NCBI GenBank assembly: GCA_000525675.1
Contig: CP002190.1
Span: 1,674,001 to 1,738,000, forward strand
Direction: 5' to 3'
Length of the DNA: 64,000 nucleotides
Source of the DNA: Bdellovibrio bacteriovorus W
GTDB taxonomy: Bacteria > Bdellovibrionota > Bdellovibrionia > Bdellovibrionales > Bdellovibrionaceae
Position numbers and translations under genes: made by a program. Shown here in pieces: positions 1-64,000 of this stretch. Numbering within the stretch: the first letter of the stretch is position 1; each line of letters begins with the position of its first letter. The notes under the pieces were generated by a model. The model saw only the letters and a list, made by a program, of their open reading frames with translations. It had not been told where the DNA came from and did no database searches.

Positions 1-641
1 TTTTAAATAAGTTGGGGAAACACATCGGGCCGCTTCCAGCCTTAGGGTTAGCTCTTATATTCCCAGTGGGTTACGGAGTTTACGACCTCGTTCAACGAAA
101 GAAAATCAATGCGTTTTCCATCTTGGGTCTTTTAAATGTTCTCTTAACAGGAGGACTTGCGGTTATTGGCCTCAAAGGTTTTTGGTTCGCGGTTAAAGAA
201 GCCGCTTTTCCAGCCCTCATTGGTCTTTTTGTCTTAGGTTCTGCATTTACTAAAAAACCCTTTATTCAGGCGCTTTTCTTAAATCCTAGCCTGATGAAAA
301 CCGAAGTTTTACAAGAGCGCCTTGAGTCCAATAACAGCGTGCAGGCCTTCCATGAACACATGAAAAAAGCCACGATCTGGCTCTCCCTGTCCTTTGCCTT
401 AAGTGCTATTCTGAATTTCATCTTAGCTCGTCGAATTTTTATTAATATAGATGAAACGCTTTCTGCAGAACAACAGTCATTGCTCTTGAATGATCAAATC
501 GCTGACATGACAAGCTGGTCATTTCTTGTCATCATGGTTCCATCAGTGATCTTTTTGATGGCTATTTTTTGGTACATGATGAAGGGAGTGAAAACTTTCT
601 CTGGAATGAATACCGAAGATCTTATGAGAGAGAATAACTAA
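1..641 (+). CDS. VC0807-type integral membrane protein, 5' end outside window
   Basis: This is a multi-pass inner membrane protein. Hydrophobic segments lie near the visible N-terminus, around the middle (a glycine-rich pair of helices) and at the C-terminus before a short polar tail. The pattern, including the conserved region between the second and third helices, resembles VC0807-family proteins, which have no assigned function. The frame is open from the left edge, and a TTG at position 12 is the first possible start. Because it has no convincing ribosome binding site, the gene probably begins upstream and is truncated here. It ends just before a convergent minus-strand gene. Being a membrane protein is secure; the family assignment is moderate. 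Confidence 0.6.
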   Translation, partial: LNKLGKHIGPLPALGLALIFPVGYGVYDLVQRKKINAFSILGLLNVLLTGGLAVIGLKGFWFAVKEAAFPALIGLFVLGSAFTKKPFIQALFLNPSLMKTEVLQERLESNNSVQAFHEHMKKATIWLSLSFALSAILNFILARRIFINIDETLSAEQQSLLLNDQIADMTSWSFLVIMVPSVIFLMAIFWYMMKGVKTFSGMNTEDLMRENN

Positions 642-667
642 GAAGTTACTCTCTCAATCCAAACTTT

Positions 668-1234
668 CTATCTTTTAGAAAAACAAACTTTTTCAGGAAA
701 AAACAATTCATAGGGACCAGCGCCTAACTCGATCTCTCTTTGCTCTTCCCCGATTTTAAGTTTCATCTTTTTACCGCGAACACTTTCTTTACTCGCAAAT
801 CCAATGCGCACATAACCTTGCGCATCTGATTGAGCCTCTCCGGTGAGGTTCTTACTCCCCTTCGCGCCCTGGCTCTGAAGGATCTCCCACTGAGCTGTGC
901 GATAACGCATATACTGTGGGAATGGAGATTCCTCTAAATCACAGGAAAACCTAAGTACTAAAAGTACATCCGTGGCGGCAGATTTAAAAGTCACCGTTCC
1001 CCCTTCCGGCTTATCACTCACCGGAGGCACGTCGCTCTTTTCTATTAAACCGAGGGACTGAGACTTTGCCAGGGCTTCGCCAAAAGCCTTCTCATTTTCA
1101 TGAAAACGATCACCGCTTTTAATATTATATTGGAAGTTGCTTTCGTCCTGCCTCTCGCGGATTTCGCTGCGAGTTTCTGCAAAACCACGAGACGTCACCA
1201 ACACTGCCGCTAAAAGAATCCATTCTTTTCTCAT
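668..1234 (-). CDS. Secreted protein of unknown function
   Basis: The protein is about 188 residues and I do not recognise it. I chose the ATG at 1234 because it starts a clean signal peptide (a short basic stretch, MRKEW, a hydrophobic core, and a cleavage-like RGFAETR). An upstream in-frame start would bury that signal in a non-hydrophobic leader. The mature part has a polar, charged first third and then a beta-rich domain with two cysteines near its middle and end (one in SCDLEE, one in KVCFSK) that could form a disulfide in the periplasm. It lies downstream of another secreted-protein gene on the same strand, but a terminator separates them, so it probably has its own promoter. Confidence 0.6.
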   Translation of the reverse strand: MRKEWILLAAVLVTSRGFAETRSEIRERQDESNFQYNIKSGDRFHENEKAFGEALAKSQSLGLIEKSDVPPVSDKPEGGTVTFKSAATDVLLVLRFSCDLEESPFPQYMRYRTAQWEILQSQGAKGSKNLTGEAQSDAQGYVRIGFASKESVRGKKMKLKIGEEQREIELGAGPYELFFPEKVCFSKR

Positions 1235-1320
1235 AAACACCCTGATGCGATACAAAATAATATTTAAGACCTTAAGGTCTTCTAAAAGCCTGCCCCGAGT
1301 ACCATCTTCAGACAAGAAAT

Positions 1321-1351
1321 AAAAAAAGCGCCGTCATCTCTGAGGGCGCTT
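1321..1351 (-). terminator. Rho-independent terminator after the polyproline secreted protein
   Basis: On the minus strand a perfect 7-bp stem (AAGCGCC with GGCGCTT, positions 1345-1351 and 1326-1332) closes a 12-base loop and runs directly into seven T residues. It begins 10 bases after the stop codon of the gene at 1361-2143 and separates it from the next minus-strand gene. Confidence 0.85.
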
Positions 1352-1360
1352 AGTTCTTTT

Positions 1361-2143
1361 TTAATAATCATCTCCGAAAGGAGGCGGCGGTGGTGGTGGC
1401 GGTGGGAAGTCAGGATTAAAACCTCCCCCTCCAAAATCATCACCAAAAGGCGGTGGCGGTGGTGGCGGAGGAACATCCCCATAGTCTTCCATGTTTGGAG
1501 CTGGGATATAACCGCCCTCGTCTCCCCCGAAGTCATCAAATGTCGGAGGTGGTGGAAATCCAGAATCGCCACCAAAAGTAGGACCTGGATCGTACGTTGG
1601 AGGTGGCACATAGCCTCCCCCATAAGAAGGTGAACTTGGTCGCGAAGAACCACTTCCCACAGACGGAGAAGATACCCCTAACTTAACGGGAGCCCCAAAG
1701 CTTGCTCTCTTTTTATAATCATAACGAGGACGCTCAACGTTCAGGCCGTACTCTTGCTCCTCAGTCGGCAACCCCGCCCCTCTACGCACTCGTTCTAAGT
1801 GGGCTTTCTTGGCTTCGTAAGCAACGCGAGATTTTTCATATTCTTGCTCGTATTTTTTCTTTTCTGCCATATCAGCCCGCGCTTCGGGGCCGTCTTCTGA
1901 CATATCGCCTTGGGATTTACGACTTTGATAGCTCATTCGCGCACGTTCGCGCTGAACTTCCCACTGCTCTTCTTTTTCGAAATAGGCTCTTTCACCCTGC
2001 TGACGGGCGATGTCGAACTGCTTTTCACCTTTTTGATGCTCAGCAAAACCGGAGAGTCTCTCTTGCTCTGCCGCCACTTGCGATAATGCGACCGCAGGTG
2101 CAAGACTCAGAAACAAGATTTGACTCAAGATTACCCTTTTCAT
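1361..2143 (-). CDS. Secreted coiled-coil protein with polyproline C-terminus
   Basis: This 260-residue protein has three parts. Residues 1-21 are a signal peptide ending in AVALSQ. Residues about 25-125 are highly charged and rich in Glu, Lys, Arg and Gln with helical, coiled-coil character. The C-terminal half has low complexity: glycine/serine-rich, then blocks of eight and nine consecutive prolines, each followed by FGDD. The proline blocks are encoded by near-identical GC-rich repeats at about 1380-1475. No enzyme motif is visible. Polyproline blocks stall ribosomes unless EF-P acts, so expression should depend on EF-P (family knowledge). A periplasmic or cell-surface structural role is only a guess. 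The ATG is preceded by GGAGAG. Confidence 0.7.
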   Translation of the reverse strand: MKRVILSQILFLSLAPAVALSQVAAEQERLSGFAEHQKGEKQFDIARQQGERAYFEKEEQWEVQRERARMSYQSRKSQGDMSEDGPEARADMAEKKKYEQEYEKSRVAYEAKKAHLERVRRGAGLPTEEQEYGLNVERPRYDYKKRASFGAPVKLGVSSPSVGSGSSRPSSPSYGGGYVPPPTYDPGPTFGGDSGFPPPPTFDDFGGDEGGYIPAPNMEDYGDVPPPPPPPPFGDDFGGGGFNPDFPPPPPPPPPFGDDY

Positions 2144-2356
2144 CCGCTCTCCAAGCAGGTTTTAGACTTCTGTTCGCTTCAACATTCAATCAAAGCCCCT
2201 CGACACTGCCCACTTCATAGGCTCAGCGCAGCGTTCAGGGAACAGATTCGACACCTTCACTCTAACAGCGATCCGGCTTTTTTTTGAGCAAACAAAAAAA
2301 AATGCTCGACCTTTGGCTAATTCATGAATAACGTAACGGATTGACGAAGGAGAGTC

Positions 2357-3379
2357 ATGGACGCACTGCAGAGTATCGGAGTATTTGCGGCTCAAACATT
2401 TTTAATCGTATTTGCCATTGTTGCCATTATTTTGGTCATTGCAATGGTCGCTTCCCGCAAAGCCCATAAAGCGGAACTCGATGTGGAGCTTGTACATCGT
2501 AAATACAAACGCTTCGGCCAAGTACTTAAATCCTATACTTTAACTTCTAAAGCGGATCGCAAACAGTTCAAGAAAGATCTTAAGCAAGAAGATAAAAAAC
2601 AAGAAGAACTCGAAGCCAACGCTAATAAAAAAGTTTATCTCATTGATTTCGAAGGCGACGTAAAAGCAAGTGCTGTCGACAACTTGCGCGAAGAAGTGAG
2701 TGCTATTCTTGCAGCAGCCTCGGCTGAAGATGAAGTCGTTGTGCGCGTGGAAAGTCCCGGCGGCGTCGTGCATGGTTATGGACTGGCGGCCTCTCAACTT
2801 TTAAGAATTCGTGACAAGGGTCTTCAATTAACTGTTTGCGTAGATAAAGTGGCTGCAAGCGGCGGTTATATGATGGCGTGCACAGCAAATAAGATTCTCT
2901 GCGCCCCTTTTGCAATTGTTGGCTCTATTGGCGTGGTTGCTCAAGTTCCTAACTTACACCGCACTTTGAAGCGCTTTGACGTGGACTACAAAGAATACAC
3001 AGCCGGTGATTACAAACGCACCGTCAGCCTATTGGGTGAGATCACACCTAAAGGTGAAGAAAAGTTCAAAGAACAATTAGAAGAAACTCACGTTTTATTC
3101 AAATCCTTCGTTCAAAAGCTGAGACCTCATATTGAAATTGAAAAAATCGCGACAGGTGAATACTGGTATGGCGAACAGGCCTTACAAAAGAACCTTGTCG
3201 ATGTTATTCGTACCAGCGACGACTATTTAATGGAGCTTTCTGAAAAACACCAAATCATCAAAGTTCAATTTGAACAGCGTGAAAGCATCAGCGACAAACT
3301 CACTGGGATTATCGGCAAGGCTTTAAAACAAGGTGGCACATCCATCGTTGAAGAGCTTGAAAGCCGTAAGTATTTATAA
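2357..3379 (+). CDS. sohB: SohB-type S49 serine protease
   Basis: This is a membrane-anchored periplasmic peptidase of family S49 (SppA/SohB), which degrades signal peptides and misfolded envelope proteins using a Ser-Lys dyad. A transmembrane helix covers residues about 10-32, followed by a charged linker typical of SohB. The oxyanion-region motif SPGG is near residue 133. The nucleophile is Ser168 in AASGGY, and Lys220 in DYKRT lies 52 residues later, the spacing known for the SppA dyad. At 340 residues it matches SohB length. GAAGGAGAG precedes the ATG, enclosed by a short TGAC/GTCA repeat. It ends 11 bases before the oligopeptide transporter genes and may be cotranscribed with them. Confidence 0.9.
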   Translation: MDALQSIGVFAAQTFLIVFAIVAIILVIAMVASRKAHKAELDVELVHRKYKRFGQVLKSYTLTSKADRKQFKKDLKQEDKKQEELEANANKKVYLIDFEGDVKASAVDNLREEVSAILAAASAEDEVVVRVESPGGVVHGYGLAASQLLRIRDKGLQLTVCVDKVAASGGYMMACTANKILCAPFAIVGSIGVVAQVPNLHRTLKRFDVDYKEYTAGDYKRTVSLLGEITPKGEEKFKEQLEETHVLFKSFVQKLRPHIEIEKIATGEYWYGEQALQKNLVDVIRTSDDYLMELSEKHQIIKVQFEQRESISDKLTGIIGKALKQGGTSIVEELESRKYL

Positions 3380-3390
3380 AGGATATAACA

Positions 3391-4356
3391 GTGCAGAATC
3401 CAGTTCTTGAAGTTAAAAACTTAGAGACCACTTTCCAAACAAACGCGGGACCTGTCCGCGCCGTTAACAACGTCAGCTACACAATCCACAAGGGTCAAAC
3501 TTTAGGAATTGTTGGAGAGTCTGGCTGTGGAAAGTCTGTAACCTCTTATTCGCTTATGCGCCTGATTGAAAAACCTGGACGCGTAACTGGTGGACAAACT
3601 CTTTTGAATGGCCGTGATCTTCTGAAGCTTTCAGAAGCCGATATGGAAGAAGTTCGCGGTGGCGAAATGGCGATGATCTTCCAAGAGCCTATGACGGCCT
3701 TGAATCCAGTGATGACTATAGGTCGTCAAATGGATGAACAAATCATGCGCCACAAAAAGTGCTCGCCTCAAGAATCAAAAGAACGTGCCATAGAAATGCT
3801 CAAAGTCGTGGGCATTCCTTCTCCGGAAGAGCGTTACCACTCTTACCCTCACCAACTTTCTGGTGGTATGAGACAAAGAGCAATGATTGCCATGGCTCTT
3901 TCTTGCGATCCCCAGTTTCTAATTGCCGATGAGCCGACAACGGCTTTGGACGTAACCATTCAAGCTCAGATTCTTGAGCTGATTCAAGGTCTGCAAGAAA
4001 AACTAAATATGACAGTTCAGTTCATCACCCATGACCTTGGAGTTATTTCTGAGATCTCTGATCGCGTGATGGTGATGTATGGTGGACAAACTTGCGAGCA
4101 GTCTGACACACAAGAGCTGTTCCTAAACCCAAGACATCCTTACACGGCAGCCTTGATCGCTTCTCGCCCTAAGTTTGGCGAAAGAGTCTCGCGCTTAACA
4201 ACCATCGAAGGAAGCGTTCCTGCTCCTTACGAATTGCCATTGGGGTGCCCGTTTGTGAATCGCTGCACACGCGTTAAGTCAGAGTGTGCTGCACATAAAC
4301 CGCCATTGAATGAAATTAAACCAGGTCACACTGTTGCCTGCTTCAATCCACTGTAA
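3391..4356 (+). CDS. oppD: Oligopeptide ABC transporter ATP-binding protein (OppD/DppD type)
   Basis: This is the cytoplasmic ATPase subunit of a peptide importer, pairing with the OppF-type subunit encoded next. Walker A is GESGCGKS (residues 42-49), the ABC signature LSGGM is at 156-160, and Walker B ends in Asp180-Glu181. The C-terminal extension holds the CxxxxxC-type cysteine cluster (GCPFVNRC and a later AC) that binds an iron-sulfur cluster in some Opp/Dpp ATPases. Start is GTG at 3391 with AAGGA 7 bases upstream; that AAGGA is flanked by a 5-bp AT inverted repeat (3374-3388). At 321 residues it has the usual family length. It is the first gene of the five-gene opp cluster. Confidence 0.92.
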
Positions 4357-4369
4357 TTGAGGATCGAGA

Positions 4370-5362
4370 ATGAGTGATATTTTATTAGAAGCAAAAAATA
4401 TTAAAAAGCACTTCCCGATTCGCAAAGGTCTTCTTCTTAAAGAAGTGGCTAGCGTTAAAGCTGTGGATGATGTCTCTTTATATGTTCGCAAAGGTGAAAC
4501 TTTAGGCCTTGTTGGAGAGTCTGGTTGTGGAAAATCCACTTTAGGTAGAACTCTTATTCGCCTCTATGAGCCGACGGCTGGCGATATCACTTTTGATGGC
4601 AAAGACTTTTTAAATTTAAAGGGTGAAGCTCTTCGCCTTCAACGCAAAAACATTCAAATGATTTTCCAAGATCCCTATGCATCTTTGGACCCCCGCATGA
4701 CAGTGGGACAAATCATTCGTCAACCCATGGACATCCATAATGTTGGAACCACTGAAGAACGCAGCAAGCGTGTTGAAGAGTTGATTGAACTTGTGGGACT
4801 TCGCAAAGCCCATATCAATCGCTACCCGCATGAATTTTCTGGCGGCCAAAGACAGCGTATCAGCATTGCCCGCTCAATTGCGTTGAATCCAGAACTTATT
4901 ATTTGTGATGAACCCGTCAGTGCCTTGGACGTTTCAATCCAAGCGCAAATCTTGAATCTATTAAAAGACCTTCAAGAAAAGCTTAATCTTACTTATATTT
5001 TTATTTCCCACGATCTTTCCGTGATCGAACACACTTGTGACCGTATTGCTGTGATGTATTTAGGAAAAATTGTCGAAGTTGCTCCCCGCGAGGAACTTTT
5101 CAAAAATCCTCAACATCCTTACACTAAGGCTTTAATCGGGGCGATTCCTCGCGTGGGCCAAGGAAAGAAGAAAATCAAACGTTCTCTATCGGGCGAAGTA
5201 CCAAGCCCTATCAACCCACCAAAGGGTTGTGCGTTTCACCCACGCTGTGCCTACAAAATGGATGTGTGCTCAAAGGACACTCCACTTTTACGCGGTACAG
5301 ACATCCACCAACGGGCGTGTTGGTTAGAGAAAATTCCAAGCGAACAGCCGGAAACAGTTTAA
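4370..5362 (+). CDS. oppF: Oligopeptide ABC transporter ATP-binding protein (OppF/DppF type)
   Basis: This is the second ATPase of the peptide importer. Walker A GESGCGKS is at residues 49-56, the signature FSGGQ at 156-160, and Walker B with catalytic Glu at 180-181 (CDEP). The oligopeptide-ABC C-terminal domain includes the GCAFHPRC cysteine motif. At 330 residues it is of normal length. It starts 13 bases after oppD with TTGAGGATCGAG upstream, so translation is probably coupled. With oppD, oppA, oppB and oppC it makes a complete transporter; the order ATPases, binding protein, permeases differs from the classical oppABCDF order. Confidence 0.92.
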   Translation: MSDILLEAKNIKKHFPIRKGLLLKEVASVKAVDDVSLYVRKGETLGLVGESGCGKSTLGRTLIRLYEPTAGDITFDGKDFLNLKGEALRLQRKNIQMIFQDPYASLDPRMTVGQIIRQPMDIHNVGTTEERSKRVEELIELVGLRKAHINRYPHEFSGGQRQRISIARSIALNPELIICDEPVSALDVSIQAQILNLLKDLQEKLNLTYIFISHDLSVIEHTCDRIAVMYLGKIVEVAPREELFKNPQHPYTKALIGAIPRVGQGKKKIKRSLSGEVPSPINPPKGCAFHPRCAYKMDVCSKDTPLLRGTDIHQRACWLEKIPSEQPETV

Positions 5363-5386
5363 AAAGTCACTAAAGAAGGAGTCAGT

Positions 5387-7078
5387 ATGTTTAACAGTTT
5401 TAGGAAAGCGACAATTGTTGCAGCGGGATTAACCCTTGCTGTATCTGCTTCTGCAGCTCCCACGAATGCTGAATTAAAAATCGGTATCTCTCAAGAGTTT
5501 GAAACCCTTAATCCACTTATCATGTCGATGTCAGCATCATCTTATATGTATAGAATGGTGGGACGTTCTTTAGTGAACCTGACTCCAGACGGAAAATGGG
5601 TTACTCAATTAGCAAAAGAAATTCCATCTCTTGAAAAAGGCACGGCAAAAATTATCACTGAAGGTGGTAAAAAGAAAATCACGGCTGATTGGGAAATCGT
5701 CGAAGGCGCAAAATGGGGCGATGGAAAACCTGTTATCTGTGAGGACTTCAAAACATCTCATAAGATTGCGACAAGCCCTAACGTAAGTGTGGGTGAAAAA
5801 GAAATGTGGACTCAAGTTGAGAAAATCGACATTGATCCAAAAAATCCAAAAAAATGTACTTTCAAATACGACAAAGCAAAATGGGACTTCTACCAACTTG
5901 CGCAGTTCTTCCCATTGCCTACACATATTGAAATGCCTATTTTTGATAAATACGGCTCTCAAAAAGAAGGCTACGAGAAAAACTCTGCCTACGTAAGAAA
6001 CTCTACGAACCCAGGTCTTTACAACGGTCCTTATGTGATCACTGATGTTAAGCTAGGTTCGCATATCTCTTTTGCACAAAATCCGCATTTCTACGGAAAG
6101 CCTGCAAATATTAAAAAAGTTATCGTGAAGTTGATTCCTAATACAGGAACTCTTGAAGCGAACCTTCGTTCGGGCACGATTGATATGATTTCAACGTTAG
6201 GCTTAGATTTTGACCAAGCTTTAGCATTTGAAAAGAAAGCGAAAGCTGAAAAACTGAACTACGACGTTCATTTTGTTCCTTCGATCACTTACGAGCACAT
6301 CGACTTCAATCTTGATGCTCCGATCTTTAAAGACGTCAATGTACGTAAAGCATTTCTTTACGCAATTAACAGAGACGATCTAATCAAAGCTCTTTTTGAA
6401 GGCAAACAAGAAGTTGCTATTCACAATACATCTCCAAAAGATCCTTGGTTCACGAACGATCCAACGAAGATCACAGTTTATCGCTACTCTAAGCGCGAAG
6501 CTGGAAAACTTCTTGATCAAGCTGGCTGGACAATGGGTAAAGACGGTTACCGCTATAAAGATGGTAAAAAGCTTTCAGTTGTTTTCCAAACAACTGCAGG
6601 TAATAAAACTCGCGAGCTGGTACAAGTTTATTTACAAAACCAATGGAAGCAATCTGGTATCGAAGTTCTTATCAAGAACGAACCAGCACGTGTATTCTTT
6701 GGCGACACTATGAACAAACGTAAGTTCGAAGGTCTTGCTCTTTATGCATGGTTGTCTTCTCCGGAAAACAGCCCACGCTCGACAACTTCAAGCAAAGCGA
6801 TTCCAACTGCTGCGAATGGTTGGTCTGGTCAGAACTACCCAGGTTGGAAAAATGCCGAAGTAGACAAAGCTCTTGATGCAATCGACGTTGAGTTCAGCGC
6901 TGCAAAACGCAAAGAGTTAGTTACTGGAATTCTTAAAGCTTATACGGAAGATGTTCCTGTATTACCTTTGTACTACCGCTCTGATATCTCTGTAACTCCG
7001 AAAAACTTAAAGGGTTACAAAATGTCAGGACACCAATTCCACGAAACGAATAATATCGAAGACTGGAATCTTAACTAA
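5387..7078 (+). CDS. oppA: Periplasmic oligopeptide-binding protein (SBP family 5)
   Basis: This is the solute-binding subunit that captures peptides in the periplasm and hands them to the permease. The signal peptide is residues 1-23 (hydrophobic core, then VSASAA with cleavage before PTNAE). The family 5 fold is recognisable: the N-terminal FETLNPLI segment, the central ADWEIVEGAKWGDG region, and the DVNVRKAFLYAINRDDL block that typifies OppA/DppA proteins. At 563 residues it is normal. It has no lipobox cysteine, so it should be soluble in the periplasm. The ribosome binding site AGAAGGAG is strong, as expected for a protein needed in excess over the permease. Confidence 0.92.
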   Translation: MFNSFRKATIVAAGLTLAVSASAAPTNAELKIGISQEFETLNPLIMSMSASSYMYRMVGRSLVNLTPDGKWVTQLAKEIPSLEKGTAKIITEGGKKKITADWEIVEGAKWGDGKPVICEDFKTSHKIATSPNVSVGEKEMWTQVEKIDIDPKNPKKCTFKYDKAKWDFYQLAQFFPLPTHIEMPIFDKYGSQKEGYEKNSAYVRNSTNPGLYNGPYVITDVKLGSHISFAQNPHFYGKPANIKKVIVKLIPNTGTLEANLRSGTIDMISTLGLDFDQALAFEKKAKAEKLNYDVHFVPSITYEHIDFNLDAPIFKDVNVRKAFLYAINRDDLIKALFEGKQEVAIHNTSPKDPWFTNDPTKITVYRYSKREAGKLLDQAGWTMGKDGYRYKDGKKLSVVFQTTAGNKTRELVQVYLQNQWKQSGIEVLIKNEPARVFFGDTMNKRKFEGLALYAWLSSPENSPRSTTSSKAIPTAANGWSGQNYPGWKNAEVDKALDAIDVEFSAAKRKELVTGILKAYTEDVPVLPLYYRSDISVTPKNLKGYKMSGHQFHETNNIEDWNLN

Positions 7079-7109
7079 TTTTTCGTATTTGTTACTGTAA
7101 GGAGCCACC

Positions 7110-8078
7110 ATGTCCACATTTATCACACGCAGAATTTTGCAAACACTCTTAGTGATTGTTGCACTATCCTTCGTCTGCTTCTACTTGATGAGCCTTATGC
7201 CAGGTGATCCGGTAGATATGATGGTGGCCTCTAACCCTAAAATCACTGCTGAAGACGTTGCTCGTTTGAAGTCGCTTTACGGTTTAGACCAACCAGTCTA
7301 CAAACGTTATGCTTCTTGGATGGGTGCAATCCTTCAAGGTGATTTAGGATATAGCCGTACTTACCGTGTTCCGGTGCAAGAGCTTATGGGCCCACGCCTC
7401 TGGAACACGTTCTTGCTCTCTTTTATTTCTTTAGGACTGTCGATTCTAGTCGCCATTCCTCTAGGAGTGATCTCGGCGCTTAAACCAGGTAGTCGCACGG
7501 ATTATTTCGTGAACTTATTTTCTTTTGCGGGGATCTCAATCCCTTCGTTCTGGTTGGCGATTGTTCTCATTATTATTTTTGCTGTAAAGTTCCCTATTCT
7601 TCCAGCTGGGGGAACTCAGTCTATCGGCGAGCCGATGGGTTTTTGGGCGGATATGATGGATCGAGGTAAATACCTCATCCTTCCAGTTCTAAGCCTTGCG
7701 ATTCAACAAATTGGTCGCTTTGCAAGATTCACTCGTTCTGCCATGCTAGAGGCCATGAGAAATGACTTTATCCGCACAGCTCGCGCAAAGGGTCTTTCAA
7801 AAAATGCCGTCATTTGGGAACACGGGTTCCGAAATGCACTTATTCCTTTAATTACTATTCTTGCTCTGAGCTTCTCGGGTTTATTCTCGGGTGCGATTTT
7901 GACTGAGACTGTTTTTGCTTATCAAGGAGTTGGTAAACTTGTTTACGACTCTATCATTGGTAACGATTACAACGTCGCGATGATTTCATTTGTTATCTCC
8001 GTCAGCATGGTTCTTTTAATGAACTTGGTTGCCGATATTGCTTACGGTTTCGCCGACCCAAGAATCTCTTATCAATAG
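7110..8078 (+). CDS. oppB: Oligopeptide ABC transporter permease (OppB/DppB type)
   Basis: This is one of two transmembrane channel subunits. It has six predicted membrane helices starting with residues 9-29, and a conserved periplasmic segment (GLDQPVYKRY) typical of OppB. The EAA-type coupling loop (FIRTARAKG followed by a GFRNALIP segment) contacts the ATPases. It is 322 residues, the family norm. AAGGAG lies 7 bases before the ATG. The gene ends three bases before the oppC reading frame, consistent with assembly as a heterodimer. Confidence 0.92.
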   Translation: MSTFITRRILQTLLVIVALSFVCFYLMSLMPGDPVDMMVASNPKITAEDVARLKSLYGLDQPVYKRYASWMGAILQGDLGYSRTYRVPVQELMGPRLWNTFLLSFISLGLSILVAIPLGVISALKPGSRTDYFVNLFSFAGISIPSFWLAIVLIIIFAVKFPILPAGGTQSIGEPMGFWADMMDRGKYLILPVLSLAIQQIGRFARFTRSAMLEAMRNDFIRTARAKGLSKNAVIWEHGFRNALIPLITILALSFSGLFSGAILTETVFAYQGVGKLVYDSIIGNDYNVAMISFVISVSMVLLMNLVADIAYGFADPRISYQ

Positions 8079-8089
8079 GTGTGAAGAAA

Positions 8090-9310
8090 ATGAATACTAC
8101 GAATGATATGGCTATTGAAAAAGTAGATTTAGCATCGGATATGTCCGCTGAAACTCGCGCTGGCATTGAGCAAGCACAACCCATGTGGAAAATGGTGCTC
8201 GCTCAATTCGTAGAGCACAAACTTGCAGTGGCGGGCGCTGTTGTTATTAGTTTGTTCCTACTTATCGCTATTTTTGCTGGCACGATTCAAACTGTTACAG
8301 GTCTTGATCCAGACGCTCAGAACGTGGCCAATCGCTACGTTGCTCCTCTGACAAGCGTTGAAGTGGGACAAGATGTGCGTGAAACAGCGATCGAACGCTA
8401 TATTAGCAATCATGAACAAAGTGCGATGACAGTAGCTAAAGCGTTGATCGCGCAAGGAACTCTCAACTTCGCCGAAGAAGATGTTCTCTACGAATTAGCG
8501 GCAGGCGATGTCACCGAGGGGATCAAAGCTTTAGAAGGTCTTCACATCCCTGAAGCTACAGGACTCATTAAGACCTTTAAAAACTTCTCTACTTTCCACC
8601 TTTTTGGAACAGATGAACTTGGCCGCGATGTCTTTATTCGACTTGTCTATGGAACGCGCGTATCTATGGGCGTGGGAATCTTAGTTGCTATCGCCTCTGC
8701 CCTTGTGGGTTTATTGGTGGGCAGCCTTGCTGGGTTCTATGGTGGACTGATTGATACTGTCCTTATGCGTGTTACGGATGCTCTTTTATCGCTTCCAACA
8801 ATTCCTGTTTTGATTGTTATGGCAGCAATTGATTTTTCAAAGCTTCCCATTGTGAATAATATTGTCAGTACATCCAATGAGAGCGTCTTTAAGATGGTTA
8901 TCATTCTGTGTATGTTCTCTTGGATGACCGTAGCAAGACTTGTACGTGGTAGTATTCTTTCCATCCGCGAAAGAGAGTTCGTTTTAGCAGCTAAAACTTT
9001 AGGGGCTAAAGACAGTACTATTATCGTAAGACATATGTTCCCAAACGTGATTGCACCGATGCTAGTTTCCATCACTTTAGGAGTGGGCGAATCAATTCTT
9101 TTTGAAGCGGCTTTGAGCTTCTTAGGGTTAGGGATTATGCCACCCACTCCAAGCTGGGGAAATATGCTGAACAATGCTCAAGAGTTGATTTATCAAGCTC
9201 CGTTCTTAGCTGTTCTTCCAGGGGTCTTAATCCTCTTAACGACAATCAGCTTCAACTACCTCGGCGATGGCCTGCAAGACGCTATCGATCCGAAGGCGAT
9301 TCGTCGCTAA
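8090..9310 (+). CDS. oppC: Oligopeptide ABC transporter permease (OppC/DppC type) with extra periplasmic domain
   Basis: This is the second permease subunit. The C-terminal 230 residues carry the usual five helices and the EAA loop (FVLAAKTLGAKD ... HMFPNVIAP). Helix 1 is at about residues 42-66. Between helix 1 and the conserved FGTDELGRD motif there are about 90 residues, where ordinary OppC has about 20; the extra part is helical and charged. Total length is about 406, against about 300 usually. I prefer ATG 8090 because AGGTG sits at a good distance before it; GTG 8081 would add three residues. It ends the operon and is followed by a strong terminator. The function is secure; the role of the insert is unknown. 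Confidence 0.88.
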   Translation: MNTTNDMAIEKVDLASDMSAETRAGIEQAQPMWKMVLAQFVEHKLAVAGAVVISLFLLIAIFAGTIQTVTGLDPDAQNVANRYVAPLTSVEVGQDVRETAIERYISNHEQSAMTVAKALIAQGTLNFAEEDVLYELAAGDVTEGIKALEGLHIPEATGLIKTFKNFSTFHLFGTDELGRDVFIRLVYGTRVSMGVGILVAIASALVGLLVGSLAGFYGGLIDTVLMRVTDALLSLPTIPVLIVMAAIDFSKLPIVNNIVSTSNESVFKMVIILCMFSWMTVARLVRGSILSIREREFVLAAKTLGAKDSTIIVRHMFPNVIAPMLVSITLGVGESILFEAALSFLGLGIMPPTPSWGNMLNNAQELIYQAPFLAVLPGVLILLTTISFNYLGDGLQDAIDPKAIRR

Positions 9311-9314
9311 TAAT

Positions 9315-9345
9315 AAAAGGCAGAGATCTCTCTGCCTTTTTTGTT
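9315..9345 (+). terminator. Rho-independent terminator of the opp operon
   Basis: AAGGCAGAG and CTCTGCCTT form a perfect 9-bp stem with a four-base loop, flanked by A and T runs. It starts 5 bases after the oppC stop codon. Confidence 0.92.
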
Positions 9346-9594
9346 TTACAAGACAGACACCAGAGACAATCTCATCCGGCTGAAGCCTTACTCGGCGACA
9401 AAAAGGCTCCCCCTCTGCCTTATATTCCCCGCCTTTTGACCTTTTGGCTCTAAACAGTGCCTTCCACCTCTAGGGCTGACAATTGTCTGTTCGGGTATGT
9501 AAAAAGGAAAGAACTTCAAGGCTGAGCGCCGATATAGGCCCCCCAGAGGCGGCACGGAAGTTGTTAATACTAGTGACCGAGAAGGGGTATTAAC
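9346..9594 (+). promoter_or_regulatory. Upstream region of the 9595 gene: weak sigma-28-like box and start-site hairpin
   Basis: No gene is visible here. GCCGATAT at 9528-9535 matches 7 of 8 bases of the flagellar-sigma -10 consensus GCCGATAA, but the -35 position (AAGA at 9509-9512) is poor, so the promoter call is weak. A perfect 8-bp inverted repeat, GTTAATAC (9563-9570) and GTATTAAC (9587-9594), encloses the GAGAAGGGG ribosome binding site and ends on the base before the ATG. It could be an RNA hairpin presenting the binding site in its loop, or an operator. Confidence 0.4.
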
Positions 9595-10122
9595 ATGAAA
9601 ACAATATTCTCATTTTTTGCAACCATCCTATTTTCAGCCAACGCATTTTCACAGACTGCGGCTGACCTTACTTGCCGCGCTGAGGCTAAGAAAATGGCTC
9701 TCGACAGCTATACACTGTGCGTAGATCGCCATAATGAAGCTCGCAGCAAAGAGCTGAACACGATTAACAAGGAATACCAGCAGGAAGCGGCAGCCTTAAA
9801 AGCAAAATACGAAGCTAAAATCCAGCAGGTTATTTCCACTTCGGCTCCAATGACCAAGGCGGCGCCTGCTTCTACGCAGAAGCAACCCAAGGTTGTAGCG
9901 CCAGTGGCGGCTAAAAACCCAACAGTGATAGCCCCGAAGCCCGTTAAAGGCGTAGCAAAACAGCTTCCAACAAAGTCTCCAACTTCACAGCCTGAGATGC
10001 AAATTCAAACGGTCACCGAAGGCGCCAAAGTGGTTTCTGTGACAACAGAAGATACAACAGGCATTGAAGCTGAGGCCGCTCAGGCTGAAGTGATGGATAT
10101 CGCGGAACTTCCTGCCGAATAG
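9595..10122 (+). CDS. Secreted Ala/Pro/Lys-rich protein of unknown function
   Basis: This is a 175-residue exported protein I do not recognise. Residues 1-19 are a signal peptide (KTIFSFF core, cleavage near ANAFSQ). Residues 20-75 form a charged helical segment with two cysteines (TCRAEA and TLCVD), probably disulfide-linked and coiled. Residues 85-140 are a low-complexity Ala/Pro/Lys/Thr linker of the kind found in cell-wall-spanning proteins, and the C-terminus is acidic. No catalytic motif is seen. The ATG follows GAGAAGGGG inside an 8-bp inverted repeat. It is monocistronic, or leads into tatA 67 bases downstream. Confidence 0.65.
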   Translation: MKTIFSFFATILFSANAFSQTAADLTCRAEAKKMALDSYTLCVDRHNEARSKELNTINKEYQQEAAALKAKYEAKIQQVISTSAPMTKAAPASTQKQPKVVAPVAAKNPTVIAPKPVKGVAKQLPTKSPTSQPEMQIQTVTEGAKVVSVTTEDTTGIEAEAAQAEVMDIAELPAE

Positions 10123-10189
10123 ACTAGGATTCTTGATTTTTCTTTTGAACAGAGATACACAAGAGTCTCAATCTAACTAGGGAGGCCCC

Positions 10190-10429
10190 ATGGGCTCATT
10201 AAGCCTTACTCACTTACTGCTTTTAGGTATCATCGCATTGATCTTTTTTGGTCCAAGCCGTTTGCCACAATTAGGCCAAAGCTTGGGTAAAGCGATCAGA
10301 GGCTTTAAACAAGGTCTTGAAGAAATCGACGTAGACCCTAAGGACATTCAAGACACTCCTCAGGTCACTCGCCAAGCGCAACAGCAAAACGCTGAAACGC
10401 AAAAGCAATCTGAGAAAATCAATTCTTAA
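10190..10429 (+). CDS. tatA: Sec-independent protein translocase subunit TatA
   Basis: This is the small pore-forming subunit of the twin-arginine pathway, which exports folded proteins. It has the standard layout: one N-terminal transmembrane helix (about residues 5-21), the hinge FGP at 21-23 (IFFGPSRLPQLG), an amphipathic helix with the GKAIRGFK motif, and an acidic, glutamine-rich cytoplasmic tail. Length 79 is typical for TatA/E. AGGGAGG precedes the ATG. No tatB or tatC lies next to it, so the other components must be elsewhere. A strong bidirectional terminator follows. Confidence 0.93.
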   Translation: MGSLSLTHLLLLGIIALIFFGPSRLPQLGQSLGKAIRGFKQGLEEIDVDPKDIQDTPQVTRQAQQQNAETQKQSEKINS

Positions 10430-10433
10430 GAAT

Positions 10434-10465
10434 AAAAAACCGGATCACTGATCCGGTTTTTCTTT
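10434..10465. terminator. Bidirectional terminator between tatA and the AsmA-like gene
   Basis: CCGGATC and GATCCGG form a stem flanked by an A run on the left and T runs on the right, so it can act on both strands. The minus-strand AsmA-like gene ends inside it: its TGA stop (10445-10447) is part of the hairpin. Confidence 0.9.
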
Positions 10466-12397
10466 TTCAAATCTAGGGTTTTCACGATCCCCTTTGATAC
10501 TCCACTTTTGAGTTTTCTTTCCCTCAACAATTCCAATGCTTCCAGACAATTGAGCATTTGCATCCCAAGCCCCTGAAGTCGTGAATTTTTCGTTCTTATC
10601 CACTTGAGAGACGAAGTTCTTCCACTTAAAGCTTCCTTGATCTCCGATTTCAAATTTTCCATGAACAGCATCTAAACTGAACACTCCCGCTTGCCACCAC
10701 TCAGGCCGCGTCACTTGCTGTAAAACCGATGTTGCTGGAGATTGCTCTGACACTTTGAGTTCTGCAATTTTGGTATCTAGAACAACACCACTATCGGTTC
10801 GCATCGCAGAGACTCTAGTCTTTTGCAAACTCACTCCTTCAACAGTCATCGAGGTTGCACGAAGCTCCCCCTTCAGTGTCGTTAAGAATCCATTCACGAG
10901 GTTTGCTTCTGCATCTAGGTTTAGAGGACCGATTTCTCCACCATTCGTCATCAGGTTCTGAACATTAGATCCTAGAGACAATTCATCCACATGAATTTTT
11001 AAATTCATTTTCTCGGAAGAAAAATCATGCCTCAACGTTAGGTCCCCGACAAAGACTCCCCCACGCGGCTCCATACGATTAATAACCAATGTCGCTTCAT
11101 CTTTCTTTAAGGCCATATCTAAAGAGACACGATCAATAACCTGCGTTTCGCTCTGCCCTTTATTCGCAAACAGAAATTCCAATCCAGACAACTCACCTTG
11201 TGCCTTCACTTGATCTTCCGAACGAACCTCTGCACTTCCATGGAAGACTCCTAAGTTTCCAAGAAAGGAGGCTTTGGGTGTTTTTTTAACAAAAGCCAAA
11301 GCCTTACTGACGTCCAACTTTTTCACTTCAAAGAAAATCGGACTGTAGCGAAGGGGCTCTAAACTTTGAAATTGAATTCTCTCAGAGTAGATCTCTCCGA
11401 TATCGCCTTCTAATCGAACATCGCGAATCTCTAAAGGAGTTCTGCGCAGCTCTTGCATAGGCCCAGCTAATCGAGCCTTTGAAGAAAACCAGATTTGCCG
11501 ACTGGAAAGATCAGCCTTGGTCAAATTATAGCGCTTCATAAGATCAATAATCTGACTGAGAGGAATATGTTTTAAATCCGACTCCATGGTCAGAAAATCG
11601 TCATCCATGGAGTAATTGCTAATGATGCTATAGTGACCTTCACGCCAATTTCCAAAGATATGACTTTGCAAAGTTTTTTCTGGAGATTCTTTATATTCGA
11701 GGAAAATATTCGCGTGAGACATGTAGTCCCCCACGCGCTGTTCTTTGAGGAGATGTGTTTTTGCTCGCAGCTCAATCACTTTGGGTTCAAAGGATTTCAC
11801 TTGCGCTTGCAAACTCACAAACTCAGAAGAAAGTGCTGGATACTTACGTGATGCGATTTTTAATTTTTGAATTCTGACCATGCGAATATCGTTCTGATAT
11901 TTTTCACGAATCTCTACCGGCGAAAGACTTACTAAGCCTCCCCCGCTAAAACGATCTTCTTCAACTTCCTCATCGCACTTTTCAATGTCTTCACGGAAAT
12001 TGATAACCATAGCATTGGCATCAATCCTTCGCAGCGGAGATCGACCGCGCAGTAAAGACGTCAGAGAAACTGGCAGACGCAATTCATCCACCTCAAGTAT
12101 AGGGGCTCCCCAACACTTCTGTTCTGACTCCATTCTAACATCGGAGATGACCACCGCGATACGCGGCAAAATCCCATCAGCCAAAGAAACTTGGGCTGCG
12201 GAGAACTTTACTTGAACGTCTTTATGAATATGGGTGGCGGCTTTTTCGATCCGTGCGGTGACTCTTGCTGGAGACAGAAGAGATTTAATGGTCACGCCAA
12301 AGAAAACAGATAAAGCAATCCCGGCAACAAGTATCACTGTGCCGGGCTGCTCGGTAACAAGATGTCGGTCTGAGTTAGACTCTAGGTTGGTCTTCAT
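10445..12397 (-). CDS. AsmA-like envelope protein
   Basis: This 650-residue protein has one N-terminal transmembrane helix (GTVILVAGIALSVFF region) followed by a large beta-rich periplasmic part. The segment after the helix, in which the protein builds upon conserved 'ISDVRMES' and 'VDELRLPVSLTSLL' strings, resembles the AsmA/YhdP group. That group forms long grooves moving phospholipids between inner and outer membranes (family knowledge). I chose ATG 12397 because GGAGAG lies 9 bases upstream; GTG 12424 would add nine residues. It is preceded by greA on the same strand with a 45-base gap. The fold class is moderately sure and the substrate is not known. Confidence 0.65.
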   Translation of the reverse strand: MKTNLESNSDRHLVTEQPGTVILVAGIALSVFFGVTIKSLLSPARVTARIEKAATHIHKDVQVKFSAAQVSLADGILPRIAVVISDVRMESEQKCWGAPILEVDELRLPVSLTSLLRGRSPLRRIDANAMVINFREDIEKCDEEVEEDRFSGGGLVSLSPVEIREKYQNDIRMVRIQKLKIASRKYPALSSEFVSLQAQVKSFEPKVIELRAKTHLLKEQRVGDYMSHANIFLEYKESPEKTLQSHIFGNWREGHYSIISNYSMDDDFLTMESDLKHIPLSQIIDLMKRYNLTKADLSSRQIWFSSKARLAGPMQELRRTPLEIRDVRLEGDIGEIYSERIQFQSLEPLRYSPIFFEVKKLDVSKALAFVKKTPKASFLGNLGVFHGSAEVRSEDQVKAQGELSGLEFLFANKGQSETQVIDRVSLDMALKKDEATLVINRMEPRGGVFVGDLTLRHDFSSEKMNLKIHVDELSLGSNVQNLMTNGGEIGPLNLDAEANLVNGFLTTLKGELRATSMTVEGVSLQKTRVSAMRTDSGVVLDTKIAELKVSEQSPATSVLQQVTRPEWWQAGVFSLDAVHGKFEIGDQGSFKWKNFVSQVDKNEKFTTSGAWDANAQLSGSIGIVEGKKTQKWSIKGDRENPRFEKEKPDQ

Positions 12398-12442
12398 ATT
12401 CCCATTCTCTCCGGAAGAAGACACACCGACAACGTCTTTTAA

Positions 12443-12931
12443 CTATTTATATTTAAATGAAATGATTTCGAACTCTTTGTCGCCTTTAGGGCTCACTACA
12501 GTCGCTGTGTCGCCATCTTTTTTGCCGATCAAAGCGCGCGCCAAAGGAGAAAGGATAGAAATCATGCCTTGTTTAACGTCAGCCTCATCCACTCCCACGA
12601 TTTGGTAAGTGAATTCTTCTTCAGTTTCTGTATCCACGATCTCTACAGTTGCGCCAAATACAATGCGATCTGACTTAATAAGCGTCACATCTACGATTTC
12701 AGCACCCGCAAGTTTGCCTTGAATATCAGCAATACGGCCTTCAATCATAGCTTGGCGCTCTTTTGCTGATTCATATTCTGCATTTTCGGAGATATCCCCT
12801 TGTGCACGAGCTTCCTCGATAGCGCGAATAACCGAAGGTCTTTCTTCTAACAATAGCTTCTTAAGCTCTGCATCAAGCAGCGCCTTTCCGCGAATTGTCA
12901 TAGGAAGTCTATCACTGATTGAATTGGTCAT
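12443..12931 (-). CDS. greA: Transcription elongation factor GreA
   Basis: GreA rescues backtracked RNA polymerase by stimulating transcript cleavage through the secondary channel. The N-terminal coiled coil carries the acidic tip motif GDISENAEYESAKE, with the conserved Asp and Glu that position the catalytic magnesium. The C-terminal FKBP-like domain has the VSPKGDKEFEI ending. Using ATG 12931, preceded by GGAGATGAA, gives 162 residues, matching the family. A longer frame starting at 13015 would add a non-homologous leader. Confidence 0.94.
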   Translation of the reverse strand: MTNSISDRLPMTIRGKALLDAELKKLLLEERPSVIRAIEEARAQGDISENAEYESAKERQAMIEGRIADIQGKLAGAEIVDVTLIKSDRIVFGATVEIVDTETEEEFTYQIVGVDEADVKQGMISILSPLARALIGKKDGDTATVVSPKGDKEFEIISFKYK

Positions 12932-13018
12932 TTCATCTCCATTTTCGGTTATAGGGACAATTGTTTTACAGGATTCTGCTAAAGTTAGCAATGGATTGGT
13001 GTCGCGGGGTGGCAACTC

Positions 13019-13447
13019 TTAAGCCGTTTTCTTCCCCAAACGATAATCGATGATCTTTTGAACTTGAGGACGACAGGTTCCGCAGGAGGTACTAGCGGTG
13101 GTCCAGCGACTCACCTTTTCGGTGCTATGCGCCCCGGCGACAATCGCCTGATCCACGGTGGAGGTCTCAACTGAACGACAATGGCAAAGTTCCGCTTCTT
13201 GATACGGAAATTCCCACTGCCCTTGGAGTTTTAGTATAATCTCACGCACCAAAAGACTGGCATGGTCAGTCGCTGTTGGTACAGGCCACTTACGCAAATC
13301 AGGTCCAAAGTTTTTGCGCATCGATTTCATTACATCCATGAAATTTGAACAGCCCACCATATTCACTCTCATAGCAGAACCCGCTGAGTCGGAATCCAAC
13401 TCAACCTCAATGAAGTCTCTTCCTTGAAGTTCTGCCTTGTATTTCAT
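13019..13447 (-). CDS. BFD-like [2Fe-2S] protein
   Basis: The C-terminal half (residues about 85-138) has the bacterioferritin-associated ferredoxin pattern: LCHCRSV, then about 33 residues, then CGTCRPQV, giving four cysteines for a [2Fe-2S] cluster. The N-terminal 75 residues are a separate alpha/beta domain with one cysteine (MVGCSNF) and a string of charged residues that I cannot place, so this is a two-domain variant, longer than stand-alone Bfd (about 60-70 residues). A role in iron mobilisation or as an electron-transfer module is inferred. It has no clear ribosome binding site. Its stop lies about 90 bases upstream of the greA start on the same strand. Confidence 0.75.
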   Translation of the reverse strand: MKYKAELQGRDFIEVELDSDSAGSAMRVNMVGCSNFMDVMKSMRKNFGPDLRKWPVPTATDHASLLVREIILKLQGQWEFPYQEAELCHCRSVETSTVDQAIVAGAHSTEKVSRWTTASTSCGTCRPQVQKIIDYRLGKKTA

Positions 13448-13543
13448 ACTCGTAAATATAAACGAGTTCCCTAGCCCCCGCCAAGACCAGTTGTAGGACC
13501 TAGCCTACTTGCGGCCACCCTAAAGATAGTTCAAAATAGGGGT

Positions 13544-14293
13544 ATGACGACCGTAAAACTTCTTCCCATTTTTAAAGATAACTATGTTTTTTTGATCGAG
13601 AATCAAGAAACCAGAGAAGTTGTGATCGTAGATCCGGGCGAAGCGCGGCCTGTAATAGAATATTTTGAGACAAACCCCCACCTTCAGCCGGTTGGAATTT
13701 TCATCACCCATCATCATAATGACCACATTGGCGGAGCAAATGAGCTTAAAGAAAAGTTCTCAATTACTTGCTTCGCACCAGAAAAAAATAAACACCACGT
13801 CCCCTTTGCGAACGAATACCTCAAAGAGGGGGATCAGTTGATTTTAGCCGGTGAAGCCTTTGAAGTCATTGATCTCCCTGGCCATACCTTGGGGCACATT
13901 GCTTACTTCAATAAAAAACATAATTGGCTTTTTTCGGGGGACGTCCTTTTTGGTCTAGGATGCGGCCGTGTTTTTGAAGGTACTATGGAGCAAATGTTTG
14001 ATTCCCTTCAAAAAATTAAAAGACTGCCGAGAACAACCCTTGTTTACTGCACTCATGAATACACAGAAACCAACTACAACTTTTGTCGCCGTCTGTCTGA
14101 TTTTGACGAAGCTCCGATCAATGGCGAAAACGAGAGTCTCTTAATCTATGGAAACGAGCTTCTGCACAAACGCGAACTGGGCTTACCGAGTGTTCCCCTT
14201 AAGCTTGAAATAGAAAAGGACACCAACCCTTTTCTTCTTGCCCACAGTGCACGCGAGTTCACAAAACTGCGTGAACTCAGAAACCAGTTCTAA
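13544..14293 (+). CDS. gloB: Hydroxyacylglutathione hydrolase-like metallo-hydrolase (glyoxalase II)
   Basis: This is a metallo-beta-lactamase-fold hydrolase, the second enzyme of methylglyoxal detoxification (S-lactoylglutathione to lactate). The binuclear metal site is complete: THHHNDH (His56, His58, Asp60, His61), the LPGHTLGH histidine, the SGDVLF aspartate and the CTHEYT histidine. The FGLGCGRVFEGT segment and the TNPFL segment near the end are glyoxalase II hallmarks rather than generic for the superfamily. Length 249 is normal. AGGGGT lies close before the ATG. The gene is divergent from the BFD-like gene. Confidence 0.9.
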   Translation: MTTVKLLPIFKDNYVFLIENQETREVVIVDPGEARPVIEYFETNPHLQPVGIFITHHHNDHIGGANELKEKFSITCFAPEKNKHHVPFANEYLKEGDQLILAGEAFEVIDLPGHTLGHIAYFNKKHNWLFSGDVLFGLGCGRVFEGTMEQMFDSLQKIKRLPRTTLVYCTHEYTETNYNFCRRLSDFDEAPINGENESLLIYGNELLHKRELGLPSVPLKLEIEKDTNPFLLAHSAREFTKLRELRNQF

Positions 14294-14326
14294 ATCCCTG
14301 TAACTGACCAACTTTCATTTTTAAGG

Positions 14327-14356
14327 CAGTCTGAATGATACTCCTGAGACTGTTTT
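14327..14356 (+). terminator. Possible terminator after gloB
   Basis: CAGTCT (14327-14332) and AGACTG (14347-14352) form a 6-bp stem with a 14-base loop, followed by TTTT. The stem is short, so this is a weak call. The rest of the 174-base gap contains GTCGATAA at 14451-14458, close to a sigma-28 -10 box, but it would place the transcript start within a few bases of the next ATG. Confidence 0.35.
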
Positions 14357-14467
14357 ACGAGGACTTCCTTACATCCCTGTCAGACTAAAGACTTTCTGCC
14401 TAAAACTACGTTCACGTTCACACTTTTTATTCAATTTTTTCAAAGAAAATGTCGATAAGAATTCATA

Positions 14468-17400
14468 ATGTTTAACTCTGGAACGTGCATTAAAAACATT
14501 CTGATGCTTTTATTCATACCGCTTTTTTCTGGCTGTATGAAGGCCACCCTCACACCTCTGGTAAGTGAAAACGAAGTCTTCCGAAAAATCAAAATTCAGT
14601 CTGGAACCACAGTGGCTTTAGAGGAGGGCATTGGCCACCAAATCAGCCTTGCTATCGAAACTCCAGTTTTTAATGGAATCAAGCTTAAACCCATAACTCT
14701 GCATTGGTCACTGAACGACCACGATGGAGATTTTGAAACATCCTCCGGAACGCTTATCATTCAGCCTGGCGCAACCTCCATCAGTTTTATGATTAAAGCT
14801 TTGCGCGACAGTGAAATTGAAAACGACGAAACTTTCGAACTTACTTTTTCTGGGGATTCCTTTTCGAACCTCGAAGACAGCACTATTTCTTTTATCGTCA
14901 AAGATCGCACGACAAAAGCTAAAGTCAGAGCCGAGTTTTTATCTTTAGATTTCGGACCACAGCAAATTCAAAACACTGTGACTCGCGCAGTGATCTTTTC
15001 TAACTCTGGTGATGCCACAGCTGAGAACTTAAGTTTCACGACACCCTCTCCCCCATTTGCGTACCACGGCGGATCTTTCCCTGGAGTTGGCGGAACCTGC
15101 GGAGGTGTCTTGAAAGGTCACAACTCTTGTAGTGTTGTTTTATCTTACACCCCCAGCGAAGTGAACACTCACAACGAAAGTCTCACTTGGTCTTACAAAA
15201 ATCCGATCACAACGGATCAGGGAAACCTCAATATTACGGGCCTTGGTGTAGAAGTCGCTGCGATCTTGGGAGGACAACCAAGCCAGCCGAGCAATGTCGA
15301 CAATTTAAATATCACAGTATCAGGCACCAATGTTACACACTATAAATATAAATTGGGTCCTGCTCTCAGCACGGATTGCTCGTTAAGTGCGGGCTATTCA
15401 GTCGAAACCGCAACTTCCACAAAAATCACCGATGATCTTCAACTCCTTGCGAACCAAAACTTAAAAGTCTGTGTCATTGGGAAGGACACTAACAACTTCT
15501 GGCAGCCTCTTTCGGCGGCGACGCAATACTCTTGGAATTACGATACAACTCGCCCGACGGTGAGTATCAATCAAAAAGTAGGACAAGCTGATCCTACGAA
15601 TACTTTACCTGTTCGTTTCACGATGGTTTTTAGTGAACCCATTGCCGAAAGCTCTTTGAGCGAATCTGACGTTCACTTCATTGGATCAGCCTCTGTACAA
15701 AACTACACTCTGACGAAGATCGATAGCACCCACTACGAACTTGTCGTCACAGCCTTAGATCACGATGGCATCATTGAGCCAGTCATTGGTGAAGCAAAGT
15801 TCTCGGACCTTGCAGGAAATCTTAATAGCGCATCGACCTCAACTGACAATCAAGTGACTTATGATACATCTGCACCAAATGCCGCGACTTTGCTCGGCTG
15901 GCTTCAATCGTCTCCAAGTAAATCTTCGCCAGTTACAGCAAAATGGACAGTCTCTACCTCTACAGACATTCACGAACAAAAAATTCAATTCTATAAGGAT
16001 GCAAGCTGTTTAGTTCTTAGTGGTTCTGCAATATCACTCCCGGCATCTACCACCAATGCAAATTTGACGGGTCTTGACGGAGAAACATATAGCTATAATG
16101 TGACTTCGATGGATACAGCTGGAAACATTTCCGTTTCTTCTTGTTCGAGTTCTCTTCTGATAGACCGTACATTACCAAGTGTGACTTCCTTCACTCCTGC
16201 AACAAGCATTCAAGCAAGTCTGCCAACATCAATAACTGTTAGCTTTAGCGAAGCCATGCTTGAATCGACAATTGAAAACATCAATAACTACACCGTTACT
16301 TGTAATTCTAGCGGCACAGCATCTATTGTTGGGGCTTCAGCTCTTTCGGCATCGACTGCCGTTTTAAATCTTAATGTAACTCAGGCTCCTGCCAACGCCG
16401 AAACCTGCACAGTAACCGTTAAAACAGCCGTAACAGATTTAGCTGGAAATTCGCTTTCAAGTGCCGCGGTTGCAACCTATGTTCTCGATCTTCCTGGTTT
16501 TGTTATTGGAGTGAACTCTTCACTCGCCAATGGAATCTACAAGGCCAACCAAGTTGTTCCTATCACCATTACCTTTAGTGAAAATGTCTTCCTTGCGGAC
16601 GGTTCTCCAAAACTGTTAATGGAAACTGGAGCGATAGACCGACTTGCCACCTATGTTAGTGGCCATGGGACCAATGCTTTGCTCTTTCACTACACAGTTG
16701 TTAGCGGCGACAACACAGCCGATTTAGACTACGAATCCGCAAGTGCATTATCTCTGAATGGATCTACTCTTAAAGACAGCTTTGGCAGTGATATCATCCT
16801 CACTCTTCCTGCGCCTAGCACCCCGGGCTCTTTATCTGCAAATAAAAACATCGAAATCGATACGCAAGCGCCTGATGCCTTTAACATAACAGGAATTACC
16901 GGAGGCACAGATTCTACAAAAGATGAGTGGCTCACGAATGGCTCCATCGCAACTGCCCATTGGAGTCCGGCTCTTGGTAGCAGTCACTATCTGGTTGAAA
17001 TTCGCAATGCTGATGCATCTTTAAATATCTGTGCACAACAATCAGTTTCCACAACGTCAGCTACTTTTACAGGCTGTAACTTAATAAATAACACTCAATA
17101 TTTACTAAGAGTTTCTGCGCTCGATACCGTAGGCAATGCGACGGCGGCTTCAAATAATGACTTTATTTTTACCATCAACACTTCGGCTGTCATTGCTACA
17201 TTGACGGGCCAGCCTTCTGGAAGAACTAATCAAACAGTTCTAAATATTGATGTTGATGGAGTCGATGTCCAATCTTATCGCTATAAAGTGGGTGCTTCAG
17301 CATCGACGAACTGTGCGGTGGCTACGGGCTATTCCTTCGATATTTCTTCGACCATAAATATTACCGATTCGGTGAATGCGTTGGGAAATACAGATATCAA

Positions 17401-20400
17401 AGTCTGTGTGATTGGTAAAAACTCTGCGAGCGTCGAACAGGCACTCACATCTGCAACAAGTGCTACTTGGACTCAAGACCTTATTGCTCCAACTCTCACC
17501 CTGAACCAAAAATCAGGGCAACCAGATCCCACGAATACCCTTCCCGTGGAGTTTACAATCGTAGCTAGTGAAGCCATCACCGGCTTTGACGTCAGTGACA
17601 TCACCCAATCTGGTACTGCCACGGGCATTACATGGACCCTGTCGTCCTCCGACAATATCACTTGGTCCTTAAAAGCAACAGCCGTTACGGGCGCCGGGAC
17701 GCTTATTCCATCTATTGGAGTCAATAAACTTACCGACATCGCTGGCAATAGTAATGCTGCAAGTACAAGTACTGATAATCACGTTACCTATGAAACGACG
17801 AAACCCTCGTTAACTATAAATCAAAAATCTGGACAAAGTGATCCTACTAATACTCTGCCTATTGATTTCACAATTGTATTCTCAGAACCAATCAATCCGA
17901 GCACTTTCACCACGGCTGATATCACACAAGGCGGTTCTGCCTCAGGAATCACTTGGAATCTTTCAACTCTAGACAATATCACATGGAGTTTATCTGCGAC
18001 CGCTGTCACTACTGCAGGTACACTCATCCCATCTATTGGCGCAGGGAAAGTGAATGACCCTGCTGGGAATTCAAACAATGCCTCAACTTCAACAGATGCT
18101 TCAGTAACCTATGACATCACCCCACCAGTGAATGCCGTCTCATTGAGTTGGCAACAAAGTAGTCCCACCAACAGTACTTCTCTTGTTGCTCAATGGTCCA
18201 AGTCAACGAGTACAGATCTTAGTTCTCAAAAAATTCGCTTCTATACAGGTGCAAGCTGCAATACCTATACGGGCACTGAGAACACAGCTACAAGCTCCGC
18301 AACGACTTCCAACTTTACTGCGGCCCATGGCAATACATACACTTATCAAGTGATCTCCACTGATACCGCGGGGAACTCGATTACATCCGCCTGTTCAAGT
18401 GCTTTGACAATAGATACCATCGCTCCGACCATCACCAACGTCACCTCTAACAAGGCCAATGGAGCCTATACCGTGGGCGAGGTCATTGATATTCGCATCA
18501 CGTTTAGCGAGAACGTCACAGTAACAGGAACACCACTGCTTGCGCTTAATACAACTCCTACTCGTACCGCATCTTATGTTTCAGGAAGCACTACAAGCAC
18601 GCTGGTGTTTAACTATACAGTTCAAGCATCAGACACAGCTTCTGATTTAAATTACGTAGCAACAAATTCACTCACTATTACTTCGGCAAGTATCAAGGAT
18701 GCGGCTACAAACAACGCGGTTCTTACACTGCCTGGCATCGCATCTGCTGGTTCGTTAGGCACAAACAAAGATATCGTCATCGATACAACTCCACCTAGTA
18801 TCACCACGTTTACCGTAACCAACTCTACCCCTACTAACAGTACAACATTTAATATATCCTCTTCCGTCAATGGAAGCCCAACTTCTTACTGTATTCGCGA
18901 AAACAGCCCGACCGTGGCCTCGTGTTCATGGGTTGCAGGAAGTGTTTTACCGGCAAGCTTTACCGTAACAACTACCAATGAAGCTAAAACTCTTTATGCT
19001 TGGGTGAAGGACACCGCTGGCAATATTAGTGCTATGGCAAGCTCTGCTTCTATTGTGTTTGACAATATTCCTCCAACAGCCACTCTTTCAGGACAACCTA
19101 CTGGTTCCAGCGCAAAGTATGCTTTAAATATTGATGTCAGCGGAAGTGGAGTCGTTGGTTATAAATATAAAATGGGACCATCAGCTTCCATTGATTGTAC
19201 GGTGGCTTCAGGTTATTCAAGTTCAGAAGTTTCCGAAACAATTAATATCGTCGAGAACATTGCAGCCTATGCCAATGGAAGTGTGAAACTTTGCGTAGTC
19301 GGAAAAGATGCCGCTGGAAATTGGCAGACCTATGCCGCCGCCACGTCTGCGGTTTGGACTAAAAACTCTCCAGCGATTCAATTTACAACCACTGCATCTT
19401 CAGTCTCGGAATATAACGATCCTACTCACACCGTATCCGTAAGTATTCCTACAGCCGTAGATATTGCGGTATCGGTCCAATACACATTCTCAGATGGTGC
19501 TAACCCTTCAGCAACGATGGGTGATGATTATATTGCTGTCAATGGAACCGCAACGATCGCTGCTGGAAGCACTTCCGTTAATATCTCTATCCCAATTCTT
19601 GATAACAGCACAGAAGAATATGATGAAACATTTAAAATCACTTTAAGTGCCCCGGTCGGTGGTTCGCTAGGCACAAACACCGTTCATACTGTTACAATTC
19701 TCGATGACGAGGAACCACCTCTTGTGACAATTCAAGACGTCTTCGTTACGGAAGGTGAATCAACAAGTCTAATTGCAACTATTTCACATCCCACTGATAA
19801 GGGAGCGGTGAAAATTACTTGGACTCGCGATGCGTGTGTGGGCGTCGACTGTGCGATTGCAGGAACTGATTACACGATGGCAGTCACCTCAGGCACAGCT
19901 TCTATACCGAGTGGAAACACCTCCATCTCTTTTGGTAACTTAGTCACAATCGATAATGCTATAGATGAACTCTACAAACGTGTGCCTATTAAAATCACCG
20001 GCGTCACAGGTGGAACGTCATATATTTCAAACGCTGATATTTATATTAACGACAACGACAGCCCACTTGGAAAGCAAGCTGTGCAAATCGAAACAGGTGA
20101 CTATCACTCGTGCTCTCTCGACAACAGTGGATCTGTTTATTGTTGGGGACTCAATGACAATGGACAACTTGGAGTTGGTAACTATCGCCCCAGTTCATCT
20201 CCACTTAAGGTGAACTTACCAAGCGCTGCATCTTCTATTGCGGCAAAATATGGCAATGCTTGCGCCATTACTAGCGCAGGCGCTCTTTACTGTTGGGGCA
20301 GAGGCAGCAATGCTAGCTTCCCAGGGGCAAGCCTTACAGGTACAAACAGTACTGGAAATCGTTGGACCCCTACTGCCGTTACAGGAATGTCCTCTGGAGT

Positions 20401-22225
20401 TACAGGCGTTGGTATCGGCTATGTGAACTCTTGTGCTCTTCAAAACGGCACTGTGTACTGCTGGGGCGCCAAGGATTACGGAGTTCTTGGAGATCCCAAC
20501 GCGGAATTCTCAACCCTCGTTCCCGTGCCTATTTCTGGACTCCCGCCCGGAGTTGAAAAAATCGCTATGGGTTGGGTTCATGCCTGCGCCCTTAAAGCCG
20601 GCTCTGTTTATTGTTGGGGTGAAAACAAAAACGGTGAAGTCGGAGATGGTACGTTTAATCTAGTACACACGCCAAAGATAGTTAGCGGTATTGGTACCAC
20701 AAAAAACCTTTGGGCAGGCCTCTATGGAACCTGCACCAAGAACACCAACGATCAAGTTTATTGCTGGGGAAATAATGGCGACCATCAAATTCACAGCCTT
20801 TCCACCGCGGATGTGAACACTCCAACCCTCATGCCTGAGCTTTCTGGCGCAACTGTTGTCACCTATGGATACCAATCCTGTGCGATTATAAATGGACAAC
20901 TGCTCTGTAAAGGTAAAAATTATTTTGGTGAAGCAGGCATCAATCAACCCACGGGAAGTTTGAATGTGCCTCTATCTCCAGTCATTGGAGCAAGCAGTGG
21001 TGTGACTGACGTTGCCGTCTCTCACGGAGCTCATACTTGCTACATTCGCAATAGCCAAGTCTACTGCTCGGGCTTTTCAGGATTCGGTCAACTGGGTGAT
21101 CAACAAACACTACAAAGCAATGCACACGTGCTAAGTCCTGATTTTACCAATGCCGCTTCTATTTCGATGATCACAGAACATGCCTGCGGAATTTACAATG
21201 GTGGCGTGAAGTGTTTAGGAGATAATAGCCATTCAAAGGTCGGAAATCTTCTCACAGATAGAATGTATTTAGTTCCAACTGCTGTTAAAACCATGGAAAC
21301 AGGTGTGAGTAAGATCAAGACTGCGATTGATGGAAGTTGCGCTCTTCAAAATGGCTCCGTGAAATGTTGGGGCCGAGCATACATTCGAGGTCATTCTTCG
21401 GGATCAGGAAACCCTAATACACCACTAGGGCTTTCTTCCGGCGCCACAGACCTGGCATCTTCTTTAGGAAGCCAATTCGTCTGCGCCATAGCTTCTGGAA
21501 AAGTTTACTGCTGGGGATTTTTAAATAACTGGTCCATCTTTAATTTGCAAGTCGGAGTTCACTACAAAGACCCGGTTGAAATCGTTGAAGCTGGAAGCAA
21601 CAACAAACAAATTAGCCTTGGCGCTTATCATGGCTGTCTTTTAAAAACTGATAAAACTGTTTGGTGTTCAGGATATAATAATGAAGGTCAATTAGGCCGA
21701 GGTCATAATGACAATTCAAACACCAATCCAATGGCTGATCTCTTGCAGATTCCTGGCCTAACAAATGTGGATGAAATCTCGACAGCAACCTACGGGACTT
21801 GTGCCAGAATCGGATCTACTTTGATAAAATGCTGGGGGAATAGCCCAGGGCATGGATCAAGTACAAGAGCCATTGCAACTCCAGCCGAGATCACAGGATT
21901 TACAAATATCACAAAACTTATCTCAGGTAATAACAACCACTGTATAATCTCTAATGGAAAAGGCTACTGTTGGGGATTCAACCGCTTTGATAATCATGGC
22001 ATCAACGATTACTTAACAAATGAATATCACTATTCTCCGACTGCACTTGATAGCCTGAATGCCTTTGGCGCAGTCACAGATATTGAAATAACTAACTCCT
22101 ACGGCAGCTGTGGCAAAGTAGGCAATAACTGGTATTGTTCTGCCATAGATTCCAAAGGTCAATTTGGCACGGATAAAAAACCCTTCCGATTGGCGCCAAT
22201 TTCTATTGCGCCTTTTCCAAACTAA
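14468..22225 (+). CDS. Giant lipoprotein: Calx-beta, Ig-like repeats and 14 RCC1 blades
   Basis: This 2585-residue surface protein starts with a lipoprotein signal (lipobox LFSGC, lipidated Cys near residue 23). Domains in order: Calx-beta (about 46-148); a choice-of-anchor/HYDIN-like domain (150-260); about ten Ig-like or fibronectin-like modules (265-1635) built from four recurring module types, each present in two or three copies; two more Calx-beta domains (1637-1866); and an RCC1 region (1868-2585). I count 14 RCC1 repeats around the motif YCWG, enough for two seven-bladed propellers, each with two cysteines about 10 residues apart. The plan suggests a lipid anchor, a long stalk and a binding head. 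The role is unknown; prey contact is a guess. There is no clear ribosome binding site before the ATG. Confidence 0.85.
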   Translation: MFNSGTCIKNILMLLFIPLFSGCMKATLTPLVSENEVFRKIKIQSGTTVALEEGIGHQISLAIETPVFNGIKLKPITLHWSLNDHDGDFETSSGTLIIQPGATSISFMIKALRDSEIENDETFELTFSGDSFSNLEDSTISFIVKDRTTKAKVRAEFLSLDFGPQQIQNTVTRAVIFSNSGDATAENLSFTTPSPPFAYHGGSFPGVGGTCGGVLKGHNSCSVVLSYTPSEVNTHNESLTWSYKNPITTDQGNLNITGLGVEVAAILGGQPSQPSNVDNLNITVSGTNVTHYKYKLGPALSTDCSLSAGYSVETATSTKITDDLQLLANQNLKVCVIGKDTNNFWQPLSAATQYSWNYDTTRPTVSINQKVGQADPTNTLPVRFTMVFSEPIAESSLSESDVHFIGSASVQNYTLTKIDSTHYELVVTALDHDGIIEPVIGEAKFSDLAGNLNSASTSTDNQVTYDTSAPNAATLLGWLQSSPSKSSPVTAKWTVSTSTDIHEQKIQFYKDASCLVLSGSAISLPASTTNANLTGLDGETYSYNVTSMDTAGNISVSSCSSSLLIDRTLPSVTSFTPATSIQASLPTSITVSFSEAMLESTIENINNYTVTCNSSGTASIVGASALSASTAVLNLNVTQAPANAETCTVTVKTAVTDLAGNSLSSAAVATYVLDLPGFVIGVNSSLANGIYKANQVVPITITFSENVFLADGSPKLLMETGAIDRLATYVSGHGTNALLFHYTVVSGDNTADLDYESASALSLNGSTLKDSFGSDIILTLPAPSTPGSLSANKNIEIDTQAPDAFNITGITGGTDSTKDEWLTNGSIATAHWSPALGSSHYLVEIRNADASLNICAQQSVSTTSATFTGCNLINNTQYLLRVSALDTVGNATAASNNDFIFTINTSAVIATLTGQPSGRTNQTVLNIDVDGVDVQSYRYKVGASASTNCAVATGYSFDISSTINITDSVNALGNTDIKVCVIGKNSASVEQALTSATSATWTQDLIAPTLTLNQKSGQPDPTNTLPVEFTIVASEAITGFDVSDITQSGTATGITWTLSSSDNITWSLKATAVTGAGTLIPSIGVNKLTDIAGNSNAASTSTDNHVTYETTKPSLTINQKSGQSDPTNTLPIDFTIVFSEPINPSTFTTADITQGGSASGITWNLSTLDNITWSLSATAVTTAGTLIPSIGAGKVNDPAGNSNNASTSTDASVTYDITPPVNAVSLSWQQSSPTNSTSLVAQWSKSTSTDLSSQKIRFYTGASCNTYTGTENTATSSATTSNFTAAHGNTYTYQVISTDTAGNSITSACSSALTIDTIAPTITNVTSNKANGAYTVGEVIDIRITFSENVTVTGTPLLALNTTPTRTASYVSGSTTSTLVFNYTVQASDTASDLNYVATNSLTITSASIKDAATNNAVLTLPGIASAGSLGTNKDIVIDTTPPSITTFTVTNSTPTNSTTFNISSSVNGSPTSYCIRENSPTVASCSWVAGSVLPASFTVTTTNEAKTLYAWVKDTAGNISAMASSASIVFDNIPPTATLSGQPTGSSAKYALNIDVSGSGVVGYKYKMGPSASIDCTVASGYSSSEVSETINIVENIAAYANGSVKLCVVGKDAAGNWQTYAAATSAVWTKNSPAIQFTTTASSVSEYNDPTHTVSVSIPTAVDIAVSVQYTFSDGANPSATMGDDYIAVNGTATIAAGSTSVNISIPILDNSTEEYDETFKITLSAPVGGSLGTNTVHTVTILDDEEPPLVTIQDVFVTEGESTSLIATISHPTDKGAVKITWTRDACVGVDCAIAGTDYTMAVTSGTASIPSGNTSISFGNLVTIDNAIDELYKRVPIKITGVTGGTSYISNADIYINDNDSPLGKQAVQIETGDYHSCSLDNSGSVYCWGLNDNGQLGVGNYRPSSSPLKVNLPSAASSIAAKYGNACAITSAGALYCWGRGSNASFPGASLTGTNSTGNRWTPTAVTGMSSGVTGVGIGYVNSCALQNGTVYCWGAKDYGVLGDPNAEFSTLVPVPISGLPPGVEKIAMGWVHACALKAGSVYCWGENKNGEVGDGTFNLVHTPKIVSGIGTTKNLWAGLYGTCTKNTNDQVYCWGNNGDHQIHSLSTADVNTPTLMPELSGATVVTYGYQSCAIINGQLLCKGKNYFGEAGINQPTGSLNVPLSPVIGASSGVTDVAVSHGAHTCYIRNSQVYCSGFSGFGQLGDQQTLQSNAHVLSPDFTNAASISMITEHACGIYNGGVKCLGDNSHSKVGNLLTDRMYLVPTAVKTMETGVSKIKTAIDGSCALQNGSVKCWGRAYIRGHSSGSGNPNTPLGLSSGATDLASSLGSQFVCAIASGKVYCWGFLNNWSIFNLQVGVHYKDPVEIVEAGSNNKQISLGAYHGCLLKTDKTVWCSGYNNEGQLGRGHNDNSNTNPMADLLQIPGLTNVDEISTATYGTCARIGSTLIKCWGNSPGHGSSTRAIATPAEITGFTNITKLISGNNNHCIISNGKGYCWGFNRFDNHGINDYLTNEYHYSPTALDSLNAFGAVTDIEITNSYGSCGKVGNNWYCSAIDSKGQFGTDKKPFRLAPISIAPFPN
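17488..18117 (+). repeat. Tandem coding repeats of an Ig-like module
   Basis: Two consecutive modules of about 105 residues (starting at 17488 and 17803) share nearly the same strings, such as NQKSGQ, DPTNTLP, DNITWSL and GTLIPSIG. A more diverged third copy lies at about 15553-15870. At DNA level the two adjacent copies keep long near-identical stretches, pointing to recent duplication or gene conversion. Confidence 0.8.
20071..22222 (+). repeat. Fourteen RCC1 repeats within the giant lipoprotein
   Basis: Fourteen units of roughly 45-60 residues follow the pattern Cys-Ala-x-x-x-x-Gly-x-Val-Tyr-Cys-Trp-Gly, most followed by a degenerate GQLG-type string. Both cysteines are present in every unit, including degenerate ones where YCWG becomes LCKG, KCLG or YCSA. 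The paired cysteines are unusual for cytoplasmic RCC1 proteins and suit disulfides in an extracellular propeller. Confidence 0.85.
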
Positions 22226-22326
22226 TTTGAACACATTGCCTTCTATTTTCCGGTTCCTTCGTTCGCCTCGACCCTCTGATTTTCGCTATCGACGCGGTGT
22301 TTAGGGCCATCGCCCGCGAAAAGATT

Positions 22327-22355
22327 TTGACTTCACCCTCAGCTCGGCATATCTG
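22327..22355 (+). promoter_or_regulatory. Possible sigma-70-type promoter for the small lipoprotein
   Basis: TTGACT (22327-22332) is followed after 17 bases by TATCTG (22350-22355). The -35 is good and the -10 is poor. A start near 22362 would give an 18-base leader containing GGAG. Confidence 0.3.
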
Positions 22356-22379
22356 CTTGAGGCAAATGGAGAAGTCATC

Positions 22380-22511
22380 ATGAGAATTCTTGGTTTAATT
22401 TTATTGGCAGCCCTTGCAAGCTCTTGCTCATCAAAAGTGATTGTGAAAAAAGACACATGCACTGATATCTATGGCGGTGCTTTGATGGAATGCGAACAAG
22501 TTAAAAAATAA
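22380..22511 (+). CDS. Small 43-residue lipoprotein
   Basis: This is a very short gene with a convincing lipoprotein signal: MRILG, a hydrophobic core and the lipobox ASSC, so the lipidated Cys is residue 16. The mature peptide is only about 28 residues and contains two further cysteines (DTC and MEC), which could pair with each other. ATGGAGAAG lies upstream of the ATG at a good distance, and a strong terminator follows 20 bases after the stop, so the gene has its own signals at both ends. It resembles small entericidin-like or hypothetical lipoproteins only in general form. Function unknown. Confidence 0.7.
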   Translation: MRILGLILLAALASSCSSKVIVKKDTCTDIYGGALMECEQVKK

Positions 22512-22530
22512 TTTGTGTTTTTTAAAAAAT

Positions 22531-22565
22531 AAAAAAGCGAAGTGGATTTTCACTTCGCTTTTTTT
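22531..22565. terminator. Bidirectional terminator between small lipoprotein and feoB
   Basis: AAGCGAAGTG and CACTTCGCTT form a 10-bp stem, extended by flanking A and T runs, around a six-base loop. T runs are present on both strands, so it can serve both the small lipoprotein gene and feoB, whose stop is 43 bases away. Confidence 0.9.
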
Positions 22566-22607
22566 ATTTCTTAGATTATGCAGGATCTTACCTCGTTGAG
22601 CTGACCT

Positions 22608-24497
22608 TTATGGTACGCCTAAAAGTCTCAATCCCTGCACCACAATCACAACAATAACATAGGCCGCAGTATTGAAAGCCACTAACTGAATTGCCGCGAA
22701 CTTCCATGAGCCCATCTCGCGAATCTGCACTCCTACAGTGGACATACATTGAAGGGCAATCAGGATGAAAATCATAATCCCGATCACGGAACTCACCGTG
22801 AAGAGTTTTTCTCCGTGGCGATTCACCGCGGACTGCATTTGCGAGAGTAAAGCCGTCTGTTGAGTTTCCTCTTCAGTGTCTGCAATATTAAACGTCAATG
22901 CCAGTGAAGAGACGAATACTTCACGTGCTGCGAATGCAGAGATCATCCCTACCCCGACTCTCCAATCAACTCCCATGGGCTCCATCACGGGCTCAATCAC
23001 TTTCCCCATCTGTCCCACATAGGATTGCTGAAGCTTCTGAGTCGCATCCTCAAGTTCGTAATGAGGGAACGTAGTTCCTAGCCAAACGATGACAGCGAAA
23101 GTGAAAATAATCGGTCCAGCACGCTTTACATAAGAAAGAGTTCTTGTCCAAGACTGACGAACTAATACTCTTAATTTAGGGCGACGATAAAGAGGAAGCT
23201 CCATCATGAATAAGGAACTTTCTTTGGCAGGAATAAAACGACTGACAATTCCTGCAGCGATTACTCCTAAAACTAAAGAGCCTAAATAAAGCGCTGCCAT
23301 AGAAAGGCCTGCATAAAGTGGAGACTCGCCATGAAACAAGAACGCAATCAGAAGCGCAAAAACTGGAAGGCGTGCTGAGCAACTCATCAACGGAATCACA
23401 AAAGCTGTGATCATGCGATCGCGCTTTGATGGGATGTTACGAGTAGCGATAATGGCAGGTACCGCACAGGCAAAACCTGAAAGCAAAGGAACAAATGATC
23501 TTCCGCTCATGCCAAGAGCTGAAAACGGACGATCTACCAAAGTCGCTGCACGCGCTAAATAACCAGTGCTTTCAAGAATTCCAATTCCCATGAAGAGAAT
23601 AAAAATTTGTGGCATGAACACCATGAAGGCACCAAAGCTTGAAACGATCCCATTGGCTAAGAAATCTGCCCACAGTGTTCCGGGACCCCAGGCTGCAACA
23701 ACCTCATTGAGTTGAGAGAACCACTCATCAATTTGATCCATGAAGGGCGCTGCCAGCCAGAAAACCGCCGAGAACAATCCCGTCATAATTAAAACGAAAA
23801 ATAAAATTCCAAAAAATGGATGCAATAAAAAACGATCCGCTTTTTCTGTACCAGAAACAATGCGATTCATTTTTGCAGCAGAGTCTTGAGTGTTTTGCGC
23901 TAAAGCCTCTTGTGCAAGTTCTTCACTGAAAAGAATTTTTTCTTCTTGGACTTCAAAACTCCAAGGTGTCGGTGGCTTCACTTCGCCCACTGGCGGAAGT
24001 TGATCCATCGCTGCGACGACTTCTTTTAATCCCCCCGCTAAGAGCCCTTCAAACGTCACTACAGGTGCGCCTAATTTATCAGAAAGACTTTGCAGATTCA
24101 GAGACACGCCCTCGCGGCGTAAAAGGTCTGCCATAGTTACAACAATCAGAAGTGGAAGACCTGTTTCTTTAATTTGCAACGCCATCGGAATATGACGAGC
24201 CAAGTGTGTACCGTCGACAATTAGAACAATGCCATCGACTTTTTCAATACGATCATTTTTAAAAATCGCATTGTAAGTCACCCACTCATCCGCACTCTTC
24301 GGATGAAGACTATAGGTGCCCGGCGTATCCATCACTTGGATATAGGCATGCTCTAAGTGGGAAGCTAAATTTCCCAGAGCATATTCAACTGTAGCACCGG
24401 GATAATTGACTGTTTTAAATTTTGAACCTGTCAGCCAATTATAGAGAGTTGTTTTTCCTGAGTTAGGAGCGCCGACGAGAGCGAAAACTTTTTTCAT
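22608..24497 (-). CDS. feoB: Ferrous iron transport protein FeoB
   Basis: This is an inner membrane Fe(II) transporter with an N-terminal G domain. G1 is GAPNSGKT (residues 9-16) and G3 is DTPG (57-60). The G4 position, usually NxxD, reads TMAD (121-124), so the base-recognising Asn is Thr. The membrane part starts at about residue 235 and has two Gate-type regions (FACAVPAIIATR, and the matching FAAREVF second half). Length is 629, shorter than E. coli FeoB (about 770) but within the family. I chose ATG 24497, five bases after the feoA stop, since GTAGG precedes it and homology starts there. Confidence 0.92.
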   Translation of the reverse strand: MKKVFALVGAPNSGKTTLYNWLTGSKFKTVNYPGATVEYALGNLASHLEHAYIQVMDTPGTYSLHPKSADEWVTYNAIFKNDRIEKVDGIVLIVDGTHLARHIPMALQIKETGLPLLIVVTMADLLRREGVSLNLQSLSDKLGAPVVTFEGLLAGGLKEVVAAMDQLPPVGEVKPPTPWSFEVQEEKILFSEELAQEALAQNTQDSAAKMNRIVSGTEKADRFLLHPFFGILFFVLIMTGLFSAVFWLAAPFMDQIDEWFSQLNEVVAAWGPGTLWADFLANGIVSSFGAFMVFMPQIFILFMGIGILESTGYLARAATLVDRPFSALGMSGRSFVPLLSGFACAVPAIIATRNIPSKRDRMITAFVIPLMSCSARLPVFALLIAFLFHGESPLYAGLSMAALYLGSLVLGVIAAGIVSRFIPAKESSLFMMELPLYRRPKLRVLVRQSWTRTLSYVKRAGPIIFTFAVIVWLGTTFPHYELEDATQKLQQSYVGQMGKVIEPVMEPMGVDWRVGVGMISAFAAREVFVSSLALTFNIADTEEETQQTALLSQMQSAVNRHGEKLFTVSSVIGIMIFILIALQCMSTVGVQIREMGSWKFAAIQLVAFNTAAYVIVVIVVQGLRLLGVP

Positions 24498-24502
24498 AGA
24501 AC

Positions 24503-24733
24503 CTACTTGCGAGTCACTTGGGCACATGCTGCCTCCTCACTTCGTAATGCTAAAAAGCTAGTGTCGAAGCGAATCAACAACGGACCACCAAAAGGAGCGC
24601 GGCCTAAGATTGTGATCTCAGTCCCTACACGAATTCCCATTTCATGAAGACGTTCACGAAAACTTGAGCCTTCGCTAAAGCCAATGACTTTAACGACAGT
24701 CCCCGGTTTTAAACTTTTATCAAGCAAACTCAT
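24503..24733 (-). CDS. feoA: Ferrous iron transport accessory protein FeoA
   Basis: This is a small cytoplasmic SH3-like protein that assists FeoB. Its 76 residues include the characteristic RLHEMGIRVGTEITILGRAP segment and a C-terminal beta strand (LLIRFDTSFLALR). Its stop is five bases before feoB, so the two form an operon. The upstream 183-base gap contains a perfect 12-bp palindrome, CCCTTTAAAGGG (24778-24789), a possible operator, but no recognisable Fur box. Confidence 0.9.
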   Translation of the reverse strand: MSLLDKSLKPGTVVKVIGFSEGSSFRERLHEMGIRVGTEITILGRAPFGGPLLIRFDTSFLALRSEEAACAQVTRK

Positions 24734-24777
24734 GTAATCCCTCGGCTTTTTCTAATTCCATTGTGTTAAAAGGAGGC

Positions 24778-24789
24778 CCCTTTAAAGGG
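24778..24789. promoter_or_regulatory. Palindrome upstream of feoAB
   Basis: CCCTTTAAAGGG is a perfect 12-bp palindrome located 45 bases upstream of the feoA start, between feoA and the divergent gene at 24917. It could bind a dimeric regulator. It does not resemble the Fur consensus. Confidence 0.3.
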
Positions 24790-24916
24790 AAGTTATTTAA
24801 GTTTTAGGAAGTTAATTGAAAGCAAAGTGATAAAGGTTTTCAAAATCTAGCCCCTGCAGAGGTCTTGTTTTTATGAGTCTTTCTTTAGTCTAAATCTTAG
24901 GCACCGATCTAAAATC

Positions 24917-25978
24917 ATGAGCATAGGATCGAACACCACCTTTTTCGCCCTGCCTTGGCTTTTATTGCTGCTTTCATTAGAGGCAAAAGCCGGTCACTCC
25001 TCTTTTTACGCCCCCCTAACCTGTCCCCCTGAAGAAATGCAGATTCAGGCCACCAATCTTGGGAGGCAGGAGTTGCGCTTTTGGACACAAGTGCGCCAAG
25101 GAGAAGAAATCGAAGAAATTCCCGTAGATATTGGAGCCAAGGCGAGCCTCACCTTGCGCGGTTCTTATTTTTTAGATGAGGCCCGAGGGTTTTCCATTAA
25201 AACTTGGGAACCAGAGCTCATGCGCTTTCAGCTTTCTTGCTTTGGAGTTCCTGATGTACAGCTAAACACGGAGCATTCTCCAGATCAGATTTTTCGTTTT
25301 CAGCGCCCCGTTCGCCACGTAAAAGCCTATTTCACCAATCTGTACTTGAAGCAGAATAAAGTGAAAATTACTGCATTTGATCGTATGGGAAAAAGCCTTA
25401 CGAGCAAAAACTTCGTTCTGAAAAATCATTATGATACGCAAGAGTTTAAATGGAGTTTTGATGCTTCTGTCAGTCGCATTGAAATGCACGCTGAGAATCG
25501 TGCCAGTGCTGTTCTCACCTATGAACAATTAGGTAAAGAGTATGTGAGTTATGGCGAAGCTCTTGCCCCACGCAGACTGCCTGCTTCCAATGAAGAAGTT
25601 TACTTTCTTGTGTCGACGAAGTCGAAGAACTCAGAATCCTTTGTCATGGGACTTAAAGATCCGGAAAAGATCTCCACAGCTCGAGAACAAATCCAAAATC
25701 CTCTGTTAGAAAAAATAATTGTGGGTGGCGTGCAATTGGGTCATGGAAATACCAACCGCAGCTTCAGTCAAAAAAACAAAGCTCCCTATTCGTGGTCTGT
25801 CTTCCGTGTAGATGCCTTTGCAGACTTTGCACACATTGATTGCGATGGCAGCCCCGACCTCGTCGAAGAACGCCTTTTACAGCGCCTCAATGAGGGCGGA
25901 AGAATCTGCTTCTGGAGATATCGAGTGATTAAAGAACTCAGCCTTGAAGAAGTGCAGAGCGGGATATTAAAGCCTTAA
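24917..25978 (+). CDS. Secreted protein of unknown function
   Basis: This is a 353-residue exported protein I cannot assign. The N-terminus is a signal peptide with a leucine-rich core and cleavage near LEAKAG. The rest looks beta-rich: a cysteine-containing first domain, a central part with alternating hydrophobic pattern (VKITAFDRMGK, VSRIEMHAENRASAV) that resembles a jelly-roll or Ig-like fold, and a C-terminal region with three cysteines or acidic clusters (HIDCDGSPDLVEE). It overlaps the stop of the convergent pterin synthase gene by four bases. No typical ribosome binding site is seen. Confidence 0.6.
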   Translation: MSIGSNTTFFALPWLLLLLSLEAKAGHSSFYAPLTCPPEEMQIQATNLGRQELRFWTQVRQGEEIEEIPVDIGAKASLTLRGSYFLDEARGFSIKTWEPELMRFQLSCFGVPDVQLNTEHSPDQIFRFQRPVRHVKAYFTNLYLKQNKVKITAFDRMGKSLTSKNFVLKNHYDTQEFKWSFDASVSRIEMHAENRASAVLTYEQLGKEYVSYGEALAPRRLPASNEEVYFLVSTKSKNSESFVMGLKDPEKISTAREQIQNPLLEKIIVGGVQLGHGNTNRSFSQKNKAPYSWSVFRVDAFADFAHIDCDGSPDLVEERLLQRLNEGGRICFWRYRVIKELSLEEVQSGILKP

Positions 25979-26460
25979 ACCGAAATGTAAGAGGCCCCTT
26001 GTCCCGAGGTCTCTTCTACGGTCACTTGAACCTTTACAACTCCGTGCGCACGAAACTCCTGCATAAACTTCTCAGAGAGAAGCTTTGCGAGCTGTTCAAC
26101 GCTGGTATTAGTCACTGGAAGTCGAATGACTTCGTTCTTAGGAAACACATAAAAGCGTTCTCGGAAGGTCACTTCTAAAGACTTCTCTGTTTCTTTAAAC
26201 TTCATGTCTTTATGCAGATCTGGCAATAAGACCATTTCATCCCAAGCATCGACCGCTGCCTTAATAGCTTTTTTAAAGACGTTGAAATCGACGAAATAGC
26301 CATCATTATGACTTTTAGGATCTTCCGAAGCTGTCACGTCAACTTTTACTTGATAGTTATGTCCATGCAGACGCTCAGCGCTGACCTCGTCAAAAATCAA
26401 GAAATGCGCTGCTGAAAACTTAAAGTTCTGTTTTGCTAAATGTAAAGTGATCGTGGACAT
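25975..26460 (-). CDS. 6-pyruvoyl-tetrahydropterin synthase family protein, ExxHGH type
   Basis: This is a COG0720 enzyme of 161 residues. Zinc ligands are present in FSAAHF and LHGHNY. At the catalytic position it has no cysteine; instead it reads SAERLHGH, which fits the ExxHGH pattern described for PTPS-III proteins that replace FolB in folate synthesis by making hydroxymethyl-dihydropterin. A longer middle part (LLPDLHKD ... VFPKNEVIRLP) separates it from QueD. It is divergent from a QueD-like paralogue 20 bases away. Family membership is secure. The folate role is inference from the motif and would require a genome without folB. GAGGT precedes the start. Confidence 0.8.
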   Translation of the reverse strand: MSTITLHLAKQNFKFSAAHFLIFDEVSAERLHGHNYQVKVDVTASEDPKSHNDGYFVDFNVFKKAIKAAVDAWDEMVLLPDLHKDMKFKETEKSLEVTFRERFYVFPKNEVIRLPVTNTSVEQLAKLLSEKFMQEFRAHGVVKVQVTVEETSGQGASYISV

Positions 26461-26480
26461 AACTACCTCAAAGTGATTAT

Positions 26481-26849
26481 ATGAATACCATGAAGTTTGA
26501 ACTTAAGCAGCACTTTCAAATTGAATCCGCCCGTTTTTTGCCCCATTTGCCAAAAGAGCACCCTTGCTCACGTATGCATGGACATAGTTTTAAGATCATT
26601 CTAACTCTTGTCGGAGATCTGGATCCTAAAATTGGTTGGGTGATTGATTACAACGACATACAAGCTGCTATGAAACCTCTCTTAGAGCAGATCGATCATC
26701 GCGTTTTAAACGAAGTCGAAGGTCTTGAAAATCCGACCTCTGAACTTTTAGCAGTTTGGCTTTATGAGCGCGCCCGCAAGGTGCTTCCACAGCTAACAAA
26801 AGTGACGATTGCAGAGACGCCACTGACAGAGTGTTCTTACCCGATTTAG
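26481..26849 (+). CDS. queD: QueD-like 6-carboxytetrahydropterin synthase, one zinc ligand changed
   Basis: QueD makes 6-carboxytetrahydropterin for queuosine in tRNA. The 122-residue protein has the catalytic cysteine pattern CSRMHGH (CxxxHGH), the GWVIDYNDI segment, LENPTSE and the catalytic ETP near the C-terminus, all as in QueD. However, the first zinc ligand, normally His in AAHRLPH, is Arg (SARFLPH). Either another residue fills the site or this is a natural variant subgroup. Translation starts at ATG 26481 or at ATG 26490 three codons later. Divergent from the other COG0720 paralogue. Confidence 0.85.
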   Translation: MNTMKFELKQHFQIESARFLPHLPKEHPCSRMHGHSFKIILTLVGDLDPKIGWVIDYNDIQAAMKPLLEQIDHRVLNEVEGLENPTSELLAVWLYERARKVLPQLTKVTIAETPLTECSYPI

Positions 26850-26860
26850 ATGTCTCAATT

Positions 26861-26887
26861 TGAACTAAACCTATGAGGAATAGTTCA
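26861..26887. other. Inverted repeat upstream of the 26961 lipoprotein
   Basis: TGAACTA (26861-26867) and TAGTTCA (26881-26887) are a perfect 7-bp inverted repeat with a 13-base spacer just after the queD-like gene. It could be a weak hairpin at the queD end or an operator for the next gene. It has no T run. Confidence 0.3.
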
Positions 26888-26960
26888 TAAATTACTAATT
26901 AAACTACGAAAAACTTCAGTCCAAACTTTCGCAATCCGATAGAGCCTGCGAAGGTTTGGG

Positions 26961-29900
26961 GTGATCTTTTTGGGTACGTTGCATCTTCTTTCATTATTAT
27001 TTATAAGTCTTTTTCTGACGGCCTGTGGTGGTCTCAATGCCAACCTTTCTTCGCTCTTAAATAAGTCCCCACAAATCACACAGTCCCCTGATATCAATGC
27101 TTCTGGCTATTCAAACTCCACTCAACAACGCTTCACTCTAAAGCCCTCATCAGATGCCGTTGCTTATGAGTATCGCCTCAATCAATCCGCGTGGATCGAA
27201 TTCACTCCAACTTCGAATTCTGAACTTGTACTTCAAGGGCTGAATGAAGGAGAGCAAACTCTTCACCTCCGTTATCGCTATGCTTCTGGAGAGCTTTCAC
27301 CGCTAACCTCAATTCAGTGGAAGATTGATCTCACCCCACCCCTTGTGACGATCCTTACAGACGACCACTTTGCTCAAAACACGAACCAGCTTGCATTTGC
27401 ATTCAGCGGTATAGACTCTGGCCCTATTTCTACACCGATCGAAAAATTGATCTTTGAATGCGATCTACAAAACTCGGGAGCATGGAAGTCATGCAGGAAC
27501 GGTCATGAGTTTTCACAACTTCCAGAAGGAAACATTGTTCTTTCAGTAAGAGCTAAAGATCTTGCTGGCAATATATCACCTGTGGAAAGTATTGAAGGAT
27601 TGGTGGACACCGTGTCTCCACGCTTAACCATTTCTTTCATTCCTTCCATTCGTGGTGGTGGAACCGCAAATATCAAATTAAACTTAACCGAGAAAAATAT
27701 TCCAGATTCTGCACAGGTCAAAACGTTTTTATTTATGAACGGCATCTGGTCCCCATTAAGTACTCACTCTGTCAGCAAAGGAAACCATAATAACACTGCA
27801 ATTAACTTTACTTCGCCGGCTTTTCCGCTCGAAGATCAAACAGGTCTTAAGATCCGTGCAGAAATTGAAGATCTTGCTGGGAATATTGGAACAGCGGAAT
27901 CAAACGCGTTTGCTGTTGAAATCACAGCTCCTGTAATCCGCACCGAAGATTTCATTTTAGCCGATGGGGCCCTGACAACTTATTTTAGAAATATCAATGC
28001 CCGCCTCTCTGTTTACCAAAACGTCGGCGCAGTCTCTCACATTTGGATCAGCGAAAGTTCTAGCTTTTCAGAGGGAGCATGGCAAGCGTACACAACGCAA
28101 AATATCGCCTTTCAACTTTCGGGATTGGGAGGACCTAAAAAAGTTTACGTAAAAGTAAAAACTCTTTCAAACCTCGAAAGTAATGTCGTTTCTAAAGATA
28201 TCGACTATATCCCGGAAGACATACCCACTTCAACTTGGCTGGGTCCTACCATCGACACGACCCTTCAACCAAATACTCCTGTCAGTTTGTCGTGGAAGTG
28301 TGAAAACTCAACCCATGCAACTCCGACAAAAGAAATCGCTTACTCCGTAGATGATGGAGTTTACTATCATACCATCGCAACACAGCTCCCAGTTGATGGT
28401 TCTTATGAAGGGCGTTTTACTTGGAATGTTCCGAGTATATCTCCTTTTGGGGTTCTCATCACGGAAACGACACCCATTAAATTTGCAGCCTACTGCCAAT
28501 CAACCTCTGGAATTGTTAGCTCAGTTGAATCCAATTTATATAATTCTGAATGGACAATATTCGCAGGTGGCGGCGTCAATCTACAAAATATTCATATGAG
28601 TGTTGCGACCTTAGATCGAGTCTCAACTCACGCAGACTCGAAGAACAATCTCTATTATTCCAAAAATGGGAATGCGATTTTCAAAGTAGATTATCAAACG
28701 GGCCTAATTAAATCCATCTATGGCAATGCTTCTATCTCAGGGTGTGGCGACAAAGAGCTTCTAGGGGCTACCATTCTTGAGGTTGATCGCAAGCACGACA
28801 AAGCTTACATCATGAGTGGAGAAGGACTTGTGTGCCCGCGATTAGTCATCTTGGATCTAAATACTTTAGAGACGAAACTTATTCCGATCCCCTATAGAAA
28901 CGTTACCGACGTTCATGAAAATCAAACTCTTGTAAACTTTAAAAAACTTATTTTTTTCCGGGACTATGCCTATTACTGGATGGATCTTCAAAATCCAAAT
29001 GCACCACCTGTGAAAATAATTGGGAAAAACAATACCTGCGGAACTCTTTCTAGCGAAGGGGACGATGCCGACTTATCTTATCTACCTTGCGAGAACAATC
29101 CTGCGGCAGATGGTTACACACTTCTAGTTTCAAGAGATGAAAAGAAGATCTGGATTCTTGCTCGTAGTACAAAAAATATGCGCCTTGAAGGAGACTTTCA
29201 AAATGGATTTAAAATCTCTAAAGAAAACCCCTTCCCGATCGCAACCAGTTTTAATTTTAATCGATGCGTGAAAGATGAGTCTGACATTGAAGATCGCCTT
29301 TGGATCTGTCGCGAGAAAATTCAAGTGGGTCGAGGCATCAGTACTTTCAATGAGGTCACAGAAGAGCTAAAGACGTTCCTCGTGCCTACATACAAAAACA
29401 ACAACTCCATTCGAGTGTATGTTGGCGGCAGTTCTCAAGGAGCAATTGTTACCACCTCACAGAATGAGCTCCTCAAATTTACCCATTCAAATGGTGTCCC
29501 TACTTTTACAACCATCTCCAGCAACCCTCTTTTCACTGCGGGTAATGGCAATGATCTATCTCGAGTCGCCTTCACAGATGTCGATGATCTTCTTTGGCAC
29601 GAAGCCAGCAAAAGTTTATTTGTTCGAGGGATCAGTCACTTAAGAATTTTAAAGTCTACAGCGACTTATGAATTTAATGATATCTTCACAGCTGTAAATC
29701 TAACAATCATCGCAAACTCTATCCCGTCCGCGGGATTAGCAGTGAGTCCTGACAATCAAGAACTCGCCTTTATTCGCTACTCTGGAGACAGTCGTCCCGT
29801 TGATGCCCTCTCACTTCTATCCATCAATAAGGCAATGGAGTCCATCGACCCCATTCATCCCACTAACTACAGTTATTTGAAATTTTCTGGTAAGCCGGAC

Positions 29901-30575
29901 TTTCCGACAAGCCTTGCGCCCCTGACACTGGCAGACTCCACTCTCTACAGCCTTTATTCAAGTCGCCATTTACTTGCCTACGGAGGAGATGGCCTTCTTT
30001 ATTCCATCATTGGACGAGCACCCAACCAGGAACAAGACATCACTCTGGTTAAGATGAATAAAGTGAATATCGAGTTTGTAAGCGGTAAATTAGGAGTGCC
30101 TGAACTCGTTCCCGAAACACACGGAGTTGCCTTTGGCACCTCGCTTTGGAATGTCTTCGGGATGCAAACTTTGAGTGATGGGAATATTCTTTTAATAGAT
30201 GGCTTGAAACTTAGAAAGTTTAATATTCTTTCCGCACCAGTGACGTTTGATGTCTTAGCCGACTATGAAAGTCTAGGAAATAGACCTCCCCATATAACAA
30301 ATTGGTCCCATGCAAAACACGATGAGGCCACAGGGTGGACTTACTACTCCGTCGCTGAAAAAGAATCCACAACAGGGCTCAGTGAGATTTGGGCAGTTCA
30401 CCCTCATTCTGGATGGAAAAAGATTTCTGACAATCGTCTTTCGATCGGGCGCGACAGCAAGACCAACCCCCGGATTGCCGATTTACGTTTGGAGATCACA
30501 CCCTTTGGAGTTTTGGTTTTGGATAATGCGAATAGAAGAATTTTGATTCGTAAAGCGCTGCCAACTCCCCCGTAA
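26961..30575 (+). CDS. Large lipoprotein with Ig-like stalk and beta-propeller-like C-terminus
   Basis: This 1204-residue protein begins with a lipoprotein signal (lipobox FLTAC; Cys near residue 22) from a GTG start. Residues about 35-510 contain four or five Ig/cadherin-like modules with the DLAGNI string seen in the giant lipoprotein at 14468. The rest (about 520-1204) has regularly spaced beta-strand repeats typical of a WD40/NHL/YVTN-like propeller (for example FKVDYQTGLIKSIYG, LVILDLNTLETKL, WILARSTKN). It shares its plan with the 14468 protein but not the RCC1 repeats. No enzyme motif is seen. It may be a surface recognition protein (inference). Confidence 0.75.
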   Translation: MIFLGTLHLLSLLFISLFLTACGGLNANLSSLLNKSPQITQSPDINASGYSNSTQQRFTLKPSSDAVAYEYRLNQSAWIEFTPTSNSELVLQGLNEGEQTLHLRYRYASGELSPLTSIQWKIDLTPPLVTILTDDHFAQNTNQLAFAFSGIDSGPISTPIEKLIFECDLQNSGAWKSCRNGHEFSQLPEGNIVLSVRAKDLAGNISPVESIEGLVDTVSPRLTISFIPSIRGGGTANIKLNLTEKNIPDSAQVKTFLFMNGIWSPLSTHSVSKGNHNNTAINFTSPAFPLEDQTGLKIRAEIEDLAGNIGTAESNAFAVEITAPVIRTEDFILADGALTTYFRNINARLSVYQNVGAVSHIWISESSSFSEGAWQAYTTQNIAFQLSGLGGPKKVYVKVKTLSNLESNVVSKDIDYIPEDIPTSTWLGPTIDTTLQPNTPVSLSWKCENSTHATPTKEIAYSVDDGVYYHTIATQLPVDGSYEGRFTWNVPSISPFGVLITETTPIKFAAYCQSTSGIVSSVESNLYNSEWTIFAGGGVNLQNIHMSVATLDRVSTHADSKNNLYYSKNGNAIFKVDYQTGLIKSIYGNASISGCGDKELLGATILEVDRKHDKAYIMSGEGLVCPRLVILDLNTLETKLIPIPYRNVTDVHENQTLVNFKKLIFFRDYAYYWMDLQNPNAPPVKIIGKNNTCGTLSSEGDDADLSYLPCENNPAADGYTLLVSRDEKKIWILARSTKNMRLEGDFQNGFKISKENPFPIATSFNFNRCVKDESDIEDRLWICREKIQVGRGISTFNEVTEELKTFLVPTYKNNNSIRVYVGGSSQGAIVTTSQNELLKFTHSNGVPTFTTISSNPLFTAGNGNDLSRVAFTDVDDLLWHEASKSLFVRGISHLRILKSTATYEFNDIFTAVNLTIIANSIPSAGLAVSPDNQELAFIRYSGDSRPVDALSLLSINKAMESIDPIHPTNYSYLKFSGKPDFPTSLAPLTLADSTLYSLYSSRHLLAYGGDGLLYSIIGRAPNQEQDITLVKMNKVNIEFVSGKLGVPELVPETHGVAFGTSLWNVFGMQTLSDGNILLIDGLKLRKFNILSAPVTFDVLADYESLGNRPPHITNWSHAKHDEATGWTYYSVAEKESTTGLSEIWAVHPHSGWKKISDNRLSIGRDSKTNPRIADLRLEITPFGVLVLDNANRRILIRKALPTPP

Positions 30576-30595
30576 GGTTGCTGGCAGAATTACTA

Positions 30596-31513
30596 CTAAG
30601 GTTTAACCAGTGCTGCGTTGACTTGAACGCTTGGACCTAAATTTAAAGAGTTCTGATACTTCTCTTTAAATCCTTTTGGATAAAGCATAACAACAGTCGA
30701 TCCCATACGGAACATACCAAGTTCATCGCCTTTTTTAACAGGAATGCTTGGCGAATAGTTCTTGTGCTGAAACACGCACGCGGATTTCTGATTGCCGCGA
30801 ATCGTTTCATCAAAACTTAAAACAATATGACCGACGTTCGTAGCACCAACAAAGACAACTCCCACAGGCCCCAGATCCGTCTGGATCTCTACCAGAATTC
30901 TCTCATTCACCCCAAAGAGGTTCTTTACGTTGCTCGTACTCCACTCATTGACCGGCCACAACTCCCCTGGCATAGCACGCACGTCTGTGATCTCGCCCGT
31001 TACTGGAGAATGCACGCGATGGTAGTCTGTAGGGCAAAGGTAATAAGTCATAAAGTAACCTTCACCCCATTTTTCATGGCAGTGAGGATCTTGAGTAAAC
31101 TCATCCAAATTATAAGTCATGCCTTTAGCTTGAATCAAAGCTCCATCCTGAATCGGAGACGCTTGAGTGATCTGACTGTCTGCCGGATGAACGGCCCAAG
31201 AGTTTTCAGCAATAGGTCTTACATCTGATTTGAGTCGGCGAATAAAAAACTGTCCAATGGAGGGATACTCTGTGTAGTCCTTCTCAGCTTCTTGCAAGTT
31301 GATGTTATACATCTTAGCAAAGCTCTTCACAGAAAGATGTGCCCACCAAGTAGGACCTTCCCAGTGCATGAGGTGACCGACCCAGCGGCTTAAACGACGT
31401 TTTGGCAATACACGTGTGATTATCGACATAACCGTATATAACCATTTCTTCTCGGGAACTTCAACTATGTGAGCACTCAAGTCGAAGAATGAAAGCCAGC
31501 TGTATTTGAGCAT
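30596..31513 (-). CDS. psd: Phosphatidylserine decarboxylase proenzyme
   Basis: This enzyme makes phosphatidylethanolamine from phosphatidylserine at the inner membrane. It is self-cleaved to create a pyruvoyl group. The cleavage motif GST is in RMGSTVVML (about residue 268), the catalytic Asp lies in HPADSQ and the His in DYHRVHSP. Length 305 with a hydrophobic, positively charged N-terminal region is typical of bacterial Psd. The start has no strong ribosome binding site. The gene is convergent with the 26961 lipoprotein gene; only 20 bases separate the stops. Confidence 0.93.
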   Translation of the reverse strand: MLKYSWLSFFDLSAHIVEVPEKKWLYTVMSIITRVLPKRRLSRWVGHLMHWEGPTWWAHLSVKSFAKMYNINLQEAEKDYTEYPSIGQFFIRRLKSDVRPIAENSWAVHPADSQITQASPIQDGALIQAKGMTYNLDEFTQDPHCHEKWGEGYFMTYYLCPTDYHRVHSPVTGEITDVRAMPGELWPVNEWSTSNVKNLFGVNERILVEIQTDLGPVGVVFVGATNVGHIVLSFDETIRGNQKSACVFQHKNYSPSIPVKKGDELGMFRMGSTVVMLYPKGFKEKYQNSLNLGPSVQVNAALVKP

Positions 31514-31579
31514 AATCGTTTTAGAAAGCTAGAGTCTGCCCTAGTGCCTTAGCTACCCTGACTGGTATAGGAGGATAAT

Positions 31580-31822
31580 ATGATCTGGACCATCGTTATT
31601 GGCTTTGTAATTGGGGTCGTAGCCAAGTTCCTAATGCCAGGGTCGCAAGGGGGAGGCATTATCCTCACCACAATTCTGGGTATCGTCGGCTCAGTTGTCG
31701 GCACTTATATCGGGAGCGCCCTCGGGCTATACCAAATGGGAGAGTCTGCTGGCTTCATCGCCTCAGTTCTCGGAGCGATGCTTTTACTTTTTATAGTCGG
31801 CATGATTCAAAAACGAGCATAA
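31580..31822 (+). CDS. GlsB/YeaQ/YmgE-family membrane protein
   Basis: This is an 80-residue, very hydrophobic protein of the transglycosylase-associated (GlsB/YeaQ/YmgE) family, found in envelope stress responses. Three membrane segments are visible: MIWTIVIGFVIGVVAKFL, a glycine-rich GGGIILTTILGIVGSVVGTYIG segment and a C-terminal helix ending in QKRA. The conserved GxxAKFLMPG motif is present. A good AGGAGG precedes the ATG. A stem-loop follows the stop. It stands alone between divergent psd and the AraC-type gene. Confidence 0.85.
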   Translation: MIWTIVIGFVIGVVAKFLMPGSQGGGIILTTILGIVGSVVGTYIGSALGLYQMGESAGFIASVLGAMLLLFIVGMIQKRA

Positions 31823-31828
31823 CTAAAT

Positions 31829-31870
31829 CCCCTTTTTGCTACGTAGGCAAAAAGGGGGACTCTTTCCTTT
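31829..31870 (+). terminator. Terminator after the GlsB-type gene
   Basis: CCCCTTTTTGC (31829-31839) and GCAAAAAGGGG (31847-31857) form a perfect 11-bp stem with a seven-base loop, 7 bases after the stop. The following sequence is pyrimidine-rich (CTCTTTCCTTTCTCC) rather than a pure T run. Confidence 0.6.
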
Positions 31871-31923
31871 CTCCTTTTTAGAAATTCTGTGGCCTTCAAT
31901 CGAGCCTATGATAAATTAGCCCT

Positions 31924-32718
31924 ATGATTCAGGCACAAAAAAGGACAGTTCAAAAAGAAAACCTTTGGGTTGAGACTTATTGGCAGGTAAATGCCTTACT
32001 AAAATCTCCTCAGCATTCCCGCCTATCAGCCTCTCGCCTCGGCCACCTAATCCTTGCGCCTAAAAACCAGCCTGCTCACTATCAATGTGACGAAAGCAAA
32101 ATTTCAATCTATGGCAGCCATATTTTGTTTCCACAAGCCTCACCTGTGTACCTAAGACAGTCCTCCAAGGTCTTTCTCTGCGGGGCGGAGCTTAGCTTCG
32201 GAACACTCTATCTTCTCTCGAAAAAACAAGGCCTTAAAATGCCTACCGATCACTATCTCGCCGAAGCGACTTCTTTCTTGCTTAAAGAGGAACCTTCTTT
32301 TGAAAGCTCCATTCAGATATTTGACCATATATTTAAAGAGTTAAAACTAGAAAACGAAATCGATGGGCACTATATCCTTAGTAAAGCTGCTGATTCGCTT
32401 TTAAGGACTTACCCTCACGCAAAAGTGAGCGAACTTGGAAGAGAGTTAAATATTTCTCAAAGAACTCTAGAGCGTTCCTTTAAACGGGTCACAGGTATGT
32501 CATTAAAGACTTACCAAAATATTCATCGCTTCAATAGCTATCTAGAGGAGTTTCTGCAATCCAATACAAAGAATCCAACATCTGTGGAAGAACTCTATTA
32601 CTTTTACGATCAATCTCACTGCATTCGCCAATTCCAAACTCACATCGGCCAGTCCCCTCTTCAGTTGCTGAAAAATGATGACTTAATCTCTAGTTTTTAT
32701 CAATTCCAAGAGGGCTAA
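31924..32718 (+). CDS. AraC-family transcriptional regulator
   Basis: This 264-residue protein has an AraC-type double helix-turn-helix at residues about 150-250. The first helix-turn-helix contains VSELGRELNISQRTLERSF, followed by the conserved linker (MSLKTYQNIHRF) and a second HTH with IRQFQTHIGQSPLQLL, where the usual SPxxYR ending is SPLQLL. The N-terminal 140 residues contain no cupin signature I can identify, so the ligand is unknown. It may regulate the acetyltransferase gene that follows in the same orientation 64 bases downstream. The start ATG is preceded by no strong ribosome binding site. Confidence 0.8.
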   Translation: MIQAQKRTVQKENLWVETYWQVNALLKSPQHSRLSASRLGHLILAPKNQPAHYQCDESKISIYGSHILFPQASPVYLRQSSKVFLCGAELSFGTLYLLSKKQGLKMPTDHYLAEATSFLLKEEPSFESSIQIFDHIFKELKLENEIDGHYILSKAADSLLRTYPHAKVSELGRELNISQRTLERSFKRVTGMSLKTYQNIHRFNSYLEEFLQSNTKNPTSVEELYYFYDQSHCIRQFQTHIGQSPLQLLKNDDLISSFYQFQEG

Positions 32719-32747
32719 TGTCGTATTTGTACAATCTTTAAAACTTA

Positions 32748-32778
32748 GATCTCCTTATTCTTAAAGAAAAAGGAGATC
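32748..32778 (+). promoter_or_regulatory. Long hairpin sequestering the ribosome binding site of the acetyltransferase gene
   Basis: GATCTCCTTATTC (32748-32760) and GAAAAAGGAGATC (32766-32778) pair over 13 positions with one mismatch around a five-base loop (TTAAA). The right arm contains AAGGAG, the ribosome binding site of the TTG start at 32783. In RNA this would hide the site. No T run follows, so it is more likely a translational control hairpin or attenuator than a terminator of the AraC gene. Confidence 0.65.
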
Positions 32779-32782
32779 AATC

Positions 32783-33208
32783 TTGATTCGCAAACTACTC
32801 CCCGCAGACCTAGACTCCGCAATAGATATTTGGCTTCGAGCCTCAATCATTGCCCATGATTTTATTCCCAAAGAATTTTGGCAAGGAAAGATCGGCGACA
32901 TGAAATCAGTTTATTTACCAAACTCTGAAAGCTATATCCTAGAAGATCAAAATAAAATTGTGGGCTTTGTCAGCTTGGTTGAAAATCAAATCGCCGCCAT
33001 TTTTGTCGATCCTCATCAACAAGGTAAAGGCTATGGTAAGAAACTATTAAGTTACACGAAAGAGCTTCGTACTAACTTGGAACTTTCCGTTTATGCAAAA
33101 AACTCTAAAAGTATTGAGTTTTATAAAAATCAAAATTTTAAAATCCAAAAAGAGGAACTCGAACCTGAAGCCAATGAGCCTTGCTTCGTGATGACTTGGT
33201 CTAAGTAA
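32783..33208 (+). CDS. GNAT-family N-acetyltransferase
   Basis: This is a 141-residue acetyltransferase. The acetyl-CoA motif A is HQQGKGYGKKLL (about residues 77-88), with an adjacent strand AAIFVDP. The tail follows the typical YAKNSKSIEFYKNQNFK pattern. The substrate is unknown; the closest general look is a YjaB/PhnO-type small acetyltransferase. The TTG start at 32783 is supported by AAGGAG 8 bases upstream. The gene follows an AraC-type regulator, with a long hairpin over its binding site, so it may be conditionally expressed. Confidence 0.85.
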   Translation: MIRKLLPADLDSAIDIWLRASIIAHDFIPKEFWQGKIGDMKSVYLPNSESYILEDQNKIVGFVSLVENQIAAIFVDPHQQGKGYGKKLLSYTKELRTNLELSVYAKNSKSIEFYKNQNFKIQKEELEPEANEPCFVMTWSK

Positions 33209-33224
33209 TAGCTTGTACCATAAA

Positions 33225-33262
33225 TAAAAAAAGGGACTCTGTTGATACAGAATCCCTTTTCT
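33225..33262. terminator. Bidirectional terminator between acetyltransferase and icmF
   Basis: AAAAGGGACTCTG (33229-33241) and CAGAATCCCTTTT (33248-33260) form a 13-position stem with one mismatch. On the minus strand that mismatch becomes a G-U pair, and a long T run follows; on the plus strand the T run is shorter. It ends both convergent transcripts. Confidence 0.88.
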
Positions 33263-33282
33263 AAGCACTCAACTTTTCCTTC

Positions 33283-36200
33283 TTACAGATTACGACGGTA
33301 CTGGCCGCCCACCTCATAAAGAGCTTCCGTCATTTGATATAGACTGCACACACGTGCGGCCTTCATCAGAGCTTCAAAAATATTTCCACCCTTAAGAACT
33401 GTTTCCTTCAATTCTTTTAATTGGGCCTGCCCATCTGAAGAATGTTTCTTCTGGAACAAATGCACATTATCTAATTGAGCATTCTTCTCTTCATAAGAAG
33501 CCCGTGCCAATTCGATTTTTGGAGGAATATAGCCTTGCTCCAAAGTTTTTGGATCAATGAAAGTATTCACGCCGATGATTGGCAATGTACCATCGTGCTT
33601 GAGATGCTCATAATACAACGACTCTTCTTGAATCTTAGAGCGTTGATACTGAGTTTCCATAGCCCCTAAAACACCGCCGCGTTCGCTGATCTTTTTAAAC
33701 TCAGCCAGAACCGCTTCTTCGACCAAATCCGTTAATTCGTCGATGAAGTAAGCCCCTTGTGTTGGGTTTTCATTCTTCGTCATTCCGAATTCACGATTGA
33801 TAATTAACTGGATAGCCATCGCACGGCGTACAGACTCTTCTGTCGGTGTCGTGATCGCCTCATCGTAAGCATTCGTATGCAAGCTGTTGCAGTTATCGTA
33901 GATAGCAAGCAATGCCTGCAAAGTTGTACGGATGTCATTGAAATCAATCTCTTGAGCATGCAATGAACGTCCAGAGGTCTGAATATGGTATTTCAATTTT
34001 TGAGAGCGATCATTCGCCTTATAAAGATCGCGCATTGCTACGGACCAAATACGACGAGCTACACGCCCTAAAACAGCATACTCAGGATCCAATCCGTTAC
34101 TAAAGAAGAAAGACAAATTCGGAGCAAAGTCATCTATATTAAGACCGCGCGCCAAATAGTATTCTACAAAAGTAAAGCCATTGGAAAGAGTAAAGGCCAA
34201 CTGAGAAATCGGATTCGCCCCTGCTTCAGCAATGTGATAACCAGAAATACTCACTGAATAAAAGTTTTTGATTTTTTGACGAACGAAGTACTCTTGGATG
34301 TCGCCCATCATCTTCAAAGCAAAGTTAATCGAGAAAATGCAAGTGTTCTGTCCTTGATCTTCTTTCAAGATATCGGCCTGAACCGTTCCGCGCACTTGCT
34401 GTAAAGTCCAGAGAGCAATATCTGTATATTCGCCTTCACTCAACTTACGACCTAATTCTTTCTCTTTCTTTTCAACCTGCTGATCAATCGCGGTATTAAA
34501 ATAGAAAGCCAGAATCATCGGAGCCGGTCCGTTAATCGTCATACTGACAGAAGTATTTGGATTGACAAGATCGAAGCCTGCGAAGAGCTTTTTCATATCC
34601 TCCAACGTACAAATACTAACACCTGACTCGCCGACTTTTCCGAAAATATCAGGACGCTGATCAGGATCTTGACCATATAAAGTCACAGAGTCGAAAGCCG
34701 TTGATAGACGATGTGCTGTTTCCCCTTCCGTCAAATAGTGGAAACGCTTATTCGTACGTTCAGGAGTTCCTTCGCCCGCAAACATACGCTTAGGGTCCTC
34801 GTCAGCCCGCTTAAGCGGAAACACACCTGCGGTGAAAGGAAATTCCCCAGGAACATTTTCTAAGGAAAGATATCTAAAACGATCACCCCAATCTTTGAAC
34901 TTGGGCACAACAACACGGCGAATTTTGGTTCCTGAAAGAGATTCGCGCACCAACGGTTGACGAATTTCTTTATCTCGAACTTTAAAGACCAACTCATCGC
35001 CAGAATAGGTCTCAATCAATTGATCGAAGTTTTCAAGACTTGTGAGTTCTTCTTGAGTGAACTCAGCGCTGTATTCTGCTTTTACTTTTTCTACTTTCTT
35101 AGGATCTGCTTCAATTAAAGCTGAAACTTTTTTTAAGCCGCCTAAAACCGACGCCTTTTCAGCAAGATCCTCAGTTCTTTTTTTGTATTTCTGAATTGTA
35201 GATACGATCTCAGATAAGTAGTTCTGACGATCTGCTGGAATGATCGTGTGTTCTTCCGCAGAAAGGACAGTCTCTTTAAAGTTGTTTTTAATGATCCAAT
35301 GACCTGGTTGTCTTTCTTCCAAAACCTCGGTGATTTTGAAGAAGAGCTTGTTAACTCCACCGTCGTTAAACTGTGAAGCTTGAGTCAAGAATACTGGAAC
35401 TTTGACGTCATTATCAAAAATCTTGCGTGAGCGTTTATACTGTTTTGTCACATCACGAACAGCATCTAAAGCACCACGACGATCTGCCTTATTAACAGCA
35501 ATCAATTCTGCAAAGTCGATCATGTCGATCTTTTCTAGCTGCGACTGAGCTCCAAAATCAGAGGTCATCACATAGAGAGAAAAATCACTCACTTCAGTGA
35601 TCGCCATATTGCCCTGACCAATTCCAGAGGTCTCTGCGATAATGAAATCAAAATCAAGCTGGCGTACGAAGTCCAAAATTTCTGGCAGTGAAGAAGCAAT
35701 TTCTCTTCCTGATCCACGAGAAGCCACTGAACGCATAAAAACTTGTGGTCTAGATAAAGAATTCATACGAATGCGGTCGCCAAGCAGTGAACCACCAGTT
35801 TTACGCTTTGAAGGGTCCACACAGATCACAGCAATGCGTTTATCTGGATAAGCATTCAAATATCGCTGAACAAGCTCATCGATCAAAGAGGACTTTCCTG
35901 CCCCACCGGTTCCTGTGATTCCCAAAACTTGCGGAGGATTTTTTGCTTTAAAGCTTTCTAATCCAAATTGCGAAAGAGAAAGGTCTTTATTGCCATTTTC
36001 AATAGAAGTCAGAGCAACGCCTAACTCTACCGATGGAATCGTGTCGCCCGCGAAAATATTTTTCTTCTTTGAAAACTCTTTTTGTTTTTCTAAAACATCA
36101 AAGTCACAACCACGCACGATCATCTCGATCATGCCTTCAAGTCCTAAACGTCGACCATCATCCGGATGAAAGATCTGAGCGATTCCGTAATCCTCAAGTT

Positions 36201-36522
36201 CTTTTTTCTCGTCATGAACGATCACACCACCGCCGCCGCCGTAAATCTGAACGTAACCAGCGCCCGCTTCATCAAGAAGGTCCTTCATGTATTTGAAGTA
36301 CTCCATGTGTCCGCCCTGATACGAGCTGATACAAACACCTTGAGCGCCTTCTTGAAGGACTGCTTTTACAACGTCATTCACGGATCGATTGTGACCAAGG
36401 TGAATAACCTCAGCCCCAAGATCTTGAAGAATACGGCGCATGATATTGATGCTGGCATCATGACCATCGAAAAGTGCGGCTGCTGTTACGATACGAACGG
36501 GATTCTTTAATGTGTAAGCCAT
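33283..36522 (-). CDS. icmF: Fused isobutyryl-CoA mutase IcmF
   Basis: IcmF is a B12-dependent carbon-skeleton mutase fused to its G-protein chaperone that interconverts isobutyryl-CoA and n-butyryl-CoA. Residues 1-140 are the cobalamin domain with DGHDAS (His21 as cobalt ligand). Residues about 190-400 are a MeaI-like GTPase (P-loop GTGGAGKSS, near residue 203). Residues about 520-1079 are the methylmalonyl-CoA-mutase-like TIM barrel. The three-part order and 1079-residue length are specific to IcmF. It is downstream of hydroxyacyl-CoA dehydrogenase and enoyl-CoA hydratase genes; a hairpin lies in the 61-base gap. An upstream CTTTTAAAAG palindrome overlaps the AAAAGG binding site. Confidence 0.95.
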
Positions 36523-36544
36523 ATGAACCTTTTAAAAGATACAC

Positions 36545-36572
36545 AAGAAGGGACTTTAGAAAGTCCCTTCTT
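36545..36572. other. Stem-loop between enoyl-CoA hydratase and icmF
   Basis: AAGAAGGGACTT (36545-36556) and AAGTCCCTTCTT (36561-36572) form a perfect 12-bp stem with a four-base loop. No T run follows on the minus strand, so it may be a stabilising or processing element that tunes icmF levels, rather than a full terminator. Confidence 0.6.
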
Positions 36573-36583
36573 CAAATAAATAA

Positions 36584-37384
36584 CTACTGTCCAGTGAATT
36601 GAGGTTTTCTTTTTTCCATGAAGGCCTTAGTGCCTTCACGCATGTCTTCTGAATGAAAGAGTTCAGAGAAAATATGCGCTTCATTCTTTTGCGCCTCTTC
36701 AACATCCATATCCCAGGCTTGGTTGATAGAACGCTTAGAAGAACCCACAGCGATCGGAGCTTTGGTAGCAATAACCTCTGCCGTTTTTAGAACTTCATTC
36801 AGAAGTTCTTCTTTTGAAGTCACTTTATTGACCAAACGGTACTCAAGAGCTTCTTGAGCCGAAATCATCTGCCCAGTGTAAGTAAGCTCGCGCGCTCGGC
36901 GCTGACCTACGGCACGCGCTAGGCGTACTGTTCCACCAAAGCCCGGGATAAGCCCTAAGCCCACTTCCGGTAAACCGAATTTAGCATTTTCTGAAGCGTA
37001 AATAAAATCACATCCCAAAGCCAACTCACAACCACCGCCAAGCGCGAATCCATTAACAGCGGCAATAACTGGAATTTTCAAAAGAGTGAGTTCATGAAAA
37101 ATGCTCTGACCGCGCTGAGCGAAAGCAAAGGCTTCGTCTTCATTCAGCTCACTCATTTCTTTGATATCAGCACCTGCAACAAAAGATTTCTCGCCCGCGC
37201 CTGTGATGACTAAAGCTTTGGCATCAGAGTAGTGCATTTCTCCAACTTGACGAAGAGCCTCGCCCATTTCGTTAAGAACTTCCGAGTTCAATGCATTTAG
37301 AGCTTCTGGACGATTGATCGTTAATAACCAAACACCATTGGCCTTTTGTTCTAACAATAAAGTTTTATAATTAAATCCAACCAT
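36584..37384 (-). CDS. Enoyl-CoA hydratase/isomerase family protein
   Basis: This is a 266-residue crotonase-fold enzyme, hydrating trans-2-enoyl-CoA in beta-oxidation or butyryl-CoA metabolism. Oxyanion-hole glycine motifs and both catalytic glutamates are present: GGGCELALGCDF and LPEVGLGLIPGFGG. The end FMEKRKPQFTG is usual for crotonases. It starts 11 bases after the 3-hydroxyacyl-CoA dehydrogenase gene stop and precedes icmF. AAGG before the ATG sits between TAAAT and ATTTA as a small hairpin loop (37389-37402). Confidence 0.9.
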   Translation of the reverse strand: MVGFNYKTLLLEQKANGVWLLTINRPEALNALNSEVLNEMGEALRQVGEMHYSDAKALVITGAGEKSFVAGADIKEMSELNEDEAFAFAQRGQSIFHELTLLKIPVIAAVNGFALGGGCELALGCDFIYASENAKFGLPEVGLGLIPGFGGTVRLARAVGQRRARELTYTGQMISAQEALEYRLVNKVTSKEELLNEVLKTAEVIATKAPIAVGSSKRSINQAWDMDVEEAQKNEAHIFSELFHSEDMREGTKAFMEKRKPQFTGQ

Positions 37385-37395
37385 TTCATAAATCC

Positions 37396-38253
37396 TTATT
37401 TACTGTAGTCGTAAAATCCACGACCTGACTTGCGTCCCATCCAACCCGCTTCAACATACTTCACCAACAACGGGCAAGGGCGGTACTTAGAATCTCCTAA
37501 ACCATCATGAAGAACGTTCATGATCGCAAGACAAGTATCAAGACCGATGAAATCTGCCAAAGTCAATGGACCCATTGGCTGATTCGTTCCAAGCTTCATA
37601 GCATTATCAATAGCCTCTACCGACGCAATACCTTCGTGAAGAGTGTAAACAGCTTCGTTAATCATTGGCATAAGAATGCGATTTACGATAAAGCCTGGCA
37701 TGTCTTTTACAGACTCAACGAAAACTTTATCCATTTTTTCAGCCATTGCTTTTACCGTCGCAAAAGTTTCGTCTGAAGTTTGCAAACCACGGATACCTTC
37801 AACAAGCTTCATCAATGGCACTGGATTCATAAAGTGCATTCCTGCCACTTTATCTGGGCGCGAAGTCACTGCTGCAATTTTAGTGATAGAGATAGAAGAT
37901 GTGTTTGAAACAAGCAAAGCTCCTGCTTTTACTTTTTCATCTAACTCTTTGAAGATTTTTAGTTTCAAGTCGATATTTTCAGTCGCTGCTTCAACCACGA
38001 TATCGCAATCTTTTAAACCATCAATACTTTGAACTGTAGAAATGCGACCTAGAAGTTCTTTTTTAAACTCCTCTGTCATCGTGCCTTTTTTAATCAAACG
38101 ATCACAACTTCCAGCAACTGTAGCTAGACCTTTTTCGAGAGCAGCTCCGCTCACGTCCATCATCACAACATTATAGCCAAAATGTGCTGCAACTTGCGCA
38201 ATTCCATTACCCATTTGTCCCGCACCAACAACACCTACTTTATTGATAGTCAT
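37396..38253 (-). CDS. 3-hydroxybutyryl-CoA dehydrogenase family protein
   Basis: This enzyme oxidises 3-hydroxyacyl-CoA with NAD. The N-terminal Rossmann motif is GAGQMGNG and the substrate region has [14 protein letters not shown], both textbook for Hbd/FadB-type dehydrogenases. The C-terminal domain includes [15 protein letters not shown] and ends with GRGFYDYS. I start it at ATG 38253 (285 residues), preceded by CGGAGTG; a frame extending to 38283 lacks support. First of three genes with enoyl-CoA hydratase and icmF. Together they suggest conversion of branched or short acyl-CoAs from prey to crotonyl- and acetoacetyl-CoA. Confidence 0.92.
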
Positions 38254-38347
38254 ACGCCACTCCGTGTTAATTAATTCAATCAAAAGCCCCCAAAGAGTTA
38301 CTTTACTTTAGCCCAGAGGTCAAAAGTTCTCACTTGTAGGGCTCGAT

Positions 38348-39751
38348 TTGAAGACGCAAAATAGTCTCATGGGGTCCATTGCTAACTTCCTCGTCTTCAA
38401 CTTAATTCTTGGCCCCACTGCCAATGCCGCCCTTTCCACGGATGCAGCCTCTGCTATCACCTTTTATCGCAATAAAAACAGTATGTTCGCCTCTGGGCAA
38501 ACCAGCCGCGACACGTTAGAGTCCCAACTGTTAAAGATCGAAGAGGAAGCGGCCTACAGAGTGAAGTGGGATCAGAAAACTTACACGCTGCGCGCTGAAA
38601 ATCTTATTCGCGATATTGAGGTCGCACTCGTTGTAGATTTGAAAAACCCACAGAAGCTTTTTGCCAAACCGGATGCCGAAAAAGCTGACGGGCCGCTCTT
38701 ATCGGCCCATGCGCAATTGACTATCCATGAAGTTCAAGATTTTTGGGCGCGAGTGTCCTTAGATGGAAAAAAGTCATTGGGCTGGATCGCTCTAGAACAA
38801 CTCAAATCTCGTCACAACGACAAAGGTGTTTACGTTAACTTTATTGAAACAGCCTTAAGAGAAAAACCACATAGTGGCTCTCACCGCCTGGCTTTAATTG
38901 AATCGCGCAAACGTTTTATCCCGCTTGGTTTTGAAGGCAGCTTTATCAAACTGCGCTATAATAACCAAATCGGATACGCAGAGATGAGTCACTTCGTTTC
39001 AAGAGCTGACTTTGCGACTCTTGCCTATCATCCCAAGAAAAACTGGGTCGCGGTTCTTCATCGCAATAATAACTCCATCATCACTCAAAGTGGCGAAACA
39101 CTCGCCGTGGAAGATATTACGGGTTATGTAACTTCAGCGACCAAAGCCGTTGTTGCCTCCGCAGATACTTCCTTAAACTACTCTCCTCCGGCAAGAGCCC
39201 ATGTGGAGATTGAAGAAGTTCGTGCGTTCACTTGGGCACAAAGTCGTATCAAAGAACATGGCGATGTGTGGTGGAAAAAGTCCGACCTCGGAGAAGTACA
39301 AAGAACCATTGCTTCTAAAAATGATGATGTTCTAACAACTGAAGATCTTCTGAAAAAAGAAATTTTCTCTATCGCTTTTGAAAGTAAGGATTCACTTCGT
39401 GGCCTTGTTTCTTGTGAAGGCATCTATCGCAGCGAAGACGGCAAAACATGGAAGAAGATTCCACAGTTTGGCCAACAGAACTATCCTGTAAGCATTCACC
39501 CTAATGGCACTTGGTTTGTCGGTTCATTTAAGAGTGCTGACTATGGTAGAACATACTCCCCATTCATTCGCTGGGATCGCATTGCGAAGGCTATCGAAAA
39601 TTCAAAGGTCATCACTCACCCTCGGTATTTAAAGCTCACAGAGATCAAACCGATGCCGCATTCAAGAGTCCAAATCTCTATCGACACCGGTGTTATGAAA
39701 GTTCATTTAGAAAGCTTGATTGGCGATATCAACTGGTCAGTTGTTCGCTAA
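38348..39751 (+). CDS. Secreted SH3-like protein of unknown function
   Basis: This 467-residue exported protein begins with a signal peptide (MKTQNSL, hydrophobic core, TANAALS). I retain the TTG start at 38348 because it gives a basic N-region; ATG 38369 is a possible alternative. Residues 90-170 and 180-230 show patterns of bacterial SH3-like (SH3b) domains with WARV and GWIALE strings. A later part (EGIYRSEDGKTWKK, FKSADYGRTYSPF) looks like BNR/Asp-box strands of a propeller. No catalytic motif is evident. SH3b-like domains often bind cell-wall material (family knowledge), so an envelope role is plausible. Divergent from the hydroxyacyl-CoA dehydrogenase gene. Confidence 0.65.
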   Translation: MKTQNSLMGSIANFLVFNLILGPTANAALSTDAASAITFYRNKNSMFASGQTSRDTLESQLLKIEEEAAYRVKWDQKTYTLRAENLIRDIEVALVVDLKNPQKLFAKPDAEKADGPLLSAHAQLTIHEVQDFWARVSLDGKKSLGWIALEQLKSRHNDKGVYVNFIETALREKPHSGSHRLALIESRKRFIPLGFEGSFIKLRYNNQIGYAEMSHFVSRADFATLAYHPKKNWVAVLHRNNNSIITQSGETLAVEDITGYVTSATKAVVASADTSLNYSPPARAHVEIEEVRAFTWAQSRIKEHGDVWWKKSDLGEVQRTIASKNDDVLTTEDLLKKEIFSIAFESKDSLRGLVSCEGIYRSEDGKTWKKIPQFGQQNYPVSIHPNGTWFVGSFKSADYGRTYSPFIRWDRIAKAIENSKVITHPRYLKLTEIKPMPHSRVQISIDTGVMKVHLESLIGDINWSVVR

Positions 39752-39764
39752 GAAAACCCTAAAT

Positions 39765-40499
39765 TTATTCTGCACCCTGAAAGTAAGGGAGCATCATTTG
39801 CCGAACCTTTTCTTGAAGTTCAGGTCTTTGCTCAATCGTATAAGCGGTTGGATCAACGGGTTTTAAAACCTCTAAATGAATCGTACTTCGCCAGACACCC
39901 CAATTCGGAAGAAAATGATTCTTCGGTAAAATAGCAGCCGCCCCTTTAACGATGATCGGCACAATAGGCGCCTTCGCATTGATAGCAAAGATAAACGGAC
40001 CAGATTTAAAACTACCTAAGATCTCTTCCTTTTGTCTCGTGCCTTCTGGAGCTAAAGCAAACCTTTCGCCTGCGGCAATGCGCTGCTCGGCCTCTTGATA
40101 CACTTTAAACACTTCTTCTCGACGACTACGTGCAATGGGTAAAATCCCAGCTCGGCGCATGGCTGCTCCGAAAACGGGAATCTTAAAGAGTTCAATTTTT
40201 GCGCCAAAACGAAAACTTCCTAACCAACCATTCATCGCGAAGATGTCGAAGAAGCTCGTATGGTTGAAGACAAATAAACATCCCCCTTGAGGAATATTTT
40301 CTAAGCCTTTTACTTCTACCTTCACACCGAACATACGGCAGGCATTGCGTGTCCAAATCTCTACGATATGATCTTCTAACTTACGATTATTAAATAATAA
40401 GTTGGCGACAAAAATAGATACTGAACACAGAATCGTATGAATTGGAAATAGAAGTGCACCAATAATAGATCTAGGATAAGAAAGAAACTTTAAAAACAT
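39765..40499 (-). CDS. plsC: 1-acyl-sn-glycerol-3-phosphate acyltransferase
   Basis: This is a PlsC-type enzyme of 244 residues that adds the second acyl chain in phosphatidic acid synthesis. The catalytic NHTSFFD (HxxxxD) motif, the FGAKIELFKIPVFG block, the substrate-binding APEGTR and the VPIIVKG segment are all in order. A hydrophobic N-terminus anchors it to the membrane. Its start lies two bases after the stop of the upstream gene on the same strand, so the two are likely an operon and translationally coupled. Confidence 0.92.
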   Translation of the reverse strand: MFLKFLSYPRSIIGALLFPIHTILCSVSIFVANLLFNNRKLEDHIVEIWTRNACRMFGVKVEVKGLENIPQGGCLFVFNHTSFFDIFAMNGWLGSFRFGAKIELFKIPVFGAAMRRAGILPIARSRREEVFKVYQEAEQRIAAGERFALAPEGTRQKEEILGSFKSGPFIFAINAKAPIVPIIVKGAAAILPKNHFLPNWGVWRSTIHLEVLKPVDPTAYTIEQRPELQEKVRQMMLPYFQGAE

Positions 40500-40501
40500 A
40501 A

Positions 40502-41590
40502 CTACTCAGGGAACAGACGCTTGCGCGCAGCCGCCCTTTGCCTTTCCTTATCTGCTTGATGTTCAGATGGGCCTGAAAGAATTCTTTCGTGGGCCGACTG
40601 ATCCATGATCTGCACTTCATAGGGATAGAAGAAACTAAACTCCCCTTGCCCAGGAGTTTTAACGCGAATGAGTTTACGCGCAATAAACTTAATAAAGCGA
40701 TAGTCAGATCCTGAGAAAAAATTTTCTTTACGGAGAAACTTTGCCTGATCTCCTAATTGCGCCAATCTTTCATCAAAACGCTTTTGAATAATTTCGTCCG
40801 TCAGATGATCCATCTCCTGCACCAACTCCGTGCAGACTTCCATAAAAAGCTCGAGTGGATACAGATTATTTGAACTCTGATCAGGCATGATATGCGGGAA
40901 GCTAATGACATTCTCGCGAATCAAAAAGCGTACAACTTGAAACGAATCAAAGAGATTATTTGTAACAAAACGTACACCTAGTTTATCAAATATACGCATC
41001 GCTAAAGCATCGGGTTTCGCCAATAACTTTATAACGGTGCTAGAGGAGGTCTTCATTGGCTTGATCTCAAAAGCCTTCAGTTGAATATCTTTGAGATTTA
41101 CGTCACCACTGTGCAGATGAATACTATGAGTCGTTCCATCATGACGAATACCTTCCTGAAAAGGCGTCAGAATCTGCGCTTGAATTTCTTCAGCAAAAGA
41201 TGCGAAGAGATCGTTTTCCGCATGCACAAAAACATGCATACAGCGAAGAATTGCACAGGCCCACTTCTGATGATGGCGCTCATCTGCCGCCGAAGAACTG
41301 GCGTAGAGTAAGAGCTTACGAATATCCCCTAAACTTTTTTGATCAAGGAACTCTTTAGGAATATCCTCATCATTTACATCTAACTTCTCTAGCATCAAAA
41401 CCAGAGCGCGACGATGGTAATACCAAAGTTCTTCAAGATGAGCCTCGTTATTGATATCAAAACCATAGCTTTGCATAAATGCACTAGCCGCTTCGAGAGT
41501 CTGAATATTTAAACGAGGAATGTCGATGGCTGAATGTCCACCGACAACGGAATTTAGAATAGAGGCATCGAACTGAAATCGTTGAGGCAT
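40502..41590 (-). CDS. Conserved protein of unknown function, possibly TIGR04552-like
   Basis: This 362-residue cytoplasmic protein has no signal peptide or membrane helix. It is charged and mostly alpha-helical. The N-terminal phrase about LEELWYYHRRALVLMLEKL and the section QKWACAILRCMHVFVHAENDL recall a delta-proteobacterial family of unknown role (TIGR04552), from memory only. There is no recognisable catalytic motif. It is transcribed just before plsC with a two-base gap, so a lipid- or envelope-linked function is possible. Confidence 0.55.
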   Translation of the reverse strand: MPQRFQFDASILNSVVGGHSAIDIPRLNIQTLEAASAFMQSYGFDINNEAHLEELWYYHRRALVLMLEKLDVNDEDIPKEFLDQKSLGDIRKLLLYASSSAADERHHQKWACAILRCMHVFVHAENDLFASFAEEIQAQILTPFQEGIRHDGTTHSIHLHSGDVNLKDIQLKAFEIKPMKTSSSTVIKLLAKPDALAMRIFDKLGVRFVTNNLFDSFQVVRFLIRENVISFPHIMPDQSSNNLYPLELFMEVCTELVQEMDHLTDEIIQKRFDERLAQLGDQAKFLRKENFFSGSDYRFIKFIARKLIRVKTPGQGEFSFFYPYEVQIMDQSAHERILSGPSEHQADKERQRAAARKRLFPE

Positions 41591-41641
41591 ATCCCCTCAT
41601 CTTCAAACTTGATGAAGGGCCTATGCAAGACGCACCGCCGC

Positions 41642-42301
41642 TTACTTGATTAAAGCACAGGCGTACATTGTGAACTGACCTAGTGTTCCTGAGGCTGGTG
41701 AGTAGCCAGACACAGCCACGTAGTTTCTATAGGTAACCGTACCATTCGCAATGCCGCTTTGATTGACATTTCCGCTAAAGGTAAACTCACCGTACTCATC
41801 TTTAAAAGTCACATTGAATGAACTCATAGAACCACTGCGTTGGATAGAACCTGAATAGGCTTGCTCAGCGCTGATCTGGTAGGGCTGTACCATCGCAGGT
41901 TGTCCGTTGTACGCAACTGCGTAGCTATCAAAAATTCTAATCTTCACGTTGGTATTCTGGGCCACAATCTGCCCATTGGAATCAAATTGAAAGCTGCCAT
42001 AAAGATCAATCCCAGTGGGGCTATTAATATCGTATCCGATTTGTCCTAGTTGATCTGGGCTCAATGTAGCAGAGACAAAGCCCTTCACATCGTTTTCAAA
42101 GTTATAGCTTGTGCCATAAATTTTACCCACATTGCTTTGCCCTTGAGAGCAGGTATTCGGAGTATTCGGAATGGGTGCAGCTCCATTAGAGCGTCCCGCA
42201 ACCCGCGTAGCACTTCCTTCTTTCTTTGCACAGGCAGATAACCCTAGTGCTACAAAAAGTAACAATCCCATGCTGGCTTTTTTTAGAATTGAAGTGTTCA
42301 T
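41642..42301 (-). CDS. Lipoprotein of unknown function
   Basis: This is a 219-residue lipoprotein with a typical signal peptide and lipobox LSAC (Cys about residue 24). The mature protein starts with a Gly/Ser/Asn-rich linker and then a beta-sandwich-like domain (residues 70-219) with alternating strands, such as GSMSSFNVTFKDEYGEFTFSGNV, and two cysteines (NTCSQG and YACALIK) that may pair. AGGAGG precedes the start; a TGCCT/AGGCA repeat surrounds that site (5 bp). No known domain is evident. Confidence 0.6.
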   Translation of the reverse strand: MNTSILKKASMGLLLFVALGLSACAKKEGSATRVAGRSNGAAPIPNTPNTCSQGQSNVGKIYGTSYNFENDVKGFVSATLSPDQLGQIGYDINSPTGIDLYGSFQFDSNGQIVAQNTNVKIRIFDSYAVAYNGQPAMVQPYQISAEQAYSGSIQRSGSMSSFNVTFKDEYGEFTFSGNVNQSGIANGTVTYRNYVAVSGYSPASGTLGQFTMYACALIK

Positions 42302-42432
42302 AAATGCCTCCTACAGACTACTAAGGCAAGAGGTGGGCCAACTCTAGGCAAAATGAAACTCTACTATATTACAGCTCAGGAAGGGAGTGTCTCAGGGTGA
42401 TTCACCCCTCAACAGCTATGCCCTAAACGGCA

Positions 42433-42461
42433 AACGCCTGTATAGTTTCTATACAGGCGTT
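42433..42461. terminator. Strong hairpin after the metalloprotease gene
   Basis: AACGCCTGTATAG (42433-42445) and CTATACAGGCGTT (42449-42461) form a perfect 13-bp stem with a TTT loop. It is 29 bases after the minus-strand metalloprotease stop. No clean T run follows, but stem strength suggests a transcript end or stability element. Confidence 0.6.
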
Positions 42462-42489
42462 CCTAAGGCATAAAATTTAGAGGTCATGC

Positions 42490-45153
42490 TTAAAGAGCTT
42501 TCAAAAGCTCCATCTCTTGAGTCAGCCAAGCAGCGGCTGTCGCATCAATCAGACCCTGCTGTTGAAGCTTCTGCACCAAGAAACCTTCTGATTGAGCAAG
42601 ACTTGGATCCACCCCTACAAGAATGAGGAAGTTCTGGATTTTTGCTAACTTCAGCCCCTTAACTTGAGCTTTCTTCAACTCCATATTGAAACGCAAACCT
42701 TGAGAAGACAGAAGCCCGTACCATTTCTTCTGCTTATCTAAAGCTAGGAACGGTTTTGTCAGTTCCACCTCTTTAGACAAACCCTCTCCTACTTGAGCCT
42801 TCACAGTGCCTGAACCGGCAGCTAAAAGATCTAAATAGAGAGCCAGAACCTTCTGTGAACCTTCCTCAGTCAAAAGACCTTCCGGAAGAATTGCCGAAAC
42901 TTTACGGCTGCCTGAGTTCGTTGCTTCAACAACTTCAACCTTCGGTAAAAGCGCTGACAATCCAGCTTCAAGAGCATCCTTATTCATTTTCACTAAGTTC
43001 TCAAAAAACGCCAAGATCATCTCTTGCTCTTCTTGAGACAGTTGATAATCTCGTCCAGAAAGAGTTGTACCTGAAGCTAGGTAAGCAGCATCTCTTAACT
43101 CTGCAATCTGATCTTCCAACCAATGAGTGGAAATCTCTCCCTTTGAATCTCTCCATAGGGAATCAACAATCTGAGCATACCCACCCGCTTCAGCTAAAGA
43201 CTTCGCTCGCTCTAAACTTAAGGTCATATCCAAACCAAATTTAGAATAAAGAATTTGACCCGTTTTCACATTCGTCAAAGAAGCAAATTGTGGATTCGGC
43301 GCTCCGTTTGCTGAGTGATCAAAAATAAACTGATGAACAAAATCTAAATCTTTTGTATTCAGCTGACCCCACTTCAAACTATCAGCCAGCACCGCTTGCA
43401 GTGGCAACTTAACTTCTGGTTTATCACCTGGGTATGTTCTCCCAATAATTGATGCAAAAAGAACTTTCACAAAACTTTCTTTTTCGCGCTTCATATCTAA
43501 AACTTTGCGCAACATCGGATTATTTCCAGCATCAAATCTTTCACAACCATAAATTTGAAGCTTCTGACTGCCTGCTAAAGCAATATCATCATCTGTACAA
43601 TATAGAGAGATCTTCTCGTCCAAACCTTCGTCTGCAGCCTCAGCATAAGCCCAATCCATCGCCATTTTATCATAGGACAGGCTTGCCGTTTTCAATCTTG
43701 CTGACATTAACGCCTCATCAACACCACTGACGTAGTCCATGATACTTGTCGACGTTTCTAAACCTTTGTGCATTGTGTTTTTCAAATAGCGAGAAGCTTC
43801 TTTTTCTACTTGCTGAGCTGACACCTTCGCAGAGAAAGATCCCGCAAAATTATGACGCAATCCCAGAGCATGACCTAGTTCATGGGCCACGGTTGCACGA
43901 ACAGCGTCCTGAGCCAAGCGCAGTCTTTGAGAATGATCTGCCTCACGCATCAACTCTTCTAGCTTTTGAACGCGGTGAGAAAAATCACAAGCAACAGCTC
44001 CAACAACCGGAGCATCCCCATTCATTTTCACCAGCTCAGCTGATCCCACGCGAGTAAATACAGATGGCATGAAGACTTGAGCTCTTAACAACTCTCCCGT
44101 TAAAGGATCTGATTGGCCAATGGCATAGGCTGCTCCTGAATCCAACCAAGGAATCCAACGAAGAGTGATACTGCGATCTTTTGGAGCCGCTTGAGGATCT
44201 TCTCCAACAACAACTTCTAAAACTTCTTTTCCAAAAACGTGATTCCAATAGAGAGCGCCTTCTTTAACTGCCCCTAGATATTCCTCTGGGACTGCACTGG
44301 AAAGACGAACCTTGATAGGTCCTTTGGCATCGGAAATATCCCATTTTGTAATAAGATTCGAAACATCAGCACTCATGCCTTTCTTTCCAACCTTAGTTAC
44401 GAAAAAACCTACACGTCGAGAGCTGTCGTACTCTTTTGGTTTAAAATCAGAAGACAGATTATAAGAACGAATTTGAATATTCATCGCCAGAGTTTCTTCG
44501 CGATTTTCAACATTCAATACTTTATCTGACGCTGGCTTAATGACATCCATTCGAACTTTAGAAATCTGCTCAAGCTCTAGGTTTTTATCGTCGAACTTGA
44601 TATCGCGAATAAATGAATCAATAACTGGGATTGACTGAAACGAACTCTCTGTTAGATCGTTGTTAGTACCTCTAGCACCATCTACATCGTAAGAACTTTG
44701 CAAAACGAATGTTTGCAGTCCCTTATTCCAATCGAAGGTAATAGAAGACTCGTCCTCACCCACAACATCAAAACTCTGAATCAAGTTTACCGTCTTAATT
44801 TCTTCGTAGATGCTCGTATAGTTCTCACCTAATAGAGCAATCTTTTGACCTGATCGTTCAAAACTCACAACTAGAGGTTTTAAGTCGTACCACTGTGGCG
44901 TCGATCCCGCGGTCTTACCAGAAGCGATCAATAAGAATATCTTCCCTAAAGATGCTTTTTGAATCGTCAGACAAGAAAGCTGTTCACAAGACTTCTTGAG
45001 TTCGTCAGAGGCATTGAGATTTAATTTACCAAAGGACTCCTGGATTTGCTCCGGGGCCTGTCTTTCAATGTACTTGGTCTCTTTGATCGTACAACCAACT
45101 TGGGCAAATATTAAGAACGACGATAAGACTGCCAACGAACTTGTGATTCTCAT
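42490..45153 (-). CDS. Zinc-dependent metalloprotease lipoprotein
   Basis: This 887-residue protein carries a lipoprotein signal (lipobox QVGC; Cys at residue 21). A zinc protease motif HELGHALGLRHNF (HExxHxxGxxH, met-zincin type) lies at about residue 425. It is followed by an MDYVSG Met-turn-like segment about 60 residues later. The layout fits the DUF4953/DUF5117 group of large zinc proteases. The N-terminal part is beta-rich and the C-terminal 250 residues are helical. A surface or periplasmic protease could serve prey digestion (inference). The GGGAAGGAAG binding site sits inside an 8-bp inverted repeat just before the ATG. Confidence 0.85.
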   Translation of the reverse strand: MRITSSLAVLSSFLIFAQVGCTIKETKYIERQAPEQIQESFGKLNLNASDELKKSCEQLSCLTIQKASLGKIFLLIASGKTAGSTPQWYDLKPLVVSFERSGQKIALLGENYTSIYEEIKTVNLIQSFDVVGEDESSITFDWNKGLQTFVLQSSYDVDGARGTNNDLTESSFQSIPVIDSFIRDIKFDDKNLELEQISKVRMDVIKPASDKVLNVENREETLAMNIQIRSYNLSSDFKPKEYDSSRRVGFFVTKVGKKGMSADVSNLITKWDISDAKGPIKVRLSSAVPEEYLGAVKEGALYWNHVFGKEVLEVVVGEDPQAAPKDRSITLRWIPWLDSGAAYAIGQSDPLTGELLRAQVFMPSVFTRVGSAELVKMNGDAPVVGAVACDFSHRVQKLEELMREADHSQRLRLAQDAVRATVAHELGHALGLRHNFAGSFSAKVSAQQVEKEASRYLKNTMHKGLETSTSIMDYVSGVDEALMSARLKTASLSYDKMAMDWAYAEAADEGLDEKISLYCTDDDIALAGSQKLQIYGCERFDAGNNPMLRKVLDMKREKESFVKVLFASIIGRTYPGDKPEVKLPLQAVLADSLKWGQLNTKDLDFVHQFIFDHSANGAPNPQFASLTNVKTGQILYSKFGLDMTLSLERAKSLAEAGGYAQIVDSLWRDSKGEISTHWLEDQIAELRDAAYLASGTTLSGRDYQLSQEEQEMILAFFENLVKMNKDALEAGLSALLPKVEVVEATNSGSRKVSAILPEGLLTEEGSQKVLALYLDLLAAGSGTVKAQVGEGLSKEVELTKPFLALDKQKKWYGLLSSQGLRFNMELKKAQVKGLKLAKIQNFLILVGVDPSLAQSEGFLVQKLQQQGLIDATAAAWLTQEMELLKAL

Positions 45154-45154
45154 G

Positions 45155-45183
45155 AAGACTTCCTTCCCAATTTCAGAAGTCTT
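45155..45183 (-). promoter_or_regulatory. Inverted repeat around the metalloprotease ribosome binding site
   Basis: On the minus strand AAGACTTC (45183-45176) and GAAGTCTT (45162-45155) form an 8-bp repeat around 13 bases that include GGGAAG, ending one base before the ATG at 45153. As RNA it would place the binding site in a loop and arm. Confidence 0.5.
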
Positions 45184-45400
45184 TATGCCAAAAAAACCAC
45201 CTCTGCGATAGAGAGGGTAAAATTTTTATCTGAACAAAAAATGAACTCTTTGTAATCTCTAAACTCGAAGAAACCTTAGATCCCGACGGGCCAAATCCAA
45301 CCTACGATATCTAGAAATCAGAAATGCCCCCTCCTCAAGATTTTTAGTAAAAAATCCCTATAAAAAGGAAACCTGTCCAATCTATCGACAGGCATTTTTA
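45184..45400. other. Intergenic region without a gene
   Basis: I see no gene here. A short hairpin (45372-45377 with 45387-45392) close to the right end is a possible terminator for the TIGR01777 gene. The rest must contain the metalloprotease promoter, but I recognise no clear -35/-10 pair. Confidence 0.4.
45366..45395 (-). terminator. Possible terminator after the TIGR01777-SRPBCC gene
   Basis: On the minus strand CCTGTC and GACAGG form a 6-bp stem with a nine-base loop, followed by TTTCCTTTTTAT. Modest strength. Confidence 0.45.
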
Positions 45401-46762
45401 TTATGACCCCTGGTCCTTAAACATCATTTTGCGCACGGCTTTTCGGCGATACTTAAAGATCTTTTCAATATCCTTACCGACCTTATAGCCCCCTGCAATT
45501 CGACCTAAAAAGCCCATCGGTAGTTTGTATTCAACTCGATCACTCATCAAAGTGCCTGAACCCAACTCCTCAAAACTATGCCGATGGACCCATTTCTTGT
45601 AAGGGCCCACCACCTGACTATCCGTAAACTTAAATGGGGGTTGCCAGTCCTGAATCAGTGTTCGCCACTTCATAGGCACCCCGTAAAGTTTCAAACGATA
45701 GTCAATCAAGCTCCCTTCTTGCAATTCTTTGTCAGAACTCGCCAAAATGTGAAAGCCTAAAAAATCGGGTGTGATCTTTTCTAAATTTTCTGGATTTTGA
45801 AAAAAATGAAAGACTTCATTTCTTGGAAGGGGCAAGTATTGCTCCTGAGTATAGAGCTCGCCACCACCTTTAAAAACTTCGCAGAGATCTTTCAAAGCAT
45901 CGTCTAAAAAAGAATATTTAAATTCAAAACCTAACTTCTCTGCTTTTTCTGCGGAACCACGAGTCGACCCTACAATCACTGAGCCCATTTCTCCGAAAAG
46001 AACTTTAAGAGCTACCAGTGGAACTGGAGGTCCCTGCGTAACCTCCAAAGAGTGCACCAAAGATTTCGTAAAAACTTTATTTGTCACAGGATGAGGTGCA
46101 CACCCATTAAGGGGGCCATTGACGTTTTCATTTTCTATAGCAAAAACAAACATCGAAACAATGTCTTCAAGATGAATCCAGCTCATCCAATTCTGTCCTC
46201 TGCCTAGTACTCCCCCCAGTCCGTTGCGAAACGCTGGCAACATCATTTTGAGGGCACCTGAGTAAGAGAGCACAATCCCCGTGCGCACAAAAACGTGCCT
46301 CCCGGCTGCTTTTGCCGATTCGGCTTCCCAATCGACGCAGACTTTAGCAAGGAAATCATGGCCCGCCTCTAAATCCTCGGTCAAAATGCGATCCCCACCT
46401 TCCCCATAAAAACCCATGGCAGATCCCGCAACAAAGACCTTCAAATCCTCTGGAAGAGATTGCACTAGATTTCTAGTAGCATCGACCCTTGATTTATAAA
46501 TTTCATTTTTTCTTTTTTCATTCCATCGGCCCATCACCGAGGCGCCAATAAGATTCACAACCCCTTCAATACCTTTGAGTTCTTCTTTAGAAATAGATCC
46601 CTTGGACAGGTCCGCTTCAATCACCTGACAAGGAAAAGGAAGTTTTTTCTTTGCCGAGTCTTTATCTCTGGAGATGACAAATAGCTCATGGCCTTTGCGT
46701 GCCAGAACTTTTCCAATTTCGCGTCCCAAGGTCCCTGTAGCACCAGTGATTAGAATCTTCAT
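45401..46762 (-). CDS. TIGR01777-family oxidoreductase fused to an SRPBCC domain
   Basis: This is a two-domain protein of 453 residues. Residues 1-295 are an NAD(P)-binding epimerase-like domain (ITGATGTLGREIG, then WMSWIHLEDI) of the TIGR01777/YfcH group, including a DUF1731-type end. Residues about 305-450 are an SRPBCC (START-like) domain, here with LPLPRNEVFHFFQNPENLEKITPDFLGF. Such fusions exist in bacteria and their substrate is unknown. It lies just downstream of photolyase on the same strand (12-base gap), an association I recall in other bacteria. The AGGAG binding site before its ATG lies between AAAAAT and TTTTT runs. Confidence 0.85.
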   Translation of the reverse strand: MKILITGATGTLGREIGKVLARKGHELFVISRDKDSAKKKLPFPCQVIEADLSKGSISKEELKGIEGVVNLIGASVMGRWNEKRKNEIYKSRVDATRNLVQSLPEDLKVFVAGSAMGFYGEGGDRILTEDLEAGHDFLAKVCVDWEAESAKAAGRHVFVRTGIVLSYSGALKMMLPAFRNGLGGVLGRGQNWMSWIHLEDIVSMFVFAIENENVNGPLNGCAPHPVTNKVFTKSLVHSLEVTQGPPVPLVALKVLFGEMGSVIVGSTRGSAEKAEKLGFEFKYSFLDDALKDLCEVFKGGGELYTQEQYLPLPRNEVFHFFQNPENLEKITPDFLGFHILASSDKELQEGSLIDYRLKLYGVPMKWRTLIQDWQPPFKFTDSQVVGPYKKWVHRHSFEELGSGTLMSDRVEYKLPMGFLGRIAGGYKVGKDIEKIFKYRRKAVRKMMFKDQGS

Positions 46763-46774
46763 AAAAACTAGCTC

Positions 46775-48082
46775 CTATTTTTGTAAAGCGATGGCATAAG
46801 CTCGTAAACAACGATGACGGGCTTCCGCGTGATCCACAATGGGTTTAGCGTAACTGTTTGTTCCAAACTCGGGTATCCATTTTTTTATATAGATATTTTC
46901 AGGATCAAACTTTTCAGCTTGGGCCACGGGATTAAAAACTCTAAAATAAGGAGCCGCATCGACCCCACAACCTGCTACCCACTGCCAATTGCCATTGTTA
47001 GATGACAAGTCATAATCCAAGAGCTTTTCCGCAAAGTATTTTTCACCTTCGCGCCAATCAATCAGTAAATGCTTACATAGAAAGCTAGCTGTCACCATAC
47101 GCACTCGATTGTGCATATAGCCCGTGGCATTCAATTCCCGCATTCCGGCATCGACTAGTGGATAACCCGTTTGTCCTTCTTGCCACGCTTTTAAATCATG
47201 CTTTGAATCGCGCCACCGAATTTGATCATACTCTGGCTTAAAGCAGGACTTTTCGACATAGGGAAAGTGAAAGAGGATCTGCGCAAAGAAATCGCGCCAG
47301 ATCAATTCACTCAGCCAAACATCAGAATACCGCAAACCCAAAATAGCCAGCTCGCGCACACTCACTGTTCCAAATCGCAAGTGAAGTCCCAAGTGACTTG
47401 TTCCATTTTCAAGTGCCGGAAAATCACGATCCTTTTGATAGTTAAGCAACGTGTTTTTATTGATAGATTTTTTGGGAAATACAAACCCTGTATCGAGAAA
47501 TCCAAGATCTCTCAATGTCGGAAGGGCAGAGCTAACTTGGGTACGCACTAATCCCTTTAAGTATTTTAACGTAGGATAGGATTTAGTATAAAACGGGTCT
47601 TTAAGCCTCTGCAAAACTTTATTCTTATAAGCGGTAAATACGACATAAGGTTTTCCATCATCTTTTACGACTTCATTTTCTTCAAAAAGAACATGATCTT
47701 TAAATGCTTTAAAGAGTATACTCTTTTTTTCTAAAATAGATGACACCTTCTGATCTCGCAACTTAGCAGCAGGTTCGTAGTCATTATTGGCATAAACCGC
47801 ACTAGCTCCAATCTCTTCCGCTAGCTGAGGAACCTCAAGCGTGGGGTCTCCAATCAAAACCCGCAATTCACCGCCTGCATTTTCAATGTCCTGTTTCAAT
47901 GACTTTACAGTTTGAAAAATAAAATCCACCCGACGATCTCCGGGAGGAAGGTTTTTGAGTATCGTCGAGTCAAAGACGAAACAACACAGTACGGGAGAGC
48001 CTGAGCGCAAAGCATGGTACAGCCCTGCATTATCGCGAATTCTTAAATCTCGTCGGAACCAGAACAGAATGGGTTTTGCCAT
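46775..48082 (-). CDS. phrB: Deoxyribodipyrimidine photolyase
   Basis: Class I CPD photolyase of 435 residues using FAD to repair UV pyrimidine dimers. The antenna domain begins LFWFRRDLRIRDN. The FAD-binding region includes GQTGYPLVDAGMREL, MHNRVRMVTASFL and NNGNWQWVAGCGVDAAPYFRVFNP, all diagnostic. It lies at the head of a two-gene operon with the TIGR01777-SRPBCC fusion and is divergent from the ABC1 kinase gene. Cryptochrome function is an alternative, but repair is more likely in this context. Confidence 0.93.
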   Translation of the reverse strand: MAKPILFWFRRDLRIRDNAGLYHALRSGSPVLCCFVFDSTILKNLPPGDRRVDFIFQTVKSLKQDIENAGGELRVLIGDPTLEVPQLAEEIGASAVYANNDYEPAAKLRDQKVSSILEKKSILFKAFKDHVLFEENEVVKDDGKPYVVFTAYKNKVLQRLKDPFYTKSYPTLKYLKGLVRTQVSSALPTLRDLGFLDTGFVFPKKSINKNTLLNYQKDRDFPALENGTSHLGLHLRFGTVSVRELAILGLRYSDVWLSELIWRDFFAQILFHFPYVEKSCFKPEYDQIRWRDSKHDLKAWQEGQTGYPLVDAGMRELNATGYMHNRVRMVTASFLCKHLLIDWREGEKYFAEKLLDYDLSSNNGNWQWVAGCGVDAAPYFRVFNPVAQAEKFDPENIYIKKWIPEFGTNSYAKPIVDHAEARHRCLRAYAIALQK

Positions 48083-48126
48083 AATAAACCTGTCATAAAA
48101 TGAACGATTAAGGTAATTTATCTCTA

Positions 48127-49524
48127 ATGAATGACAATGGCAATGCGAACAAATCTCCGAAGACTTTAAAAAAACTACGATCCTCCGTTTTTTCTCGAGG
48201 TATGAGCCTTGCTAAAGTCACGTTGCATACGGGAATTTCTGTAGCCCAACATGGGATTACTAATATTTTTAACGATGAGAACCTCAAGAATAAAAACTGG
48301 CAGGCCCTCCTCAAGTCACAAGCAGCCCTTTTAACCAATGAACTCGGCGAACTCAAAGGTAGCCTCATGAAGGCGGGTCAAATGCTTTCGATGTACGGGG
48401 AGCACTTTCTTCCTCCTGAGGCCAATCAATTCCTCAAGGCCCTGCAGTCCGACTCTCCACCCTTAGCATGGGAGGCTATCGAGCCACTTTTAAAGGTCCG
48501 TTTAGGAGAACGTCTGAGTCTCCTGGAGATTGAGACAACGCCCATTGCTTCGGCCTCCATGGGGCAAGTTCATCGCGCAAGAATTCTCTCTACCGGAGAA
48601 TTCATTGCCCTTAAAGTTCAATATCCTGACGTGGATAAGGCCATTGATAGTGACCTAAAAACGTTAAAGACTCTTCTGACGAGCTTAAAACTTTTACCTC
48701 AAAATTTTGATCTCTCCCCACTGCTTGAAGAAATCAAAATGATGCTCCTTCAGGAGGTCGACTATCTCACGGAAGCAAAACTCACCGATGAATTTTACGA
48801 GCTCCTGAAGGTGGATTCGCGCTTTGTAGTTCCCAAAGTCTTTCACGAATTCTCTGGACCTCAAATTCTTGCTACAAGTTTTGAAGAGGGTTTCCGCGTC
48901 GATTCGGCTGAAATTCAAAATCTTTCCTCAGAGAAGCGTAACGAAATCGCACTTAGCTTCTTGGATTTATATTTTAAAGAGGTCTTTCAGTGGGGTTTTG
49001 TGCAAACAGATCCTCATGCAGGAAATTATCGCATTCGCTTAAATCAAGATAACTCACAGTTAATTCTTTTCGACTTTGGAGCCTCTCGTCGCTATCCAAA
49101 GAGTTTTTTGATTCCTTATCGCCAGATGATCAAGGCTAGCCTAGAAGACAATACGGAAAGTTTTAGAAAAGCGGCTATTGAAATAGGTTTCCTGCAAACC
49201 TCAGACAGTCCAGAACTAGAAAAGCTTTTCATCGATTTCTGTTTTGAAAGTATTGAGCCTTTTCTATCTCCGTACGATCCCAGAAATATAGATGGAAGAG
49301 TTCAAAGTGATGGCACCTATGACTGGAAGAACACGGACCTCCCAGAAAGGCTTTCTAAAAAAGTTTTTGAAATTATTAGAAAATTTTCTTGGAGAACTCC
49401 TCCAAAAGAAATAGTATTTTTGGATAGAAAGACTGGAGGCGTGTTCATTTTCCTTTCACTATTGAGAGCGAAAATTAACGGACGTGCTTTATTGCTAAAA
49501 TATTTAGAGAACGAAGAGTCGTAA
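48127..49524 (+). CDS. ABC1/AarF/UbiB-family atypical kinase
   Basis: This is an atypical protein-kinase-like protein of 465 residues. Family members support quinone biosynthesis and lipid handling with weak ATPase activity. The KxGQ motif is MKAGQ (about residue 82), the Ala-rich loop is SASMGQVHRA, the ion-pair lysine is in ALKVQYP, the catalytic loop is QTDPHAGNY and the metal-binding motif is FDFGAS. The C-terminus has no clear membrane helices, unlike E. coli UbiB. It overlaps the TlpA-like gene start by one base (TAATG), so the two are coupled. Confidence 0.9.
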   Translation: MNDNGNANKSPKTLKKLRSSVFSRGMSLAKVTLHTGISVAQHGITNIFNDENLKNKNWQALLKSQAALLTNELGELKGSLMKAGQMLSMYGEHFLPPEANQFLKALQSDSPPLAWEAIEPLLKVRLGERLSLLEIETTPIASASMGQVHRARILSTGEFIALKVQYPDVDKAIDSDLKTLKTLLTSLKLLPQNFDLSPLLEEIKMMLLQEVDYLTEAKLTDEFYELLKVDSRFVVPKVFHEFSGPQILATSFEEGFRVDSAEIQNLSSEKRNEIALSFLDLYFKEVFQWGFVQTDPHAGNYRIRLNQDNSQLILFDFGASRRYPKSFLIPYRQMIKASLEDNTESFRKAAIEIGFLQTSDSPELEKLFIDFCFESIEPFLSPYDPRNIDGRVQSDGTYDWKNTDLPERLSKKVFEIIRKFSWRTPPKEIVFLDRKTGGVFIFLSLLRAKINGRALLLKYLENEES

Positions 49525-50039
49525 TGCTAAAAAAAATTACTCTTTCCATTATCATCTGCATCCTTCCTGCTGTTGTCTCCTTTGCCTTGAGTGAGAAAAA
49601 CCCACCAAATGCAGCAGGCTATTTCCAGCTCCCGACGAGTCATCTGCAAGGTCCGAAACTAAAGGATGAGAATCTAAAAAACAAAGTCGTTCTTTTGGAT
49701 TTCTGGGCTTCTTGGTGTGGCCCCTGTAAAGAGGCTCTGCCATTCTATGAAGCTCTTTACAAAAAGTATAAAGACCAAGGACTCGAAGTGATCGGCGTGA
49801 ATGCACAGGATACACCCAAGGAGCGCGCGGACTTTCTTAGTAAAACGGCACTTTCATTCCCCATCTTCGAAGACAGCTCTAAAAACAGTCTTGTTAATAA
49901 ATTAGACCTTGTGGCGCTTCCAACTCTTTTCGTCTATGACCGCTCAGGAAAAGTTATTCTTAGCTACAGAGGTTTTGACGAAAAGAAAATGGCTGAGTTG
50001 GAAGAAAAAGTCAAAGAAGCTCTTGCGCAGAAATTATAG
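49524..50039 (+). CDS. TlpA/ResA-like thioredoxin-fold protein
   Basis: This 171-residue thiol-disulfide oxidoreductase has an N-terminal signal or anchor (residues 5-21) and a thioredoxin-like domain with active site ASWCGPCKE (about residues 63-71). The cis-Pro loop VALPTLFVYD follows. The AhpC/TSA-like spacing (LKDENLKNKVVLLDFW) matches TlpA/ResA, periplasmic reductants for cytochrome c maturation or other disulfides. Cotranscribed with the ABC1 kinase. A strong terminator follows. Confidence 0.9.
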   Translation: MLKKITLSIIICILPAVVSFALSEKNPPNAAGYFQLPTSHLQGPKLKDENLKNKVVLLDFWASWCGPCKEALPFYEALYKKYKDQGLEVIGVNAQDTPKERADFLSKTALSFPIFEDSSKNSLVNKLDLVALPTLFVYDRSGKVILSYRGFDEKKMAELEEKVKEALAQKL

Positions 50040-50064
50040 ATTTGAAATTTCACGATCTTTAAAT

Positions 50065-50099
50065 AAAAAAAGAACACCTACTCAGGTGTTCTTTTTTTT
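50065..50099. terminator. Bidirectional terminator
   Basis: AAGAACACCT and AGGTGTTCTT form a 10-bp stem with a four-base loop, extended by A and T runs on both sides. It sits between the convergent TlpA-like and EF-hand protein genes. Confidence 0.92.
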
Positions 50100-50119
50100 A
50101 TTCCTTCAAAGCTTTCTTT

Positions 50120-51361
50120 CTACCGAGAGTTTTGCGAAAGCTTCAACTCTGCCGGTGACAACCAAATATCAATGATATCACCCTGCTTTGTTTTTCCGTC
50201 CTTTTTATACCAGAACTTCGCTCTTTCGCGAGCTTCCGCGTATTTCCCAATCGGCGTTATGATGCCTTTTTCATAGTTCAAAGAAATCTTGGTGATCATT
50301 TTCGAAAGTTTCACCATTTCACTCTTTTGAGAAATACCATCGCCATTTTTATCTTGCCATAATACGAGTTTATGGAAGTCCTTATCTTTTTCATCAATGA
50401 CGCCATCTTTATTCGAATCAAATTCTCGAAGGGCTTCAAAACCATTCACGTGGGTCATACTATCGCCAAAGAGCTCGTCTTTTCTTTCAATCAGTTTGTT
50501 TCCGTCGCGATCAATCGCCACAAACCACCCTGGAGAGTTAGCCTCTGGCCACATCGTTTTGCCCATTGGAAAAAGTGGGAAATCACTAGAGTTCGTAAAC
50601 TGCGGGCGCTCGTCATCGAAGAACACCATCAGTGGCGACCAATAACCGCCGCAGAAACCTGTTTGTCCAGGGAAGGATACGTTTACTTCCACTGAGGACT
50701 TGTCAGAAGCTACGGAGATTCCGCCGAAAGAGGCTGAGAGCAAACCCGGCTTGCCCATAAAGTCGCCGCACCCCTTGGTCGGAATGTTTGACGAGTAACC
50801 ATAAGCTCCATAAATTGGCGTCTGATCACATTCCGTAATAATTTGCTCAAAAGAATAAGATTTTAAATATATATCGCCCTTGGCGACATTGATATTCCCT
50901 TGATTATCAATCGTAACCCCTGTTGGGATTTTGGTATTCATAATCACAGCATTCCCATAAATTCCTGCATCTCCACCATCTGGAATTGAGTACTTACTAG
51001 ATTGCATTGGAGACACTTGTCCTCCGACCATCCCTTGTGCCATCACAAGCATAGATGGATACTCAACCCACATATCGAAAGGCTTACCATCAATCACAAA
51101 GCCGAGATTGGCGCGAATAACAGCATTAGGAGCTACAGGATTTCCAACTCCACGCAAATTTGTTCCAAAGCAGGAATTATTAATTTTAATCTGTGTGGAT
51201 TCTTTCCCTGATCGCGTGACAAGACCCGACGCAGGCGCTGCGATTACTGATTCCCCCGAACTAGTAGAGTTCACTGCCATCGGGAAAGACTTGTTTGCAG
51301 AAGCTGTCGTAGCCCAGACAAAAGGCGCTAAAAACACAATCAAACCATTTAGTTTAAACAT
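50120..51361 (-). CDS. Secreted EF-hand calcium-binding protein in a pilin-like operon
   Basis: This 413-residue exported protein starts with a signal peptide (MFKLN core, ATTASA). Near residues 314-345 are two EF-hand loops, DSNKDGVIDEKD and DKNGDGISQKSE, with the D-x-N/D-x-D-G pattern intact in both. The rest is beta-rich with several cysteines. I start it at ATG 51361, preceded by GGGGG; an upstream start would give a leader that is not a signal peptide. It is last of four genes whose first three are prepilin-like. In type IV pilus systems the calcium-binding PilY1 accompanies the minor pilins; this may be a functional analogue, but I see no PilY1 homology. Confidence 0.7.
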   Translation of the reverse strand: MFKLNGLIVFLAPFVWATTASANKSFPMAVNSTSSGESVIAAPASGLVTRSGKESTQIKINNSCFGTNLRGVGNPVAPNAVIRANLGFVIDGKPFDMWVEYPSMLVMAQGMVGGQVSPMQSSKYSIPDGGDAGIYGNAVIMNTKIPTGVTIDNQGNINVAKGDIYLKSYSFEQIITECDQTPIYGAYGYSSNIPTKGCGDFMGKPGLLSASFGGISVASDKSSVEVNVSFPGQTGFCGGYWSPLMVFFDDERPQFTNSSDFPLFPMGKTMWPEANSPGWFVAIDRDGNKLIERKDELFGDSMTHVNGFEALREFDSNKDGVIDEKDKDFHKLVLWQDKNGDGISQKSEMVKLSKMITKISLNYEKGIITPIGKYAEARERAKFWYKKDGKTKQGDIIDIWLSPAELKLSQNSR

Positions 51362-51401
51362 ATTTGCCCCCAAGAAAATTATATGCCCTAACCCCAAAAA
51401 A

Positions 51402-52385
51402 TTAACGAGTAATCTTATTAATCTTAAAATGAATCATCTTTTTAAAAACACTTTCTCGTTTGAAGACAACCTCATCAATGGAGTCTACTAAGAGCATAGG
51501 TTCACTCCATTTTCCATTGTCATAATTCGATTTAAACAGCCTTGCAGGTGTCACCCCTTGAAGACGCTCATCCGCATAGGGCTCGATAAAATAGCGCACC
51601 AAACGAACTGCTCTGAGGCGGACGATCGGCTGTCCTCCGCCAATGGAGGGCGCTGTTCGCAAAAAAATATCCGGAGTTGTTATATCTGCATTTGTTTCAG
51701 GATGACGTGTGTTGAAGATATTAACTGACGAAGCTAGAGAGGAGAGCGTTTGCCCTTGCACAGTTCCAATATATATTGGCGAACGAGGAATAACTCTTAG
51801 ATCCACAACCCCTTCGTTATTCGTAGGCCGTAAACGCGCTGGTGTGTCCAACATTAAAAGACGTCCATTCACCCAGAATCCAGGTCTTTGGTTGCCGACC
51901 CAATTGTTCCTGTTCAAAGAGTCGTATTGCAAAACAGCACTTACGTTGTAATTCGCCGGAGCTGCACCAACATGGTAAGCCGCCACCGGATCATAGACCA
52001 TTAAATTTCCAACGACATTATCGTTCACGAGTGCATAGAACTCTTTCTTTCCCCTTAAAGATAAAACTATTTCACGAGTTTCGCGAGATTTTAAAATGTT
52101 TGAAGGAACATCCGGGTAGTAGTCATAAAAACCTCCACCATCTTTCCCATCATCTAAAAGAGTTATATTATTATAGCTTGGCTCGATTCCGTTTAAATCC
52201 ATGAAGATAATTCTCTCCGCAAGATTCGTATCAATGGAGTCGTCGAGCTTCCTTGTCATTTCAATTTGCTGTTTAGAAACGAGCAACTGAGTTGTCACTA
52301 CCATAAGCGTAAGCATCGCCATCAGACCTACGCCGATGACAACTTCAACTGCTGTAAAACCAAGGTTACTTCTTAAGTTTCTCAT
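51402..52385 (-). CDS. Prepilin-like protein (PilW/GspJ-type), type IV pilin signal
   Basis: This 327-residue protein has a type IV prepilin signal: a short basic leader MRNLRSNLG, then FTAVEVVIG with Glu at mature position 5 (cleavage after Gly9), followed by a hydrophobic helix. The long C-terminal globular part is beta-rich and unassigned. Length and gene position fit a PilW- or GspJ-like minor pilin. Its ATG overlaps the TGA of the upstream prepilin gene (ATGA), so translation is coupled. Confidence 0.85.
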   Translation of the reverse strand: MRNLRSNLGFTAVEVVIGVGLMAMLTLMVVTTQLLVSKQQIEMTRKLDDSIDTNLAERIIFMDLNGIEPSYNNITLLDDGKDGGGFYDYYPDVPSNILKSRETREIVLSLRGKKEFYALVNDNVVGNLMVYDPVAAYHVGAAPANYNVSAVLQYDSLNRNNWVGNQRPGFWVNGRLLMLDTPARLRPTNNEGVVDLRVIPRSPIYIGTVQGQTLSSLASSVNIFNTRHPETNADITTPDIFLRTAPSIGGGQPIVRLRAVRLVRYFIEPYADERLQGVTPARLFKSNYDNGKWSEPMLLVDSIDEVVFKRESVFKKMIHFKINKITR

Positions 52386-52828
52386 TTTGCACTCATGACA
52401 AAGCTATATTCACGAAAAGGTTCTCCCCTTTCGGCCCAAGTCTTATGGGTGATTCTTAAAGTTAATTTATACAAGCCACGATATTGTTCATAAGGCCTAA
52501 TCACATAACCATAAAATCCTGGACATTGAGGACACTCTTTACGCGTTGTGATCAAGCCATCATCCCAAGCCATCGGCAAAGTCTCTATATCAAGAGCTAA
52601 AGAATCATCCCCTTTAAAATCGAAGTCGATTTGATAATTTTCAACGCCGGCTTTGATATTCTCTGCAATTTCATTTATTTGCTTTTCTGAAGCAGACTTA
52701 ACAACAGAACCTTTGGTGGTATTTCGTAGTGACACAAGACCACCTACAAAGGCCAACCCTACAATCGAGATCAACGCAAATCCGATAATCGCTTCAATGA
52801 TTGTCTGACCTCTATTATTCATCTTCAT
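52382..52828 (-). CDS. Prepilin-like protein (PilV/GspI-type)
   Basis: This short minor-pilin-like protein of 148 residues has cleavage after Gly7 (NNRG), then QTIIEAIIGFALI with Glu at mature position 5, and a hydrophobic helix. Its C-terminal domain has a CPQC pair (ECPQCPG) that could form a disulfide. I start it at ATG 52828, which lies one base after the stop of the upstream gene and has GGGAGGG at a good distance. Size and order resemble PilV/GspI minor pilins. Confidence 0.85.
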   Translation of the reverse strand: MKMNNRGQTIIEAIIGFALISIVGLAFVGGLVSLRNTTKGSVVKSASEKQINEIAENIKAGVENYQIDFDFKGDDSLALDIETLPMAWDDGLITTRKECPQCPGFYGYVIRPYEQYRGLYKLTLRITHKTWAERGEPFREYSFVMSAK

Positions 52829-52829
52829 C

Positions 52830-55775
52830 CTAAAGCCCTCCCCCACGCGACTGCTCTGCCACAAGGAAGCGTACAAGGCGCTTCTTACAGCTTGTCACTG
52901 CACGCCCTGGCAACATTCCGCAATCTGGGTCCACGGCTGTCCACTGAAAAGGATTCGCTCGTGCACGCAAGCTAATTGTATTGCAACTCATTCGGTCAGC
53001 CACAGTTTGTGCCGATGGCAACGGATGCCACACAGGTTCGTTGGAGCTTGTGACAGCATCACAGGCTCTTCCTGAACGAGATTGCAAAACATTGGCTTTG
53101 CGAAGTTCAGCGGTGGCCTGTGGATGATAAATAGAACTCCATGTGATACCTGCTTGCAAAGCTTCTGGTGCAATCTTGAGCTTTCCTACAATGAAAGTTC
53201 CGATAATTCTTAAAGGAGTATTGCGCGGATGAATCACCAATTCATCACAAGCAAAGAAGCCTGTAATAAAATCAGAGTTGGATAGAATTTCACAACGCCC
53301 TACAATGGAGCGAACTTGAAAATTTGCGTTGCTCCGATTCATTCCACTTAGTTGAAGAACATCAATGGCTGGGTCCTTTCCCATATCTGCATTACCTAGG
53401 TTAGCAAAATTCCAGGAATACCGAGTTGTATCGGCAAAGCTAGAGGCCCAACCTGCTCCCCCAAATGACTGCGATGGGTTATTACTCCGTCTCTTCTGAC
53501 ATTCAATCTCAAGCTCGTCAAAGTCCGGATTGTTCACGTTCGCAACAAGTGATCCACTTAAACTGCGTGCAAATCCATTCGGGGTCGTCCAAGTGCCATT
53601 TGTATTATTTGTGTAGTTAATAAACCCGCTGAGGTTCGTATTGTTTTTATCATAGATAACGTTCCCTCTATGATAAGTACCATCATACGCTAAAATCTCT
53701 ATTGCTGGTTTTGCCACAAGATCTCCGTTTCCGTAGATCATGTGCTCTGGTCTTTGCACTTCAACCTTAACTCCCACTTTTCTAGTACTCGGCAAACCAA
53801 AATTGTAGATGTCGTAGGACTCGATACGCACAATAGATGGGTTATTGACCGCATTGTTATATCGTTGCTGGTTTTCTTCTGCGACTCTTTGAGTTTCTTT
53901 AGCAGCCAGGAGATCACTTTCATTCTTCGGAATATCTTGGCCATTGAGTTTTTTATTACTGTTTTCTAAAGTCGCTATCTGCGACTCTAGATTTGCAATC
54001 TTAACAGGGTCACGGTAATCCTTGGGATCAGGAGTTGAGCCTCCACCTTTTCCTTTACCACCGCTTCCTGATCCACTCCCCCCCGCAACGGGAGTAGTTT
54101 CTTCTGTCTCAGAAGGAGCCGCAGTCCCTGTTTTTTCCTCATCAACAGGAGGCTTTCCGGTACCTGGATTGCTGGAACCACCCGACGGATAAGGCGGCTT
54201 GTCCATTTCTTTATCCAATTCTAATCTTAAAGAGGCAAGTTTAATATTATTGGTTGTTAATTGCGCATCAAGACTGCTCTTGTTCCTCAAGAGATCATCA
54301 ACTTTTCGTTTAGCATCTGACACTGCTTTACTAAGTGTGTTTTCGCGATTCTTATCTTGAACATTCGCCTTTAATTCCACTGTCTGATTTCGCGGAATAT
54401 TAAACTCGACCCACTGATCACCCATATAGAACTTCATTTTCATAATTGGGTTGCCGCGCCTATTGCCATCCCGATCTAAATCACCCTTCCACTTATCCAG
54501 ATTTTGACTCTGACTTATACTCTGCGAGTTAAAGTAGTTTCCATTAGTCAAACTAATTTCATAATCAAACTTCCGAGCGGCCGCACTTTTTACTTTAAGC
54601 TGTGAAGAAGATTTAGTAATTTCGTCTTTCGAACTAAGCATCGTGTCCATGTCATGGCACTGTTTCGCTAAATTACTATCAACAACAGCACCTGATTGAA
54701 TACGCGCAAAGTATTGAAGTCCCGCATCCAAACCACCGTCATTCTCTACACCACGCAAGAACCCACCAAAGGTTCTTACATCGCCCCAGTTCTGATGCCC
54801 AACTCCCCCCGACGATTTAGGTCTGAACGGACTTCCGTTCGTTAGGACCTGCCCATTCCCCAAATACACGCGGTCCGCAAACGTGACCGGTGAATAGGGT
54901 GGCGATAGAGTCTCATCAGTACCATCAAAAGGAAGATGAATATTGCGATTCACAAAAACGGGACTCTGAAACACTAGACCCGCTGAATTTCCTATCTCTG
55001 CTCGACTGCTGAATTGGTGAATTCCCACATCGCCCAAAGCTAAGTTCTGCTGCCAATTTACATCGAGCCTTAAATCATTGGGTGTTAAGAGAGCAAATGT
55101 CCCCACCTCACGTGGATAAATAGCCAACTGAGAGTTCATACTTAGACGAGTGGAACCTACCTGAAGAGGTTCTTGAGCATTCATCGACCCCATAAGTGCC
55201 ACATTCACATCGAGGTATACTTCACGGCCTGATTTTGGAATATAGACTGTATCGTTACGGCGAATAGTTACGCGAATACCATCCACCTTAACAGGAGCGC
55301 CAGAGTTATCACGAACTGATTTTAATTTATCTAAGACCGGAAAAAGGGGGTGATTTGTAGTTGCTGAACTCACCTTCATATAACGGTTAATCTCTGGCAA
55401 ACGAATCTGCGCAGAGTCTACAGGCCCAACATCCACGCCATCAATAAGTAGCTGACGAATAAAATTTTCTTGCTCGATAGACATAATCACGCGCTCAACA
55501 CTACCATCGTGTCGTAAGTTGCAACGGGTTGCATCGTCATTCATCAAAAGACCATCAGTAAAACAATACTTCTGACGAATACCAAAGATCACATAGTCCA
55601 TCGCACTGTTCATCGTAAAGCGCAGATTTACAACATTGGCTGTCTTGTTCACCTGCTCTGCTTGGCCGATTACATAGTTCGTTAGAAAATAAAACGAAAC
55701 GCCCATCACTGCTGTGGCCACAAGGACCTGCACCAGGATATTTCCTTTTTGGTTTTTAAATGAGTGATTCATCAT
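52830..55775 (-). CDS. Giant prepilin-like protein lacking Glu5 (PilX/GspK-like)
   Basis: This 981-residue protein begins with a prepilin-type leader (cleavage after Gly11), then NILVQVLVATAVMG; mature residue 5 is Gln, not Glu. Lack of Glu5 is the hallmark of GspK, the tip pseudopilin of type II secretion. The middle (about 480-625) has two heptad-like coiled-coil segments joined by a Pro/Gly/Ser-rich linker that includes GSGSGSGGKGKGGG-type sequence. The C-terminal 300 residues are beta-rich with cysteine pairs. It is much longer than any PilX or GspK I know. First gene of a four-gene operon; a sigma-28-type promoter lies upstream. Confidence 0.82.
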   Translation of the reverse strand: MMNHSFKNQKGNILVQVLVATAVMGVSFYFLTNYVIGQAEQVNKTANVVNLRFTMNSAMDYVIFGIRQKYCFTDGLLMNDDATRCNLRHDGSVERVIMSIEQENFIRQLLIDGVDVGPVDSAQIRLPEINRYMKVSSATTNHPLFPVLDKLKSVRDNSGAPVKVDGIRVTIRRNDTVYIPKSGREVYLDVNVALMGSMNAQEPLQVGSTRLSMNSQLAIYPREVGTFALLTPNDLRLDVNWQQNLALGDVGIHQFSSRAEIGNSAGLVFQSPVFVNRNIHLPFDGTDETLSPPYSPVTFADRVYLGNGQVLTNGSPFRPKSSGGVGHQNWGDVRTFGGFLRGVENDGGLDAGLQYFARIQSGAVVDSNLAKQCHDMDTMLSSKDEITKSSSQLKVKSAAARKFDYEISLTNGNYFNSQSISQSQNLDKWKGDLDRDGNRRGNPIMKMKFYMGDQWVEFNIPRNQTVELKANVQDKNRENTLSKAVSDAKRKVDDLLRNKSSLDAQLTTNNIKLASLRLELDKEMDKPPYPSGGSSNPGTGKPPVDEEKTGTAAPSETEETTPVAGGSGSGSGGKGKGGGSTPDPKDYRDPVKIANLESQIATLENSNKKLNGQDIPKNESDLLAAKETQRVAEENQQRYNNAVNNPSIVRIESYDIYNFGLPSTRKVGVKVEVQRPEHMIYGNGDLVAKPAIEILAYDGTYHRGNVIYDKNNTNLSGFINYTNNTNGTWTTPNGFARSLSGSLVANVNNPDFDELEIECQKRRSNNPSQSFGGAGWASSFADTTRYSWNFANLGNADMGKDPAIDVLQLSGMNRSNANFQVRSIVGRCEILSNSDFITGFFACDELVIHPRNTPLRIIGTFIVGKLKIAPEALQAGITWSSIYHPQATAELRKANVLQSRSGRACDAVTSSNEPVWHPLPSAQTVADRMSCNTISLRARANPFQWTAVDPDCGMLPGRAVTSCKKRLVRFLVAEQSRGGGL

Positions 55776-55778
55776 TAA

Positions 55779-55823
55779 ATTCCTTCGGTTATCTCGATAA
55801 TCTTATCGGCACTCCGAAGGAAT
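55779..55823 (-). promoter_or_regulatory. 10-bp inverted repeat over the ribosome binding site of the giant prepilin gene
   Basis: ATTCCTTCGG (55779-55788) and CCGAAGGAAT (55814-55823) are a perfect 10-bp inverted repeat. On the minus strand the second-transcribed arm holds GAAGGA, the binding site for the ATG at 55775. The upstream arm falls in the spacer of the predicted sigma-28 promoter, so RNA started there would lack it, while read-through RNA from the upstream gene would fold and hide the site. The 25-base spacer also contains a CGATAA/TTATCG repeat. Confidence 0.6.
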
Positions 55824-55829
55824 AACTTA
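55803..55829 (-). promoter_or_regulatory. Candidate sigma-28 (FliA) promoter of the prepilin-like operon
   Basis: On the minus strand TAAG (55829-55826), 15 bases, then GCCGATAA (55810-55803). The -10 is a perfect match to the flagellar-sigma consensus GCCGATAA at the consensus spacing from a TAAA-like -35. The start would fall near 55796, giving a leader of about 20 bases with GAAGGA. Confidence 0.6.
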
Positions 55830-55875
55830 TTGTATATAGATAAATATTCGCGATTTTTAAGATCTACGTATCAAC

Positions 55876-56847
55876 TTAAGACGGCTCATCTGAAGTCTTT
55901 GATTCTGCATGTATCGGATCGAAACAATCATAACCTTGAAGCTCTGTCTCTATTGTGGCTTCAACAATTCCAAACTTACGAACGAGTTTTTTAATATCAG
56001 CTTTTGCGACTTCCATTTCTTGAATCGTGGCTTCTGCATGAAAGACGACATGGGCTGAGTAAACATGACTCTCGCCATCTAAAGACCAAAGATGATCGTG
56101 ATGAACATCCACTACGTTTTTAATGTCGCGAATATGCTGAGCAATCACACCTGTATCAACGTGATGGGGCGTCGCCATTAAAAATACACTCATCGCTTCT
56201 TTAAGATTTCTAAAAACGTTATAAAGAATCCACAAAGATAGAACGATCGCCATGCCGGCGTCTAGTTGTGGGATATCGAAGAACTTCATAGTGATGGCGC
56301 CAATCAAAACAACAACCCACCCCACAACGTCTTCAATCATATGCCACATCAGCATGCGCTCATTCAAAGAGCCCCCATGGGAAACTCGATAAGCCGCATA
56401 ACCATTTACCGCCACACCCAAAAACGCCAACGCTATCATTCCATCGGCATGGGGCTGTTGAGGATTTAAAAGTCTTGGCACCGCTTCCATCAAAATAAAA
56501 ATAGATCCAGCAACAAGCACAACCCCTGTAACAACAGCGCCTAGAGTTGAAAAGCGTCGATAGCCGTAACTAAAACGCCCGTCACTTTCTTTATGAGAAA
56601 CCTTTTCTAAAAAGATCGCAGACCCCATTGCTAAAGCATCACCAAAATCATGGAGTGCATCACTCAAGATAGCGACCGAGTTTGTCCACAGCCCCCCTAC
56701 CAACTCAATCAATGCGAAAGAAAGGTTTAAAATAAGTGCGAATTTCATGCGCCCTACAACTCCGCCGTGGGCATGACTGTGACTATGTCCATGCGCATGG
56801 GAGTGAGAATGACTGTGAGATTTCTGGGCTTTTTTTGATTCGTTCAT
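55876..56847 (-). CDS. Cation diffusion facilitator (zinc-type exporter)
   Basis: This 323-residue transporter of the CDF family exports Zn(II) or similar ions by proton antiport. A long His-rich leader (repeated SHSH and AHGH) covers residues 10-30. Six membrane helices follow, including the metal-site HDFGDA segment (LSDALHDFGDALAMG) and the EDVVGWV segment. The cytoplasmic C-terminal domain includes VVDVHHDHLWSLDGE. Features match CzcD/ZitB. The stop lies 100 bases upstream of the prepilin-like operon on the same strand, so some read-through is possible. Confidence 0.93.
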   Translation of the reverse strand: MNESKKAQKSHSHSHSHAHGHSHSHAHGGVVGRMKFALILNLSFALIELVGGLWTNSVAILSDALHDFGDALAMGSAIFLEKVSHKESDGRFSYGYRRFSTLGAVVTGVVLVAGSIFILMEAVPRLLNPQQPHADGMIALAFLGVAVNGYAAYRVSHGGSLNERMLMWHMIEDVVGWVVVLIGAITMKFFDIPQLDAGMAIVLSLWILYNVFRNLKEAMSVFLMATPHHVDTGVIAQHIRDIKNVVDVHHDHLWSLDGESHVYSAHVVFHAEATIQEMEVAKADIKKLVRKFGIVEATIETELQGYDCFDPIHAESKTSDEPS

Positions 56848-56987
56848 TTCTCTATCTGATAGCGCGTCAGAGTCGTTGTCAATATCTACTAAAGCCTTAA
56901 GATTTCAACAACTTACTGAAATGATTTTTCTGATAGTTTATCGTCATTCCATTGACCCCTTTCACCCTCCGTGGTACCGCTTGAGGT

Positions 56988-57893
56988 ATGAAAACAGCTC
57001 GCTTCAAACGCTTTGCCTTTTTACTTTTGATCTACACCCTACTCGTTATTTTATGGGGCGCCTGGGTACGCATTTCCCATTCAGGCGATGGCTGCGGAGA
57101 CACATGGCCACTTTGCAATGGGCAACTCATCCCCGAAGCCGAGCGCGGAAAAACATGGGTTGAATACACCCACCGTTTAATGTCTGGAATTTATGGCATC
57201 GTCGTCATCCTCTTTTGGTGGGTTAGTCGTAAGGTTTTTGAAAAAGGTCATCTTGCTCGCAAGGCTGCATTGGCGACTTTGATTTTTACAATTTCAGAAG
57301 CTCTTCTGGGAGCAAAACTTGTACTCTTCGGTTTAGTTACGACCAACGATACACCTTATCGCGCTTTTGTGATGGCTCTTCATCAAGTCAATTCGTTCCT
57401 ACTAACTGCTTCTGTGGCGGTGTGTTTTGAGGCTTCAGGCCTCACAAAAGTTTTACCAACACTGAGTAAGTCACAAAAACTGCACCGCAGACTTCCATGG
57501 ATCATTGTTCTGATTGGCATCACGGGGGCTTGGGCCTCTTTGTCCAACTCCCTCTTCCCGACGCAAGATCTTTGGAGTGAGTTTTTAGCTGATTTTTCTC
57601 CAGACTCTCACTTTCTAGTAAGACTGCGCGGCCTTCACCCTCTTTTAGCAGTGCTTGGTGCAGGGGGATTGGCTCTGTATTTTTGGATTCAAGCGCAAAC
57701 ATCAGAACTGCTATTAGTGCAAAGACGTTCTTACCAAATGACATTGGCTATTGTGGCAGCTATTGGATTTGGATTCTTCACCTTGATTCTGCATGCACCT
57801 GTTTGGATGAAGATCACGCACTTAGCTCTCGCTCAAACGATATGGGTTTTACTGATTCAATGGGTTGTCTTTATGAGGACGCAAAAAGCATAG
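56988..57893 (+). CDS. COX15/CtaA-family heme A synthase-like protein
   Basis: This 301-residue membrane protein has about eight helices. The N-terminal sequence RISHSGDGCGDTWPLCNGQ carries the paired cysteines and first histidine, and EYTHRLMSG the second, both typical of heme A synthase (heme O to heme A for cytochrome aa3 oxidase). The second half has a helix with HQVNSF and another with HAPVW. Length and motif order fit CtaA/COX15. No other oxidase gene is adjacent. GAGGT is very close before the ATG. Confidence 0.88.
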   Translation: MKTARFKRFAFLLLIYTLLVILWGAWVRISHSGDGCGDTWPLCNGQLIPEAERGKTWVEYTHRLMSGIYGIVVILFWWVSRKVFEKGHLARKAALATLIFTISEALLGAKLVLFGLVTTNDTPYRAFVMALHQVNSFLLTASVAVCFEASGLTKVLPTLSKSQKLHRRLPWIIVLIGITGAWASLSNSLFPTQDLWSEFLADFSPDSHFLVRLRGLHPLLAVLGAGGLALYFWIQAQTSELLLVQRRSYQMTLAIVAAIGFGFFTLILHAPVWMKITHLALAQTIWVLLIQWVVFMRTQKA

Positions 57894-57902
57894 GTCTTAG
57901 AT

Positions 57903-57929
57903 ACGAACTCACTTACGTTGTGAGTTCGT
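57903..57929. other. Hairpin at the convergent gene ends
   Basis: ACGAACTCAC (57903-57912) and GTGAGTTCGT (57920-57929) are a perfect 10-bp stem around a 7-base loop. The loop contains the stop codon (57913-57915) of the minus-strand Lon-domain gene, and the right arm codes for its last residues. It lacks T runs, so it may be a stability or termination element. Confidence 0.55.
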
Positions 57930-58530
57930 TAGACTCCACCAGTCGATGAAGGAACAAAACTTTTTCATTAATGTCATTTAATTCTAAAACCATCTGCTGA
58001 AGATCGTAGTCGCGAATTAAATAAGATGAAAAACTTCCGATGATCGATTCTGGTTGAACCAAGTTTCTCATAAAAAGCTCTCTTTGATGAGGATCTGGAA
58101 TGTGCGTCTGAATCCATCGTTTAAGTATGCGCGATAAGGAATTCAATTCCTTTTCCACAGAGAAATCTATAATCGTTTTTTCAGGAATAATTTCAGATTC
58201 GCAAATCAAATAAGGTGTCCCCTTGTTCAGAACTTTCCCCAACCTGACCTTGCCTTGCCCCTGTATAAATACAAGAAGAGTTCCGTTGACCCTTTCTTCC
58301 ACGACCTGCATATAACCGTAACCAGCAACTTCCCTCACAAAAGGCACAGGTTGCCCCGGCAAAACCGGAGCGACCTTAGCTGGGTCCTCGATAAAGCCGA
58401 TAGCTACAGGAACTCGATGGGCAACCGCTTCGCGAACCATCGCTAAATAGCGCGGCTCGAAGATGTTTAAAGGTTTCGTTGTTCCTGGGAACAACGTCAC
58501 GTTAACGAGAGGGAAAACAAAGACTTCCAT
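57913..58530 (-). CDS. Lon N-terminal (substrate-binding) domain protein
   Basis: This 205-residue protein has only the Lon substrate-binding (LonN) domain: start VFPLVNVTLFPGTTKPLNIFEPRYLAMV, then the VGFIEDP-like and YGYMQVV strands. No ATPase or protease domain is present. Free-standing LonN proteins are widespread and their role is unclear; a chaperone or adaptor role is suggested. AGGAG sits before the ATG, which itself overlaps a GAAGCTTC palindrome. Convergent with the heme A synthase gene. Confidence 0.88.
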   Translation of the reverse strand: MEVFVFPLVNVTLFPGTTKPLNIFEPRYLAMVREAVAHRVPVAIGFIEDPAKVAPVLPGQPVPFVREVAGYGYMQVVEERVNGTLLVFIQGQGKVRLGKVLNKGTPYLICESEIIPEKTIIDFSVEKELNSLSRILKRWIQTHIPDPHQRELFMRNLVQPESIIGSFSSYLIRDYDLQQMVLELNDINEKVLFLHRLVESNELTT

Positions 58531-58585
58531 GAAGCTTCAACTCCTCATTGAGTCTTTATTATAAATTGGGTAAAGTGGAATTTCC

Positions 58586-58996
58586 ATGGAAAAGGTAGAA
58601 CAAAAAATGAGGAAGATAATTTTTTTCGACGGAGTTTGCCATCTCTGTAATCATTTCGTTGATTCTGTCATCTCTAAAGACAGTCAGCATCAGTTTAGCT
58701 TTGCTCCCCTTCAAGGCAACACCGCTAAGGAACTGCTAAGCCCTGAAGATCAGTCTCGTTTAGAGTCAGTGGTCCTGTGGGTTAATGGAAAAACTTACTA
58801 TAAGTCCGCTGCCGTTATTCAAATTCTTTCAGGTTTAGGCGGCCCTTATAAACTTTTTGCTGTGGGCAAAGTCATTCCTCGCATTTTAAGAGACCCCCTT
58901 TACGACATCGTCGCAAAGAATCGATATGCGTGGTTTGGGGAAAGAAACTCTTGCCGCCTTCCTGAGCCCCATGAAAGACAATACTTACTGGATTAG
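58586..58996 (+). CDS. DCC-family thiol-disulfide oxidoreductase (DUF393)
   Basis: This is a 136-residue protein of the DUF393/DCC family, a thioredoxin-like group named for its DxxCxxC motif. Here it is FFDGVCHLCNHFVD near residue 15-27. Also present are the family's FAPLQGNTAKEL, YYKSAAVIQIL and RYAWFG segments. Start may be ATG 58586 or ATG 58610, where homology begins. The last four bases overlap the stop of the convergent Nudix gene. Physiological substrate unknown. Confidence 0.88.
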   Translation: MEKVEQKMRKIIFFDGVCHLCNHFVDSVISKDSQHQFSFAPLQGNTAKELLSPEDQSRLESVVLWVNGKTYYKSAAVIQILSGLGGPYKLFAVGKVIPRILRDPLYDIVAKNRYAWFGERNSCRLPEPHERQYLLD

Positions 58997-59403
58997 AAGT
59001 TTAAAATTTTCTCTAAAAAGGGGCGATCGGCCTCTGACAGATCCGATTCAATAATTTGCTCTGCCTCAACCCATCGATGAGCATCGTGCTCGGTCAAAAA
59101 AAGATCTCCGGATAAGATTTCAGTCCAGTACACCTTCAAATGAATGCTCTTATTTGGGTAATGATGAGTACCTTCGCCTAGGAGTTTCCCCACCGTCACC
59201 TGCAAGGACAACTCTTCCTCGATTTCTCTCACTAAGGCTTCAACCTCTTTTTCGCCTTCTTCGACCTTCCCACCTGGGAACTCCCATTGCCCAGCCCCAC
59301 TCATGTCGGGCCCTCGGCGCACCAAAAGTATAGGGCCCCTCGGATCAAAGCTTTTTTGAACAAGAGCGGCGACGACTAATTGAGGTTTCGAAGACAATGA
59401 CAT
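58993..59403 (-). CDS. MutT-like Nudix hydrolase
   Basis: This 136-residue Nudix protein has the full box GGKVEEGEKEVEALVREIEEEL (Gx5Ex7REUxEE) at about residues 43-65. The N-terminal VVAALVQKSFD and middle YWTEIL strands recall MutT-type 8-oxo-dGTP diphosphatases that cleanse the nucleotide pool. Substrate specificity cannot be read from the sequence. The AAGGAG binding site forms part of a small TCCTT/AAGGA hairpin (59410-59422). Confidence 0.9.
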   Translation of the reverse strand: MSLSSKPQLVVAALVQKSFDPRGPILLVRRGPDMSGAGQWEFPGGKVEEGEKEVEALVREIEEELSLQVTVGKLLGEGTHHYPNKSIHLKVYWTEILSGDLFLTEHDAHRWVEAEQIIESDLSEADRPFLEKILNF

Positions 59404-59496
59404 GAACTCTCCTTGAAAAGGAAATCGAGACCTAGCTCTTAAATATACAGGCTTCTTTTGTCTTTTGAACAGCTTTGATTTATCTTTGATCTATCT

Positions 59497-60246
59497 ATGT
59501 TTTCCTACCAACAGACGCTCTCTCATTACAGTCGTTCGAACGTGGCTATCTGGCTCTCAATGGCTTTTCAAGCTGGCGCCATCAATACGGGCGGATTCTT
59601 AGCTTGCAATCGTTTTGTCTCTCACGTCACAGGATTTGGAACTCTGGTTGGAACAGACGCCGCAGCGGGCCGCTGGTCCCACGCGCTTGGAATGCTCAGT
59701 GTTCCTGGATTTTTCATTGGCGGCACAATGATTTCTGCGTTCCTCGTAGATCGCCAAGTTCAAAGAAACAAAAAACCAATGTACCCGTTGGTGATGTTTC
59801 TAATTTTCGCACTGACTCTTGCGGTTACTATTTTTGGAAACCTCGGATACTTTGGCTCCTTTGGTGATCCAATCACGCGACGTGCATTCTTCTTAGTAGC
59901 GGCGCTGTGCTTAGCCTGCGGCATTCAAAATGCCACTATTACCACGGCCTTTGGCGCCATTATTCGCACCACGCACTTAACGGGCATCACAACAGATCTA
60001 GGTATCGGAATGGTTCGCGTCCTTACTAAGTCCCATAAACTGCAAACTCGTACTAATGAAATTCGAGCCAACTGGATGCGTGTCAGCCTGATAATGTCAT
60101 TTACACTTGGCTCTATGATTTCTGCCTATGCTTATATTTACGCTCAGTATTGGGGATTCCTAATTCCTTGCGGTATCGCTACAATACTTTATTGGTGGAG
60201 CTTAAAACACACCAAACGGGTAAAACTACTAACTCGCTTTTTTTAA
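59497..60246 (+). CDS. YoaK-family (DUF1275) membrane protein
   Basis: This 249-residue membrane protein with about six helices belongs to the YoaK (DUF1275) family of unknown function. The features include AFQAGAINTGGFLACNRFVSHVTGFGT, the GIQNATITTAFGA segment and THLTGITTDLGIGM, all typical. The start ATG has no strong ribosome binding site. It precedes the Na/Pi cotransporter by 15 bases, so the two and the following DUF486 gene are likely one operon. Confidence 0.88.
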   Translation: MFSYQQTLSHYSRSNVAIWLSMAFQAGAINTGGFLACNRFVSHVTGFGTLVGTDAAAGRWSHALGMLSVPGFFIGGTMISAFLVDRQVQRNKKPMYPLVMFLIFALTLAVTIFGNLGYFGSFGDPITRRAFFLVAALCLACGIQNATITTAFGAIIRTTHLTGITTDLGIGMVRVLTKSHKLQTRTNEIRANWMRVSLIMSFTLGSMISAYAYIYAQYWGFLIPCGIATILYWWSLKHTKRVKLLTRFF

Positions 60247-60261
60247 GAAGCTGGATTCAAC

Positions 60262-61872
60262 ATGATCGACACAAATAATTCCTACTTCATTCTTCTCTTT
60301 AGTGGCGTCGCACTTTTCCTTTATGGAATGGGTTTGGCTTCTTCTTCACTTGAAAAACTGATGGCGGGAAAGATCACTGGACTGCTCAATCGCCTTTCGC
60401 AGAGCCGTTTCTTGGCAATCCTTACCGGCGTCATTTTAACGACTCTGATGCAGAGCTCGGGAGCCGTCACTTCCATGCTCGTCGGTTTAGGCTCCGCAAA
60501 GGTCATCAACCTTCGACAAGTGATGGGTGTGATCATTGGGACAGCCATTGGTACAACTCTGACAGTTCAGTTCATCTCGCTCGATATTGGCCAGTTCGCC
60601 CTGCCTGTTTTTGCTATTGCGTTTGCTGTCCATTTTAAGTCGAAGAAAACTGTTTTCAAAAATCTTTCCATGGTCTTTATGGGATTTGGATTATTGTTCT
60701 TCGGACTGAACATGATCTCAACATCTGCCAATCATTTTGCACAAAACCCAATGATGACGGATCTCTTTCAAAATTTAAGAGCAAACCCCGCCTACTCTCT
60801 GCTGATTTCTATTGTGTTTTGCGCCTTCGTTCAAAGCAGTGCCGTCACCATCGGTCTCGCAATGAGTCTTGCAAGTGTTGATGCGATCAGTTTCTATGAT
60901 GCTATTTTATGGGTTTATGGAGCTAACATTGGTACTACGTCTGTGGCTCTTATCGCCGCGGCAGGCGGCAACTATATTGGTCGCCAAGTTGCTTGGGCCC
61001 ATTTCTTTTATAAGACAATCAGCGTGATTATCTTCTATCCCTTCACGCAAATCTTTATTGATTTCTTAGGGTCCTACGACACAACAGTTTCACGTTCTAT
61101 CGCCAATGCGCATTTAATTTTCAACGTCGCCTCTTCAATTATCTTCTATCCATTTATCAATAAGGGCGCTGCTCTCATTGAAAAGATGTTCCCCAAATCT
61201 GCGTCTGAAGAGTTCGGCACTGAGTTCGTAAAGCTCAATAACTATCAAAGTTCCGCACTCGCTATTTCCTATGCCAGCCGTGAAATTATGCGCACAGCAG
61301 ATCTCGTTCTCGACATGGCGAATGACTCGATCAAGCTTTTTGACTCCAACGATCCAGTGGACTTCGATGCCATTCGCGAAAAAGATAATCAGATCGACTT
61401 TCTATACCGAGAAATTAAAATGTTCTTGCTAGATCGCGCGAACAAATCCAACAACGTGGTTCACCAGAACATCATGGATATGATCATGTTCTTAAGTGAC
61501 TTAGAAAGAGCCGCTGATGCGATTGATTTAAATATCGCTCAACTCGCGATGAAGAAGAACACTCTTAAGTTAGAGTTCTCTAAGGATGGATGGCAGGAAA
61601 TCTGCAAAATGCACTCTGAAGTTATGAAAGTGGCTTCGATGGCTATTAATGCCTACCAAAACCGCGAGCTTTGCGACGAAGCTATTCGTTTAAAACGTGA
61701 ACTCGCAAAAATTGAAATCTCTTTGCGCGAGAATCATATTAGCCGCTTGAACCGCGGGTTGGTTTCTTCTATCAATACAAGCTCAATTCACTTAGATCTT
61801 CTGAGTGAGTACCGCCGTTTTGCAAGCTTGCTGTGTAATCACGCTTACAATCAAAAAGGAAGTGCATCGTGA
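60262..61872 (+). CDS. Na/Pi cotransporter with PhoU-like domain
   Basis: This 536-residue protein belongs to the NptA/YjbB family. Its membrane domain (residues about 1-310) has two QSSGA-type repeats, LMQSSGAVTSMLVG and VQSSAVTIGLAM, which are the duplicated sodium/phosphate motif. The C-terminal domain is PhoU-like helical, with EIMRTADLVLDMA and LSDLERAADAIDLNI. It probably exchanges phosphate across the membrane. Stop overlaps the start of the next gene by four bases. Confidence 0.92.
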   Translation: MIDTNNSYFILLFSGVALFLYGMGLASSSLEKLMAGKITGLLNRLSQSRFLAILTGVILTTLMQSSGAVTSMLVGLGSAKVINLRQVMGVIIGTAIGTTLTVQFISLDIGQFALPVFAIAFAVHFKSKKTVFKNLSMVFMGFGLLFFGLNMISTSANHFAQNPMMTDLFQNLRANPAYSLLISIVFCAFVQSSAVTIGLAMSLASVDAISFYDAILWVYGANIGTTSVALIAAAGGNYIGRQVAWAHFFYKTISVIIFYPFTQIFIDFLGSYDTTVSRSIANAHLIFNVASSIIFYPFINKGAALIEKMFPKSASEEFGTEFVKLNNYQSSALAISYASREIMRTADLVLDMANDSIKLFDSNDPVDFDAIREKDNQIDFLYREIKMFLLDRANKSNNVVHQNIMDMIMFLSDLERAADAIDLNIAQLAMKKNTLKLEFSKDGWQEICKMHSEVMKVASMAINAYQNRELCDEAIRLKRELAKIEISLRENHISRLNRGLVSSINTSSIHLDLLSEYRRFASLLCNHAYNQKGSAS

Positions 61873-62210
61873 GTTTTGCTTTCCCCATTATTCTTTTGGT
61901 GTTTTCTAATATTTTTATGACCTTTGCGTGGTATGGACATCTTAAAAACCATAAGGATTCGGCGCTATGGCTTGTGATTCTTGTGAGCTGGGGAATTGCT
62001 TTCTTTGAATACCTCCTACAAGTTCCGGCCAATCGCTTGGGAAGCCAGCACTTCACCCTTCCGCAGTTAAAGATCATTCAGGAAGTCATCACTATGATCG
62101 TCTTTGCGGGATTTTCTTTGGTTTATATGAAGCAACCCCTCAAACTTGATTATCTCTGGGCAGGTCTTTGCCTTGTGGGGGCTGTTTATTTTATTTTTAG
62201 GACGCCATAA
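61869..62210 (+). CDS. DUF486 (DMT-like) membrane protein
   Basis: This 113-residue, four-helix membrane protein belongs to the DUF486 family, related to small DMT-type transporters. The signature HLKNHKDSALWLVILVSWGIAFFEYL-like region, the VPANRLG string and QLKIIQEVITM are present. It starts with GTG overlapping the stop of the Na/Pi gene (GTGA). Function unknown. Confidence 0.88.
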   Translation: MSFAFPIILLVFSNIFMTFAWYGHLKNHKDSALWLVILVSWGIAFFEYLLQVPANRLGSQHFTLPQLKIIQEVITMIVFAGFSLVYMKQPLKLDYLWAGLCLVGAVYFIFRTP

Positions 62211-62217
62211 GCAATAC

Positions 62218-62246
62218 ATCGGGGGTCTAGGGCCTCCTGATTTTTA
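62218..62246 (+). terminator. Terminator after the DUF486 gene
   Basis: ATCGGGGG (62218-62225) can pair with CCTCCTGAT (62233-62241) with one bulge, followed by TTTTAT. It lies 8 bases after the stop codon. Confidence 0.5.
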
Positions 62247-62284
62247 TCTATCTATTTAAACCCAAGCTAAGTTAGAATATAGGT

Positions 62285-63934
62285 ATGGAATTCATTTTCA
62301 TCCTTGAAGATGACGTTCGTATTCAAAAAGAGCTTTGGGACTCTCTAAGGTCGATCAATCCTCAATTATGCCTACGCTTCTTCCATAATCTTGAAGAGTT
62401 TCATGTTTGGCTGAAACAAGCCCTTCACGAAGGCCCTTTGTCTTTAGCAAACGCGGGCCATCGCTTCTTAGAAGATACATCCAGCGAAGTCCCCCCTGCT
62501 GAAAAAGATCAGCTACGCCTAATTATCGCAAATAATAATTTTCTCGGAACAAAGAACATGTCTCTTTTAAAAAGAGCGCGAGACTTTTTTATTCGCAAAA
62601 AACTTTGCTCTACTGAAAATCCAACATCGCTGGTTCTCACTGCGTTTGACAGTCCTGACTTCGACATCAAACTCGCTGAAGAACGAATTATCAATAATGT
62701 GATCTTCAAACCTTTTGATAAATTAATTCTGAAACAACATTTAAGCTTTGCTTTGTCAGGGCGTCACCCCCTTGCGACTGCCGACGTGGCCTCGTTTCAG
62801 ATGCACTCGACTCTTGAGATGTTAAAAGAGGTCTGCTTACACTCTCTTTCTGAAATCGGTTTTAGCTCTTGCAACAACCACCCAATCTCTGCAGGAGCTA
62901 TCAGTAAGTATTACAGCGAGTACTTCGAATCCAATCGCAAAAAAAGTCTATACGCTGTTTGCACAGGAAGCGAGAAACTTGCTGAAGATAACTATCTCTG
63001 CCACTTTCAGTTCTACGGAGCAGACAATCAGCAAATTCAAAGCCTTCGTCGATTGATCCTTCAAGATAAAGCTCATCAAGAAGAAAAAGTTAAAAGGCCC
63101 TCACCGTCACCCAAGAAAATCCTCATTCTTGAAGAGAACTCTCACAGCATTGCAGAGATTGAAAGTGCTCTACAAATTTACTTTGAAAATATCGAACTGC
63201 ACTCCTATGAAAGCTTTCCGCAGCTTCTAGCGGATCTTGCTGATAAAGACACTGTTCAAAAGAAATCTCTTCCAAACGAGTTTGACTATGTCTTTGTGAG
63301 CTACCAACAATTTGAAACCGAGCCCCTCGCAAAAAAAGATCAACTTTGCCAAGCCCTGAGCGAGCGGAAGCAAAAACATGCCCCCTCTACAGATAACACT
63401 TCTTCGCTTAAAGATTGCCGCTTTTTTGTCATTAGCCGTAGATCCCTAGAGCAAGATCAGATCCGCGACATGGCGAAATGGGCGCAAGAGGTCTTCTTTT
63501 ATCCTTTAGAAAAATCTTATATTGCGAAAAAACTTTCTCAACTCACTAAGCTTTCTATAAAACGCGAACTTGATATTAAGTCGTTGACGGTGAAAAGTGC
63601 TGATCCCGATCAAGCTCTGATCGCATCAAACTCTTTGAAATCTTTAAAGGTTGCGAACCCCGTAGAGATCACACAAATCTCTGAGGCGGGCCTCATTCTA
63701 AAGTACTATCGAGCCATGGGTATTGGTGGCTTTAGAGAATTCATACTATGGCGCCCGAATGAATTAGAAAACCCAGAGATTATCGGCACCGTGAATTTTA
63801 CTGAAAAAGACCGTGGTTCAGAGGCTTATCTCAATCATTTTGTCTTCTTTGGAATGACTGATTTTTACCTGAAACATCTTCGCCTATGGCTACGAGACGC
63901 TTATATACGCTCTAAAGCTGAGGGCGCTTCTTAA
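62285..63934 (+). CDS. Tandem duplicate of receiver-like and PilZ-like domains
   Basis: This 549-residue protein has two similar halves. Residues 1-160: receiver-like, with acidic pair Glu8-Asp9-Asp10, VLTAF (Thr at about 119) and KPFD (Lys at about 142), but the phosphorylatable Asp strand reads IIANNNF. Residues 170-265: PilZ-like, with LSEIGF and the strand pattern to FYGADNQQIQSLRRLI. Residues 277-410: second receiver-like domain with LEEN, SYQQF and FVISRR, more degenerate. Residues 445-549: second PilZ-like domain with ISEAGL and a matching end FFGMTDFYLKHLRLWLRDAYI. No clear RxxxR c-di-GMP motif is present. No signal peptide. It is probably a signalling adaptor; function unknown. Confidence 0.75.
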   Translation: MEFIFILEDDVRIQKELWDSLRSINPQLCLRFFHNLEEFHVWLKQALHEGPLSLANAGHRFLEDTSSEVPPAEKDQLRLIIANNNFLGTKNMSLLKRARDFFIRKKLCSTENPTSLVLTAFDSPDFDIKLAEERIINNVIFKPFDKLILKQHLSFALSGRHPLATADVASFQMHSTLEMLKEVCLHSLSEIGFSSCNNHPISAGAISKYYSEYFESNRKKSLYAVCTGSEKLAEDNYLCHFQFYGADNQQIQSLRRLILQDKAHQEEKVKRPSPSPKKILILEENSHSIAEIESALQIYFENIELHSYESFPQLLADLADKDTVQKKSLPNEFDYVFVSYQQFETEPLAKKDQLCQALSERKQKHAPSTDNTSSLKDCRFFVISRRSLEQDQIRDMAKWAQEVFFYPLEKSYIAKKLSQLTKLSIKRELDIKSLTVKSADPDQALIASNSLKSLKVANPVEITQISEAGLILKYYRAMGIGGFREFILWRPNELENPEIIGTVNFTEKDRGSEAYLNHFVFFGMTDFYLKHLRLWLRDAYIRSKAEGAS

Positions 63935-64000
63935 AATTATTAATTTTTTTGTCACAATCTCTGAATCTCCTTCCTATAGCCTTATAGAAAGGAAGACATC
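63935..64000 (+). other. Leader of the next gene, cut by the window
   Basis: After the stop there is an AT-rich stretch with TTGTCA (63949-63954) and CTATAG-like sequence about 20 bases later. GAAAGGAAG (63987-63995) looks like a ribosome binding site, so another plus-strand gene probably starts just past the right edge. Confidence 0.4.

Follow-up and report, generated by a model that had tools for sequence, protein, structure and literature searches.

A four-gene operon of Bdellovibrio bacteriovorus W that probably encodes a minor-pilin tip complex for prey attachment

The first attachment of Bdellovibrio to its prey was called unknown in a transposon screen in which a mutant of Bd2210 showed no attachment, no killing and no rounding of prey, and fell into the same class as PilT (PMC6561027). 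Loss of predation in that screen has been reported for Bd2210, Bd2211, Bd2212 and Bd2723; Bd2209-Bd2212 are expressed in attack phase, and AlphaFold-Multimer places them in a four-protein complex (ipTM 0.852) with Bd2212, the counterpart of gene 1 below, as its hub (PMC12034629). A pilus-tip complex is not described in either paper (PMC6561027; PMC12034629). In B. bacteriovorus HD100, attack-phase FliA-type promoters have been mapped, with the consensus TTAAG-N16-CCGATA (PMC3627812). Among pilins, ComZ is GspK-like, with a solenoid inserted before its last strand; a position at the tip of the pilus has been argued for it, and it binds DNA (PMC6561018). The self-processing module (SPM) of FrpC begins, once processed, after the scissile residue Asp414 (PMC7078468).

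The genome of B. bacteriovorus W is one 3.0-Mb contig, from which a stretch of 64,000 nucleotides (CP002190.1, positions 1,674,001 to 1,738,000; hereafter the window) was analysed. Four ORFs on its minus strand, at 50120-55775, read as an operon of genes 1-4 (Table 1). Overlapping stops and starts had been taken in the original prediction as the sign of a single operon. Genes 2 and 3 do overlap (ATGA), but this is the sole overlap in the operon: genes 1 and 2 are separated by 1 base and genes 3 and 4 by 40 bases. Gene 2 starts with the ATG at 52828, and a longer ORF beginning with TTG represents an extended start. On the minus strand at 55776-55822, the ribosome-binding site of gene 1 lies within a strong stem (TCCTTCGG...CCGAAGGA), which was not seen in relatives.

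Table 1. Features of the operon and its borders in the window; functional and orthology assignments are predictions.
Feature	Position	Strand	Description
Gene 1	52830..55775	-	981-aa pilin-like putative cap without Glu5; predicted orthologue of Bd2212
Gene 2	52382..52828	-	148-aa minor pilin, PilV/GspI type, Glu5 present; predicted orthologue of Bd2211
Gene 3	51402..52385	-	327-aa minor pilin, PilW/GspJ type, Glu5 present; predicted orthologue of Bd2210
Gene 4	50120..51361	-	413-aa secreted protein, beta-sandwich and calcium module; predicted orthologue of Bd2209
Gene 4 module, residues 243-407	50141..50635	-	FrpC self-processing-module fold with three EF-hand-like loops; profile and structure match
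FliA (sigma-28)-type promoter motif AAGTTA-N13-CCGATAA	55803..55828	-	5' of gene 1; motif search
Two-way terminator-like hairpin	50070..50099	.	Between gene 4 and a convergent thioredoxin-like gene; direct sequence reading

A paralogous operon is present in the same genome (L049:5637-11075). When the two operons were compared in another genome (G006), the identities were 41.36, 36.56 and 39.14 %, and 31.6 % for gene 1. The first three values are those published for Bd2211/2725, Bd2210/2724 and Bd2209/2723, and the published identity of Bd2212/2726 is nearly that of gene 1, the start codons being different (PMC12034629). Judged by these matching identities, the window operon is orthologous to Bd2209-Bd2212 of HD100, and its paralogue corresponds to Bd2723-Bd2726. 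The prepilin mutation of the NC01 evolution paper (PMC9888234) could not be linked to either operon.

A search of relatives for the same gene order, proposed together with the original prediction, yielded 42 further cassettes, every one of them in the order 1-2-3-4. In the genus set the operon is widespread, usually alongside the paralogous copy, and in a tree of gene 4 the window and paralogue types of this genus fall apart into separate groups; gene 1 was not found in two genomes of this set (G008 and G014). Strong matches to gene 1 occur in 35 of the 117 genomes of the order, and the remaining weak matches fall in the coiled coil. A scan of bacterial genomes gave 24 loci, all in members of Bdellovibrionales except one, which belongs to a Deltaproteobacteria MAG. 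In a few distant species gene 4 comes first: the order is 4-1-2-3 in B. qaytius (L120:4667-10524) and in two MAGs (L118:3868-9737 and L107/L137, with coordinates L137:5094-10551), and the persistent adjacency of the four genes in this rearranged form speaks for one functional unit. Tandem duplication of the whole cassette, together with a more distant copy elsewhere, was observed in three genomes (L066, L073 and L076). In two genomes, extra secreted proteins with a gene 4-type module adjoin the cassettes (L117:3367-5598 and L136:8521-9867).

The motif AAGTTA-N13-CCGATAA has one match in the window, where 0.10 are expected, and this element 5' of gene 1 equals the attack-phase consensus mapped in HD100 (PMC3627812). 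With the same spacing, the element precedes 28 of 43 cassettes, including both paralogue types, as against 1 of 209 other ORFs.

The type IV prepilin signals predicted in three consecutive genes are conserved: a short basic leader, Gly at position -1 and a hydrophobic helix are found in genes 1-3 of nearly all cassettes. In the window, the sites read QKG^NILVQVLVA in gene 1, with Gln as residue +5, NRG^QTIIEAIIG in gene 2 and NLG^FTAVEVVIG in gene 3; genes 2 and 3 also match the N_methyl domain. Among the readable proteins of the cassettes, Glu at +5 is present in none of the 56 gene 1 products, which mostly have Gln, and in all of those of gene 2 (55/55) and gene 3 (52/52). The ORF reading and these counts bear out a first protein of 981 residues that lacks Glu5 and two following pilins that retain it. 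Given the 42 further cassettes of the same order and the invariant pattern of residue +5 in genes 1-3, the arrangement is not a product of chance. In pilins, Glu5 as a rule pairs with a neighbouring subunit at its N terminus, so a subunit that lacks it is suited to the top of a filament, as in GspK. The products of genes 1-3 are probably processed by a prepilin peptidase, for which the genome holds one match, at 0.60 Mb. A third minor-pilin cluster lies at 2.13 Mb in the same genome (L050:8492-12594); it comprises PilV-like and PilW-like genes and an 842-aa protein whose pilin-like start lacks Glu5, and has no gene 4. The 842-aa protein was considered as a homologue of gene 1 and set aside, as hhalign found no relation between the two.

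Pilus assembly genes were indeed found elsewhere in the genome, as PilB with PilC; a separate and complete type II secretion system (T2SS) is also encoded. Neither the window operon nor its paralogue is adjacent to pil genes. Nearly all genomes of the order carry the ATPases of the type IVa pilus (T4aP) and of the T2SS, and their co-occurrence with the operon therefore does not pick the machine. The T4aP machine is favoured because the attachment phenotype is common to the Bd2210 and PilT mutants. It is unlikely that the operon instead provides an alternative tip for the T2SS pseudopilus, or a short pseudopilus of its own, for the export of predation proteins and not for holding prey, the loss of attachment then being indirect. 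The absence of Glu5 from gene 1, as in GspK, would suit such a role, as would the completeness of the T2SS and the match of the first 63 residues of gene 3 to the GspJ of the same genome in a profile comparison, but similarity at the pilin N terminus is common to both systems. Moreover, the T2SS has a GspG-H-I-J-K set of its own in the gsp operon at 1.13 Mb, ~0.6 Mb from the window operon at 1.72 Mb, so that in this genome the four genes lie outside the known T2SS locus. The gene 1 family matches neither the GspK models nor the T2SSK domain, which the GspK of this genome does match, and hhalign finds gene 1 unrelated to that GspK.

The predicted model of the gene 1 product (mean pLDDT 80) consists of a pilin helix (residues 13-67) followed by a beta domain, segments of a solenoid with short strands, and an inserted beta-sandwich. 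Within the solenoid part, and flanked by strands, a two-helix hairpin with ~50 residues in each helix (475-524 and 590-644) forms a coiled-coil arm of ~7-8 nm, at 1.5 Å per residue; in the model the tip of this arm is disordered and rich in Gly, Pro and Ser. A structure search with the model returned mostly coiled coils. The best match of another kind was ComZ (Z 8.2, rmsd 3.7, 181 aligned, 8 % identity), a score within the range of chance matches; ice-binding solenoids and a tapirin came next. Profile searches of solved structures and Pfam gave coiled coils only, and Foldseek gave nothing below E 0.001. The likeness of the modelled protein to ComZ, a GspK-like pilin with a solenoid, is a lead and not proof. 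A competence-type tip, in which the complex binds and imports DNA, such as that of the prey, and has only a secondary role in predation, is highly improbable. That ComZ is the nearest structural match outside coiled coils and binds DNA (PMC6561018) would be in keeping with it, but the match is weak, the mutants already fail at prey attachment (PMC6561027), and the FliA-type promoter points to the hunting phase. There is likewise very little likelihood that the complex is an assembly fixed in the envelope or outer membrane and built from reused pilin parts, with no retractable filament, since the full prepilin signals of three genes and the cap-like Glu5 pattern count against it, even though neither operon is linked to genes of the pilus machine.

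Gene 4 had been described as a secreted protein with two intact EF-hands. A Sec-type signal peptide can be read by eye at its N terminus, and loops 2 and 3 are canonical, with calcium ligands that are almost invariant among relatives. However, the EF-hand-like loops number three, loop 1 lacking its Gly, and all of them lie in a module with the FrpC SPM fold. The C-terminal half matches the FrpC module as a sequence profile (E 1.6e-25), and residues 243-407 match its structure (Z 19.1, rmsd 2.6, 154 aligned). Pro243 aligns with the first residue of the processed FrpC module, and Ser242 thus stands in the place of the scissile Asp414; of 57 aligned proteins, 54 have Ser at this site, the window protein having Ser242-Pro243. 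The C-terminal half would be a calcium-folded docking module without self-cutting. In one cassette (L111:10010-11257), gene 4 has Asp-Pro at the place of FrpC cleavage and may still self-process. In the N-terminal half, which forms a beta-sandwich, a pair of cysteines (Cys64 and Cys237) is near-invariant. A structure search with this half gave weak matches to Ig-like pilus adhesins alone (Z about 5); these are not trusted. Pfam gave no match to RTX repeats in gene 4. Homology to PilY1 was rejected, as the PilY1 domain PF05567 is matched neither by gene 4 nor by its relatives; a search of whole genomes for PilY1 gave no matches, and since the control genomes were likewise without a match, this absence from the phylum is not used to argue that PilY1 was replaced. 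The original prediction, that gene 4 recalls calcium-dependent PilY1 without being homologous to it, is right as to homology, and the likeness is functional at most, the fold being that of the FrpC SPM.

The locus is best read as a minor-pilin complex of the tip type, dedicated to prey attachment. The conserved signals, the Glu5-less gene 1, the requirement of Bd2210 for attachment (PMC6561027) and the predicted complex (PMC12034629) support this part of the original prediction; the position at the tip, the T4aP as the assembly machine, the dependence on calcium and the direct contact with prey are inferred. It is probable that the operon, driven by FliA in attack phase, encodes a minor-pilin tip complex on a retractable T4aP that grips the prey. 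Against this reading, no filament has been seen carrying the proteins of genes 1-4, the operon stands apart from the pil genes, and the insertion in Bd2210 may have a polar effect on gene 4. Also against it, B. exovorus (G054, which we take to be strain JSS) attaches to prey, yet no gene 1 match was found in its genome, nor in G008 and G014.

In the proposed mechanism, FliA would switch the operon on in the free-swimming attack phase. Prepilin peptidase would cleave the products of genes 1-3, which may form a trimer in the inner membrane, similar to GspK-I-J or to the pairing of ComZ and a partner pilin. Without Glu5, the gene 1 product would need no subunit above it and would cap the filament. 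The tip complex would then prime a T4aP and exit via the secretin, and the gene 1 product would present its solenoid and coiled-coil arm at the end of the pilus. The gene 4 product would be exported through Sec, fold with calcium and dock on the cap in the role of PilY1. The tip would grip the prey and PilT-driven retraction would pull the predator in, the paralogous operon supplying a second tip. Read in this way, proteins so far listed as hypothetical become parts of a machine that can be tested, in which the cap, the two pilins behind it and the calcium module are each identified, and prey attachment genes are tied to the FliA attack programme. On the same reading, a fold known from modules that cut themselves and link proteins would have been given a structural use in a pilus tip after loss of the cutting site. 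More tentatively, the Bdellovibrionales may possess a class of type IV pilus tip of their own, in which an SPM-fold calcium protein replaces PilY1 on a ComZ-like cap armed with a coiled coil, the two paralogous operons are two alternative tips, and the first grip on prey is made by them.

The operon shares with the GspK-GspI-GspJ tip one Glu5-less cap and two pilins with Glu5; it differs in its gene order, in its location outside the gsp operon and in a gene 1 without a match to GspK models. As with PilV-PilW-PilX and PilY1 of T4aP, minor pilins are encoded with a calcium-binding secreted partner, although gene 4 has the SPM fold instead of a PilY1 domain. ComZ-PilA2, of the competence pilus tip of Thermus thermophilus, joins a pilin to a beta-solenoid, as the gene 1 model may do, and its gene likewise lies beside that of a partner pilin. 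On the other hand, neither a coiled-coil arm nor a gene 4 partner has been described for it, its role is DNA uptake, and its match to gene 1 is weak. The FrpC self-processing module of Neisseria (6sjw, 6sjx; PMC7078468) has the same fold and the same EF-hand-like loops as residues 243-407 of gene 4, which in contrast has Ser for the scissile Asp, no RTX repeat match, and a beta-sandwich with a Sec-type signal. The HD100 operons Bd2209-Bd2212 and Bd2723-Bd2726 agree with the window operon and its paralogue in gene order and in sizes; in the papers, they appear as hypothetical proteins and novel complexes, and not as pilins, a tip complex, an SPM fold or a FliA-type cassette. The operon genes as predation-essential hypothetical proteins and their predicted complex are already on record; the tip-complex reading, the gene 1 model with its ComZ lead, the SPM fold of gene 4 with Ser for Asp and the conserved FliA motif are new here.
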